Below are positions 1-41,112 of a stretch of 41,112 nt of DNA, in pieces. The stretch lies in assembly GCA_017462545.1 (NCBI GenBank), contig JAFTQX010000041.1, positions 1 to 41,112 of the forward strand, written 5' to 3'. Origin of the DNA: Clostridia bacterium. GTDB taxonomy: Bacteria > Bacillota > Clostridia > Oscillospirales > CAG-272. The number at the start of each line of letters is the position of its first letter. Positions within the stretch are counted from its first letter, which is position 1. The notes beneath the pieces were generated by a model. That model ran no database searches. It worked only from the letters and a program-made list of their open reading frames with translations, and was not told where the DNA came from. The position numbers and the translations under genes were made by a program.

Positions 1-110
1 GAGCCTGCCGCTGCGGCGGGACTACGCATAGCTAAAGCTTTTTGGAACCACCAGTCGCACTGGTGGTTTTCGCGCGAAGTCCCCTTTCGGCGCCTTCGCG
101 ATACAACGAA
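1..110. repeat. Interspersed hairpin repeat, family H, copy 1
   Basis: Shares an identical 25-nt run (30-54) with 17703-17727, and its first 20 bases closely match 17412-17431. It carries a 10-bp perfect hairpin (46-55 pairing with 59-68) followed by a TTTTCG-like tail and then runs straight into a terminator at 111-148. The same order, repeat then terminator, occurs at 17690-17811. No coding sequence is visible. The left edge may lie outside the window. Confidence 0.75.
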
Positions 111-148
111 AACAGGCAGGAGAATGTTTTTTCATTCTCCTGCCTGTT
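111..148 (-). terminator. Strong hairpin terminator
   Basis: A perfect 16-bp stem (111-126 with 133-148) around a six-T loop. On the minus strand it ends the SLOG gene; it lies 3 nt past the second stop codon (153-151) of that gene, which fits the longer, amber-interrupted reading frame. T-runs on both sides could make it bidirectional. Confidence 0.85.
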
Positions 149-201
149 TTTTAAGAAGGACTAACCTTCACCAAAATCACCTTTTTACCAATTTTGCTAG
201 C

Positions 202-489
202 CTACTTCATCGTATACGCTGTTCCTTTAGAGCTGCCATCCCATATCACCAATGCCAGATCGCAAAGCTCTACCAATTTTTCGTTCCGTTTCAGCGGCGC
301 TCCCCTTCCAAAACGGTCATATTGTGGACGCAATATCAGCTTGGACAGGCGGTTTTTGTCTGCATATGCTTCTGCCAGTGTATCGATTCCGTCAGCGCCG
401 CCTGTCATAATCATATGAATGCCTTCGGGAATATGTTGTGCCAAATCAAATTCCTTAATGCTTCTTGAGCCTACTATCAGCAATTTCAT
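202..489 (-). CDS. SLOG-family (DUF2493) protein, cut short by in-frame TAG
   Basis: A 95-residue protein of the DUF2493/YspA-like SLOG family, a Rossmann-like nucleotide-binding fold whose physiological role is not settled. Visible motifs are the N-terminal VGSRSI, the central GGADGIDTLA, and a C-terminal VIWDGSSKGT. The start at 489 is chosen because GGAGGAGAGAAGG directly precedes the ATG; upstream codons in the same frame lie in the promoter region. The frame stops at TAG (204-202), but the same frame then continues with ASKIGKKVILVKVSPS and ends at TAA (153-151), just before the terminator. That tail is the last helix and strand expected in this family, so the gene is either a recent nonsense mutant or read through. 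TAG is a normal stop elsewhere here (rsmE, the AraC gene). Divergent from the XRE gene. Confidence 0.75.
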   Translation of the reverse strand: MKLLIVGSRSIKEFDLAQHIPEGIHMIMTGGADGIDTLAEAYADKNRLSKLILRPQYDRFGRGAPLKRNEKLVELCDLALVIWDGSSKGTAYTMK

Positions 490-541
490 CCTTCTCTCCT
501 CCGCGGCAACAAAATCATTATATTGCATATAAGGTTTCCTA

Positions 542-625
542 TATTTTATCATATAAAATTTAAAAAGTAAATAAGGTAAAATATTTTTGTCAAATATTTG
601 ATAGCTTTTGTTATATGATAAAATA
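542..625. promoter_or_regulatory. Divergent promoters and perfect 15-bp inverted repeat, possible XRE operator
   Basis: The AT-rich gap between the SLOG and XRE genes holds a perfect inverted repeat: 542-556 (TATTTTATCATATAA) and 611-625. Each arm contains a -10-like TATGAT for the gene it faces. For the rightward gene TTGTCA (587-592) is a possible -35. Identical palindromic half-sites over both -10 regions suggest a small regulator, plausibly the neighbouring XRE protein, that represses both genes. The binding is inference. Confidence 0.5.
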
Positions 626-640
626 ACCAGCGAGGGCATT

Positions 641-877
641 ATGGAAGATAGTCAATATAAAATGAATTTGATTAAAATAGGTTTAAAAATTGCCTATTAC
701 AGAAAGCTTCAAGGAATGACACAAGAAGAGCTTGCAGAGGCCTGCGACTTGTCGTCCGGCTATGTTTCGCAGCTTGAAGCGCCGAATTGCTTTTTCTGCC
801 CTTCGCTGAAAACCCTGTTTAAAATAGCGGAGGCTCTTGGCACCACCATTTCAAAGCTGACAGACATAGAGGATTAA
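641..877 (+). CDS. Small XRE-family HTH transcriptional regulator
   Basis: A 78-residue protein that is nearly all one Cro/C1-type helix-turn-helix domain: an IGLKIAYYRKLQGMTQEELA helix pair, the recognition helix LSSGYVSQLE, and a closing SLKTLFKIAEALGTTISKL helix. The ATG at 641 follows a GAGGG site; a TTG at 608 in the same frame lies in the promoter and is less likely. No ligand-binding or dimerisation domain is present, so it probably binds DNA as a simple dimer. It is divergent from the SLOG gene and shares the inverted repeat at 542-625, which suggests autoregulation and control of its neighbour. The target is inferred. Confidence 0.85.
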   Translation: MEDSQYKMNLIKIGLKIAYYRKLQGMTQEELAEACDLSSGYVSQLEAPNCFFCPSLKTLFKIAEALGTTISKLTDIED

Positions 878-904
878 AGGCGAGCCTCGATATTTTTGAA
901 TCAT

Positions 905-950
905 AACAAAAGGCACTTATGGCGAAAAAATCCCGTAAGTGCCTTTGTTT
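905..950. terminator. Bidirectional terminator between convergent genes
   Basis: AAAGGCACTTA (909-919) pairs with TAAGTGCCTTT (936-946), flanked by A/T-rich ends on both sides. It lies between the stops of the XRE gene (877) and the leftward secreted-protein gene (956) and can serve both. Confidence 0.8.
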
Positions 951-955
951 TATCC

Positions 956-3751
956 TTATTGCATCTTCATGGCAAGCTCGCGCTCGTAGGCATAAATGCG
1001 TGCGCTATTGCCGTAGGCAAGCAGCGCAGCGATCAAGGCGTTGTGCTCCTCGCTTACCGTAGAGGAGGTGCCGGCAGCATAGGCCTCTACGCTGTAGGTC
1101 AGCACCGCGCTATACCGCAGCTGCCCATAAGCACCCGTACGGATGCGCAGATAGAAGGTTCTGCTCGCCTCGGAAAACGGAATGCTTGGCAGGGTGACGA
1201 CACCATCCTTCAGGCGGTATCCCTTGGCACCGATAAAGCTCGGCGTGGTAGCGATCTCCACAAAGGTGGATTCTGACTCAAGGGGATCCTCAAGCCCGTA
1301 CACGCGGAAGGAAAGCCCATGATCAAGCACCAAGCTGACCGCCTCAAAGGTGGTATAGATGGTATTTTTGTCCGGCTCGCTGAGGCTGCTGCTTCCCGTA
1401 AAGAGAGCACCCTGCTGCGTGCCGCAGGCAAGCTGCGCGCTTGACAGGCGATCGGTAACCAGGTCGGTCGTCGCATGTTCAAAGAATCTCTGCGCGGCAG
1501 CACCATAAACGAGCAGGTCGGTGATCATGCGGTTGCGCAGGCTGTCTGCCCCGTACAAGGCGGTTGCATAATCAAAGATCGAAAAGCGAACAACGCCGCC
1601 GTACAGCGTCTGCCCCTCTGCTGTCTTGATATAGGGGCGAACATACACATTCTCGCCCATATCCGTGGCATCCAGCCCGGTATAGACATAGCAGCAGGTA
1701 TTTTTCGGCGAGGCCTCGGCCTTCACGACCTCAGCCAGCTCTGTCGCGGTATCGTAATTTTCCTGCGGGGCACGCCATACAAGCAGACCGTGCTCCTTTG
1801 CCTCAAAATAGGATTCGGCTGCGGCGGTATAGATCCGCACCGAGAGATCCGAGGTGAGCATCATGCTTACCCCCGTGATCGCCACGCGGTCAGAAAGCGT
1901 GGTGTAGGTGATGGTTGGCGTGAGATAGAGCGGCACGCCCTCGCTCTGCCCCTCGGGCAGCGAAACACGGAAGGAGAGGATATCCCCCGCCGAAACGGCA
2001 AGCTCGTAGCTGCGCGAGCCAACAACACCGGCGTTCCCGGTCAGGGCCTCGATCGTTTTGTCGTTCCTTTTGACGGTGACATCATACTCGCCGCCCTCGC
2101 CGAAGGCCGCAAGATCCAGCTTGATGCGCCCGCTGTAGCGCACCTCATAGGTGAGCAGCAGGTCATACCGCTCGCCGGGGCAAAGCCCTGCGGCAGATGC
2201 GCCCTGATAGCTTGTGGCCAAATAGCCCTCGCTCTTATCCTTGCCGGGCAGAAAATTGTTTTCCTCATCGGTGGTCGTCAGCGTGGTATAAGCCGCATCC
2301 CCGCGGGCAGCGGCGGCATATTGCCAGCGACCGCGGAAGGCAAGCAGACCGCCCCCTTGGGCAGGATCCCGCATGAGGGGATAGTTGTCAGCCAGCGAGC
2401 TGCCAACCGTGCTTGGACGAGGGAGAGAGGAATCCACACTGATATAAGAAACGGTCAGGTCAAGATCCTTTGTGGTCATGCTGTGCCCGTTTCTGGCCAC
2501 AAAGCAATACTGAATGCGGTCACCTTGCGTCACGCGTACATCCTGCAGCGTCGCAGACAGACCCGTGGCCTGCGAGGCGGAGGCTCCCTCGGCCGTCAGG
2601 TTGTACCAATGGCTATAATCGGTCAGACTGCCGCCATTCTGCGGCCAGATCATTTGCTCATTTTTGAGAATACAGAAAAGCATATCCTCGCCGTTGCTCT
2701 GTGTGGCGGTGATGTTGCCCACGCGCACACTCACGCGGCCGGAGGCAGGTGCCTCATAGGAGAAGATGGTGATATAATTGTTGGCGGTGATCACCACGCC
2801 GTTTTGCAGATAAAGTCCGCCGTACACCCACTGGTCGTTTCCGCCGCGGTTGATGATGCAGAAGGTGGAGTCTAATTTGGTAAAGGGGATATAGGGTGCC
2901 GAGCCATCACGCGGGATCGAGCCGATAGACCAGTTATCGCCGCAGTTGTTGATCAGATAAAAGGCACCATTGTTGCCGTAGGTGGGGAAATTCTCCCCCT
3001 TGAAGTTGAAACGAGAGGAGGTAATGGCCGGGGCGTTGGCCGTGCGATAGGTCACGCGCGGATAGGCGTACATCTGCGTGCCGGTGCCACGGCGAAAAGC
3101 GAAGGAGACCGTCTCTCCCTCATTCACGGGAACCAGCAGGTTATCCAGCTCGCGGTTGATCTCCACCTCACCGCTCATCCCCGTAATGGCAAACCAAGAC
3201 GAATGATCCGCCACCGAAAAATCGAGGTTGGTAGCGGGAAAGACCATGCGCTGCCCCACAAAAATGGCAAAAAAATTCCCCTCGGACGGAATAAAGCTAT
3301 CAAGCGAGAAGGTCATCGTTCCCGAAACGGGCGCGGTATAGGCCAGCACCGTGGCAAAGCCCTCCCCTTTGGCCGCATGCATCTCCAAGGAGTTTCGGTC
3401 AATCGTGCCGGCAGGAGAATCCCATTGGCTGACCACATCACGCATCAGCCATGTATGGGAGGAGGAGTTGACATAGGAAAACGGCGCATAGCCGGCCGCC
3501 GTCATATACCCCGCACTCCAGCCGCCGCGGTAGGTGATCGCGCAGGCAGCGCTGTCATACGCCCACATGTTGTCACGCAGAGAGGTGGAAAAGCCGGCTG
3601 AGCCCTCCTCGGGCAACACCGACGGCTCCAGCTTGACCGAGGTCATAGCATCACCGGGAGAAGCAAGCACAGGCAATGTATAGATCATCGAGGATAGCAG
3701 CATACAAGCTGCCAACACAAGCGCAAGCGTGCGCCGATGGTGATATTTCAT
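956..3751 (-). CDS. Large secreted protein of unknown function with three tandem beta-rich modules
   Basis: A 931-residue protein that I cannot assign to a named family. The start at 3751 follows AGAGGAGA and opens a clear signal peptide (KYHHRR, then a hydrophobic core ending near LPVLA-SPG), so it is exported. Residues about 40-235, 245-435 and 440-600 look like three divergent copies of one module: each has a Tyr-[TE]-A/V-P-x-SG-type strand (YTAPVSG, YEAPASG, YEVRYSG), a 'W/F-type core', and a late strand reading 'GETVSF', 'GDRIQY' or 'GDILSF'. About 605-931 is a different domain containing GVSMMLTSDLSVRIY and paired strands. No LPXTG motif, transmembrane anchor or dockerin is visible at the C-terminus. 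A single gene with its own promoter (3786-3814) and terminator. It could bind carbohydrate or cell-wall polymer, but nothing catalytic can be seen. Confidence 0.75.
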   Translation of the reverse strand: MKYHHRRTLALVLAACMLLSSMIYTLPVLASPGDAMTSVKLEPSVLPEEGSAGFSTSLRDNMWAYDSAACAITYRGGWSAGYMTAAGYAPFSYVNSSSHTWLMRDVVSQWDSPAGTIDRNSLEMHAAKGEGFATVLAYTAPVSGTMTFSLDSFIPSEGNFFAIFVGQRMVFPATNLDFSVADHSSWFAITGMSGEVEINRELDNLLVPVNEGETVSFAFRRGTGTQMYAYPRVTYRTANAPAITSSRFNFKGENFPTYGNNGAFYLINNCGDNWSIGSIPRDGSAPYIPFTKLDSTFCIINRGGNDQWVYGGLYLQNGVVITANNYITIFSYEAPASGRVSVRVGNITATQSNGEDMLFCILKNEQMIWPQNGGSLTDYSHWYNLTAEGASASQATGLSATLQDVRVTQGDRIQYCFVARNGHSMTTKDLDLTVSYISVDSSLPRPSTVGSSLADNYPLMRDPAQGGGLLAFRGRWQYAAAARGDAAYTTLTTTDEENNFLPGKDKSEGYLATSYQGASAAGLCPGERYDLLLTYEVRYSGRIKLDLAAFGEGGEYDVTVKRNDKTIEALTGNAGVVGSRSYELAVSAGDILSFRVSLPEGQSEGVPLYLTPTITYTTLSDRVAITGVSMMLTSDLSVRIYTAAAESYFEAKEHGLLVWRAPQENYDTATELAEVVKAEASPKNTCCYVYTGLDATDMGENVYVRPYIKTAEGQTLYGGVVRFSIFDYATALYGADSLRNRMITDLLVYGAAAQRFFEHATTDLVTDRLSSAQLACGTQQGALFTGSSSLSEPDKNTIYTTFEAVSLVLDHGLSFRVYGLEDPLESESTFVEIATTPSFIGAKGYRLKDGVVTLPSIPFSEASRTFYLRIRTGAYGQLRYSAVLTYSVEAYAAGTSSTVSEEHNALIAALLAYGNSARIYAYERELAMKMQ

Positions 3752-3785
3752 AAATCTCTCCTCTGAAAAGAATTCTATTTTATAT

Positions 3786-3814
3786 ATTTTAGCATTATCC
3801 GGAGAGAATGTCAA
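3786..3814 (-). promoter_or_regulatory. Promoter of the secreted-protein gene
   Basis: On the minus strand, TTGACA (3814-3809), a 17-nt spacer and TAAAAT (3791-3786), about 35 nt before the ATG at 3751. Confidence 0.75.
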
Positions 3815-3876
3815 GCCTTGCGCCTACGGTTGTTGGGGGAATTTTGTATTTGCGAAAAAGAGATGTCTCCCCCAAA

Positions 3877-3912
3877 ACAAGAAAAAACCGCCGTGCGGCG
3901 GTTTTTTCTTGT
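3877..3912. terminator. Bidirectional terminator after serA
   Basis: A palindrome with a CCGCC/GGCGG core flanked by A6 and T6, so the T-run serves on both strands. It sits 6 nt past the serA stop. Confidence 0.85.
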
Positions 3913-3917
3913 CCTTC

Positions 3918-5078
3918 TTACAAAAGCGTTACGCGAATAACGCCCTCGATCTTGGAAAATACCTTTGCTGTCTCTTCACTGACGGGGCGGCTGACATCCA
4001 GGATGGTATAGGCAGCCTCGCCGCGCGAGCCGTTAGAAAGGTTTTCAATGTTGATGCCCTCGTTCGAGACGAGCGAGGTCAGGCGGGAAAGCACGCTGGG
4101 CACGTTGCGGTGCAGCACGCAAATGCGCTGCGCGCCGCTGCGCGGCATGCTGACCTTGGGGAAGTTGACCGAGTTGACGATGTTGCCGTTCTCCAGATAA
4201 TCCTTGATCTGCTTGCAGGCCATGACAGCGCAATGATCCTCCGACTCGTAGGTCGAGGCGCCCAAGTGTGGGATGTTGACAATGCCGGGCACGCCAACGG
4301 TTGCCTCGGTCGGGAAGTCGGTGATGTAGGCAGCTACCTTGCCGGAGGCCAGTGCCTCCTTCATATCCTCGGCGTTGACCAGATCCGCACGCGCGAGGTT
4401 GATGATGCGCACGCCATCCTTCATCATATCGATGGTCTTTTTGCAGATCATGCCCTTGGTCTCGCCCGTGGCGGGAACGTGCAGGGTGATATAATCAGCA
4501 TCGCGATAGATCTCCTCATACGCAGAGGCCTTTTTGATCGCGGTGGAGAGTGCCCAAGCAGCGTTGACCGTGATGTAAGGGTCGCAGCCGATGACCGACA
4601 TGCCAAGCGCATCAGCCGCGTTGGCCACCATGCCGCCAATCGCGCCAAGACCGATAACGCCCAGCGTTTTGCCGGTCAGCTCATGGCCAACATAAGCACT
4701 CTTGCCCTTTTCTACCGCCTTGGCGATCTCCTCGCTGCCCTTGAGGGTGTTTACCCACTCAATGCCGCCCACCACATTGCGCGAGGCAAGAATCAGCGCG
4801 GCAATGGTCAGCTCCTTCACGCCATTGGCATTGGCACCCGGGGTGTTGAAGACTACGATGCCCTGCTCGGTGCAGCGGTCTACCGGGATGTTGTTGACAC
4901 CCGCGCCCGCGCGGCCGATCGCACGCAGCGAGGGGGCAAGCTCCATATCATGCATCGCAGCCGAGCGAACCAGAATGGCCTCCGGATCTGCGATCTCTGT
5001 CGCTACCTCGTAGGCATCCTTGTCAAAAACATCGGTGCCGCAAGCAGCGATCTTATTCAGCATTTGAATATGTTTCAT
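3918..5078 (-). CDS. serA: D-3-phosphoglycerate dehydrogenase
   Basis: Oxidises 3-phosphoglycerate to 3-phosphohydroxypyruvate with NAD+, the first step of serine synthesis, in the cytoplasm. The 386-residue protein is the short form with a C-terminal ACT domain and no intervening domain. Visible: GRAGAGVNNIP (56-65), the Rossmann GLGAIGG (143-149), an active-site LAR (Arg230), a PTEAT segment in place of the usual acidic loop, and PHLGAS with catalytic His271. Residues about 317-386 form the ACT domain (RICVLHRNVPSVLSRLTSLV), the usual place for serine feedback. The start lies one base after the serC stop, so the two genes are translationally coupled in the order serC-serA. Confidence 0.95.
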   Translation of the reverse strand: MKHIQMLNKIAACGTDVFDKDAYEVATEIADPEAILVRSAAMHDMELAPSLRAIGRAGAGVNNIPVDRCTEQGIVVFNTPGANANGVKELTIAALILASRNVVGGIEWVNTLKGSEEIAKAVEKGKSAYVGHELTGKTLGVIGLGAIGGMVANAADALGMSVIGCDPYITVNAAWALSTAIKKASAYEEIYRDADYITLHVPATGETKGMICKKTIDMMKDGVRIINLARADLVNAEDMKEALASGKVAAYITDFPTEATVGVPGIVNIPHLGASTYESEDHCAVMACKQIKDYLENGNIVNSVNFPKVSMPRSGAQRICVLHRNVPSVLSRLTSLVSNEGINIENLSNGSRGEAAYTILDVSRPVSEETAKVFSKIEGVIRVTLL

Positions 5079-5079
5079 A

Positions 5080-6174
5080 TCAGTTCTCTTCTTTCGGATT
5101 TTCTTCGGCGAATTTCTTCATAAATTCTACCAGCTTTTCCACGCCCTCACGCGGCATAGCGTTGTAGATGGAGGCACGCATACCGCCCACGCTGCGGTGA
5201 CCCTTCAGGTTCTTCAGACCGGCAGCAGCAGCCTCGGCGGCAAACTTGGCATCCAGCTCCTTCGAGCCGGTGACAAAGGTTACGTTCATCATCGAGCGGC
5301 TACCTGGCTCAACCGGCGCGGTGTAGTAGCTCTGGCTGTCCAGATAATCGTAAAGAAGGGCGGCCTTCTCGCGGTTCATCTTGGCAATGGCCTCCAGCCC
5401 GCCGAGTGCCTCGATCCAGTCAAAGACCAGCTTCGCAATATAGATGGCGTAGCAGGGGGGCGTGTTGTACATCGAGCCGTTTTCAACAGCCAGCTTATAA
5501 TCGAGCATCGAGGGAGTGATATCCTTGGCGTGGCCAACGAGATCCTCGCGCACGATCACGATGGTCAGACCGGCCATTGAGACGTTCTTCTGCGCGCCGG
5601 CATAGAGAAGACCAAAGCGGGAAACGTCGATCGGCTCGGAGAGGATGCAGGAGGAGATATCGGCCACCAGCGGAATGTTGCCGGTATCAGGGATCTCCGG
5701 GAACTTGGTGCCGTAGATGGTGTTATTAAAGCAGACGTGTACATAGTCAGCATCCGGGCGGATGGCCGTCTTCTCGATCTTCGGAACGAAGGAGAAGTTG
5801 GCACCGGCAGAGGAGGCAGCCACGGCAATGTCGCCGTACTTCTGCGCCTCGGAGTATGCCTTTTTGGAGAACTGACCGGTAATAACGTAGTCAGCGCGGC
5901 CGCTGCCGGAGAGCAGATTGAGCGGTACGGCGGCGAACTGGGTGGAGGCACCACCCTGCAAAAAGAGCACCTTATAGTTATCCGGGATATTCATCAGCTT
6001 CCGAAGAGATGCCTCGGCTGCGTCAATGATTTCCTGATAATCGGAAGATCGGTGGCTCATCTCCATGACGGACATGCCACTTTTCCCGTAATTCAGCATT
6101 TCGGCAGCAGCCTTTCTGAGGACAGGCAGCGGCAACATGGAGGGTCCTGCGGAGAAATTGTAAACTCTTTCCAT
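5080..6174 (-). CDS. serC: Phosphoserine aminotransferase
   Basis: Transfers an amino group from glutamate to 3-phosphohydroxypyruvate, giving phosphoserine; PLP-dependent, class V aminotransferase fold, normal length at 364 residues. Visible: VYNFSAGPSMLP at the N-terminus, the FLQGGASTQF phosphate-binding loop (71-80), and the PLP lysine Lys196 in YAGAQKNVSMAG. The C-terminal GHRSVGGMRASIYNAMP segment is characteristic. First gene of the serC-serA operon. Its ribosome site is weak (GGTAAGTT before the ATG at 6174), but the N-terminus begins exactly as in the family. A phosphoserine phosphatase is not in the window. Confidence 0.95.
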   Translation of the reverse strand: MERVYNFSAGPSMLPLPVLRKAAAEMLNYGKSGMSVMEMSHRSSDYQEIIDAAEASLRKLMNIPDNYKVLFLQGGASTQFAAVPLNLLSGSGRADYVITGQFSKKAYSEAQKYGDIAVAASSAGANFSFVPKIEKTAIRPDADYVHVCFNNTIYGTKFPEIPDTGNIPLVADISSCILSEPIDVSRFGLLYAGAQKNVSMAGLTIVIVREDLVGHAKDITPSMLDYKLAVENGSMYNTPPCYAIYIAKLVFDWIEALGGLEAIAKMNREKAALLYDYLDSQSYYTAPVEPGSRSMMNVTFVTGSKELDAKFAAEAAAAGLKNLKGHRSVGGMRASIYNAMPREGVEKLVEFMKKFAEENPKEEN

Positions 6175-6255
6175 GGTAACTTACCGTTTTACCCACACAA
6201 GGGGTAAACCCTTTCGGAATTGTTTTTCGTCGGTTTTTCCGATACGATATTCATT

Positions 6256-6284
6256 ATTATATACCAAAATCCCCAAATAGTCAA
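6256..6284 (-). promoter_or_regulatory. Promoter of serC-serA; the 6175-6481 gap
   Basis: TTGACT (6284-6279), a 17-nt spacer and TATAAT (6261-6256) on the minus strand, giving an untranslated leader of about 75 nt that holds a small TTTACCC/GGGTAAA hairpin near 6190-6210. The rest of the gap up to the tRNA promoter at 6482 is AT-rich, and I see no gene or riboswitch in it. Confidence 0.75.
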
Positions 6285-6481
6285 TAGCAAAACGAAATTT
6301 TTACAAGGTTTTTGCAAGATAGTTGCCAAAAAATTTCATTTTTAGCCTTGCCAAACGCAAAAAAGCAGTCACTTGACAAGGTTTTTGTCGTGCGTCCTGC
6401 AAAAATTGCAAAATCTTTATCAGGCACGCGCCGGGCGGAGATAGCGGCAAAAAATATTTTTCAAATTTTTCGCAAAAACCG

Positions 6482-6510
6482 TTGACAAAACGGCCACCTT
6501 GTAGTATAAT
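6482..6510 (+). promoter_or_regulatory. Consensus promoter of the tRNA genes
   Basis: A perfect TTGACA (6482-6487), 17-nt spacer, perfect TATAAT (6505-6510). It lies 20 nt before tRNA-Met. Confidence 0.9.
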
Positions 6511-6530
6511 ATATAGGCTCTAATGAGCAT

Positions 6531-6607
6531 GGCGGAATAGCTCAGTTGGCTAGAGCATTCGGTTCATACCCGACAGGTCGTTGGTTCAAATCCGACTTCC
6601 GCTACCA
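6531..6607 (+). tRNA. tRNA-Met (anticodon CAT), elongator type
   Basis: A 77-nt cloverleaf with acceptor arms GGCGGAA/TTCCGCT (G-T at the first pair), D arm GCTC/GAGC, anticodon loop TTCATAC, T arm GTTGG-TTCAAAT-CCGAC and encoded CCA. The anticodon stem has a T-C mismatch at its outermost pair. It lacks the initiator features (three G-C pairs closing the anticodon loop), so it is read as an elongator tRNA. Confidence 0.92.
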
Positions 6608-6634
6608 CAGAAAAAGCCGAAAGGCTTTTTCTGT
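6607..6634 (+). terminator. Perfect hairpin with GAAA loop between the two tRNAs
   Basis: A 12-bp perfect stem (6607-6618 with 6623-6634) closed by a GAAA tetraloop. It starts on the last base of tRNA-Met and ends 2 nt before tRNA-Glu. It may be a partial terminator or a processing signal; no T-run follows outside the stem. Confidence 0.6.
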
Positions 6635-6636
6635 AT

Positions 6637-6711
6637 GGCCCGTTGGTCAAGCGGCTAAGACACGGCCCTTTCACGGCTGTAACATGGGTTCGATTCCCGT
6701 ACGGGTCACCA
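6637..6711 (+). tRNA. tRNA-Glu (anticodon TTC)
   Basis: A 75-nt cloverleaf with acceptor GGCCCGT/ACGGGTC, anticodon loop CTTTCAC (TTC), T arm GGG-TTCGATT-CCC region and encoded CCA (6709-6711). The T stem and acceptor contain the palindrome CCCGTACGGG. Fragments of its 3' end recur downstream (6756-7092). Confidence 0.93.
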
Positions 6712-6746
6712 AAAAAAGAGACACGCATTGCGTGTCTCTTTTTTTT
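6711..6746. terminator. Terminator after tRNA-Glu
   Basis: AAAAAAAGAGACACGC pairs with GCGTGTCTCTTTTTTTT around an ATT loop, with the T-run following. It starts directly on the CCA end. Confidence 0.9.
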
Positions 6747-6755
6747 GCTTTGTGT

Positions 6756-7092
6756 CCCGTACGGGAATCGAACAAGCGCGGTAGTGAATGACGTGCCGGG
6801 GGCACGTCAGAGCCGCGCGGTGACCGAGGCACGGAGAAAAGCCGAAATTCCCCTCGGCTTTTCGTCGCCGTGCCGAGACGGTTCCCGTACGGGTCACGGC
6901 GACGGGAATCGAACTCTTCGCCCGCACCGAACAAGCACCGTCGCATGGATTCGAGAGAGTGCGGGCGAGCGCGTCAAGCTCGCTTGTAAGCGGCGTAAGC
7001 ACTCTCCGCTGATGCCGCCATAGGTGGCAGGATCTCGCGAGAGGCTTCGCTCAGAATGACGCGGGCAGGAAAACGATTCCCGTACAGGAATC
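6756..7092. repeat. Gene-free stretch with four fragments of the tRNA-Glu 3' end
   Basis: Fragments match the T arm and acceptor of tRNA-Glu: 6756-6773 (18 nt, inverted, CCCGTACGGGAATCGAAC), 6882-6897 (16 nt, direct), 6902-6914 (13 nt, inverted) and 7074-7085 (12 nt, direct, then a short inverted AGGAATC). Between them lie other hairpins (ACGTGCC/GGCACGT at 6791-6807; GAAAAGCCGA/TCGGCTTTTC at 6836-6863) and, at 7015-7060, a GGCAGGATCTCGCGAG...TCAGAATGAC segment like the STAR-like repeats elsewhere. No open reading frame is convincing. Confidence 0.65.
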
Positions 7093-7096
7093 AAAA

Positions 7097-7120
7097 GGGC
7101 GGCTCCCAAAGGAGCCGCCC
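7097..7120 (-). terminator. Terminator of the membrane pyrophosphatase gene
   Basis: A 10-bp stem GGGCGGCTCC/GGAGCCGCCC with loop CAAA, followed on the minus strand by TTTT. It lies 16 nt past the stop. Confidence 0.8.
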
Positions 7121-7135
7121 TGTCTTTATACGATC

Positions 7136-9229
7136 TTACAGCCCGGCAAAGAATTTGACGATGATATCCCACAGGGGCGTCAGCTCAACCAGCACGGGAA
7201 CGAGAATCAAGGAAATGACCGACATCAGCTTGATGAGAATATCCATGGCGGGGCCGGCAGTATCCTTCAGCGGGTCACCAACGGTATCACCCGTAATGGC
7301 CGCCTTGTGCGTATCGCTGCCCTTGCCGCCGAAATGGCCGCCCTCGATGTACTTCTTCGCGTTATCCCACGCGCCGCCGGCGTTGGCCATAAAGACGGCC
7401 AGCATGATCGCCGATACCAGACCGCCGATCAGCATGCCGCCAAGACCGGCCGCACCCAGCACCAGACCGGTGCCGATGGGGGTCAAGATGGCCAAAAGAC
7501 CGGGGGCGATCATCTCATGCAGAGAGGCCTTGGTCGAGATATCGATGCAGCGGTTGTAGTCCGGCACGCTCTTACCCTCCAGGATGGCGGGGTCCTTTTC
7601 AAACTGCGCGCGCACCTCCTCTACCATCTTGTTCGCCGCACGACCAACCGAGCCGATGACCATGGCGCTGAACAGATAAGGCAGCATCGCGCCGACCAGC
7701 ACGCCAATCAGCACGCAGGGATCCGAGAGCGAAATATCAAAGGTGGGAACAAACTTTTTCACCGCCTCAATAAACGAAACGATAAAGGCGAGCGAGGTCA
7801 GGGTTGCCGAGCCAATGCAGAAACCCTTACCGATAGCGGCCGTAGTGTTACCAACGGCATCCAGCTTATCGGTGATCTGCCGCACCTCATGCGGCAGGCC
7901 TGCCATTTCGGCAATGCCGCCCGCGTTATCGGCAATCGGGCCGTAGCCGTCAACCGATACGGTAATACCAACCGTGCAAAGCATACCGACAGCCGCCAGC
8001 GCGATGCCGTACGAACCGCCGAAGAAATATGCCAGCGCAATGGCCGCACCAAGACAGGCAATGGTCAGCCAGGTGGAGCGCATGCCAACGCCAAGACCGG
8101 CAATAATATTGGTGCCGTGACCGGTCTCGGATTCCTTGGCAATGGATTTGACCGACTTGTATTCATCCGAGGTGTACAGCTCTGCCACAAAGCCAATGGC
8201 AATGCCGGCCACAAGACCGGTAATGACGCAGAACATATACTTGTATTCGCCAAGATACAGAATGGCCAGTGCAACAGCCGCCACAACCACCAGACCGGTG
8301 GCGATATAGGTGGCGATATTGAGTGCCTTGTGCGGGTCTGCCCAGTTGCGCGCGCGCACGATGAGCACCGAGATCACAGAGGCAAGAATGCCCACGCCGC
8401 AAATGAGAAGCGGGAACAAAAGATGCTTAAAGGAAAGGCCGGTAAAGAGCGCCATGGTCAGGCAGGAGATGATCGAGCCAACGTAGGACTCGGTCAAGTC
8501 AGAGCCCATGCCGGCAATATCGCCTACGTTGTCACCTACGTTATCGGCAATGGTAGCGGGGTTGCGGGGGTCATCCTCCGGGATGCCCGCCTCCAGCTTA
8601 CCAACCAGGTCAGCACCAACGTCAGCGGCATTGGTATAAATACCACCGCCCACGCGCGCAAACAGCGCGATCAGTGAGCAGCCAAGGCTGTAGCCGGTCA
8701 AGATCTGAACAGGAGAATTGACATCCCCCGTGATGAAATAAACGACCAAGTAGATCGCAGCCAGGCCGAGAAGACCGAAGCCGGCAACCGAAAGACCAAG
8801 CACCGCGCCACCGCTGAAGGCGGTACGCAGCGCGCCGCTCATGCCCTCCTCCTTGGCCTTGAGGGCGGTTCTGGCATTCGCCTTGGTGGCAATAAACATG
8901 CCGATCCAACCGGCGCACGCCGAGAAACAAGCACCAATGACAAAGCAAATGGCCGCCTGCCAGCCAATCCCCTCTGCCCCCTGCAGGGCGGGAATAAAGC
9001 CAAGCACAGCAAGCAAAGCGCCAACGCCAAGCACAAAGGGAATGATCAGCTTGTATTCACGAACGAGGAAGGTCATGGCACCGTCATGAATGTAGGTTTG
9101 AATTTCCTCTACCCGCTTGTCAGCAAGCTTCAGGCGGGACACCTTGTGAAAGAGGACAAACACATAGCACAGGGTGATGACTGCCGAAAAGGCAACAAGC
9201 AGCAGCGGAATATAAATGTTGGGTTCCAT
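7136..9229 (-). CDS. hppA: Membrane-bound cation-translocating pyrophosphatase, K+-dependent type
   Basis: Hydrolyses cytoplasmic pyrophosphate and pumps H+ and/or Na+ outward; about 16 membrane spans in the family and 697 residues here, a normal length. The start at 9229 is chosen for the AAGGAGC site before the ATG; the ORF runs ten codons further upstream without one. Visible: the substrate-site DVGADLVGKLEAGIPEDDPR, NPATIADNVGDNVGDIAGMG, and late SDTHKAAITGDTVGDPLKDT motifs. The GNTTAAIGKG segment has Ala where K+-independent enzymes carry Lys, marking the K+-dependent subfamily. DLTESYVGS places a Glu as in the Thermotoga enzyme, which pumps Na+, so Na+ transport is plausible but not proven. 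Single gene with its own promoter and terminator. Confidence 0.93.
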   Translation of the reverse strand: MEPNIYIPLLLVAFSAVITLCYVFVLFHKVSRLKLADKRVEEIQTYIHDGAMTFLVREYKLIIPFVLGVGALLAVLGFIPALQGAEGIGWQAAICFVIGACFSACAGWIGMFIATKANARTALKAKEEGMSGALRTAFSGGAVLGLSVAGFGLLGLAAIYLVVYFITGDVNSPVQILTGYSLGCSLIALFARVGGGIYTNAADVGADLVGKLEAGIPEDDPRNPATIADNVGDNVGDIAGMGSDLTESYVGSIISCLTMALFTGLSFKHLLFPLLICGVGILASVISVLIVRARNWADPHKALNIATYIATGLVVVAAVALAILYLGEYKYMFCVITGLVAGIAIGFVAELYTSDEYKSVKSIAKESETGHGTNIIAGLGVGMRSTWLTIACLGAAIALAYFFGGSYGIALAAVGMLCTVGITVSVDGYGPIADNAGGIAEMAGLPHEVRQITDKLDAVGNTTAAIGKGFCIGSATLTSLAFIVSFIEAVKKFVPTFDISLSDPCVLIGVLVGAMLPYLFSAMVIGSVGRAANKMVEEVRAQFEKDPAILEGKSVPDYNRCIDISTKASLHEMIAPGLLAILTPIGTGLVLGAAGLGGMLIGGLVSAIMLAVFMANAGGAWDNAKKYIEGGHFGGKGSDTHKAAITGDTVGDPLKDTAGPAMDILIKLMSVISLILVPVLVELTPLWDIIVKFFAGL

Positions 9230-9262
9230 ATCGTTGCTCCTTTCAAAATATACATACACTTT

Positions 9263-9291
9263 ATTTTACCATATCTGTCGTAATTTTACAA
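9263..9291 (-). promoter_or_regulatory. Promoter of the pyrophosphatase gene
   Basis: TTGTAA (9291-9286), 17-nt spacer, TAAAAT (9268-9263) on the minus strand. Confidence 0.65.
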
Positions 9292-9325
9292 GGGCTTTTC
9301 CCTTTTTTGCCCCACAAACAAAAAC

Positions 9326-9354
9326 AAGAGCGGGAAAATGGGTTTCCCGCTCTT
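9326..9354 (-). terminator. Terminator overlapping the end of the VTT-protein gene
   Basis: A 12-bp stem AAGAGCGGGAAA/TTTCCCGCTCTT (9326-9337 with 9343-9354), then GTTTTTGTTTG on the minus strand. The stop codon (9355-9353) lies inside the hairpin. Confidence 0.85.
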
Positions 9355-10105
9355 ATTCTGACTGTCCTTCTCTTCTCTTCTCCATGATCTTGTTCAATCT
9401 GTTGGCAAGCCACAGAACGCCAAAGGTGGCCGCGACGCACAGTACAACGAAGACAATCCAATGCCAGGGGGTGGTAAACCTGTCAAACGGAATGGAGGAA
9501 AGGCCAAAGGTGATGGCCACAATGCCAATGCCGCGCCCGATCACCACCGAGGGGATGAACCAGGCAAGCGACATTTTGATCGTTCCTGCGATCATCGTCA
9601 GCGCCTCATCCGGAAAGGTGGGCAGGCACATCATGAGTGGGAAATAGACCGTGCCCTTGTTTCGGAGCAGCGTAAGGGCTTGATCACAATCCTTCTCGCC
9701 GAGAAACTTCGCGCACAGCCTATAGCCGCCAAAGCGACCGATCACATACAGCGCGCCGCTTGCCATCATGGCAGCGACAAAGCTGATAACAAAGGCCTGC
9801 CACGACTCAGTATAGATGGTCATAGAAAGCAGGGTAAGGGCCATGGCCGCCGCAGGGATCGCGCAAAGCAGCATGCTCAGCACCGTCTGTAACAGAATAA
9901 AAACGATCCAGCCGTACCAAGCCGACTTGAATGACATAAACAGGGCGCTGTTAAACTGCATACCGTCCTCAAAATAGACCACGTCAAACAGCATAAGCAG
10001 CAGCAGGGTGATCAGCGATACGGACACCATCAAGAGCAGCAGCAGCGCCGCATTACCGAAAAGCTTTTTATTTCTTTTAAAAAAGGATGCTATCTTGTTT
10101 TTCAT
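9353..10105 (-). CDS. TVP38/TMEM64 (VTT domain, DedA-like) membrane protein
   Basis: A 250-residue integral membrane protein with about six hydrophobic segments and the VTT core: 'YVIGRFGGYRL' followed by PLMMCLPTFPDEALTMIAGT and a conserved Gly-rich 'GRGIGIVAITFG' segment. The family is linked to lipid scrambling and membrane homeostasis; the substrate of this protein is unknown. The N-terminus is Lys/Arg-rich (KNKIASFFKRNKK). ATG at 10105 is preferred, with GGGAGAAG 11-14 nt upstream; a TTG seven codons earlier is the alternative. Own promoter (10142-10170). Confidence 0.8.
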   Translation of the reverse strand: MKNKIASFFKRNKKLFGNAALLLLLMVSVSLITLLLLMLFDVVYFEDGMQFNSALFMSFKSAWYGWIVFILLQTVLSMLLCAIPAAAMALTLLSMTIYTESWQAFVISFVAAMMASGALYVIGRFGGYRLCAKFLGEKDCDQALTLLRNKGTVYFPLMMCLPTFPDEALTMIAGTIKMSLAWFIPSVVIGRGIGIVAITFGLSSIPFDRFTTPWHWIVFVVLCVAATFGVLWLANRLNKIMEKRREGQSE

Positions 10106-10141
10106 TAGCCGATCATCTTCTCCCAAAATCTACGTACCCTC

Positions 10142-10170
10142 ATTATAGTCTATAAACCCCTGTTTGTCAA
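10142..10170 (-). promoter_or_regulatory. Consensus promoter of the VTT-protein gene
   Basis: TTGACA (10170-10165), 17-nt spacer, TATAAT (10147-10142) on the minus strand. Confidence 0.85.
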
Positions 10171-10217
10171 TTTGTTTTTCGGAATTTGAAAAAATTTAAC
10201 ACATACAGAAAAAGAAA

Positions 10218-10238
10218 GCGGCGCCCCTCGGGCGCCGC
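10218..10238 (-). terminator. Terminator of the flotillin gene
   Basis: A 9-bp GC stem GCGGCGCCC/GGGCGCCGC with loop CTC, followed on the minus strand by TTTCTTTTT. About 40 nt past the stop. Confidence 0.85.
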
Positions 10239-10278
10239 CCTGCTTTTTGCTATGGTTTTTTGCGGTTAAGCGGTGAAA

Positions 10279-11715
10279 TTACTTTCCTTCCGCGATGGTC
10301 TTGGCGGCGGCTGAGCCGGCTACGGCACCGGAGATCAGCGAGGTGATATCAATGCCGGTCGACTCCTTCACGCCCTCCATGATCTGGTTGGCGGAGGTCA
10401 TGACATCGCGCACGACCTTGGTCGCATTGCCATCGCCGTACATGACGATCTTATCCGTCTGCGAAAGAGGAGCAGCAGCATTCTTGACCACCTCAGGCAG
10501 CGTGGCGAGATACATTTCGAGGACGGACGCTTCGCCCATCTTCTTTTGTGCCTCTGCCTTCTTTTCGATGGCCTCGGCCTCGGCTAGACCCTTGGCGCGG
10601 ATACCCTCGGCCTCCTGCTCCATGGCGTAACGGGCGGCCTCTGCCTGCGCACGACGCGCCTCGGCCTCCTTGATGGCCTGATACATCTCGGCCTCGGCGG
10701 CCTCCTGCATCTCGTAACGGCGAGCCTCGGCTTCCTTTTGACGCTTGATCAGCTCTGCCTCGGCATCCTTTTCGGTCTTGTACTTCATGGCATCGGCCTG
10801 CTTGCGGATCTCGGCATCCAGCTGACGCTCCTTGAGCGCGATCTCCTTCTCGGCCAGCTCGGCTTCCTTTTCCTTACGCGCGATGTCCGCGTTCGTGCGG
10901 GCGATCTCGATGGTACGACGCTGGTTCTCCTCCTGGATGGAGTAGGCGGCGTCTGCCTCTGCGCGCTTGGTGTCGGCCAGCACCTTCATGTCGGCCTGAC
11001 GTACCGAAAGCTCGGCATTCTGCTCGGCGATCTTCTTCTCTGCCTCAACCTTGACAGCGTTTGCCTCCTCCTGTGCGTTGGCGGTGGCAATGGCAATATC
11101 ACGCTGCGCGTTCGCCTTGGCGATCTGCGCGGTCTTGCGGATCTGCTCTACGTTGTCAATACCCATGTTTTCAATGGTACCGGCATCATCCTTGAAATTC
11201 TGAATATTAAAGTTAACGACCTCAATACCCAGCTTTTCCATATCCGGCACAACGTTCTCGGTGATCTGCTTGGCAACACCCTGACGATCCTGCACCATGT
11301 CCTTGAGTCCGACAGAGCCAACGATCTCACGCATGTTACCCTCCAGCACCTGGGTGACCAGGCTGGTCAGATCGGTGTGGCGCATGCCGAGCAGCGATTC
11401 TGCCGCGCGGGCAAGCAGCTCGGGCTTAGAGGAGATCTTGATGTTGGCAACGCCGTCTACCGATACGTTGATGAATTCGCAGGTCGGTACGGCTTCGGTG
11501 GTTTTAATGTCCACCTGCATGACCTTGAGCGAGAGACGGTCCACACGCTCAAAGAACGGAACGTGCCAGCCGGCGCGGCCGATGAGAATGCGGCGCGTCT
11601 TTTTGAGACCCGAAATGATGTAGGCGGTGTCCGGCGGGGCTTTGAGGTAACCGGCAACAAAAATGACGAGCACGAGCACGGCTACTACGATGGCGGCGGT
11701 GATGATGGGAGACAT
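10279..11715 (-). CDS. Flotillin-like SPFH-domain protein
   Basis: A 478-residue membrane-associated scaffold of ordered membrane microdomains. Residues 4-26 are one hydrophobic segment, about 30-200 the SPFH/band-7 domain (PDTAYIISGLKK, then GRAGWHVPFFERVDRLSL), and about 215-400 a long Ala/Glu-rich coiled coil with repeated 'AEAEAxxRRYEMQEA' patterns; the tail ends in AAAKTIAEGK. This matches FloT/YuaG. The ATG at 11715 follows AGGAGGAAAAACCTT. The frame extends 60 codons upstream, but that part is the riboswitch and its terminator, not protein. Stand-alone: no NfeD gene next to it. Expression should depend on Mn2+ through the upstream leader, which is unusual for this family. Confidence 0.92.
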   Translation of the reverse strand: MSPIITAAIVVAVLVLVIFVAGYLKAPPDTAYIISGLKKTRRILIGRAGWHVPFFERVDRLSLKVMQVDIKTTEAVPTCEFINVSVDGVANIKISSKPELLARAAESLLGMRHTDLTSLVTQVLEGNMREIVGSVGLKDMVQDRQGVAKQITENVVPDMEKLGIEVVNFNIQNFKDDAGTIENMGIDNVEQIRKTAQIAKANAQRDIAIATANAQEEANAVKVEAEKKIAEQNAELSVRQADMKVLADTKRAEADAAYSIQEENQRRTIEIARTNADIARKEKEAELAEKEIALKERQLDAEIRKQADAMKYKTEKDAEAELIKRQKEAEARRYEMQEAAEAEMYQAIKEAEARRAQAEAARYAMEQEAEGIRAKGLAEAEAIEKKAEAQKKMGEASVLEMYLATLPEVVKNAAAPLSQTDKIVMYGDGNATKVVRDVMTSANQIMEGVKESTGIDITSLISGAVAGSAAAKTIAEGK

Positions 11716-11786
11716 AAGGTTTTTCCTCCTATATAAAAATATTTTTTTGGGTTTGCGCAAGCCTTGGGCAAAAGGAGCAAGGCCAC

Positions 11787-11923
11787 AAAAAAAGACCTTT
11801 AACACAGCGTACGACCATGTTAAAAGTCTCGTTCTTTTTGCAGGATACACGCGCCGAGCTCTTACGAACTGACATGACGATCGCGTGAACAGCAACGAAC
11901 GTTGCTGTGAACTACTCCCTTTG
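11787..11923 (-). ncRNA. yybP-ykoY Mn2+ riboswitch with intrinsic terminator
   Basis: Read on the minus strand, the leader matches the yybP-ykoY class element by element: AAAGGGAGTAG (11922-11912), a P2 hairpin ACAGCAACGTTCGTTGCTGT, a P3 stem CACGCG...CGCGTG enclosing ATCGTCA (11881-11875, the metal-binding loop) and a CGG before the 3' arm, and the closing GAGACTTTT (11830-11822). The same order is found in the Lactococcus aptamer. Directly after it, GACTTTTAACA pairs with TGTTAAAGGTC, followed by seven more T's: an intrinsic terminator that shares GACTTTT with the aptamer's closing helix. Ligand binding should therefore prevent termination (an ON switch). The known ligand of this class is Mn2+. 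Confidence 0.9.
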
Positions 11924-11930
11924 TGATTTT

Positions 11931-11959
11931 ATTATAGCATTACTTTTATCGTTTGTCAA
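11931..11959 (-). promoter_or_regulatory. Consensus promoter of the riboswitch-flotillin unit
   Basis: TTGACA (11959-11954), 17-nt spacer, TATAAT (11936-11931) on the minus strand. Transcription would begin within a few bases of the first aptamer helix. Confidence 0.9.
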
Positions 11960-12086
11960 TAGGTTTGATGAAATATTTTCAAAAATTAGAAAAACAAACG
12001 CACATTTCGGCGTGTTGACAGATGAATTTATCTTTTTTGAAACGAAAAAAGAAAAAAACAATACTGCCGCTCATCTTACTCTCTCT

Positions 12087-12277
12087 GGTGCTCGTTTGCG
12101 ACAGCAAACAGGTTATGCAAGGTCGAGCTGCTCAGAGAGCCGAGCCGTGGGTGTCACCCTGTCGTGTAACCTGCATCGGCGATGGCAACAAATGTGGCAA
12201 GTACGCGAGAAAATTGCGGTATTACCGTAAGCGTTACCCCGTGCGGGAGGACCAAGGCCCGCCTCTACCGAATAATG
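12087..12277. repeat. Interspersed repeat, family R, copy 1
   Basis: Begins GGTGCTCGTTTGC, with hairpin TTTGC-GACA-GCAAA (12095-12108), then CAGGTTAT, a GAGCCG segment, GTCACCCTGTCGTGTAACC (12153-12171) and ACCGTAAGCGTTACCCC (12224-12240). The same blocks in the same order recur near 33028-33212 and, in part, at 27533-27572, 32802-32847 and 35411-35536. An open frame across it mimics a lipoprotein signal but has no ribosome site. The rest of the 11960-12391 gap holds the hairpin-pair repeat at 12302-12372 and no gene. Confidence 0.7.
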
Positions 12278-12301
12278 GCGTGCACCTTATCCTTATCTCA
12301 T

Positions 12302-12372
12302 AAAGGTTTTTGCGGAGCACGAGGGGCTTTTTTCAAAAAGCCTCTCGTACAACCTCGTTTTTTCAAAAAGCA
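12302..12372. repeat. Paired-hairpin repeat, family K, copy 1
   Basis: AAAGGTTTTTGCGGAGCACG followed by GAGGGGCTTTTTTCAAAAAGCCTC, a stem-loop in CTTTTT/AAAAAG, then a second TTTTTTCAAAAAG. Very similar units lie near 27861-27930, 33236-33352 and 35574-35672, and a simpler one at 26114-26141. Here it is just past the end of the serine hydrolase gene and may act as its terminator. Confidence 0.65.
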
Positions 12373-12391
12373 GCGCAACGTTCCTCGTGCG

Positions 12392-13867
12392 TCACGCCAT
12401 TCGACCGCGCACGGTGCCCCGGTATTCATCCATAAAGGCCTCGGCGTGCTTTTCAAGCTGCAGCGTGGCGGTTCCATCCGTGCCGAAATAGGCGATGATC
12501 GTCAGGTTGCCAAAGTATCGGTCAATGACCTGCGCGCGCAACAGCAGCTTGCGCTCCTCCACCCAGCCGGCCGAGGTGGCACAATCGTAGAGAAAGCCGT
12601 TTTCGGTCTTGCAGCCGCCGTGGCTGTCCGAGTAGCCGTACTGCGGGAACTTGCCAAACAGATTTTCACAAAGGCCGAAGGGCAGCTCCTTCTCTCCTTG
12701 CTCGTTCTCATAGGCAAGGAGTCCCTGCTTGCCCGCGAAGCGGAAGGAGAATTTCTTGATGCCGCAGGGGTTTTCGGCACAAGTATAGGTCACGCCGTCG
12801 ATCTCCTCGACAGTTTTGGTATGGGCGATGCCGTCTGCCACGGCGAGTGTGCGTGAGGCGGCAAATGCGGCAAGCGAGGCCTGTGCTGCTTCGTTTGCGG
12901 GAAGAGGGCTGCCTGCCTCCTCCAAAATCAGCTCCTCAAACAGGGCAAAGAGCAGCGGCACCGCGCCGGCAAAGCCCTGGTTGTCACCCGTGCAGACGAG
13001 CGTGATGTCCAGATCGGGGCGGTAGATCGTGTACTGGCCGCCCATGCCGAAGAAGGCAAAGCCATCTCCGCGCGTGTGCCAGATCTGGTAGCCGTAGCCT
13101 TGGGAATGGTAATCAGAAAAGCCGTAAGTATGGTTGGAGACCTGCTTGGCGGTAGCGGCCTTTACATAGTCAGCGGGGATGAGCTGCTTGCCCTCGTGCA
13201 CGCCGCCCTTGGCAAGCAGACGGCCAAAGGAGAGCATGTCGCGCGGTGTGCAGACCAGGGCAGAATCACCCCAAGAGTCCCCGTTTGGTGTTTTGAGAAT
13301 GGTGGCGGTGCGGAAGGAGCCGAGGTGGGAGAAGATCTTTTCGTTCAGGTAGTCAAAGAGGGTCTTGCCCGAGAGCTTTTCAACCAGCGAGGAGAGCACC
13401 TGCGAGCCGGGCGAATCATATTCCCACATGGTGCCGGGGTCGCGCAGCATGGTCGTAGCATTGAGGTATTCATGCGTGCGGTCGGGGTCTTTCGTGTAGA
13501 ACCAAACCGGCGTGCGGCAGGCCGTCTCCATGGTCAGCATGTGGCGGATGGTCTGCTGCGCAAGCTCTGGCGGCAGCTCGCGCTCAAGCTTTTCGGGGAA
13601 GTGCGAGGCGATCGCGTCGTCAAGCGTCAGCTTACCCTCCTCTGCCAAGAGGCCAATGGCGATGCCGACGTAGCTCTTGGTCTCGGAGTACATGCGGTGG
13701 CAGAACTCTTGGTGAAAGGGTGCCCAGTAGCATTCGGTAAAGAGCGAGTCGCCGCGGGCAAGGAGCAGGGAGTGCATGACAAGCCCGTGCCGTTCCAGTG
13801 CGCGGATGAATTGCTCGACCTTACGGGACGGAATGCCTGCCTGCTCGGGCGTGATGGTATGGAACAT
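12392..13867 (-). CDS. Serine hydrolase, beta-lactamase / class C penicillin-binding family
   Basis: A 491-residue protein with the family's catalytic Ser-X-X-Lys as SETK (Ser61, Lys64), a Tyr-X-Ser (YDS, 150-152) in the place of the usual Tyr-X-Asn, and a GMGGQY segment where the third motif (HTG/KTG-like) is expected. The first 350 residues are the hydrolase domain; about 370-490 is an extra beta-rich region of unknown role. There is no signal peptide, so it is likely cytoplasmic and perhaps an esterase or amidase rather than a cell-wall enzyme. AAGGAGG precedes the ATG. It follows nnrD by 32 nt, with a possible promoter (13899-13925) inside the nnrD end. Confidence 0.8.
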   Translation of the reverse strand: MFHTITPEQAGIPSRKVEQFIRALERHGLVMHSLLLARGDSLFTECYWAPFHQEFCHRMYSETKSYVGIAIGLLAEEGKLTLDDAIASHFPEKLERELPPELAQQTIRHMLTMETACRTPVWFYTKDPDRTHEYLNATTMLRDPGTMWEYDSPGSQVLSSLVEKLSGKTLFDYLNEKIFSHLGSFRTATILKTPNGDSWGDSALVCTPRDMLSFGRLLAKGGVHEGKQLIPADYVKAATAKQVSNHTYGFSDYHSQGYGYQIWHTRGDGFAFFGMGGQYTIYRPDLDITLVCTGDNQGFAGAVPLLFALFEELILEEAGSPLPANEAAQASLAAFAASRTLAVADGIAHTKTVEEIDGVTYTCAENPCGIKKFSFRFAGKQGLLAYENEQGEKELPFGLCENLFGKFPQYGYSDSHGGCKTENGFLYDCATSAGWVEERKLLLRAQVIDRYFGNLTIIAYFGTDGTATLQLEKHAEAFMDEYRGTVRGRMA

Positions 13868-13898
13868 GGAAAGCCTCCTTCGGTAAAAACTTGAAGAT

Positions 13899-13925
13899 AT
13901 TATAAAGAGAACGCGCGTTTGTCAA
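13899..13925 (-). promoter_or_regulatory. Possible internal promoter before the serine hydrolase gene
   Basis: TTGACA (13925-13920) and TATAAT (13904-13899) on the minus strand, with a short 15-nt spacer; it overlaps the last codons of nnrD. Both hexamers are perfect but the spacing is suboptimal. Confidence 0.5.
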
Positions 13926-14826
13926 CGATTCGGGCAATTTCCCGGGCAATGGCGGCGGGGAGCTCGGAGGGGAGCACGCCGTAGGGGGAATCGCTTTTTT
14001 CAAGGGCTTCGCCTGCCGCGCCGTGCAGATAGGCGGCGGCAAACGCGGCGTCGGCCGGGGGCATGCCCCCGGCAATCAGACCGGTAATCACGCCGGCCAG
14101 TACATCACCGCTGCCGCCCTTGGCGAGGGCGGCCGAGCCGCTTGGGTTGATCGTACAGCCATCCGGCGTGGCAATGACGGTGCCGCTGCCCTTGAGGAGC
14201 AGGATGGTGCCCGTCTCCTTTGCAAAGCGGGCGGCGTGGGCGGAGCGGTCTGCTTGGATATCGGTGACAGAAAGCCCCGTCAGCCGTGAAAACTCAGTGG
14301 GGTGTGGTGTCAGCACGCAGGGGCGCTTGGCCGCAGCCAAAAGCGCGACGGTAGCGGCGGGATCGCCCGACAGCATATTCAGCGCGTCCGCATCCAGCAC
14401 AAGGGGCGCCCCGTGCGTGGCAAGCAGAGAAGAAAGTGCCTCGCAAAAGACTGCCGTCTCGCTGCCGTTGCCACGGCCGATGCCGGGGCCGATCAGAATC
14501 GCGCCGCGCGCGCCCACCAGGCGATCGGCCTCGCCCAGCGCAGCGGGACTTTTGGTCACACCCGCAATGGGGTGGCAGACCACCTCCGGCAGGCGAATAC
14601 GCACAGGCAGCAGTGCGGCCTCCTCGGCGGCGAGGTGCGTGATGCCCGCGCCCGCGCGCAACGCGCCCATGGCGGCAAGCATGGCTGCCCCGGTATAGGT
14701 CGCAGAGCCGCAATAGAGCAGGGCGTTGCCATAGCTGCCCTTATGGCTCTCCTTCGGTCGTGCGGGCAGCGTAGCGCGAATGCGCTCCTCGGCCTCGCGG
14801 CGGGTGTATGGGATCTGTTTTTCCAT
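13900..14826 (-). CDS. nnrD: ADP-dependent NAD(P)H-hydrate dehydratase
   Basis: Repairs damaged, hydrated NAD(P)H (NAD(P)HX) using ADP; ribokinase-like fold. The 308 residues correspond to the C-terminal half of the YjeF-type fusion; the epimerase half (NnrE) is not encoded here. Visible: KGSYGNALLYCGSATYTGAA, the glycine-rich 'ILIGPGIGRG' (110-119), VLDADALN, TPHPTEFSRL, and the catalytic/nucleotide loop LAKGGSGDVLAG (235-245). AAGGAAG precedes the ATG. Divergent from the cytidylate-kinase-like gene; the serine hydrolase follows on the same strand and may be co-transcribed, though no shared role is clear. Confidence 0.92.
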   Translation of the reverse strand: MEKQIPYTRREAEERIRATLPARPKESHKGSYGNALLYCGSATYTGAAMLAAMGALRAGAGITHLAAEEAALLPVRIRLPEVVCHPIAGVTKSPAALGEADRLVGARGAILIGPGIGRGNGSETAVFCEALSSLLATHGAPLVLDADALNMLSGDPAATVALLAAAKRPCVLTPHPTEFSRLTGLSVTDIQADRSAHAARFAKETGTILLLKGSGTVIATPDGCTINPSGSAALAKGGSGDVLAGVITGLIAGGMPPADAAFAAAYLHGAAGEALEKSDSPYGVLPSELPAAIAREIARIVDKRAFSL

Positions 14827-14896
14827 GGTTTTTTCTTCCTTTCGGCACGCAAAAACAGCGCGCGAAGATTGTCGGGAACTTTTTCACAAAAACATC

Positions 14897-14925
14897 TTTA
14901 CAAAATAGCTAAAATATGGTATAAT
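14897..14925 (+). promoter_or_regulatory. Promoter of the cytidylate-kinase-like gene
   Basis: TTTACA (14897-14902), 17-nt spacer, TATAAT (14920-14925). Confidence 0.8.
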
Positions 14926-14987
14926 GTACAAAACCAATGCAAAGGCGTATCCATTTACCCTGCGCATCATGACAGAAGGAGGATGCC

Positions 14988-15632
14988 ATGTCTCATCATT
15001 TAATCGTTACAATCGCCCGCCAATACGGTAGCGGCGGCCGTGAAATCGGCGAGAAGGTGGCCGAGCTGCTCGGCTGCAAGACCTATGACCGTGAGCTGAT
15101 CACCATGTCGGCTGAGCGGGGAAATATGAGTGAGGAAGCCTTGCATAAGGTGGACGAGGTGGCAGCCGGCAGTCTGCTGTATACGCTGGCCATGGGCTCC
15201 AACTCCTACGGTATTCACTCACCGCTTTCCTACCATCTGCCCATCAACGATAAGCTCTTCTACCTGCAGTCTGACCTCATTCGCCATCTGGCAGAGGAGA
15301 ATGATGCGGTCTTTATCGGTCGCTGTGCCGATTATGTGCTGCGGGAGCACCCGTGTGTTCTGCGCGTGTTCGTTTACGCGAACGATGAGTGCCGTATCAA
15401 TCGCATTATGGAGCGTCATGACCTGCCGCGCAACAAGGCGCAGGATATGATGAATAAGGTAGACCATCGCCGTTCGACCTACTACAATTTCTACACCGGT
15501 CAAAAGTGGGGCAAGTATGACAACTATGCCCTGGCGATCAATTCGTCCATTCTCGGTATTGAGGATACGGCCAAGATGATCGCAGACTTTGCGCTCTCGA
15601 TGAAATATCGGCTGGAGCAGAAAGAAAACTGA
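14988..15632 (+). CDS. Cytidylate kinase-like P-loop protein
   Basis: A 214-residue protein of the cytidylate-kinase-like family (Cytidylate_kin2). Residues 11-29 (RQYGSGGREIGEKVAELLG) form the P-loop region, with Gly-Ser-Gly-Gly-Arg in place of a classic GKS/T; FIGRCADYVL and an Arg-rich lid (RINRIMERHDLPRNKAQDMM, HRRSTYYNFYTGQKWG) follow, as in the family. A nucleotide or related small-molecule kinase is likely, but CMP as substrate is not shown. It is not the fused essential Cmk. GAAGGAGGATGCC precedes the ATG. Single gene, closed by a terminator at 15639-15666. Confidence 0.85.
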   Translation: MSHHLIVTIARQYGSGGREIGEKVAELLGCKTYDRELITMSAERGNMSEEALHKVDEVAAGSLLYTLAMGSNSYGIHSPLSYHLPINDKLFYLQSDLIRHLAEENDAVFIGRCADYVLREHPCVLRVFVYANDECRINRIMERHDLPRNKAQDMMNKVDHRRSTYYNFYTGQKWGKYDNYALAINSSILGIEDTAKMIADFALSMKYRLEQKEN

Positions 15633-15638
15633 CCTGCG

Positions 15639-15666
15639 AGAGAAAGCACCACGGGTGCTTTTTCTC
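15639..15666 (+). terminator. Terminator of the cytidylate-kinase-like gene
   Basis: GAGAAAGCACC pairs with GGTGCTTTTTCTC around an ACG loop; the T-run is in the 3' arm. Confidence 0.75.
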
Positions 15667-15758
15667 TATTATAATCAAAGGGGCAAGTCTTGTCAATGGC
15701 AAAAATAACGGTGCCGGGCGCGGGAGCTTGTAAATTTTACGCTCACGGCGCGTGGGGC

Positions 15759-15787
15759 TTGCAATTTCACCGCATATATGGTATGAT
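15759..15787 (+). promoter_or_regulatory. Promoter of the DtxR-family gene
   Basis: TTGCAA (15759-15764), 17-nt spacer, TATGAT (15782-15787). Confidence 0.65.
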
Positions 15788-15819
15788 TAGAAAAAAGACT
15801 GACAAACAGGAGGGTAGCT

Positions 15820-16194
15820 ATGCGATTGCAGGAATCGGGGGAGATGTATTTAGAGACGATTTACGTCCTTTCCCGCACGATGTCCGGCGTGCGCGCCATT
15901 GACGTGGGAGAGCATATGGGCTACTCTAAGCCGTCGGTCAGCCGTGCGATGGGGCTTTTGCGCGGCGGCGGCTATATCTCCGTGGATGATGGCGGCTTCA
16001 TCACCTTGACCGATGCGGGGCGCGAGATCGGGGAAAAGATCTATGAGCGGCACACGCTGCTCTCTGCCTTTCTTGTTCGGCTTGGGGTCGATGAGGAGAC
16101 TGCGGCGGAGGACGCCTGCCGTCTTGAGCATGCCATCAGCGATGCCTCCTTTGAGGCGATCAAGCGGTACGCCCAAGGTCTTGAAAACACATAA
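15820..16194 (+). CDS. DtxR-family metal-dependent transcriptional regulator, short form
   Basis: A 124-residue repressor: an N-terminal winged helix (ESGEMYLETIYVL, then IDVGEHMGYSKPSVSRAMGLL as the recognition helix) and a dimerisation domain; the C-terminal SH3-like domain is absent, as in MntR. Metal ligands by alignment to known members are Met9, Glu12, His78, Cys100, Glu103 and His104. The Met/Cys/Glu/His set is that of DtxR/IdeR (iron), whereas Bacillus MntR has Asp and Glu at the Met and Cys positions. Fe2+ sensing is therefore favoured, but this is inference. AGGAGGG precedes the ATG. No transporter gene adjoins it; targets are unknown. Confidence 0.87.
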   Translation: MRLQESGEMYLETIYVLSRTMSGVRAIDVGEHMGYSKPSVSRAMGLLRGGGYISVDDGGFITLTDAGREIGEKIYERHTLLSAFLVRLGVDEETAAEDACRLEHAISDASFEAIKRYAQGLENT

Positions 16195-16209
16195 GTATAT
16201 GCTTGCTTC

Positions 16210-16241
16210 GCGGCGTCATCAGGCGCCGCCCTGCTCTTTTT
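16210..16241 (+). terminator. Weak terminator after the DtxR-family gene
   Basis: GCGGCG (16210-16215) pairs with CGCCGC (16224-16229), followed by CCTGCTCTTTTT. The stem is short, so read-through into the next gene, 15 nt on, is possible. Confidence 0.5.
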
Positions 16242-16255
16242 AAGGGGGGTCGCCC

Positions 16256-16924
16256 ATGAGGTATGTCCTGATTACGGCATTGGCGTTTGTCGCCCTCATC
16301 CTGTTCTTGCCCGCGCAGGGCAGCATGCTGCCGCGCAATTTGCCGTTGCTTGCCACCCTGCTCGCGCTACTCGCGCTTTGCGCGATCATAACGGTTGCGC
16401 GACATATAATTCTGCTATGGAAGGCAAAACAGCTCTGCAAGCAACGCGGCATGACCATAGATAGTAGCCGCTTATGCCTTGTGCGTGGGCATTTGCACGG
16501 CAGATTGGTTGGCCATATGGAAGTCAAACACAAAAACCCTACCGTCACCGTCCGCGATGAAAAACGATACTGCATACTTTTCCTCGTTCGTCGCCGCAGC
16601 TACTGGCGATATCATTTTGAACTGCCGGAACGATTGGAATTTTATCGCTCCCACCGCGTGGCAACAAGGGTCAATCGGGTCAGTTATCACATCGCAAGGG
16701 ATACCACCACCCAGCCAGCAGGCCGCCAACGGCTCTCTTGGGGAAAGGACGGGCAGGAGGCAGACGCGAAATTGATCGTTATGAATAAGCTACCGTTAAC
16801 GGTGTCTGACAGCAACAGCCGACAGGAACTGTCAAATGGTGACGAAATTTGCGCCTCCGGCACCTATCTCTATGATTTCACAGTTTTCCCAAAGGCCCTT
16901 GACCGACTGCTTTCTAACGTGTAA
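16256..16924 (+). CDS. Hypothetical membrane protein with a cytoplasmic domain
   Basis: A 222-residue protein that I do not recognise. Two hydrophobic segments (about 4-20 and 29-50) form a hairpin in the membrane; the rest (about 55-222) is basic, with Arg-rich stretches (LVRRRSYWRYHFELPERLEF), and is probably cytoplasmic. AAGGGGGGT precedes the ATG at 16256. It follows the DtxR gene by 61 nt and may be partly co-transcribed. The stop codon sits in a 15-bp tandem duplication (16922-16951). No catalytic motif is visible. Confidence 0.65.
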   Translation: MRYVLITALAFVALILFLPAQGSMLPRNLPLLATLLALLALCAIITVARHIILLWKAKQLCKQRGMTIDSSRLCLVRGHLHGRLVGHMEVKHKNPTVTVRDEKRYCILFLVRRRSYWRYHFELPERLEFYRSHRVATRVNRVSYHIARDTTTQPAGRQRLSWGKDGQEADAKLIVMNKLPLTVSDSNSRQELSNGDEICASGTYLYDFTVFPKALDRLLSNV

Positions 16925-16951
16925 ATACTGATATACTAAATACTGATATAC
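16922..16951. repeat. Perfect 15-bp tandem duplication at a stop codon
   Basis: TAAATACTGATATAC occurs twice in a row; the first copy starts with the stop codon of the preceding gene. It looks like a recent slippage duplication. Confidence 0.8.
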
Positions 16952-16962
16952 CAATAAATATT

Positions 16963-17027
16963 CCCCGCTGTGTTGCACAAGGGCATCCAAAGCGGCCCTG
17001 TGCATAGCGGGGCTGTTTTTTATTTTT
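16963..17027 (+). terminator. Large terminator after the hypothetical membrane protein
   Basis: Nested stems CCCCGCT/AGCGGGG and GCACA-GGGC/GCCC-TGTGC, then CTGTTTTTTATTTTT. Confidence 0.8.
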
Positions 17028-17190
17028 GGGCATAACTCTCCATGTTTCCGGCTGCGCACAAGTGCGCTTTTTATTGGCCTGCCAGCCACGCAATTGTTAC
17101 CGGCTACCCGTAAACGGGTTCCGTGATTTTTTCTTAAAATCGGACTTTTTATCTACTGCCATCGTTTACGGCTGGCCTGATCCGTCGTGT

Positions 17191-17418
17191 AAAAGCCTCC
17201 CCTGTGTAAGGGGAGGTGCCGAGCGCCGAGATTCCCCAAGGCGAGCTTGTAGAGCCTTGGGGGGCGCGGTAAAGCGAGGCGGAGGGGTTGTCAATATCAG
17301 CTTGTCTCTAAAACAATCCCTCAGTCAGCTACGCTGACAGCTCCCGCCCCCAAGGGCTCCCAAAATGGTTTTTGCGAAGCAAAATCCGTTTTGGGAATGG
17401 GTTAAACAAGGGAGCCTT
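17191..17418. repeat. MITE-like palindromic element, interrupted
   Basis: Starts AAAAGCCTCCCCTGTGTAAG with its own GGGGAGG stem, and ends ACAAGGGAGCCTT, whose complement AAGGCTCCCTTGT resembles the start. Internal parts include CCCCAAGG/CCTTGGGG (17233-17263) and ACAATCCCTCAGTCAGC...GCTGACAGCTCCC. I recognise this pattern from gut Clostridia genomes as a frequent non-coding repeat; that recognition is from memory. The GCCCCCAAGGGCTCCC to GGGAATGGG section near 17344-17402 looks like a secondary insertion. Confidence 0.6.
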
Positions 17419-17482
17419 CCGCTGCGGCGGGCTTGCTCACAGCTTCAGCTTTTTTGAACCCCGCCACTATTGCGGGGTTTTC
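17411..17482. repeat. Interspersed hairpin repeat, family H, copy 2
   Basis: Shares GAGCCT.CCGCTGCGGCGGG and AGCTTTTTTGAACC with copy 1, but its hairpin is AACCCCGC/GCGGGGTT (17457-17464 with 17472-17479) where copies 1 and 3 have an ACCACCAG/CTGGTGGT stem. Pairing is kept although the bases differ. Confidence 0.65.
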
Positions 17483-17497
17483 GTCTTACAGTCATGA

Positions 17498-17588
17498 CCA
17501 CCAGCCGTGCTGGTGGCTTGCGATAGCCCCATTGGGGCATTCCACACGCTGAGCCTATAGGCTCGTCGAAAAAACCGCCACTTGCGGT
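17498..17588. repeat. Run of four small perfect hairpins
   Basis: CCACCAG/CTGGTGG (17498-17516), GCCCC-ATT-GGGGC (17526-17538), GAGCCTATAGGCTC (17551-17564) and ACCGC/GCGGT (17574-17588) follow each other within 91 bases. No ORF of note. The remainder of the 17028-17690 gap holds repeats only. Confidence 0.6.
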
Positions 17589-17689
17589 AATTGCCCTGCC
17601 ACTATTGAAATAGTAAATATCTATAGCCATTTTGACAGCTTAAATTTCACTATTTGCAAAGGGGCGGGTTCCTCGCTTCGCTCGGATAA

Positions 17690-17782
17690 ATAAACTGGGC
17701 AAAGCTAAAGCTTTTTGGAACCACCAGCACTGCTGGTGGTTTACGAGCGAAACCTCTTTTCAAAGTCTTTGCTATACAACAA
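17690..17782. repeat. Interspersed hairpin repeat, family H, copy 3
   Basis: Has the 25-nt identity with copy 1 (17703-17727), hairpin AACCACCAG/CTGGTGGTT (17719-17727 with 17733-17741), and the same downstream order: a GCGAA.CC segment, a second short arm, ATACAACAAAAACC, then a terminator. Confidence 0.75.
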
Positions 17783-17783
17783 A

Positions 17784-17811
17784 AACCCACAGGAGAAATC
17801 TCCTGTGGGTT
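17784..17811 (-). terminator. Terminator of the dockerin-cohesin operon
   Basis: An 11-bp stem AACCCACAGGA/TCCTGTGGGTT, followed on the minus strand by TTTTGTTG. Nine nt past the stop of the cohesin gene. Confidence 0.85.
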
Positions 17812-17820
17812 AATTGTTAA

Positions 17821-19350
17821 TTATTTCTTTGCGCCGGGGCGGCCGATATGCTTGGTTTTTGCGTTCTTCTTAAATACAAAGAAGTAAACAACAACACCAG
17901 CAGCAACCACAACCACAACAGCAATCAGAATCCACAGCCAAAGCAGGGACTTAGCAGGAATAACCTCCTGCTTAACGATCACCTCGCCACAAGCGGAGCA
18001 GTGGGAACCGGCGGTCTTACCCTCGGTGGAGTAGGTCGGATCTACTGCGGGATCAGCAACAACTGTATGCTGACCGGGGCACTTGATGATCTCCTGCGTG
18101 GTGTAATCACAGCGTTGGCATGCCTGATAAGCATTCCAACCGTCCTCAAGACAGGTTACATCCTTAGCTGCAAAATCCTTCAGATCATGGCCGAGCAACG
18201 GCTTGATCTCCTGCGTGGTATAACCACAACCCTCGCGGTTACATGCCTCGTAAGCATCCCAACCGTCTTCTGTACAATTGGGCTCCTTGGCATCATACTG
18301 GCTCAGATCGTGATCAAGCTTGGGAAGAACAACGATCTCGGTCGTATAATCGCAACGCTGACATGCCTGATAAGCCTCGTGGCCATCATCAGTACAGTTC
18401 GGAGCCTTAGCAGCTACTTCCTCAAGATCGTGGCCAAGCATCGGAAGAACAACGATCTCGGTTGTGTAATCACAACCCTCACGCTGGCACTTTACATAAG
18501 CCTCATAGCCATCCTCATCACAGGTAGCCTCCTTTTTGGGAACAGGAACGAGGTCATGCTCAAGTGCGGAAATTTCTTCCATACCAGATTTTACATCGCC
18601 GCACTTATCACACTGTTCGCCGGCAGTGGTACCGGGCACGCCGCATGCAGCGGGAACCTCGGGCATGTCAACGTAGTTGTGAGCAGCTTTGGCGTCAGCG
18701 GTGAATTCGGTCTCACAAGCCGGGCACTTGTATACGGTACCAACGCAATCAGCCTTGGCAGGCGTTACAACCTCCAGCTTGTTATGTGCTACTACCTTAG
18801 CAGATGCGGCGGTAATAGCAACAGGGGCAAAGTTTGAAGTAAATGCATTACCATCACCCTTGTCAGCCGTAAAGACGGTCTCGCCTTTGGTGGCAACAGG
18901 GCAAGCCAATGCCTCAAATTCAACTGTCAAAATGGTATTGTTTCCATTCGCCAAGGAAGCACTAGTATCTGCATCCGTCTGAATCATGATCTTCAACTCG
19001 CCTGCCTTTGCAATAGCAACGGAAACGAACTGAATGTTTTCAGTCGGGAAGAAATTGCCCAGCGAATAAACAACGCCATTATCATCCGTTTTTACAGAGA
19101 AAACGGCAGGGTCATACTTCAGACGGAACTGAATAAGAGCAACCCCGGGGTTCTCTGCAACTGTTACACTGACCTTCAGAGTGTCCCCTGCCTGAACGGT
19201 AACAGGCTCTTTTGAAACAGCAGTATCGGAGGATACCGAAACGCCGAGCTTCAATGCAGGACTTGCCTCGGTGGCGGAGACGGTAGTCCCCGCCACGAGA
19301 CAGATCAGGATAACAGCCAAAATGGAAATCAGGATGCGTTTTGGCTGCAT
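17821..19350 (-). CDS. Membrane-anchored cohesin protein with Cys-repeat stalk
   Basis: A 509-residue surface protein. Residues 1-26 are a signal peptide; about 33-185 a cohesin-type beta-sandwich (LKLGVSVSSD, VQAGDTLKVSVTV, IQFRLKYDPAVFSV, TILTVEFEA); about 195-465 contain seven cysteine modules, four of them close 43-residue copies of the form His-Asp-Leu ... Cys-x-x-Asp-Gly ... Ala-Tyr ... Cys-x2(or x4)-Cys-x-Tyr-Thr-Thr; about 470-495 is a transmembrane anchor followed by a basic tail (KKNAKTKHIGRPGAKK). CxxxxC and CxxC spacings alternate between successive copies. AGAGGTAGGA precedes the ATG. Second gene of the operon, 20 nt after the dockerin gene, so it is probably the anchor that binds its neighbour. 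Cohesin family assignment is by pattern; binding is inference. Confidence 0.85.
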   Translation of the reverse strand: MQPKRILISILAVILICLVAGTTVSATEASPALKLGVSVSSDTAVSKEPVTVQAGDTLKVSVTVAENPGVALIQFRLKYDPAVFSVKTDDNGVVYSLGNFFPTENIQFVSVAIAKAGELKIMIQTDADTSASLANGNNTILTVEFEALACPVATKGETVFTADKGDGNAFTSNFAPVAITAASAKVVAHNKLEVVTPAKADCVGTVYKCPACETEFTADAKAAHNYVDMPEVPAACGVPGTTAGEQCDKCGDVKSGMEEISALEHDLVPVPKKEATCDEDGYEAYVKCQREGCDYTTEIVVLPMLGHDLEEVAAKAPNCTDDGHEAYQACQRCDYTTEIVVLPKLDHDLSQYDAKEPNCTEDGWDAYEACNREGCGYTTQEIKPLLGHDLKDFAAKDVTCLEDGWNAYQACQRCDYTTQEIIKCPGQHTVVADPAVDPTYSTEGKTAGSHCSACGEVIVKQEVIPAKSLLWLWILIAVVVVVAAGVVVYFFVFKKNAKTKHIGRPGAKK

Positions 19351-19370
19351 ATTCCTACCTCTTTCTCAAA

Positions 19371-22300
19371 TCAGTCGGCAACGGTAGCCACCATGGCTGC
19401 CAGATCGATGTAATCTACATACTTAACAGCAAGCTGCTTCATGTAGGCGAAGTCCAGCATGTCGATATCGCCATCCTTGTCGATATCAGCTCTTGCATCA
19501 TAGAGAGCCTTTCTCTCGGCCTCGGTAGCAACAGCCCACTCCTGATACAGATCCTCTACGATTACAACATCCTTGTAGTCATAGCCTTCCTCAGGAAGAA
19601 CACGGCCATCCAGGTTCATATCACCCAGCTTGTAAACGCGGAAGGAGTAAGGAACGCCCTTTACCTCAGGCAGGTAGTCTCTTGCATCGGGAGCGTTGGT
19701 GTCAAGAATGATATCCTCAACAGCAACAACCTGCTTCAGCGGATCCTTTTCTTCAGCAACGAACTTGTTAACGGTAACATCACCAAAGGCGATCTTGCCG
19801 GACTCGAAGATGGTGTTCTTCACATCAACATCATAGTACTCAGGGTTGATCTGGAAGTACAGGGTGGTGAGGGCAACCTTCTCGGTAACGGTAACGTTCT
19901 GCAGAACGCCGTCCTTTGCGTTCTCTACGTGGATGTAGAGCTCAACACTATCCTCAGTGCCGTTTGCCTCAATCAACAGATTCTTGTTGTCGATCACAAC
20001 GGTGTTGTTTGCAACGCCTGCAAACTCAAGAACCTGCTTGCCATCGAAGGAATCAACGGGAATGCTGATCTTAATGCCGTGAACATCGGTGGTAGAACCG
20101 GTCATGTAAATGGTAACAGCCATAAAGCTGCCGTTTACATAGTAGCTGCCGCCGAACTTGTTCTCAATACCCATCTCGAAGAAGAGATCGGGAGCTGCGA
20201 GAACCTGCTCCTGAACATCGCTACAATAGTAGCACTTCATCTTACGGAAGCCATCAGTCGTCCAAGTGGGAGCCTGATACTTATCTTCCAGCGGAACGGT
20301 GTAGTCATGATCGCCAAAGGTGTTGCCCTTATCGGTAATCCAAGTGTAGGTGCAACGAGTGCAAGCCCACAGGGTGTAAGCATAGTTCTGGCAGTTAGCA
20401 GCAACTCTCTTGTTGCTCTCGCAGTCGTGGTGGTCGTAATCCTTGATCTCGAAGGTCACTTCGCAGTAGATGCACTTGTGATCCTCAATCATATCGTAGT
20501 TGAGACAATCGGAGAGATCGATAACCTCGGATTCCTTGGTGTCGGTAGCGGCGTTCATGTGATCGCCGGCCTCACGAAGAACATTCTTGTAATTGCAAGT
20601 TGCAGTCTCGATGTCGTAATCAGCAAGAACGTAGAATGCCTTATCGGTAGCTACGCCTGTCTTCAGCACGAACTTGATCTCAATCTCGTTCTGGCAGAGG
20701 CAGTAGGATTCCTGACACTCAACTTCAGTTACGTTAGACTTATCGGAGTATCTGTGCTCAGCCCAGCCGTACTTGTAGTTTACAACAGAAACAGCGGAGC
20801 AGTTCTCATTTGCGCAATCATACCAGATGTAACCATCCTTCATGCACTGCATGGGAACGAGAGCGGGGTTCTTGGTAAAGTTGTGACCCGTAGGATCCTT
20901 GTAGTTGTTGATGCCGTTTGCAGCGGTCATCTCTGCAACCCAAACGATGTTTGCATACTTAGCCTCATCGGTGGTAGCAGTGGTATCAATGGTAGCGTTG
21001 TCTACAACGTAGTCGCAGCGTACGCACTTGATGTGTGCATCCCAACCGGGCTGGATGCAGTTAACCTTCTGAGCTTCTACAGCAGTACCAACCTGGTGGC
21101 CAAGAGCTTCTACATAACCATTGTAACGGAATACATTGCCGTTTGCATCAACGGTGTAATCGCCAACAAGGCCTGTAACATCGCCGTTATGATCAGCTAC
21201 GAACTGAGTACATACGGTACATACACCGTACTCTTCCCAACCGGGGTTGAGACAGTCAGCAGTCGTCTTGCCGATATAGCCAGCAGCAGTCTTATCAATG
21301 GTGTGCTTAACGGGAACCTCAACACCGGCCTTCAGACCGTTGCCGCAGCGTGCACACTCGGTAGCGCCGGACTTACCAATGTGAGCGGTCGCGCAATCCA
21401 TCTCGTCAACGACGGGGATCTCAACGTGATCGCCGGTCAGACCGTACTGATCCTCGATGTGCTTGTTGTAACGGTAGCCACAGAGATCGCAGTTCCACTC
21501 ATAGTAGGAGTAGATGCCGCAAACGCCGAGGTTATTAACCTCATCGTAGCCATCCAGCTCGGGGGTGTTGGGATCATCAAAGCCGATATATCCGGTAGAC
21601 TTGCCATCAGCAGAAGCCTCGGGAGCATTGATAATATCCTTCAGAGCAACGCCGTTGAGCAGGAGAACCTGGAAGGTCTCGGTCTTAGCATCGTATACGA
21701 GAGAAACATTAGCGAACTCGGTATCCTTGATTGCATCATGACCCTGAGGCGTCAGCGTAAATACCCATGCCTCGATGGTCTGATCATAGCTGGCAGAAAC
21801 GTCCTGGGACGGATCGCCGGTGAACTTAAAGTGGCTGATGAAACGGTCATGATCCTCATAGGTGAAGGGGATCTTTGCGCCTACGCTGAGAACATTACAC
21901 TTCTGGCAGAAGTATACATCATAGCCCTCGTTCTGGCAGGTTGCGGGAACACGGAGAACGGGCTTAATGGTGGGATCCAGCTGCCAATCGTGGCCAACCT
22001 TCTCACCGGGGTTCAGCGCGGTCTCTTCCTCTGCGTTACAAATGTAGCAGTAGTATCTGAGAAGAGCAGGAGTTGTGCAGGTTGCGGGGGTAACCAGCTC
22101 TTCGCTGTAGCCGGGAACGTAAACGTGCTTGCCGTTTGCGGGATCATTTACATCGAAGTTTCTCTTCGGACCATTTCTCTGCTCAAGGTTGCAGCGGCCG
22201 CAAAGAACACCCTCGTGAGCTGCGTAGCTGCAGTTTGCAGCAACCTTGCCCCAGTAGCTGTCCGTATCGGTCTTCTGCTCGCCCTGTGCGGGATCCTTTA

Positions 22301-23948
22301 CAACGGTAGAGGTCTCCCAGGTGTGGCCAAGAGCATTGATAACCTGTCTAGCTTCAGCCTCGGTAACAAGAATACCGGACTTGATGTTACAAAGAGAGCA
22401 ATACTTACCACCGACAACACCGGTCTCGGTACAGGTCGGAGCCACAGCGGGAACGGTAATGATGTTGTGAGCGGTGGGGTCGCCAACGTAGTACTTGTAG
22501 GTCTCGCCGGTACCGCCGTTTGCAACGGTAGCGTACTTGCAGTTGGCATGCGGGCAGTTCCACTCATAATAAGCAGCGCCTGCGCAGTTAGCCTCATGAT
22601 AATCTGCGCCGAGATTCTTCATCAGGGCAACAAATGCCTCAGAGCCTACCTCGGGCATAATGCCATAATAAGTAGTGGGAATGTGGTTAAGCTTGTTGTA
22701 CTTCTCGTTGCCGGGGATCGGATTACCGTTGATATCGGCATAACCCTCGGTAGCACCACAGTCATAGCAGGACTTGTAGCCATAGGTAAAGCAGGTAGGC
22801 GGAATTTCACCCTTATGATCGGGCCAAATCCAGTTGTGCTGCTTCTGATCCTCAACAAACTCAGAGGTAACAATATAACCGCAAGCGCAGGAATAAGTAG
22901 CATACTTCATGCACTGGGTAGCAGCAGTTCTGGTCATACCAGCAGAGTAGATAGAACCATCAGGTCTCTTAACGAGAACGTGGTTACCGCTCTGGCCAAC
23001 CGCATACTCCTGGGTAGGAACGCGCTCGTCTGCATAGCAGATGCCGCAATCCGTATTGGTGCAGTACAGGTATACAACGCCGGCGTGGCAACCATCAAAT
23101 GCGGTGCCCTCGTGAGCGTGGGTGGTATCGGTGCAAACAACCCAGTTGTGAGCAGGCTTGTAGATAACAAGATCCTCCTCGGTGCCGGGCTCGCCGGTGT
23201 AGCTCCACCAATCGCAGTACTCGCACTTGTAAGCGGCCTGATTACCGTTTCTGCCGCACTCGCCTGCATCATAATCATACCACTTCCACGTGTGGTTGAT
23301 GGGAGCGATCTCGGTAACCGTGTAGATAGCAGGAGCGGCATCAACACCGTCATCACAGCCCTCACGGGTACAAGTAAAGGTAACGATAGCATCACGAACA
23401 CCACAGATAGGAGTCTGGGTGATCTCGCCATTGTTCCACTTGTGGCCGAGAGGAGCAACCTCTACGGTCTCGGTCCAATCACAGAGCTTACAGGTATCGG
23501 TACGAGTGGTGGTCTTGGTGCAATCAGGAGCCTCATCACCCTTTACAACAGAGTGATTGTTGTCCTTACAGCCCTTCCACCAATCGCGCATCTCATACTC
23601 GTCGCAACGAGAGCAATCCCAACGCAGGGTACCGGGCTTATCATAGCCGGTAGGAGCTACGCTGCTTTCGTGCTCGTAGTTCGGCTGAAAATCATGGCCA
23701 AGCGCGTCTACCCAAGTATCCTTGTGAACGAAATTCTCGTTACACTCCGGACAGTGGTAAACATCACCGCCAAAGTTGTCACACTCTGCAACCTGTGTTC
23801 TTACGAAGTCAGCTTCCGTAATGTACTTGTAGTGGTCACATTTCGGATCGGAGGCTTCGGGAGCCGCGGTGAGCGGCAGAACACAAACGCTGAAGAGCGT
23901 TGCCAATGCCAGTACGATAGACAGGCATTTTCTGAATGTGTGTTTCAT
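19371..23948 (-). CDS. Giant secreted Cys-repeat protein with C-terminal dockerin
   Basis: A 1525-residue exported protein. The start at 23948 (GGAGGG, then ATG) opens a signal peptide (KHTFRKCLSIVLALATLF...LTAA). About 35-1265 holds over twenty divergent modules of the type Gly-His-x-[WF] ... ATC ... G-[YW] ... CxxC, for example CSRC, CKLC, CEYC, CSLC, CGRC, CQKC, CARC and CVRC; some variants are Cys-x4-Cys. About 1270-1430 is a beta-sandwich like a cohesin or X module (LFFEMGIENKFGGSYYVNGS). Residues about 1443-1525 are a type I dockerin: DMNLDGRV and DIDKDGDIDMLD are two calcium-binding loops with the following helices. No enzyme domain is visible. First gene of the operon with the cohesin gene; its partner is probably that anchor. 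Promoter at 24035-24063. Confidence 0.88.
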   Translation of the reverse strand: MKHTFRKCLSIVLALATLFSVCVLPLTAAPEASDPKCDHYKYITEADFVRTQVAECDNFGGDVYHCPECNENFVHKDTWVDALGHDFQPNYEHESSVAPTGYDKPGTLRWDCSRCDEYEMRDWWKGCKDNNHSVVKGDEAPDCTKTTTRTDTCKLCDWTETVEVAPLGHKWNNGEITQTPICGVRDAIVTFTCTREGCDDGVDAAPAIYTVTEIAPINHTWKWYDYDAGECGRNGNQAAYKCEYCDWWSYTGEPGTEEDLVIYKPAHNWVVCTDTTHAHEGTAFDGCHAGVVYLYCTNTDCGICYADERVPTQEYAVGQSGNHVLVKRPDGSIYSAGMTRTAATQCMKYATYSCACGYIVTSEFVEDQKQHNWIWPDHKGEIPPTCFTYGYKSCYDCGATEGYADINGNPIPGNEKYNKLNHIPTTYYGIMPEVGSEAFVALMKNLGADYHEANCAGAAYYEWNCPHANCKYATVANGGTGETYKYYVGDPTAHNIITVPAVAPTCTETGVVGGKYCSLCNIKSGILVTEAEARQVINALGHTWETSTVVKDPAQGEQKTDTDSYWGKVAANCSYAAHEGVLCGRCNLEQRNGPKRNFDVNDPANGKHVYVPGYSEELVTPATCTTPALLRYYCYICNAEEETALNPGEKVGHDWQLDPTIKPVLRVPATCQNEGYDVYFCQKCNVLSVGAKIPFTYEDHDRFISHFKFTGDPSQDVSASYDQTIEAWVFTLTPQGHDAIKDTEFANVSLVYDAKTETFQVLLLNGVALKDIINAPEASADGKSTGYIGFDDPNTPELDGYDEVNNLGVCGIYSYYEWNCDLCGYRYNKHIEDQYGLTGDHVEIPVVDEMDCATAHIGKSGATECARCGNGLKAGVEVPVKHTIDKTAAGYIGKTTADCLNPGWEEYGVCTVCTQFVADHNGDVTGLVGDYTVDANGNVFRYNGYVEALGHQVGTAVEAQKVNCIQPGWDAHIKCVRCDYVVDNATIDTTATTDEAKYANIVWVAEMTAANGINNYKDPTGHNFTKNPALVPMQCMKDGYIWYDCANENCSAVSVVNYKYGWAEHRYSDKSNVTEVECQESYCLCQNEIEIKFVLKTGVATDKAFYVLADYDIETATCNYKNVLREAGDHMNAATDTKESEVIDLSDCLNYDMIEDHKCIYCEVTFEIKDYDHHDCESNKRVAANCQNYAYTLWACTRCTYTWITDKGNTFGDHDYTVPLEDKYQAPTWTTDGFRKMKCYYCSDVQEQVLAAPDLFFEMGIENKFGGSYYVNGSFMAVTIYMTGSTTDVHGIKISIPVDSFDGKQVLEFAGVANNTVVIDNKNLLIEANGTEDSVELYIHVENAKDGVLQNVTVTEKVALTTLYFQINPEYYDVDVKNTIFESGKIAFGDVTVNKFVAEEKDPLKQVVAVEDIILDTNAPDARDYLPEVKGVPYSFRVYKLGDMNLDGRVLPEEGYDYKDVVIVEDLYQEWAVATEAERKALYDARADIDKDGDIDMLDFAYMKQLAVKYVDYIDLAAMVATVAD

Positions 23949-24034
23949 TTTTCCCTCCAAAAAATAAAAAATATATTGGTGTAGTTGTGCCGCCCATTCC
24001 TAAAAATAGAGACACTTCTACCCTGATCGTGGAA

Positions 24035-24063
24035 ATTATAACACGCCCCGCATATTTTGTCAA
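24035..24063 (-). promoter_or_regulatory. Consensus promoter of the dockerin-cohesin operon
   Basis: TTGACA (24063-24058), 17-nt spacer, TATAAT (24040-24035) on the minus strand; leader about 80 nt. The 24064-24180 stretch is AT-rich with no gene seen. Confidence 0.9.
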
Positions 24064-24184
24064 GCGGTTTTTTGCAATTTTTTTTATTTTTGTAATATTT
24101 GCAACAAAAATTTTTTAATTTTCCAAAAAAGCGGCTCTTCTTTTGCCATTTTTGGAAATCCGAAGAAAAATTTGCGCAGAGCGC

Positions 24185-24267
24185 ACCGTCATCCTGCAAG
24201 GAGCCCCTTGCGGGGCGTTTGCATCGAGGGGAGGAGCGAGCCCCTCCCCTTGATGATGACGGGGTGA
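24185..24267. repeat. Nested palindromic element after pepF
   Basis: Outer arms CCGTCATC/GATGACGG, inner hairpins GCCCC/GGGGC (24203-24216) and a 12-bp stem ATCGAGGGGAGG/CCTCCCCTTGAT (24223-24234 with 24243-24254, one G-T). It resembles the GTCATTCTGA...TCAGGATGAC elements elsewhere in the window. It could end the pepF transcript, but no T-run follows. Confidence 0.55.
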
Positions 24268-24279
24268 CGTGCGAGCCGA

Positions 24280-26058
24280 TCAGTCGATCGACTCAAACTC
24301 GGTAAGTGCCTCCTCAAAGGACTGCATGGCAGCGCGGAAAGCATCCTTCTTTGTCAGATCGACACCGGCCAGCTTGAGCAGCTCAACAGGGCTGTCGCTG
24401 CCGCCGGAGGAAAGGAAACGGAAGTAGTCCTCCACCGCCGGCGCGCCGAGCTTTTCGATGCGATCCACGATCGAAACCGCGGCGATGATGCCGGTTGCGT
24501 ACTTATATACATAGAAGGCGCGGTAGAAGTGCGGGATGCGCGCCCACTCGTAAGCGATCTCCTTGTCGGAGACGACGGCGGGGCCGTAGTATTTTTGATT
24601 CAGCTTATAGTAGACATCATTGAGCGACTCGCGCGTCAGCGGCTCGCCATCCTCTGCCATCTTGTGTGCCAGGTACTCAAACTCGGCAAACTGCGTCTGG
24701 CGGAAGAGGGTGCCCTTGATGGTGTCCATATAATAAGAAAGAAGGTACTTTTTCAGCTTGGCATCCGTGGTGGTGCGCAGCAGGTGACGAAGGAGCAGCA
24801 CCTCGTTGACCGTGCTGGCCACCTCGGCCACAAAGATCTTGTAGTCTGCTTTTTCCTGCGGCTGTGTGCGCTCGGAGTGGTAGGAATGCATGGCGTGACC
24901 AAGCTCGTGCGCGATGGTGAAGACATCGCTGGTGGTGGGCTGGTAGTTGAGCAGCACATAGGGATGCGGGATGCCGTACACGCTGATGCTGTACGCGCCG
25001 CTGCGCTTGCCGGTCGTTTCTTCTACGTCGATCCAGCCATTGTCGTGCGCCTCATCCAAAAGGGCGGCATATTTCTCGCCAAGCGGAGAAAGTCCCTCCT
25101 TGACGACCTTGTAGGCCTCCTCGTAATCGAGCTTGAGCTCGGCGTTTTCCACCAGGGTGGTGTAGAGGTCGTACATATGCAGCTCGCGGTAGCCGAGTGC
25201 CTTTTTGCGATCGGCAAAGTAGCGATGGAGCAGAGGCAGCGCCTCGTTGACGCTCTCAAGCAGATTTTCGTATACAACGGGGGAGACATCCTCTCCCGAC
25301 AGGGCGCGGTCAAGGCAGCTCTCGTAGCGGCGGGCGCGGGAGAGGAAGACATCCTTTTCCACGTTGCCCGCGTAGGTGGCGGTGATGGTGTTGATGAGGC
25401 CGATGTACGCCTTATAGTATGCAACAAAGGCCTTTTTGCGCACTGCGCGGTCGGGCGAGCGGAGCAGCACGCCGTAGGTGCCGTGCGAAACGGAGACGGG
25501 CTTGCCGTCTACCTTGATGGTGGGAACGGGGAAATCGGCATTGTCAAGCATGCCGAAGATATCGTGAAAGCCGCCCAGCATCTTGCCGCCGAGCGCGAGC
25601 ACCTCCTCGGTCTCACGAGAGAGGACGTGCGGTTTTTCGCGCAGGATGCCGCGCAGGGTGTAGTCGTAATCGGAAAAACGAGGGTCAGCGATAAAGGACT
25701 TGAGCGTTTTTTCGGGCAGAGCGGTCAGCTCGGGGGTGAGGAAGGCGGTAGAGGAGGCGAGCTTGACCTCCAGGGTGTCAACACGGGAGGAAAGCGCGGT
25801 AGCAGCCGCGTCACGGGTGTCCTCGTCATGCTTCATGAAGGCGTAAACGCCGAGGTGCGAGAGATCGCGGGTGACATCATTGAGCTCGCGAAGGCAGGCG
25901 AGCAGCGTATCGGGATCGCCGAGCTTACCCTCATAAGCAGAGAAATCGAGACGGCCGGAGACGGAGGTGTAGAGTGCCTCCCAATCTGCCGTGGTGGCAA
26001 AGATATCCTCTGTGCGCCAACGCAGATGCGCCGGCACGGATGCACGTTCTTTTGACAT
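24280..26058 (-). CDS. pepF: Oligoendopeptidase F (M3 family zinc peptidase)
   Basis: A cytoplasmic metallopeptidase that cuts short peptides; the 592-residue length is normal. The zinc site HELGH (384-388, AHELGHAMHSYHS) is intact, and the third ligand Glu lies downstream in 'FVAEVASTVNE'. The M3B features 'SGAYS' and 'HPYVLLNYQ' before the zinc site are present. AAAGAAAGGAACC precedes the ATG. Single gene with its own -10 at 26089-26094. It has no signal peptide and likely recycles peptides taken up from outside. Confidence 0.95.
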   Translation of the reverse strand: MSKERASVPAHLRWRTEDIFATTADWEALYTSVSGRLDFSAYEGKLGDPDTLLACLRELNDVTRDLSHLGVYAFMKHDEDTRDAAATALSSRVDTLEVKLASSTAFLTPELTALPEKTLKSFIADPRFSDYDYTLRGILREKPHVLSRETEEVLALGGKMLGGFHDIFGMLDNADFPVPTIKVDGKPVSVSHGTYGVLLRSPDRAVRKKAFVAYYKAYIGLINTITATYAGNVEKDVFLSRARRYESCLDRALSGEDVSPVVYENLLESVNEALPLLHRYFADRKKALGYRELHMYDLYTTLVENAELKLDYEEAYKVVKEGLSPLGEKYAALLDEAHDNGWIDVEETTGKRSGAYSISVYGIPHPYVLLNYQPTTSDVFTIAHELGHAMHSYHSERTQPQEKADYKIFVAEVASTVNEVLLLRHLLRTTTDAKLKKYLLSYYMDTIKGTLFRQTQFAEFEYLAHKMAEDGEPLTRESLNDVYYKLNQKYYGPAVVSDKEIAYEWARIPHFYRAFYVYKYATGIIAAVSIVDRIEKLGAPAVEDYFRFLSSGGSDSPVELLKLAGVDLTKKDAFRAAMQSFEEALTEFESID

Positions 26059-26088
26059 GGTGGTTCCTTTCTTTGGGTGTTGTTCTTT

Positions 26089-26118
26089 ATTATAGCATAA
26101 GAAGAGACGGGATGTGAA
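26089..26118 (-). promoter_or_regulatory. Promoter of pepF
   Basis: TTCACA (26118-26113), 18-nt spacer, TATAAT (26094-26089) on the minus strand. The -35 overlaps the foot of the hairpin at 26114-26141. Confidence 0.6.
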
Positions 26119-26141
26119 AACTTTTTGAAAAAAGTTTTCAC
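26114..26141 (-). terminator. Hairpin terminator after the acyltransferase gene
   Basis: GTGAAAACTTTTT pairs with AAAAAGTTTTCAC (a family K-type stem-loop). It lies 29 nt past the plsC-like stop and overlaps the pepF -35. Confidence 0.65.
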
Positions 26142-26169
26142 GCTTTCAAAAACTTTTCCGGCGGCCGGG

Positions 26170-27435
26170 TCATTTTTGCTCTGGTTTGCAGAGCCGGTAC
26201 AGCTCCTCGGCGGCAAGACGCGCCTTAGAGACGGAGACCCCCTCCTGCGGGAAGCAGTAAAAGAGCTGATTTCGATTGCCGATCGAGATCACATCACCGA
26301 TCTCGTACCAATAATAATCGGCATTGAGGCTGTGCGAGGCGATCGGAGACTGGGTGTAGATCAGCTCGCCCCGTTCGTCATACAGGGAAAAGCCGCTTTG
26401 GTCGTGCACCAGCCGCCCCTCGCCCACCATATACAGGGCGTGGTAATCCACCAGCAGGGCAAGGCGCACCGGCACATCCAGCCGATAGCTGCCCTCCTCG
26501 ATCTCGCGGCGCACGCAGGCCCGCTGCCAGGCATTCCAGGCGGGGATATGTGAAAGCTCGGTCTCTCCCTCGCGTGCGCAAAGGCTGCCGTACTCGTCCA
26601 TTTCATAGGTCTTGCCGCAGGCGTGGCAGGTAAGCGTGACCCCCTTGCCCTCCATCTGTCCCTCGGTCGAGCAGGCGGCACAGCGGTAGAGGATGCGATG
26701 CAGCCCGTCCGCGCGGAAGGGCTCGGTGATCTTCACGCGTTTTTCCTTTTGCGCGGCAAAATGGTCGTAGGTGAAGACCTCGTCAAGCGCGCGGTCAAGC
26801 TCCTCGACCGAATGCGTCTCTATCTCCTCGCGCGAAAACAGGCATTCCACCCGCGCGCTGACCTTCGCCTTGCGCTTTTGCAGGCAGTTGTAGAGCGGGT
26901 CGCGCAAAAACGCCCCCTCTGTCTTGACGGTGATGACCGGCACGTTCAGCTTTTTCAGCAAAACGCCCATGCGACGCGGCAGCGGCGTGGCGGTACCGTC
27001 CAAGGAGTAGCCCGCCTCGGGAAACATGAGGACATTCGACTTCTTTTGGTGCAGCGCAACCATCATATCCCGAATGAGCGTGATGTCGCTGACAAACTTT
27101 TGCGTAGGGATGCAGCCGATCTGCCGCATCAGCCACGCCTTGCCCACCATCCCGTCTGTGGTACAGACGATGGAGAGCGGCTTTGGGAAGAAGATGGTAG
27201 AGGCGATCTCCATATCAATAAAGCTGGAGTGATTCATCAGGATCAGGCAAGGACCCTTGCCCGCCTTCTCCATATGGTGCTTGGTATAGGAAAACCCGGT
27301 AGCGCGCAGATCAAAAAAGGAAAGCAGACGGATCAGCATGCGCCAGAGCATATTCGGTCTTTTCGGGTTCTTATGCTTCGGGCGCGGAAGCGCCAACGCC
27401 TTTTCGATGGTGGTTGTCCGTGTCTTGATCTTCAT
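26170..27435 (-). CDS. PlsC-like acyltransferase with C-terminal zinc-ribbon region
   Basis: A 421-residue protein. Residues about 30-235 are a glycerophosphate-acyltransferase (LPLAT/PlsC) domain: acceptor motif NHSSFID with His69 and Asp74, and FPEAG (138-142). Unlike ordinary PlsC enzymes (about 200-250 residues) it continues with a second part: four cysteines, Cys252, Cys255, Cys270 and Cys273 (two CxxC pairs), which look like a zinc ribbon, and then a beta-rich tail of about 150 residues. No clear membrane span is present beyond one weak segment near 31-43. Acyl transfer to a lysophospholipid or related lipid is likely; the tail's role is unknown. AAAGGAGTGACCC precedes the ATG. Single gene with its own promoter. 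Confidence 0.82.
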   Translation of the reverse strand: MKIKTRTTTIEKALALPRPKHKNPKRPNMLWRMLIRLLSFFDLRATGFSYTKHHMEKAGKGPCLILMNHSSFIDMEIASTIFFPKPLSIVCTTDGMVGKAWLMRQIGCIPTQKFVSDITLIRDMMVALHQKKSNVLMFPEAGYSLDGTATPLPRRMGVLLKKLNVPVITVKTEGAFLRDPLYNCLQKRKAKVSARVECLFSREEIETHSVEELDRALDEVFTYDHFAAQKEKRVKITEPFRADGLHRILYRCAACSTEGQMEGKGVTLTCHACGKTYEMDEYGSLCAREGETELSHIPAWNAWQRACVRREIEEGSYRLDVPVRLALLVDYHALYMVGEGRLVHDQSGFSLYDERGELIYTQSPIASHSLNADYYWYEIGDVISIGNRNQLFYCFPQEGVSVSKARLAAEELYRLCKPEQK

Positions 27436-27463
27436 AGGGTCACTCCTTTTTGGTCATGCCCTC

Positions 27464-27492
27464 ATTATACAACAACCACCCCTCTTTGTCAA
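27464..27492 (-). promoter_or_regulatory. Consensus promoter of the acyltransferase gene
   Basis: TTGACA (27492-27487), 17-nt spacer, TATAAT (27469-27464) on the minus strand. Confidence 0.88.
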
Positions 27493-27532
27493 GGGCAGCC
27501 ACCTTCCCCTCTCTTCCCTTCTATCCTCTACC

Positions 27533-27572
27533 GGTGCCAATTTGCGATAGCAAATGGGTTACGATCGGTAAG
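27533..27572. repeat. Interspersed repeat, family R, short copy
   Basis: GGTGCCAATTTGCGATAGCAAATGGGTT matches the first block of the copies at 12087 and 33028, including hairpin ATTTGC-GATA-GCAAAT (27540-27555). Later blocks are missing. A hairpin CTTGCAAAGG/CCTTGCAAG follows at about 27591-27616. Confidence 0.65.
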
Positions 27573-27660
27573 CCCTAAAAACAAACAGGGCTTGCAAAGG
27601 TAGTCCCTTGCAAGCCTTGCTTTGGCGTTGACGATATATGATCGAGGCAGGCATCAACGG

Positions 27661-27840
27661 CGGCGACACCCGAAGGGTGTCATTCTGAGCGAAGTCCCCC
27701 TCGCAAGATCCTGCCACCTAACGGTGGCACCCCTACGGGGTTCGATTACGGGCTACGCCCTCCACTCAGGATGACGGCGAGGGGGACGCAGTCGAACCCG
27801 CAGGGCACCGCCATAGGCGGTGGAATCTTGCCGCTGAACG
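27661..27840. repeat. STAR-like palindromic element
   Basis: Arms GTCATTCTGAGCGAAGTC and CACTCAGGATGACGGCGAG are imperfect inverted copies, with internal hairpins CCACCTAACGGTGG, CCCCTACGGGG and CCGCCATAGGCGG. No gene. A further similar element is at 32558-32772, and a partial one at 7015-7060. Confidence 0.6.
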
Positions 27841-27860
27841 GTTTTGTTCGTGCGGGCAAT

Positions 27861-27930
27861 AAAACCTTTTCCCAAAAGGTTTTTGCGGAGCGCGAGGGGC
27901 TTTTTGCAAAAAGCCTCTCGCATCCACATC
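27861..27930. repeat. Paired-hairpin repeat, family K, copy 2
   Basis: AAACCTTTTCCCAAAAGGTTTT (a stem-loop) followed by GCGAGGGGCTTTTTGCAAAAAGCCTCTCGC (a second stem-loop). It lies 15 nt past the rsmE stop and probably ends that operon's transcript. Confidence 0.65.
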
Positions 27931-27944
27931 CACAAACCCCACCT

Positions 27945-28688
27945 CTACTCCTCAAACACGAACCCGATACAGGCCAGCGCGTAGAGCGGGGCGGTCTCAC
28001 AGCGCAAGATCCGGTTCCCAAGCGAGACGGACAGCGCGCCCGCCTGCTCGGCAAGGGCGGCCTCCTCAGGCGAAAAGCCGCCCTCGCTGCCAACGAACAG
28101 GGCAACGCTCGTCACCCCGTCGGCCTTTGCCGCGGCAAGCGCGGCACCAAGGGTATTCCCCTTTTCATTCTCATAGCAAAAGAGCACGCGCTGTGAGCTG
28201 CTTTTGGCATCAGCAAGTGCCTCGCGAAAGGAGAGCGGCATGCCCACCTCCGGCAGGCGTGCGCGGCCGCACTGACCGGCTGCCTCCATCGCGATGCGGA
28301 CAAGGCGTGCCCGCTGCTTATCTGCCCGCTCTGCCTTCACGCGTGCCACACAGCGGCTGCTCTCAAACGGGATGATGGCAGAGGCACCCAGCTCGACCGC
28401 CTTTTGCACGATCAGCTCTAATTTATCCCCCTTGGGGTTTCCTTGATAGAGGCGCACGACGATCGGCAGCTCGCCCTCTCCCTTGTGCCGTGAAAGCACC
28501 TCGGCCTCTACCCGCGCGGGGGTGATGAGCGAGAGGCGGCAATCGCATTCATTGCCCTCTCCGTCCGAGACGGTAACGGCATCCCCCACCGCCATGCGCA
28601 GCGAAAGCGCAATGTGACGGCAGTCCTCGCCCTCGATGATGATCCTATCCTCCGCCATGGCGGCGGGGCTGACAAAGAAGCGCGGCAT
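27945..28688 (-). CDS. rsmE: 16S rRNA (uracil1498-N3)-methyltransferase
   Basis: Methylates U1498 of 16S rRNA with SAM in the small subunit's decoding region; SPOUT (knotted) methyltransferase. The 247 residues match the family's length. Visible: MPRFFVSP start, 'HIALSLRMAVGDAVTV' N-terminal PUA-like part, KGDKLELIVQKAVELG, FVGSEGGFSPEE and LGNRILRCETA, the last two forming the SAM knot. Its ATG follows the prmA stop by one base, so the genes are coupled. Third gene of ribF-prmA-rsmE. Ends in TAG, which shows that TAG is a normal stop in this genome. Confidence 0.95.
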   Translation of the reverse strand: MPRFFVSPAAMAEDRIIIEGEDCRHIALSLRMAVGDAVTVSDGEGNECDCRLSLITPARVEAEVLSRHKGEGELPIVVRLYQGNPKGDKLELIVQKAVELGASAIIPFESSRCVARVKAERADKQRARLVRIAMEAAGQCGRARLPEVGMPLSFREALADAKSSSQRVLFCYENEKGNTLGAALAAAKADGVTSVALFVGSEGGFSPEEAALAEQAGALSVSLGNRILRCETAPLYALACIGFVFEE

Positions 28689-28689
28689 G

Positions 28690-29607
28690 TCAGCCCGCCT
28701 TCTCGATCAGGATGGCGAGCCAGTCGTTTTCCTGCCGCTCCTCCACCACAGAAAAGCCGTTTGCAGCAATGGCCGCGCGCACCTCGTCGGCACGCGGGGA
28801 GATGATGCCGGAAACGATCATGCGGCCGGAGGCGGTCATATAGTCGCCCACATCCGGCAACAGACGGATAATGACATCGGCCACGATGTTGGCCACCACA
28901 AAGTCATAAAGCCCACCCGAGCGATCGACCGAGCTGAGCAGGTCGGAAACGCCGCAGACGATGTTCTCTGCCCCGTCCGCCTCCACGTTCTCGCGCGCTA
29001 CGCGCACCGCCACCGGGTCAATATCGTAGGCGGCGCAGAAGGAAGCCCCCAGCTTGGAGGCGCAGAGCGAGAGAATGCCGCTGCCACAGCCAAGGTCAAG
29101 CACGCGTGCGCCCGCAGGCAGCACGTCCTGGAGAAAACGCATCACAAGCCGCGTGGTCTCATGCGTGCCGGTGCCAAAGGCCATACCGGGATCCATGCGG
29201 ATGATCGCCTCGCCCTCGGCGGGGGTGTATTCCTGCCAGGCGGGCACGACCGTCACGCGCCCAAGCGGAATAGGCTTATAATACTGCTTCCAGGATTCTG
29301 CCCAGTCCTCCTCACGCATGCCCTCGGTAGAAAGAGTCACCTCCATGCCGAGCGCGGAAAATCGCTCACGCAGGAAGGTGGCGTATTCGGCCACGCTCTT
29401 TTCGGCGGGCACAAAGAGAGAGACCGCGCCGTGCTCCCGGTCGGCATTCAGAATGCTTTCGTCAATCAGGTCGCCGTATACGCCATCCGTCGTCACGTCG
29501 CTGAAATCCTCGATCATCAGCCCGTTGTCCAGCATGCTCATCACCGCGGCGATCTGCTCTAGATCCTCGGTTTTTCCTTTTGCACTCAGCTTTGTCCATT
29601 CTGCCAT
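28690..29607 (-). CDS. prmA: Ribosomal protein L11 methyltransferase
   Basis: Trimethylates ribosomal protein L11 with SAM. Rossmann-fold methyltransferase, 305 residues. Visible: DPGMAFGTGTHETTRL, the SAM loop VLDLGCGSGILSL and the NIVADVI segment corresponding to the catalytic NPPY-like motif. The start overlaps the ribF end by 22 nt, with a GGAG inside ribF, so the three genes form a coupled operon. Adjacent prmA-rsmE is a common arrangement in Bacillota. Confidence 0.94.
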   Translation of the reverse strand: MAEWTKLSAKGKTEDLEQIAAVMSMLDNGLMIEDFSDVTTDGVYGDLIDESILNADREHGAVSLFVPAEKSVAEYATFLRERFSALGMEVTLSTEGMREEDWAESWKQYYKPIPLGRVTVVPAWQEYTPAEGEAIIRMDPGMAFGTGTHETTRLVMRFLQDVLPAGARVLDLGCGSGILSLCASKLGASFCAAYDIDPVAVRVARENVEADGAENIVCGVSDLLSSVDRSGGLYDFVVANIVADVIIRLLPDVGDYMTASGRMIVSGIISPRADEVRAAIAANGFSVVEERQENDWLAILIEKAG

Positions 29608-30521
29608 TGTTGTATATACTCCTTTGCATTGCTTGCGTCGCGCGCGATCTGTGCGCGCAGCGCGTCTATCGTTTCAAATCGGATCTCCCCGCGCAGGCGG
29701 TGGAGAAGAGAGACCGCCAGGGGTCGGCCGTAAATATCCCCCACATCATCCAAAAAATGCGTTTCACAGTTGGGCGTGCCGTCTTCATCCACCGTTGGCC
29801 GTACACCGATGTTGGCAACGCCCGGATGCGGCTGCTCCTCGCCCTCAAGATAGCCAAGCGCGGCGTACACGCCGTGGGCGGGAACCACCATGCCGCGCGA
29901 AATGGGCAGATTGGCCGTCGGCGCGCCGATCCGTCTCCCCAGCTCCTTGCCGTGTGCCACGCACCCGCGCACGGTATACGGCCGCCCCAGCATGCGGGCA
30001 GCCCCCTCGGCATCACCCGCGGCAAGCGCCCTTCGGATCGCGCTGGCGCTGACCGTCTCGCCCGCCACGCATTGCGCTTGCAAAATCACAAGCGGAATGC
30101 GGTGAGCGGCAAGCAGCGTGCGCAGGCAATCGGGGTCGCCCGCGGCGCACGCGCCAAAGCGGAAGTTGTAGCCGCAGCAGACGGCCGCAGCAGACAGGTC
30201 ACGAACGAGGATCTCTTCTGCAAAGTGTGCGGGTGAGAGATCACGGATGGCGGCAAAATCGTAAAGAAAAACGGCATCGATCCCCTGCTCTTCCATCAGA
30301 GAGAGCCGCTCCTCCTCTGACAGGAGACGAGGGGCGTGAGGCTTGAAGCTGCTGTCCTCCGAAAAGCTGAAGACGGCCGTCTCACAGCCAAGACGGTCTC
30401 CCTCTCTCCGCGCGGCGGCAAGAAGTGCCGCATGGCCGATATGCATGCCGTCAAAAAACCCAAGCGCGATCACGCGCGGACGCGCAGGGGGGCGGTCGGT
30501 CGGGATGCGAAAGATCTCCAC
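29586..30521 (-). CDS. ribF: Bifunctional riboflavin kinase / FAD synthetase
   Basis: Phosphorylates riboflavin to FMN and adenylates FMN to FAD. The 311-residue protein has the N-terminal nucleotidyltransferase part (GFFDGMHIGHAALL, CGYNFRFG, VSASAIRRAL) and the C-terminal kinase part (GAPTANLPISRG, 'ANIGVRPTVD', NCETHFLD). GTG at 30521 is chosen because AAAAGGAGAGTGCCC precedes it; the frame extends 18 codons further upstream without a ribosome site. First gene of ribF-prmA-rsmE. Confidence 0.93.
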   Translation of the reverse strand: MEIFRIPTDRPPARPRVIALGFFDGMHIGHAALLAAARREGDRLGCETAVFSFSEDSSFKPHAPRLLSEEERLSLMEEQGIDAVFLYDFAAIRDLSPAHFAEEILVRDLSAAAVCCGYNFRFGACAAGDPDCLRTLLAAHRIPLVILQAQCVAGETVSASAIRRALAAGDAEGAARMLGRPYTVRGCVAHGKELGRRIGAPTANLPISRGMVVPAHGVYAALGYLEGEEQPHPGVANIGVRPTVDEDGTPNCETHFLDDVGDIYGRPLAVSLLHRLRGEIRFETIDALRAQIARDASNAKEYIQQWQNGQS

Positions 30522-30555
30522 GGGCACTCTCCTTTTCAATGGGATGTATGCTTCT

Positions 30556-30583
30556 ATTATACACGATTTTTGCATTTCGTCAA
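30556..30583 (-). promoter_or_regulatory. Promoter of ribF-prmA-rsmE
   Basis: TTGACG (30583-30578), 16-nt spacer, TATAAT (30561-30556) on the minus strand; the leader is too short for an FMN riboswitch. Confidence 0.75.
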
Positions 30584-30674
30584 GGGTGAAGACGCTTTTC
30601 GCCGCGCACTACGCGCGAGATTTGTTTCTGAAATGTTAAAAAACGGTTGAATTGTATCTTTTCTTTGAAGACGG

Positions 30675-30703
30675 TTGTTTTTTGTAATAAAATCCGATAT
30701 AAT
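30675..30703 (+). promoter_or_regulatory. Promoter of the YwaF-like gene
   Basis: TTGTTT (30675-30680), 17-nt spacer, TATAAT (30698-30703). Confidence 0.65.
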
Positions 30704-30733
30704 AACATCAATCATACATAACGAGGTACCCTC

Positions 30734-31543
30734 ATGTTTCAAAATTTTCTGATCTGGGAAGGAGATATGGAGGCAGCCGGCGTAGAGGCCTGCGGCATGT
30801 TTACTCCCACCCATCTGATCGTCACGGTGATCTGCCTTGCCCTTTTGCTGCTTGCCGTGTATTTCTCACGCGGGATACGCGAGGAGCAGCTGCGCCGCGT
30901 GGTGCTGTGCATTGCCGTTTTGGTCACGGTGCTGGAATGCTGCAAGATCGCCTTTAACTGGATCAACGGCGGCCACACGCCAAACCATTGGCTCCCCTTG
31001 ACCTTCTGCTCCTTTTCCACCTACGCCTACTGGACCATCGCCTTTGGGGAAGGTCGGTGGTATGAGGCGGCAAAGGGCTTTATCTGCGGCGGCGGCATCA
31101 TTGCCGGTCTGACCTTTCTCGTCATCCCCATGACCTCGGTCGCCACCTACCCCATGTTCCACCTGCTCTCCTGCTATTCCATGCTCTATCACTCGCTGAT
31201 GATGTATGTAGGTCTGACCTTCGTCACCAACGGCTATTTTCAGTTCAACAAGCATGGCTATAACCGCTATCTTGCCTTTACCCTGCCCGCCTGCCTGCTG
31301 GCACTCGGCGTCAACCTGTTCTACGGCGCGGTATCGGGAGATATTACCACCTGCAATATGATGTTCCTTTCCTCCCCGCATCTTCTGGGCGAGATGATTC
31401 CCTTCATCGGGTGGGTCTATGAGACCATTACGCCGCTCTATACCATCGGCGCGTTGGCCGTTTACCTCATCCTCCCCTTCCTGATCCCCTATGGCGTTGT
31501 CAGGCTGATCGAGCTTATCCGACGCAAAACAAAAAAAGCATAA
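30734..31543 (+). CDS. YwaF-like integral membrane protein
   Basis: A 269-residue membrane protein of the YwaF/TIGR02206 type with about six to seven hydrophobic segments; conserved signs are 'NWLPLTFCSFST'-like loop (HTPNHWLPLTFCSFST) and a central His-rich FHLLSCYSMLYHSLMM. Function unknown; the family has been called a putative integral membrane protein. ATG at 30734 follows ACGAGG with a normal gap; the inner ATG at 30767 has AAGGAG only 2 nt away and is less likely. Divergent from ribF; ends in a terminator. Confidence 0.75.
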   Translation: MFQNFLIWEGDMEAAGVEACGMFTPTHLIVTVICLALLLLAVYFSRGIREEQLRRVVLCIAVLVTVLECCKIAFNWINGGHTPNHWLPLTFCSFSTYAYWTIAFGEGRWYEAAKGFICGGGIIAGLTFLVIPMTSVATYPMFHLLSCYSMLYHSLMMYVGLTFVTNGYFQFNKHGYNRYLAFTLPACLLALGVNLFYGAVSGDITTCNMMFLSSPHLLGEMIPFIGWVYETITPLYTIGALAVYLILPFLIPYGVVRLIELIRRKTKKA

Positions 31544-31549
31544 CGAGCC

Positions 31550-31578
31550 AAGCATCCCCCGCTGTGCGGGGGATGCTT
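31550..31578 (+). terminator. Terminator of the YwaF-like gene
   Basis: AAGCATCCCCCGC pairs with GCGGGGGATGCTT around a TGT loop. Confidence 0.75.
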
Positions 31579-31626
31579 GTTGCTTATGGCTTGGCCATAG
31601 GGGATGCAAAAAATGCCGTCCATCTC

Positions 31627-31655
31627 TTGACTTTGCCCCCTTCTTCGCATATAAT
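31627..31655 (+). promoter_or_regulatory. Promoter of the AraC-family gene
   Basis: TTGACT (31627-31632), 17-nt spacer, TATAAT (31650-31655). Confidence 0.8.
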
Positions 31656-31702
31656 GGAGAAAAACGACATGCGAAAACGGCATAAAGTATGGAGATTTTG
31701 GC

Positions 31703-32509
31703 ATGATTATAGAAAGAAACTCCCCCTTTGCGCGAGAAACCGAGAAGATCAATATGCATATTTCGGATATCGCCTATGCCTATCTTGACCGAAACTGGAA
31801 CAACAAAAACGCCCGCGCGGCCTACACGCGCATCTATTATGTGCACCGTGGGCGGGGCGAGATCGCCTATGGCGATCGCCGCGTGGCGCTGCTTTCGGGC
31901 AATATCTACATCATCCCCGCGGGGCTTGATTTTTCCTACAGCTGCGAGGATTCTCTAGAAAAGCTGTACTGCCACGTCAACCTGTTTTGCTATAACCGCA
32001 CCGACCTGCTCTCCGACCTGCACGAGTGCGTGGTGCTCTCTGACCGTCGGGCAGAGATCGACCGTGCCATTGCCTGCTGGCGGGCAGGAGATGTGCAGGG
32101 CGCGCTGCAGCTGAAGGAGATGATCCTACGTACGGCGACCGAGGCTGTCACCGCCGCAGGGCGACCGCATGAGGAGATCCGCACCTACAGCCCGCTGATC
32201 CGCGCGGCGGTCACTTATATTGAAAAAAATCTGCGCGCCGACCTGACAGCAACCGCGCTTTCCACCGCCCTCTTTGTCTCAAAGAGCCGCTTGCAAAAAA
32301 CCTTTCGCACCGAGATGGGCACGCCGCTTGGCCAATACATTACCGCACGGGTGCTGACGGTGGCCGAGGAAAAGCTGCGCCTCTCTCGCCATACCATTCG
32401 TGAGATCAGCGACTCGCTCGGCTTTTGTGATCGGTTTTATTTTTCCCGCGTGTTCGCCGCGCACTTTGGCATCTCGCCCGCCAAATACCGTAAAAACATA
32501 AGCCTGTAG
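31703..32509 (+). CDS. AraC-family transcriptional regulator
   Basis: A 268-residue regulator. About 1-110 is a cupin-type sensing domain (YYVHRGRGEIAYGDRRVALLSGNIYIIPAG), and about 170-268 the two-helix-turn-helix DNA-binding domain (SRLQKTFRTEMGTPLGQYI, then IREISDSLGFCDRFYFSRVF and GISPAKYRK). Such proteins usually activate sugar-use genes in response to a small molecule. GGAG with an 8-nt gap precedes the ATG. Single gene, no sugar genes adjoin, so its target cannot be named. Ends in TAG. A weak TTCCC/GGGAA hairpin lies at 32514-32526. Confidence 0.87.
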   Translation: MIIERNSPFARETEKINMHISDIAYAYLDRNWNNKNARAAYTRIYYVHRGRGEIAYGDRRVALLSGNIYIIPAGLDFSYSCEDSLEKLYCHVNLFCYNRTDLLSDLHECVVLSDRRAEIDRAIACWRAGDVQGALQLKEMILRTATEAVTAAGRPHEEIRTYSPLIRAAVTYIEKNLRADLTATALSTALFVSKSRLQKTFRTEMGTPLGQYITARVLTVAEEKLRLSRHTIREISDSLGFCDRFYFSRVFAAHFGISPAKYRKNISL

Positions 32510-32557
32510 GAGATTCCCTGCGGGAAATTGTTTGGTGCTCGGTTGCGGATTCTTATT

Positions 32558-32772
32558 GTCATTCTGAATCCCCTTGTGGGGTGAAGAATCTTTTCGAGCG
32601 GAGCGAGAAATTCCTTTCGCTTTGTTACTTGTTTCGCCTTACGGCGAAAAGATCCTTCACTTCGTTCAGGATGACAGGATAGAAAAGGATGGCGAAAAGA
32701 TCTCTCCCGAGGACACTTCCTCGCGGCTACGCCGCTCACGGCGCTTCGCTTACGCTCAGGATGACAGGTTGA
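32558..32772. repeat. STAR-like palindromic element(s)
   Basis: GTCATTCTGAATCCC with GAAGAATCTTTTCG, and later AAAAGATCCTTCACTTCGTTCAGGATGACAG, are inverted versions of each other. A second set of arms ends TCAGGATGACAGGTTGAGG. The whole 32510-33378 gap holds repeats only (this one, family R blocks, family K hairpins); no gene seen. Confidence 0.6.
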
Positions 32773-32801
32773 GGAGTGGACACAGAGAAAGATGCGGCAT
32801 A

Positions 32802-32847
32802 ACCGTAAGCGTTACCCCCTGCGGACCGTCCGGAGGCCGGTCCCTAC
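32802..32847. repeat. Interspersed repeat, family R, tail block alone
   Basis: ACCGTAAGCGTTACCCCCT followed by GCGGACCGTCCGGAGGCCGGTCCCTAC-type sequence. The same block is in the copy ending near 33212 and, degenerate, in the copy at 12224. Confidence 0.6.
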
Positions 32848-33027
32848 GGTGGTAGGTGCATCCGGTTTTGTAGGGACCGGCTCTCATTGCGATTCGGTTC
32901 CTCCTAAAGAGGACTTCCTCGCGGCTTTGCCGCTCAGGGCGCACATCGGAGGTCTGACAGCCCACCGGGCTGTCATTCAAGACCCTCGCGCCGTCCCGCT
33001 GCGCTCCACTACCCGGACGGTCCGTTC

Positions 33028-33212
33028 GGTGCCAATTTCGCGATAGCGAAATGGGTTCCGTGCGGTTCACTCCAAAGCGAGAGCCTGCCCTACTCCGTCA
33101 CCCTGCCGTGTAACCTATTTCGGCGTTGTACCGAGTGTGGCAACCAACAAAAAAGTCCGACCATAGCCGTAGGTGTTATCCCCTGCGGACCGTCGAGGAC
33201 GCCGGTCCCTAC
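33028..33212. repeat. Interspersed repeat, family R, longest copy
   Basis: Starts GGTGCCAATTTCGC with hairpin TTTCGC-GATA-GCGAAA (33036-33051), then GTCACCCTGCCGTGTAACCT (33097-33116), CGGCGTTGTACCGAGTGTGGCA (33121-33142), and the CCCTGCGGACCGTCGAGGACG block ending with GGTCCCTAC. All blocks keep the order seen at 12087 and 35411. Confidence 0.7.
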
Positions 33213-33235
33213 AGTGTTCTTGCGGGTCACCTTAT

Positions 33236-33352
33236 CTTTTTTCAAAGGTTTTTGAAGGTGCGGAAACTTTTTGCAAAAAGTTTCTGCATCTCCTCCGCCC
33301 TTTTACAAAAAGCCTCTCGCACCTCCCTCGTCCTTTTTTCAAAAAGTTTTCA
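33236..33352. repeat. Paired-hairpin repeat, family K, copy 3
   Basis: TTTTTTCAAAGGTTTTTGAAGGTGCGG, then GAAACTTTTTGCAAAAAGTTTC, then two further CTTTTT/AAAAAG units; it ends 27 nt before the mnmA ATG, immediately before its ribosome site. Confidence 0.6.
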
Positions 33353-33378
33353 CCATCCCCCTAATAAAAGGAGCTTAC

Positions 33379-34437
33379 ATGACACAAGCAAACCGTGCCC
33401 TGGTCGCGATGAGCGGCGGGGTAGATTCAGCCGTGACGGCGCATCTTGTCCGTGCGCGCGGCTATGAGGCCATTGGCGTGACGATGCGCCTTGCGCGGCA
33501 GGAGAACGCCTGCTGCTCGGAGCAGGACATTGGCGATGCCGCCGCCATTGCCGCCTCGCTTGGCATGGCGCACGAGGTCTCTGACCTTTCCGCCCTGTTT
33601 GAGGAGAAGGTCATTCTCCCCTTCATTGAGGCCTACGAAAACGGTCGCACACCCAACCCGTGTGTTGCGTGCAACCGCTATTTGAAGTTTGAGGCGCTCT
33701 ATCGCTACGGGCGCGCGCGGGGCTATGACGTGATCGCCACCGGGCACTACGCCCGCATTCGCTATGATGAGGAGAGCGGCCGCTATCTGCTGCTGCGAGC
33801 GGCCGACCCGCAAAAGGATCAGAGCTACGTGCTCTACAACCTCACCCAAGACCAGCTGGCGCACATGCTCTTTCCCTTAGGCGAGCTGACCAAGACCGAG
33901 GTGCGGCAGATGGCCGCCGCGCTCGGCTTTCCCAATGCCGAAAAGCATGACAGCCAGGACATCTGCTTTGTGCCGGACGGTGACTATGCCGCCTTTATCG
34001 AGCAGCGCACAGGCAAGACCTATCCCCCGGGCGACTTTGTCGGGCCGGATGGGCGGGTTCTCGGGCAGCACCGCGGCATCATTCGCTACACGCTTGGGCA
34101 GCGAAAGGGGCTTGGGCTGGCGCTTCCCGCGCCGCTGTACGTCTGCGGACTGGATCTGCAGGAAAACCGCGTGCTGCTGGGCGAGGAGCGCGATCTGTAC
34201 AAAAGGACACTGCTGGCGCACGACCTGAACCTGATCACCGCCGCGCGGTGGGATCAGCCGCAGCGGCTCTCTGCCCGCGTGCGCTATCGGCAAAAGGAGC
34301 AGCCGGCCACGGTCAGGCTGATTGACACGGACACGCTGCAGGTCGAGTTTGACGAGCCGCAGCGCGCGATCACGCGCGGGCAGGCAGTCGTGCTGTATGA
34401 TGGAGATATCGTTGCAGGCGGCGGCGTGATCGCCTAA
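33379..34437 (+). CDS. mnmA: tRNA-specific 2-thiouridylase
   Basis: Thiolates U34 of the tRNAs for Lys, Glu and Gln using ATP and persulfide sulfur. The 352-residue protein has the PP-loop SGGVDS (12-17), the first catalytic cysteine Cys98 in PNPCVACN and the second Cys196 in DICFV. The start at 33379 follows AAAGGAGCTTAC; the frame upstream reads through the family K repeat and is not coding. It precedes cysK by 17 nt, an operon that pairs sulfur use with cysteine supply. No cysteine desulfurase is visible. Confidence 0.95.
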   Translation: MTQANRALVAMSGGVDSAVTAHLVRARGYEAIGVTMRLARQENACCSEQDIGDAAAIAASLGMAHEVSDLSALFEEKVILPFIEAYENGRTPNPCVACNRYLKFEALYRYGRARGYDVIATGHYARIRYDEESGRYLLLRAADPQKDQSYVLYNLTQDQLAHMLFPLGELTKTEVRQMAAALGFPNAEKHDSQDICFVPDGDYAAFIEQRTGKTYPPGDFVGPDGRVLGQHRGIIRYTLGQRKGLGLALPAPLYVCGLDLQENRVLLGEERDLYKRTLLAHDLNLITAARWDQPQRLSARVRYRQKEQPATVRLIDTDTLQVEFDEPQRAITRGQAVVLYDGDIVAGGGVIA

Positions 34438-34454
34438 CCAAAGGAGGATACACC

Positions 34455-35372
34455 ATGCGTATTTATGATTCGATAGCCGACATGATCGGCAAAACCCCGC
34501 TGCTTTCGCTTGGCGAAATGGGCGGAAGGGCAACCCTTTTGGCCAAGGCCGAGGGGCAAAACCCCGGTGGTTCGGCCAAGGATCGCGTAGCACTAGAAAT
34601 GCTGGAGCGTGCCGCGCGCGAGGGCAGACTTGCCCCCGGCGGCACGGTGATCGAGCCAACCTCGGGCAACACGGGCATCGGCCTTGCGGCCGTGTGCGCC
34701 TCGCGGGGCTACCGCGCGGTGATCGTGATGCCGGATAGCATGTCGCGCGAGCGGCAGATGCTGGTGCGCGCCTACGGTGCCGAGCTGGTGCTCACGCAGG
34801 GGAAGGACGGCATGAGCGGCGCGATCGCGCGGGCAGAGGAGATCCTTGCCGCCACACCCGGGGCGATCATCGCGGGGCAGTTTGAAAACCCCGCCAATCC
34901 CCTGGCGCACTATCAGACCACAGGCCCCGAGATCTGGGAGGATACCGACGGAACGGTGGATATCTTCGTTGCCGGGGTCGGCACGGGCGGCACGCTCAGC
35001 GGTGTTGGCCGCTACCTGAAAGAAAAAAAGCCGAGCGTGCGCGTCATCGCCGTTGAGCCGGCAGACTCGCCCCTGCTCTCCGAGGGCAGAGCGGGCGCGC
35101 ATAAGCTCCAGGGCATCGGCGCGAATTTTGTCCCCACCACGCTTGACCGCACCATCTATGATGAAATCATCCCCGTCAGCACCGAGCAGGCCTATGCCGC
35201 CGCGCGCGACCTGGCACGAGGCAAGGGATTTTTGTGCGGTATCTCGGGCGGCGCGGCACTTGCCGCCGCACGCGCGGTCTGTGCAAGAGAAGAAAACGCA
35301 GGCAAGACGGTGGTCGTTTTGCTGCCCGATACGGGGGAGCGGTATCTCTCAACCGATCTGTTCGGGGAGTGA
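34455..35372 (+). CDS. cysK: Cysteine synthase A (O-acetylserine sulfhydrylase)
   Basis: Makes cysteine from O-acetylserine and sulfide; PLP-dependent fold type II, 305 residues. Visible: IGKTPLLSL, PLP lysine Lys42 in NPGGSAKDR, EPTSGNTGIGLA, GQFENPANP and GTGGTLSGVG. The AAAGGAGGATACACC site and the 17-nt gap to mnmA mark one operon. Serine comes from serC-serA elsewhere in the window. A repeat-filled gap of over 300 bases follows (35373-35683). Confidence 0.95.
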   Translation: MRIYDSIADMIGKTPLLSLGEMGGRATLLAKAEGQNPGGSAKDRVALEMLERAAREGRLAPGGTVIEPTSGNTGIGLAAVCASRGYRAVIVMPDSMSRERQMLVRAYGAELVLTQGKDGMSGAIARAEEILAATPGAIIAGQFENPANPLAHYQTTGPEIWEDTDGTVDIFVAGVGTGGTLSGVGRYLKEKKPSVRVIAVEPADSPLLSEGRAGAHKLQGIGANFVPTTLDRTIYDEIIPVSTEQAYAAARDLARGKGFLCGISGGAALAAARAVCAREENAGKTVVVLLPDTGERYLSTDLFGE

Positions 35373-35410
35373 TAAAAATGCGAGGTGCTTTTTGAAAGGG
35401 CCAAAGCATC

Positions 35411-35536
35411 GGTGCTCGTTTGCGGAACGCAAACAGGTTATCTGCGGTTAACGCTGTGGAGAGCACCGAGCCTGCCTTGTCACCCTGTCGTGATACCTGT
35501 CTGCGGCGTTGTACCGAACGTGGCAGACACAGAGAA
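35411..35536. repeat. Interspersed repeat, family R, copy 3
   Basis: GGTGCTCGTTTGCGGAACGC with hairpin TTTGCG-GAA-CGCAAA (35419-35433), CAGGTTAT, GAGCACCGAGCC, GTCACCCTGTCGTGATACCT (35479-35498) and CGGCGTTGTACCGAACGTGG. The tail block is absent. Family K hairpins follow at 35574-35672; no gene in the gap. Confidence 0.65.
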
Positions 35537-35573
35537 AGCCCCGACACCACCTTTCTCTACCATATTCCTTTCC

Positions 35574-35672
35574 CTTAAAAGTTTTTGAAGGTCTAAGGAA
35601 ACTTTTTTCAAAAAGTTTCCTTTCTTCCCACTCTTTTCAAAAAGTTTCCTTTATTTTCCCCAAAAATTTTTC
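35574..35672. repeat. Paired-hairpin repeat, family K, copy 4
   Basis: CTTAAAAGTTTTTGAAGGTC followed by GGAAACTTTTTTCAAAAAGTTTCC, then two more CAAAAAGTTTCC units; it ends just before the T-box promoter. Confidence 0.6.
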
Positions 35673-35683
35673 CGCCATTCCTC

Positions 35684-35712
35684 TTGACAATCCAAAAGCT
35701 TTGTGCTATCAT
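35684..35712 (+). promoter_or_regulatory. Promoter of the T-box / ABC transporter operon
   Basis: TTGACA (35684-35689), 17-nt spacer, TATCAT (35707-35712). Confidence 0.85.
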
Positions 35713-35718
35713 ATGCCC

Positions 35719-35965
35719 AAACCGATGAAGCAGAAAAAAGACGGAGAGCTTCTTCCAAGCGAGCGGGGGACGGTGCGAGCCCCGTATGAGGTGCCGTGTC
35801 ATATGGGCTGTGGAGGTCAGCGTTCAATGCGCTGCGGGGGCTCCCGTCACAGGGCAAGGGATATGTCGGTATCCTGCAGAGGGGCAAGCAATTGCCTAAA
35901 ACCAAGGTGGCACCGCGATTTTTTTAAGTCGCCCTTGATTTTTTCAAGGGCGCTTTTTGTTTTTC
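35719..35965 (+). ncRNA. T-box leader (probably tRNA-Trp responsive) with terminator
   Basis: Contains the T-box sequence AACCAAGGTGGCACCGCG (35900-35917) followed by an intrinsic terminator: CGCCCTTGA (35930-35938) with TCAAGGGCG (35944-35952), then CTTTTTGTTTTT. The acceptor-binding bulge is TGGC, pairing with a GCCA end, that is, a tRNA with discriminator G; bacterial tRNA-Trp has G there. Upstream, GGAGAGC and a GGGG-loop-CCCC hairpin (ACGGTGCGAG loop) fit Stem I. The specifier could not be fixed: TGG triplets lie at 35804-35806 and 35811-35813. Uncharged tRNA should prevent termination and turn the importer on. Confidence 0.88.
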
Positions 35966-36031
35966 TTGGCAAAAAGCGCTCAAACCGACCGCACACCAAC
36001 CCACAAAGCAGAAAAAACGGAGGAAAAAATC

Positions 36032-37003
36032 ATGAAACGTACGCTTTCCATCATCATCGCACTCGCACTTCTCGCCCTTGTTCCGCTTACGCTCGGCTCC
36101 TGCGGAGACGAAAAGCCGATCATTGGCATTATGCAATTTGGCTCGCACGCCTCGCTCAACAACTGCTACACCGGCATCACGCAGGCGCTGGAATCGGCAG
36201 GCATCACGGCGGAGGGCTACACCATAGAACGCATTGACAGCAACTTTGACCCGGCCGTTGCGCAAACACAGGCCAACACGCTGGTCAACCGCGGCGCACG
36301 CATCATCCTTGCCATTGCCACCCCCTCGGCGGTGGCGGCTGCCAACGCGGCGGCTGACAGCGGCATTCCGGTCGTTTTCTGCGCGGTGACCGATGCCTCC
36401 ACCATGGAAAACTACCAAAACATCACCGGTGCCTCGGACGTGCCGCGCTTTGAAAAGCAGCTTGACGTTGTGACCGCCTTTATGGGCAAGGAGACACTGA
36501 AGATCGGCGTTCTCTACTCCACCGAGGAATCCAGCTCTCCCTATCAGATCACCCAGCTGAAGGCGGCAGCCGCCGCACGCGGCACGGGCATAGAGATCCT
36601 TGATCGCGCCGTTTCCGACATCAGCACCATCGACACGCAGGTCAATGCCTTGATCGACGCGGGCGTGGATTGCTTCATCAACCTGCTGGACAACACCATT
36701 GTCGGCAAGCTGGAAAGCAACATCCTTCCCATCACCCGTGAGGCGCGCATTCCCGTCTTCGGCTCGGAGATTGAACAGGTACGCCTTGGCTGCGTGGCCT
36801 CTGCCTCGATCGACTATATTGCCGTCGGACAGCTGGCAGGCGAGGCCGCTGCCGCCATCCTTGGCGGCAAGCGGGCGGGCGACATTCCCACCGCCGTCAT
36901 CACCGACCCGCAAATCTACTACAACAGCGAGGCCTGCGCGAGCCTTGGGCTGATCATTCCCACCGTGCTGCAGGCGACCGACGTAGCCGCAGAGGAGAGG
37001 TGA
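36032..37003 (+). CDS. ABC importer substrate-binding lipoprotein (TrpX-like)
   Basis: A 323-residue secreted lipoprotein of the ABC_sub_bind family (two-lobe periplasmic-binding fold): signal peptide with lipobox LGSC (Cys24), then IIGIMQFGSHASLNNCYTG and a second lobe with 'KIGVLYSTEESSSPYQI' and TAVITDPQIYYNSEA. This family includes TrpX of the TrpXYZ tryptophan importer. The ATG at 36032 follows ACGGAGG; the frame extends 25 codons into the T-box leader. First of three genes: 37007 begins 3 nt after its stop. Tryptophan as ligand is supported by the upstream T-box, not by the protein itself. Confidence 0.9.
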   Translation: MKRTLSIIIALALLALVPLTLGSCGDEKPIIGIMQFGSHASLNNCYTGITQALESAGITAEGYTIERIDSNFDPAVAQTQANTLVNRGARIILAIATPSAVAAANAAADSGIPVVFCAVTDASTMENYQNITGASDVPRFEKQLDVVTAFMGKETLKIGVLYSTEESSSPYQITQLKAAAAARGTGIEILDRAVSDISTIDTQVNALIDAGVDCFINLLDNTIVGKLESNILPITREARIPVFGSEIEQVRLGCVASASIDYIAVGQLAGEAAAAILGGKRAGDIPTAVITDPQIYYNSEACASLGLIIPTVLQATDVAAEER

Positions 37004-37006
37004 GCG

Positions 37007-37972
37007 ATGCAGCTTTTTTTCAGCACCTCGATAGACGGCCTGCAGATGGGGCTTTGCTTTGCCATTCTCGCCCTTGGCGTGTATCTCTCCTATTCCATTC
37101 TTGATTTTCCCGACCTCTCGGTAGACGGCAGCTTTCCGCTGGGCGGCGTGTGCTGCACCATCCTCATGCTGCGCGTGGGACTTCCACCGCTGCTTGCCAT
37201 TCCGGGGGCGATGGTGGTCGGCATTCTTGCCGGCATGGTGACGGGGCTTTTGCATGTGCGCTGTCGCATCTCGCCGCTGCTTTCGGGCATTATTGTCATG
37301 ACCGGGCTGCTCTCCGTCAATCTGGCTCTCACGCGTCTGCTGACCAAGACCGGGCAGACCACCACCATCTTCTCCTACCGCAGCGAGGGGCTGCGCGGCA
37401 TCTTTCACCCCGCGTTTTTAGACGATCTATCCCCCACCGCGCGTGACGCGGTAACCATTGGCATCCTCTTCTTGTTCGTTCTTGCGATCAAGCTGCTGCT
37501 TGACCTGTTTTTGCGTACGCGGCTTGGCTATCTGCTACGCGCAACCGGGGATAATGCTTCCCTTGTCGTCTCGCTTGGGCGGGATGCGGGGAGCTACAAG
37601 ATCCTTGGTCTTGCGCTTGGCAACGGGCTGTGCGCCGTTTCGGGCGGGCTATACGCACAGCTCTTTATGTCCTACGACAACAATTCCGGCAGCGGCAAGG
37701 TGGTGCTGGCGCTTGCCTCGGTCATCATCGGCACGGCGGTCTTTTCCCGCATGCGTCTTGTAAAGCCCACCACCGCCGTGGTGATCGGCGCGCTGATCTA
37801 CTCACTTTGCCTGAACTATCTGGTGCTGATCGACCGTGACGGCATTTATCTGAAGCTGCTCAACGCCGTGCTCTTTGCCGCCATCCTCATCGGGCATGAG
37901 CGGCTTTCGGCTTGGCGCGAAAAGCACCTTGGGCACACAGCACACAGAGAGGGGGAGAAAAAAGATGCTTGA
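37007..37972 (+). CDS. ABC importer permease (TrpY-like)
   Basis: A 321-residue integral membrane protein of the branched-chain-type permease family, with about eight hydrophobic segments and the conserved loop 'RTRLGYLLRATGDNASLVVSLG', where coupling to the ATPase occurs. GAGGAGAGG just before the ATG lies in the end of the previous gene. It overlaps the ATPase gene by 8 nt. Partner of the lipoprotein and ATPase. The substrate is inferred from the operon's T-box. Confidence 0.9.
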   Translation: MQLFFSTSIDGLQMGLCFAILALGVYLSYSILDFPDLSVDGSFPLGGVCCTILMLRVGLPPLLAIPGAMVVGILAGMVTGLLHVRCRISPLLSGIIVMTGLLSVNLALTRLLTKTGQTTTIFSYRSEGLRGIFHPAFLDDLSPTARDAVTIGILFLFVLAIKLLLDLFLRTRLGYLLRATGDNASLVVSLGRDAGSYKILGLALGNGLCAVSGGLYAQLFMSYDNNSGSGKVVLALASVIIGTAVFSRMRLVKPTTAVVIGALIYSLCLNYLVLIDRDGIYLKLLNAVLFAAILIGHERLSAWREKHLGHTAHREGEKKDA

Positions 37973-38738
37973 TCTGCTGCACATTGACAAGACCTTCCAC
38001 CACGGCACGGCAAACGAGACAACGCTGTTTTCAGACTTCTCGCTTACCATCGCGCGGGGCGAGTTTGTGGCGGTTGTCGGCTCTAACGGCTCGGGCAAAA
38101 CCACGGTGCTGAATCTCATCAGCGGCAGCCTACTGCCCGACCACGGGCAGGTTTTGCTGGATGGCGAGGACATGACCAATAGGCCCCCCTACCGCCGCGC
38201 ACGGCGCATCGGGCGGGTGTATCAGGATCCCGCCCTTGGCACGGTGCCGCACATGACCATTCGTGAAAATCTGGCGCTTGCCGAAAACAAGGGAAAGCCA
38301 TATGGGCTCTCCCTCTGCCTTTCGCGCAAAAAGAATGCCTATTACCGCGAGCTGGTGGCCGAGCTGGGGCTTGGTCTTGAGGAGAAGATGGACATTCCCG
38401 TCTCGCTGCTCTCGGGCGGACAGCGGCAGGCCCTATCGCTGCTGATGAGCACGCTCACCCCGGTCGATCTGCTCCTTTTGGACGAGCACACCGCCGCCCT
38501 TGACCCCAAAACCGCAGACCGCGTGATGGCCCTGACCGAGCGCATCGTGCGCGAAAAGGGGATCACCACCCTGATGGTGACGCACAATTTGCGCTACGCG
38601 GTGGAATATGGCGATCGCATCTGCATGTTCCACGCGGGCAAGATCCTGCTTGACCGCGGCGGCGAAGAAAAAAAGGCCACCCGCGTGGATGACCTCCTCT
38701 CGCTCTTTCAAAGCATCAGCATCGAGTGTGGGAATTGA
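37965..38738 (+). CDS. ABC importer ATPase (TrpZ-like)
   Basis: A 257-residue ATPase that drives the importer. Walker A GSNGSGKTT (39-47), Q-loop YQDP, signature LSGGQRQ (149-155), Walker B LLLLDE (169-174) and switch His in MVTHN. ATG at 37965 is chosen for GAGGGGGAG upstream and the usual MLDLLHIDKTF start; the frame begins earlier inside the permease. It ends the operon before the terminator at 38818-38855. Confidence 0.93.
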   Translation: MLDLLHIDKTFHHGTANETTLFSDFSLTIARGEFVAVVGSNGSGKTTVLNLISGSLLPDHGQVLLDGEDMTNRPPYRRARRIGRVYQDPALGTVPHMTIRENLALAENKGKPYGLSLCLSRKKNAYYRELVAELGLGLEEKMDIPVSLLSGGQRQALSLLMSTLTPVDLLLLDEHTAALDPKTADRVMALTERIVREKGITTLMVTHNLRYAVEYGDRICMFHAGKILLDRGGEEKKATRVDDLLSLFQSISIECGN

Positions 38739-38817
38739 AGGAGAGGCAAGACGTTCCTTCGGGAGGCGGGCACCCTCTCCGTCACGCTTCGCGTGCCGCC
38801 GACTCCCCTCCCCTTAT

Positions 38818-38855
38818 ACAAGAAAAAAGCACCCGTACGGGTGCTTTTTTCTTGT
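38818..38855. terminator. Bidirectional terminator between ATPase and beta-helix genes
   Basis: A near-perfect palindrome: ACAAGAAAAAAGCACCC with GGGTGCTTTTTTCTTGT around GTAC, with T-runs on both strands. Confidence 0.88.
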
Positions 38856-38861
38856 TTTTTG

Positions 38862-41112
38862 TTATTCCACCATATCGGGGATCAGCGGATCGCCGTCTAC
38901 GGTGCCGTCCATGGTGACGTCTGTACCGTAAACATGCTTATTGCGCTCGGCCACGACGTAATCCATGCCCAGATAATCGGGGTTCGGATAGGTGTTGCCG
39001 GAAATCTCAATATCCATACCGCCGTTGATGTGGATCACCGGTCTCGGACTTTCATAGGTATCCGGCTCCTCGGGGTGGTCTGTAAAGTCATTACCAACGA
39101 ACGGGCCGAAGGTGTTGTTGAGAACCTTGACGTTCTTTGCCGAGTTGATGTAGATGGCATAGTCAATCGTTCTTCTCATGATGTGGTTGTTCGAGATCGT
39201 GATGTTCTTGTAGAGCAGGAAGTCCTCCTCAACAGACGAGCCAAGACCCTCGATGGCAACGGTTGCATAACGATCCTGGTTCTTGAAGTAACCGGTGTGG
39301 TCAAACAGGTTACGGTCTACCAGCATGTTCTCGGTAACACCCGACTCACCCCAGTAGATCTCATACAGGATCGCGCCGCAGGACATACCGATGTTGCGGA
39401 AGGTACAGTTCTGAATGGTACCGCCCGATGCCTTGATCAGCAGGCCACGAGAACGAATGTTCTGGAACTTACAGTTATCAAACTTAAAGCCGTTGGAGGA
39501 CATGCTCATGTTATCAATGAGCACCTTGTTGTCCGAACGCCAGTGGTTGTCCTTGAGGTCAAAATCCTCAAGTGCCTCCACATTAAAGCCGTCGAGCGAA
39601 ACGGTAACAGATCTTCTGTCAACCGAGCCCTTCGCGGTGCTGTTCTTAAAGCCGTGATCCTTCCAAAGGAAGTTGACGGTGTCTACATTCTGGGTAGCGG
39701 AAAGCGCGGGAGTATCGCAGATCAGCTGGCCCTTGGAGGTGTAAACGTATACGCGGTCACCCTCCTTGAAGTTGTAGCAGAAGCCGCCCGGCTTGGCAAC
39801 AGGCTGCCACTTGTTGTAGCTGCAGGAATACTCGGAGAAGTTACCCTTATAGATAATGGTAACGGTGTTTTCGGCCTCGTTGACGATGATCTCGTCCAGA
39901 CGGCCATGGGTCGCGTTCTGGTTGGTTGCGTCGTCACACATGTTCTCAAACAGGCAGAAGGTAGCCTGCGAGCCCTCGCCGCAGCGGGTGGTGTGCGTTG
40001 CGTCAATCGAGCCGATGTGCGCAGGCGAGCCACGATAGCGGCCGAGGTCATCTCTTTCGACCTCAAGCGTGACGCCATACTTGACCTCAAGAGCCTTATA
40101 CTGGTTGTAAAGATCCTCTTCAATGATCTCACCGCTGCGGGTGGTATCACATACGCGGTAGTAGGTGGTGGCGGTGCGGGCATCCTGCTCAACATACGCA
40201 AAGCCGGAGGCATTGCCGTAAATATTGAAATCGTAGAAGACGAGGTTCTTACACTCGGTATGAATACCAATGGTGGTAGTACCGTTGTTGGCACGGCAGG
40301 TAAGCACGTCACCAACTGCCAGCATAGCGTAAACCGATGCGCTGGTCTCCATGATCATGGTAGGCACGGCCTCGGTGGTGTTATCCTTTTGGATGCTCCA
40401 GAAGCCGGTGTCGCAGTAGGCGTAGAAGGTACCCATTCTCTGCGCGCCCATGCCGGTTACATCGTAGTACTTGGTATTGGTATTACCAAACTCGTTCATC
40501 ATGCCCGCGCCGGTTACCACGCGCAGCTTGCCGGAACGGCCATCCTCACCCAGCTTTTCCAGCACATAGACCTGGCCGCAGGACTGCTGCTTGAAGCCAA
40601 TGGTCATGCCCTTAATGGTGATATCCTCGGCGTAGTAGAAGTTCATCATCTGGCCAAGGCCGACCTGACGCTCTACATACACGCCGTAGGCGTAGATGGT
40701 GGTGTTGCTGTGCTCTGCGCGGAAGCTCATGCCGCTCTCTGCCGCATAAGCACCGGGTGCAACGATGACATAATCATCGGTCTTGCAATGCGCAAGAATG
40801 TAAGCGGTCACGGAGATGTCATCCTCGCTCTCGGTCACATCCTTGACAAACGTCTTGCGATCCATACCAACAAAGAGATCCTTGTCGATGTGGGGGAGCA
40901 GATTTTCATCAGCACCGACCTCAAGGCGTGCGTTCACGTCCATGAGGTTGTTGCCGTTGTGGTTCATATTACCGGTCTGTACGGTGTCATGCGTCCACTC
41001 ATCCTCCGGGAAGGTGTTGCCGTCGCAGAGGAAGAAGTTGTTGTTGTTCACGGTCAGACGACCGCCCAGGCTGTTGTCGCAGACATAGAGGTTCTTGCTG
41101 TTGCTTGCCTCA
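38862..41112 (-). CDS. Right-handed parallel beta-helix protein, partial; possible GH110-like hydrolase
   Basis: At least 749 residues are visible; the frame stays open to the window edge, so the start and any signal peptide are outside. The C-terminal half has short repeated strands of a pectate-lyase-type helix: FDNCKFQNIRSRGLLIKASG, GTIQNCTFRNIG, LYKNITISNNHIMRRT, NVKVLNNTFGPF and MDIEISGNTYPN. In the middle, DATHTTRCGEGSQATFCLFE and MCDDATNQNATHG recall the DDATNxHG pattern of GH110 alpha-1,3-galactosidases; this match is from memory and moderate. No dockerin, LPXTG or transmembrane tail is visible at the C-terminus (ends DGDPLIPDMVE). It is convergent with the ABC operon. Confidence 0.8.
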   Translation of the reverse strand, partial: EASNSKNLYVCDNSLGGRLTVNNNNFFLCDGNTFPEDEWTHDTVQTGNMNHNGNNLMDVNARLEVGADENLLPHIDKDLFVGMDRKTFVKDVTESEDDISVTAYILAHCKTDDYVIVAPGAYAAESGMSFRAEHSNTTIYAYGVYVERQVGLGQMMNFYYAEDITIKGMTIGFKQQSCGQVYVLEKLGEDGRSGKLRVVTGAGMMNEFGNTNTKYYDVTGMGAQRMGTFYAYCDTGFWSIQKDNTTEAVPTMIMETSASVYAMLAVGDVLTCRANNGTTTIGIHTECKNLVFYDFNIYGNASGFAYVEQDARTATTYYRVCDTTRSGEIIEEDLYNQYKALEVKYGVTLEVERDDLGRYRGSPAHIGSIDATHTTRCGEGSQATFCLFENMCDDATNQNATHGRLDEIIVNEAENTVTIIYKGNFSEYSCSYNKWQPVAKPGGFCYNFKEGDRVYVYTSKGQLICDTPALSATQNVDTVNFLWKDHGFKNSTAKGSVDRRSVTVSLDGFNVEALEDFDLKDNHWRSDNKVLIDNMSMSSNGFKFDNCKFQNIRSRGLLIKASGGTIQNCTFRNIGMSCGAILYEIYWGESGVTENMLVDRNLFDHTGYFKNQDRYATVAIEGLGSSVEEDFLLYKNITISNNHIMRRTIDYAIYINSAKNVKVLNNTFGPFVGNDFTDHPEEPDTYESPRPVIHINGGMDIEISGNTYPNPDYLGMDYVVAERNKHVYGTDVTMDGTVDGDPLIPDMVE

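Follow-up and report, generated by a model that had tools for sequence, protein, structure and literature searches.

The role of bacterial flotillins is still debated. In B. subtilis, floT is controlled by sigma-W, and to our knowledge no riboswitch is known at the FloT and FloA flotillins of that species. Both proteins were recovered together with the TerC proteins MeeF and MeeY, which metalate exported enzymes, according to the accessible excerpt of PMC10550928. In M. tuberculosis, zinc-efflux foci of a P-ATPase exclude FloT and need no flotillin, as stated in the available portion of PMC9374683; the analogy of a metal-efflux platform was set aside, as that portion speaks against a flotillin role in the mycobacterial zinc-pump foci.

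The closest described riboswitch is the L. lactis yoaB riboswitch, of family RF00080, which controls a P-type ATPase. There, Mn2+ bound between loops L1 and L3 stabilises a weak helix, P1.1, and prevents an overlapping terminator from forming (accessible parts of PMC11087558 and PMC6754395). Residue A41 of this RNA reads the Mn2+, and its L3 is UCAAUUC (PMC6754395, in part). The excerpt available of one review calls Mn2+ riboswitches OFF switches (PMC11477304), whereas the primary studies describe an ON mechanism. The riboswitch class itself is already known. In the open-licence PMC text that was searched, no account of its conserved use on a flotillin turned up.

The leader described here lies in a contig of a Clostridia bacterium (JAFTQX010000041.1), of which the whole stretch analysed, 41,112 nucleotides, is called the window. 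The leader is very probably a riboswitch of the yybP-ykoY (Mn2+) class that acts by terminating transcription, with flotillin as its sole target in this transcription unit. All of its parts lie within 11787-11959 on the minus strand, a strand that the initial annotation did not give. The features of the locus are, in order of transcription:

11954..11959, minus strand: -35 hexamer TTGACA, which together with the -10 hexamer makes 12 of 12 promoter matches with a 17-nt spacer
11931..11936, minus strand: -10 hexamer TATAAT with TG in front, of a sigma-70-type promoter (12/12)
11822..11924, minus strand: aptamer of the yybP-ykoY (Mn2+) type, matched by the covariance models R1 and R2
11919..11922, minus strand: 5' strand of P1.1, the switch helix (AAAG), pairing with CUUU at 11826-11823
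11913..11918, minus strand: 5' side of L1 (GGAGUA), with its 3' side (GAGA) at 11830-11827; motif kept in relatives
11909..11912, minus strand: 5' strand of P1.2 (GUUC), pairing with GAAC at 11834-11831; predicted unaided at 100-110 nt of transcript
11716..11895, minus strand: open frame through the leader in the ORF listing, which would add 60 false residues from a TTG
11871..11877, minus strand: L3 loop UCAUGUC, with A11875 as the counterpart of L. lactis A41
11787..11829, minus strand: intrinsic terminator with a stem of 17 pairs and a T-run ending at 11787
11725..11730, minus strand: ribosome-binding site AGGAGG, read from sequence
10279..11715, minus strand: FloT-like flotillin gene, 478 aa from ATG, with SPFH/Band_7 and Flot domains
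10205..10243, minus strand: strong terminator 3' of flotillin, followed by a VTT-domain gene with its own promoter-like sequence

The tight order of promoter, aptamer and terminator that had been described was borne out by the 12/12 promoter, the R1 match at 11924-11822 and the terminator at 11829-11787. Judged by the spacing from the promoter, transcription probably starts near 11924, which would place the aptamer at the extreme 5' end of the transcript. The warning that automatic annotation would hide the RNA in a false 60-residue extension was exact: the ORF listing starts at the TTG at 11895, 60 codons before the ATG at 11715.

P1.1, P1.2, P2, P3/P3.1/P3.2, L1 and L3 can all be read in the sequence. 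P1.2, P2 and P3 are clear, and no fourth arm (P4 of the four-way junction) is predicted in the window; the P4 region varies among relatives, and the models treat it as unpaired. For the 141 nt of 11920-11780 the folding z is -4.2, and none of 200 shuffled sequences was equally stable. As the initial annotation had it, the closing helix of the aptamer shares bases with the terminator, whose 5' arm includes the 3' strand of P1.1 (CUUU, 11826-11823), so P1.1 and the terminator are mutually exclusive. The terminator hairpin is strong (-17.4 kcal/mol by folding). A simple terminator scan of the window found one against 1.3 expected, no better than chance, and the case for the terminator therefore rests on its overlap with P1.1 and on conservation.

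Compared with L. lactis yoaB, as its accessible descriptions give it (PMC11087558, PMC6754395), the leader has the same L1-L3 metal site, with an L3 of the form UCA-N3-C, and the same weak P1.1 whose 3' strand doubles as the terminator 5' arm. It differs in that its target is a flotillin and not a P-type ATPase, its P1.1 has four pairs, no fourth arm is predicted, and its score is below Rfam detection. The protein resembles B. subtilis FloT and FloA in having the SPFH/Band_7 domain (PF01145, 6.7e-23, 82.1 bits, cut-off 23.6) and the Flot domain (PF15975, 4.3e-6, 27.3 bits, cut-off 27), and in matching the NCBI FloT model NF058507 (7e-84, 282.5 bits). Unlike B. subtilis FloT it stays under that model's 700-bit equivalog cut-off, so it is called FloT-like and not filed as FloT.

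A motif scan found the same leader before many flotillin orthologues, and a covariance model was built from these sequences. The alignment A2 and the model R1 hold 26 of the 31 near-non-redundant flotillin aptamers (38 in all); excluded were the window itself, G028 as its nearest relative, and three leaders that looked odd (L040, L071, L086). Run on the initial MAFFT alignment, RNAalifold recovered no helix other than P3/P3.1 and was replaced by helices written by hand from the known yybP-ykoY architecture and then tested. In A2, 90.1% of cells pair and 16 of 25 pairs are changed on both sides, with a covariation of 0.477 against 0.184 when shuffled and at most 0.141 when slid. For A3, an alignment of 46 matches (one an exchanger leader) fitted to R1, the covariation was 0.661 against 0.200 shuffled and at most 0.162 slid, and all five helices covary; P1.2 covaries in the relatives in A2 and A3 alike. 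On the 41-kb window the sole R1 match is the leader (48.6 bits, E 9.8e-10).

The second model, R2, was made from 18 leaders found with RF00080, none of them of a flotillin. By similarity to reference proteins, the source loci are 8 P-type ATPases, 4 MntP, 2 Na+/Ca2+ exchangers (CaCA) and 4 without a match. On the window its sole match is again the leader (41.4 bits, E 3.5e-8), and among the best 80 of 274 flotillin loci in the named genome collection it matches the leaders of 44; its 45th match, L072:6646-6729, precedes a separate exchanger-like gene. R1 in turn recovers 19 of the 23 RF00080-derived loci, which are themselves below the Rfam cut-off; 18 of the 19 have an E of 0.0025 or lower. 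The four that escape R1 are L122, L123, L124 and L183, and RF00080 matches L183 at 35.8 bits. Homology to accepted yybP-ykoY members is found in R2's match to the window and R1's matches to these 19 loci, and since R1 served to align the rows of R2, the independence of the two models extends to their sequences and not to their alignment. The window also has the L1 motif flanked by P1.1 and P1.2 (GGAGUA...GAGA, AAAG/CUUU, GUUC/GAAC) and an L3 with the invariant Mn2+-contacting A (UCAUGUC, A11875). The proposal that a Mn2+ (yybP-ykoY) riboswitch controls the flotillin gene is thus supported by two models blind to the window, by 45 of the best 80 of 274 loci, and by covariation in five helices.

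The leader stands before flotillin in those 45 of the 80 orthologous loci (best 80 of 274), at 140-370 nt from the gene. Among the 73 of these loci with at least 400 nt of upstream sequence, 44 carry it. No R1 match was found in 35 of the 80, or in 29 of the 73. A set of relatives was gathered as well, in which 42 of 117 genomes (own included) had a flotillin-like match at E<=1e-20, some distant; there 22 of 28 loci carry the leader, the window's own included and the partial loci L030 and L031 outside the scan. The 80-locus and 28-locus sets overlap and together give 57 distinct aptamers. In a scan that admitted only stems starting within 14 nt of the P1.1 3' strand, the best terminator hairpin starts at that strand in 57 of 57 leaders. 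By a visual count without a shuffled control, a promoter with 10 or more of the 12 matches precedes 50 of the 57; one of the 57 has no upstream sequence. The closest relative keeps the leader at 72% nucleotide identity.

A quick tree was made of 90 distinct flotillins, 59 of them with the leader. The leader label needs 11 changes on it against 25.9 when shuffled, which indicates an old association with losses or re-gains; at least five changes are forced by well-supported branches. Neither R1 nor R2 finds a leader at E<=0.01 for any of the 16 flotillins of other families of the class, outside the window's own genome, two of which are nonetheless 79-80% identical to the query. The link between flotillin and leader thus belongs to one broad clade. 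The initial annotation had looked to related genomes for conservation of the leader, and this held in part: it is kept in 45 of the best 80 of 274 loci and absent from the other 35 and from all 16 other-family flotillins. Three R1 matches near other-family flotillins (E 0.012-0.34) look like chance, lacking GGAGUA or lying on the opposite strand, and weak R1 matches near the distant flotillins L218 and L225 were read and rejected as chance. Near the flotillins of L006, L010, L018 and L019 there are matches to the Gut-1 RNA (RF01706) of up to 49 bits, with a gathering threshold of 50.

The metal-site loops were compared between flotillin leaders and others in two sets that were both found with R1, a model that favours such loops: GGAGUA stands in L1 of 41 of the 43 flotillin leaders and of all 50 others, and the third base of L3, the A41 position, is A in 39 of 43 and 50 of 50, and also in the window (A11875). 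In both loops, flotillin leaders thus agree with the leaders of ATPases, exchangers and mntP. The mntP leaders of related Clostridia (L116, L119, L120, L177, MntP by similarity), also found by R1 and RF00080, have an L3 of the ACA type (GUCAACA) as in Xanthomonas oryzae and not of the UCGUCA type. The four remaining flotillin leaders (L040, L048, L049, L071) have ACUAAA(G)C as their L3, with loss or displacement of the A41 position. The leader of L077 also falls in this subgroup, without the canonical UCA. From their loops, these five leaders are a candidate case of an altered ligand.

Could the whole flotillin group be related to yybP-ykoY but have a pocket that now reads another ion, such as Fe2+, Zn2+, Co2+ or a mixed metal signal, so that flotillin answers that ion? 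Breaker's review, in its accessible part, warns that some RNAs classed among the Mn2+ riboswitches are probably variants for different divalent ions, which would explain odd targets (PMC7266159). Mn2+ is accordingly named here as the probable ligand by resemblance of the loops. The presence of OAD_beta and CitMHS among the targets of the R1 group, and the four of 43 flotillin leaders with ACUAAA(G)C, would fit such a shift. Against it, flotillin leaders have the L1 and L3 of pump leaders, at the R1-based frequencies given above, and the UCAUGUC of the window is near the UCAAUUC of L. lactis (PMC6754395, available portion). We consider a shifted pocket unlikely, and the reading of the leader as a Mn2+ riboswitch is kept in what follows.

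The RF00080 covariance model, which the initial annotation had proposed to run, gave no significant score: there was no match in the window even at E<=10, nor at the locus in the genome scan. The leader thus falls short of the 45-bit gathering threshold, which is a detection threshold and not a structural feature. None of the 117 relatives and none of the 245 class genomes reaches that cut-off, so the silence of RF00080 in the window says little. At E<=1e-4 in the class sample, RF00080 matches 14 of 245 genomes and R1 62 of 245. An Rfam scan took in 15 loci, made up of 14 flotillin loci and the ATPase copy in the window's own genome. In two of these, L018 and L019, the flotillin leaders match RF00080 directly at 28 bits, with E of 7e-4 and 8e-4 over the 63 kb scanned, and the other 13 have no match at E<=5. 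RF00080 is insensitive in this group and under-reports. Being negative in the window and never above cut-off in the class sample, it was dropped as the only test in favour of our own models. The Rfam model at its cut-off misses many switches in Clostridia, and regulon counts for Clostridia are therefore too low.

That the locus is an ordinary constitutive promoter with a leaky terminator or attenuator, resembling the motif by chance, would agree with the missing RF00080 match and with a terminator scan not above chance beside a hairpin that is itself strong (-17.4 kcal/mol), but it is contradicted by blind recognition by R1 and R2, covariation in all helices and the 72% identity of the leader in the closest relative, and we reject it as scarcely credible. 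Equally far-fetched is a genuine Mn2+ riboswitch whose real target is the next gene, with flotillin as a passenger: a same-strand ORF starts within 60 nt of the flotillin stop in 6 of 43 loci, but the ORFs that follow differ between loci, 33 of 43 have a terminator-like hairpin after the flotillin gene (a permissive scan without a shuffled control), and this survey of downstream ORFs led us to reject it. In the window, flotillin looks monocistronic, with its strong terminator and then the separate promoter-like sequence before the VTT-domain gene. Flotillin is therefore kept as the target.

How the switch might work was approached by folding. In the growing transcript, P1.2, P2 and P3 are formed at 100-110 nt. 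The P1.1 register AAAG/CUUU was not formed in the free fold; at 103-110 nt the pairing GGGAGU/ACUUUU is preferred. At equilibrium, forcing P1.1 and P1.2 in the full leader costs 11.5 kcal/mol relative to the fold with the terminator. Given this difference and the other closing register, switching must be kinetic and aided by the ligand. OFF is predicted from these folds to be the default, with ON needing the ligand during transcription.

Four leaders (L027, L052, L101, L113) show a joint change in the P1.1 5' strand, in the strand that P1.1 and the terminator share (here GUUU) and in the 3' arm of the terminator (here GCGUCU), as is expected if the aptamer and terminator folds both matter. These four form one well-supported clade on the quick tree. 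Fixed alignment columns show them as ACAG/CGTT with mismatches; their P1.1 may instead be AAAC/GUUU with a bulged A, and the joint change may have been a single event.

By analogy with L. lactis, Mn2+ would turn flotillin ON. At low Mn2+ the terminator would win and flotillin would be off; with Mn2+ bound, L1 would dock on L3 and P1.1 would be stabilised, the terminator would be blocked, and flotillin would be transcribed. With less confidence, flotillin might be raised jointly with a P-type cation ATPase that carries its own copy of the switch, and the joint rise might help the cell to export Mn2+ or to load its membrane enzymes and exported enzymes with Mn.

The window's own genome has two R1 matches, one before flotillin and one before this P-type cation ATPase. 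The second (L125, G000:C36:4787-4877:-) scores 49.2 bits and is directly 5' of the ATPase gene, which has PF00122, PF00690 and PF13246 in the 485 residues available and a PMR1-type model as its best NCBIfam match, below cut-off. It resembles the window's leader in its terminator (79% over 55 nt) and L1, and differs in its L3 region, CCGUCAGCC, which is shorter. It has no R2 match at E<=1. Three genomes, this one, G028 and G054, each have one R1 leader or more before a flotillin and before a P-type ATPase alike.

The presence of the leader before flotillin, and not only before metal pumps, suggests that the Mn2+ level sets the amount of the scaffold. A larger reading can be offered tentatively, as a possibility that we hold with somewhat more doubt than belief: in a large clade of gut Clostridia, flotillin may be a dedicated Mn2+-response protein, raised by a Mn2+-ON riboswitch along with P-type pumps, with its scaffolding part of Mn2+ export or of delivery to membrane enzymes. 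A metal-sensing RNA before flotillin in dozens of genomes gives the protein a defined input signal and a direct route to its function, and the regulon of Mn2+ riboswitches is widened past transporters and TerC-type proteins.

Other targets of the group were surveyed with R1. There are 44 matches in 41 of the 117 genomes (own included): 23 before flotillin (22 by blastp and one at a contig end by reading), 11 before P-type ATPases, 6 before OAD_beta, and one each before CaCA, CitMHS, MntP and an unknown gene. The wider class sample gave 68 matches, 66 of them outside the window's own genome; the 29 loci examined had 10 ATPases, 10 OAD_beta, 5 CaCA, 3 CitMHS, one without a match and no flotillin.

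OAD_beta, the beta subunit of Na+-transporting decarboxylases, is a frequent target, with 6 of the relatives' 44 matches and 10 of the 29 class loci examined; the assignment is by PF03977 in L146 and L188 and by similarity in the 14 others. These proteins may be unrecognised metal exporters. CitMHS/ArsB-like transporters stand behind the riboswitch in L151, L189 and L205 (by Pfam) and in L207 (by similarity). In genome G066, an R1 leader is followed by a 587-residue protein (L161:186-1946:-) with no Pfam match at E<=1e-4 and no NCBIfam match at E<=1e-10. At L072:6646-6729:-, a second riboswitch lies about 3.7 kb from the flotillin leader, before a gene that reads in frame as Na+/Ca2+-exchanger-like.
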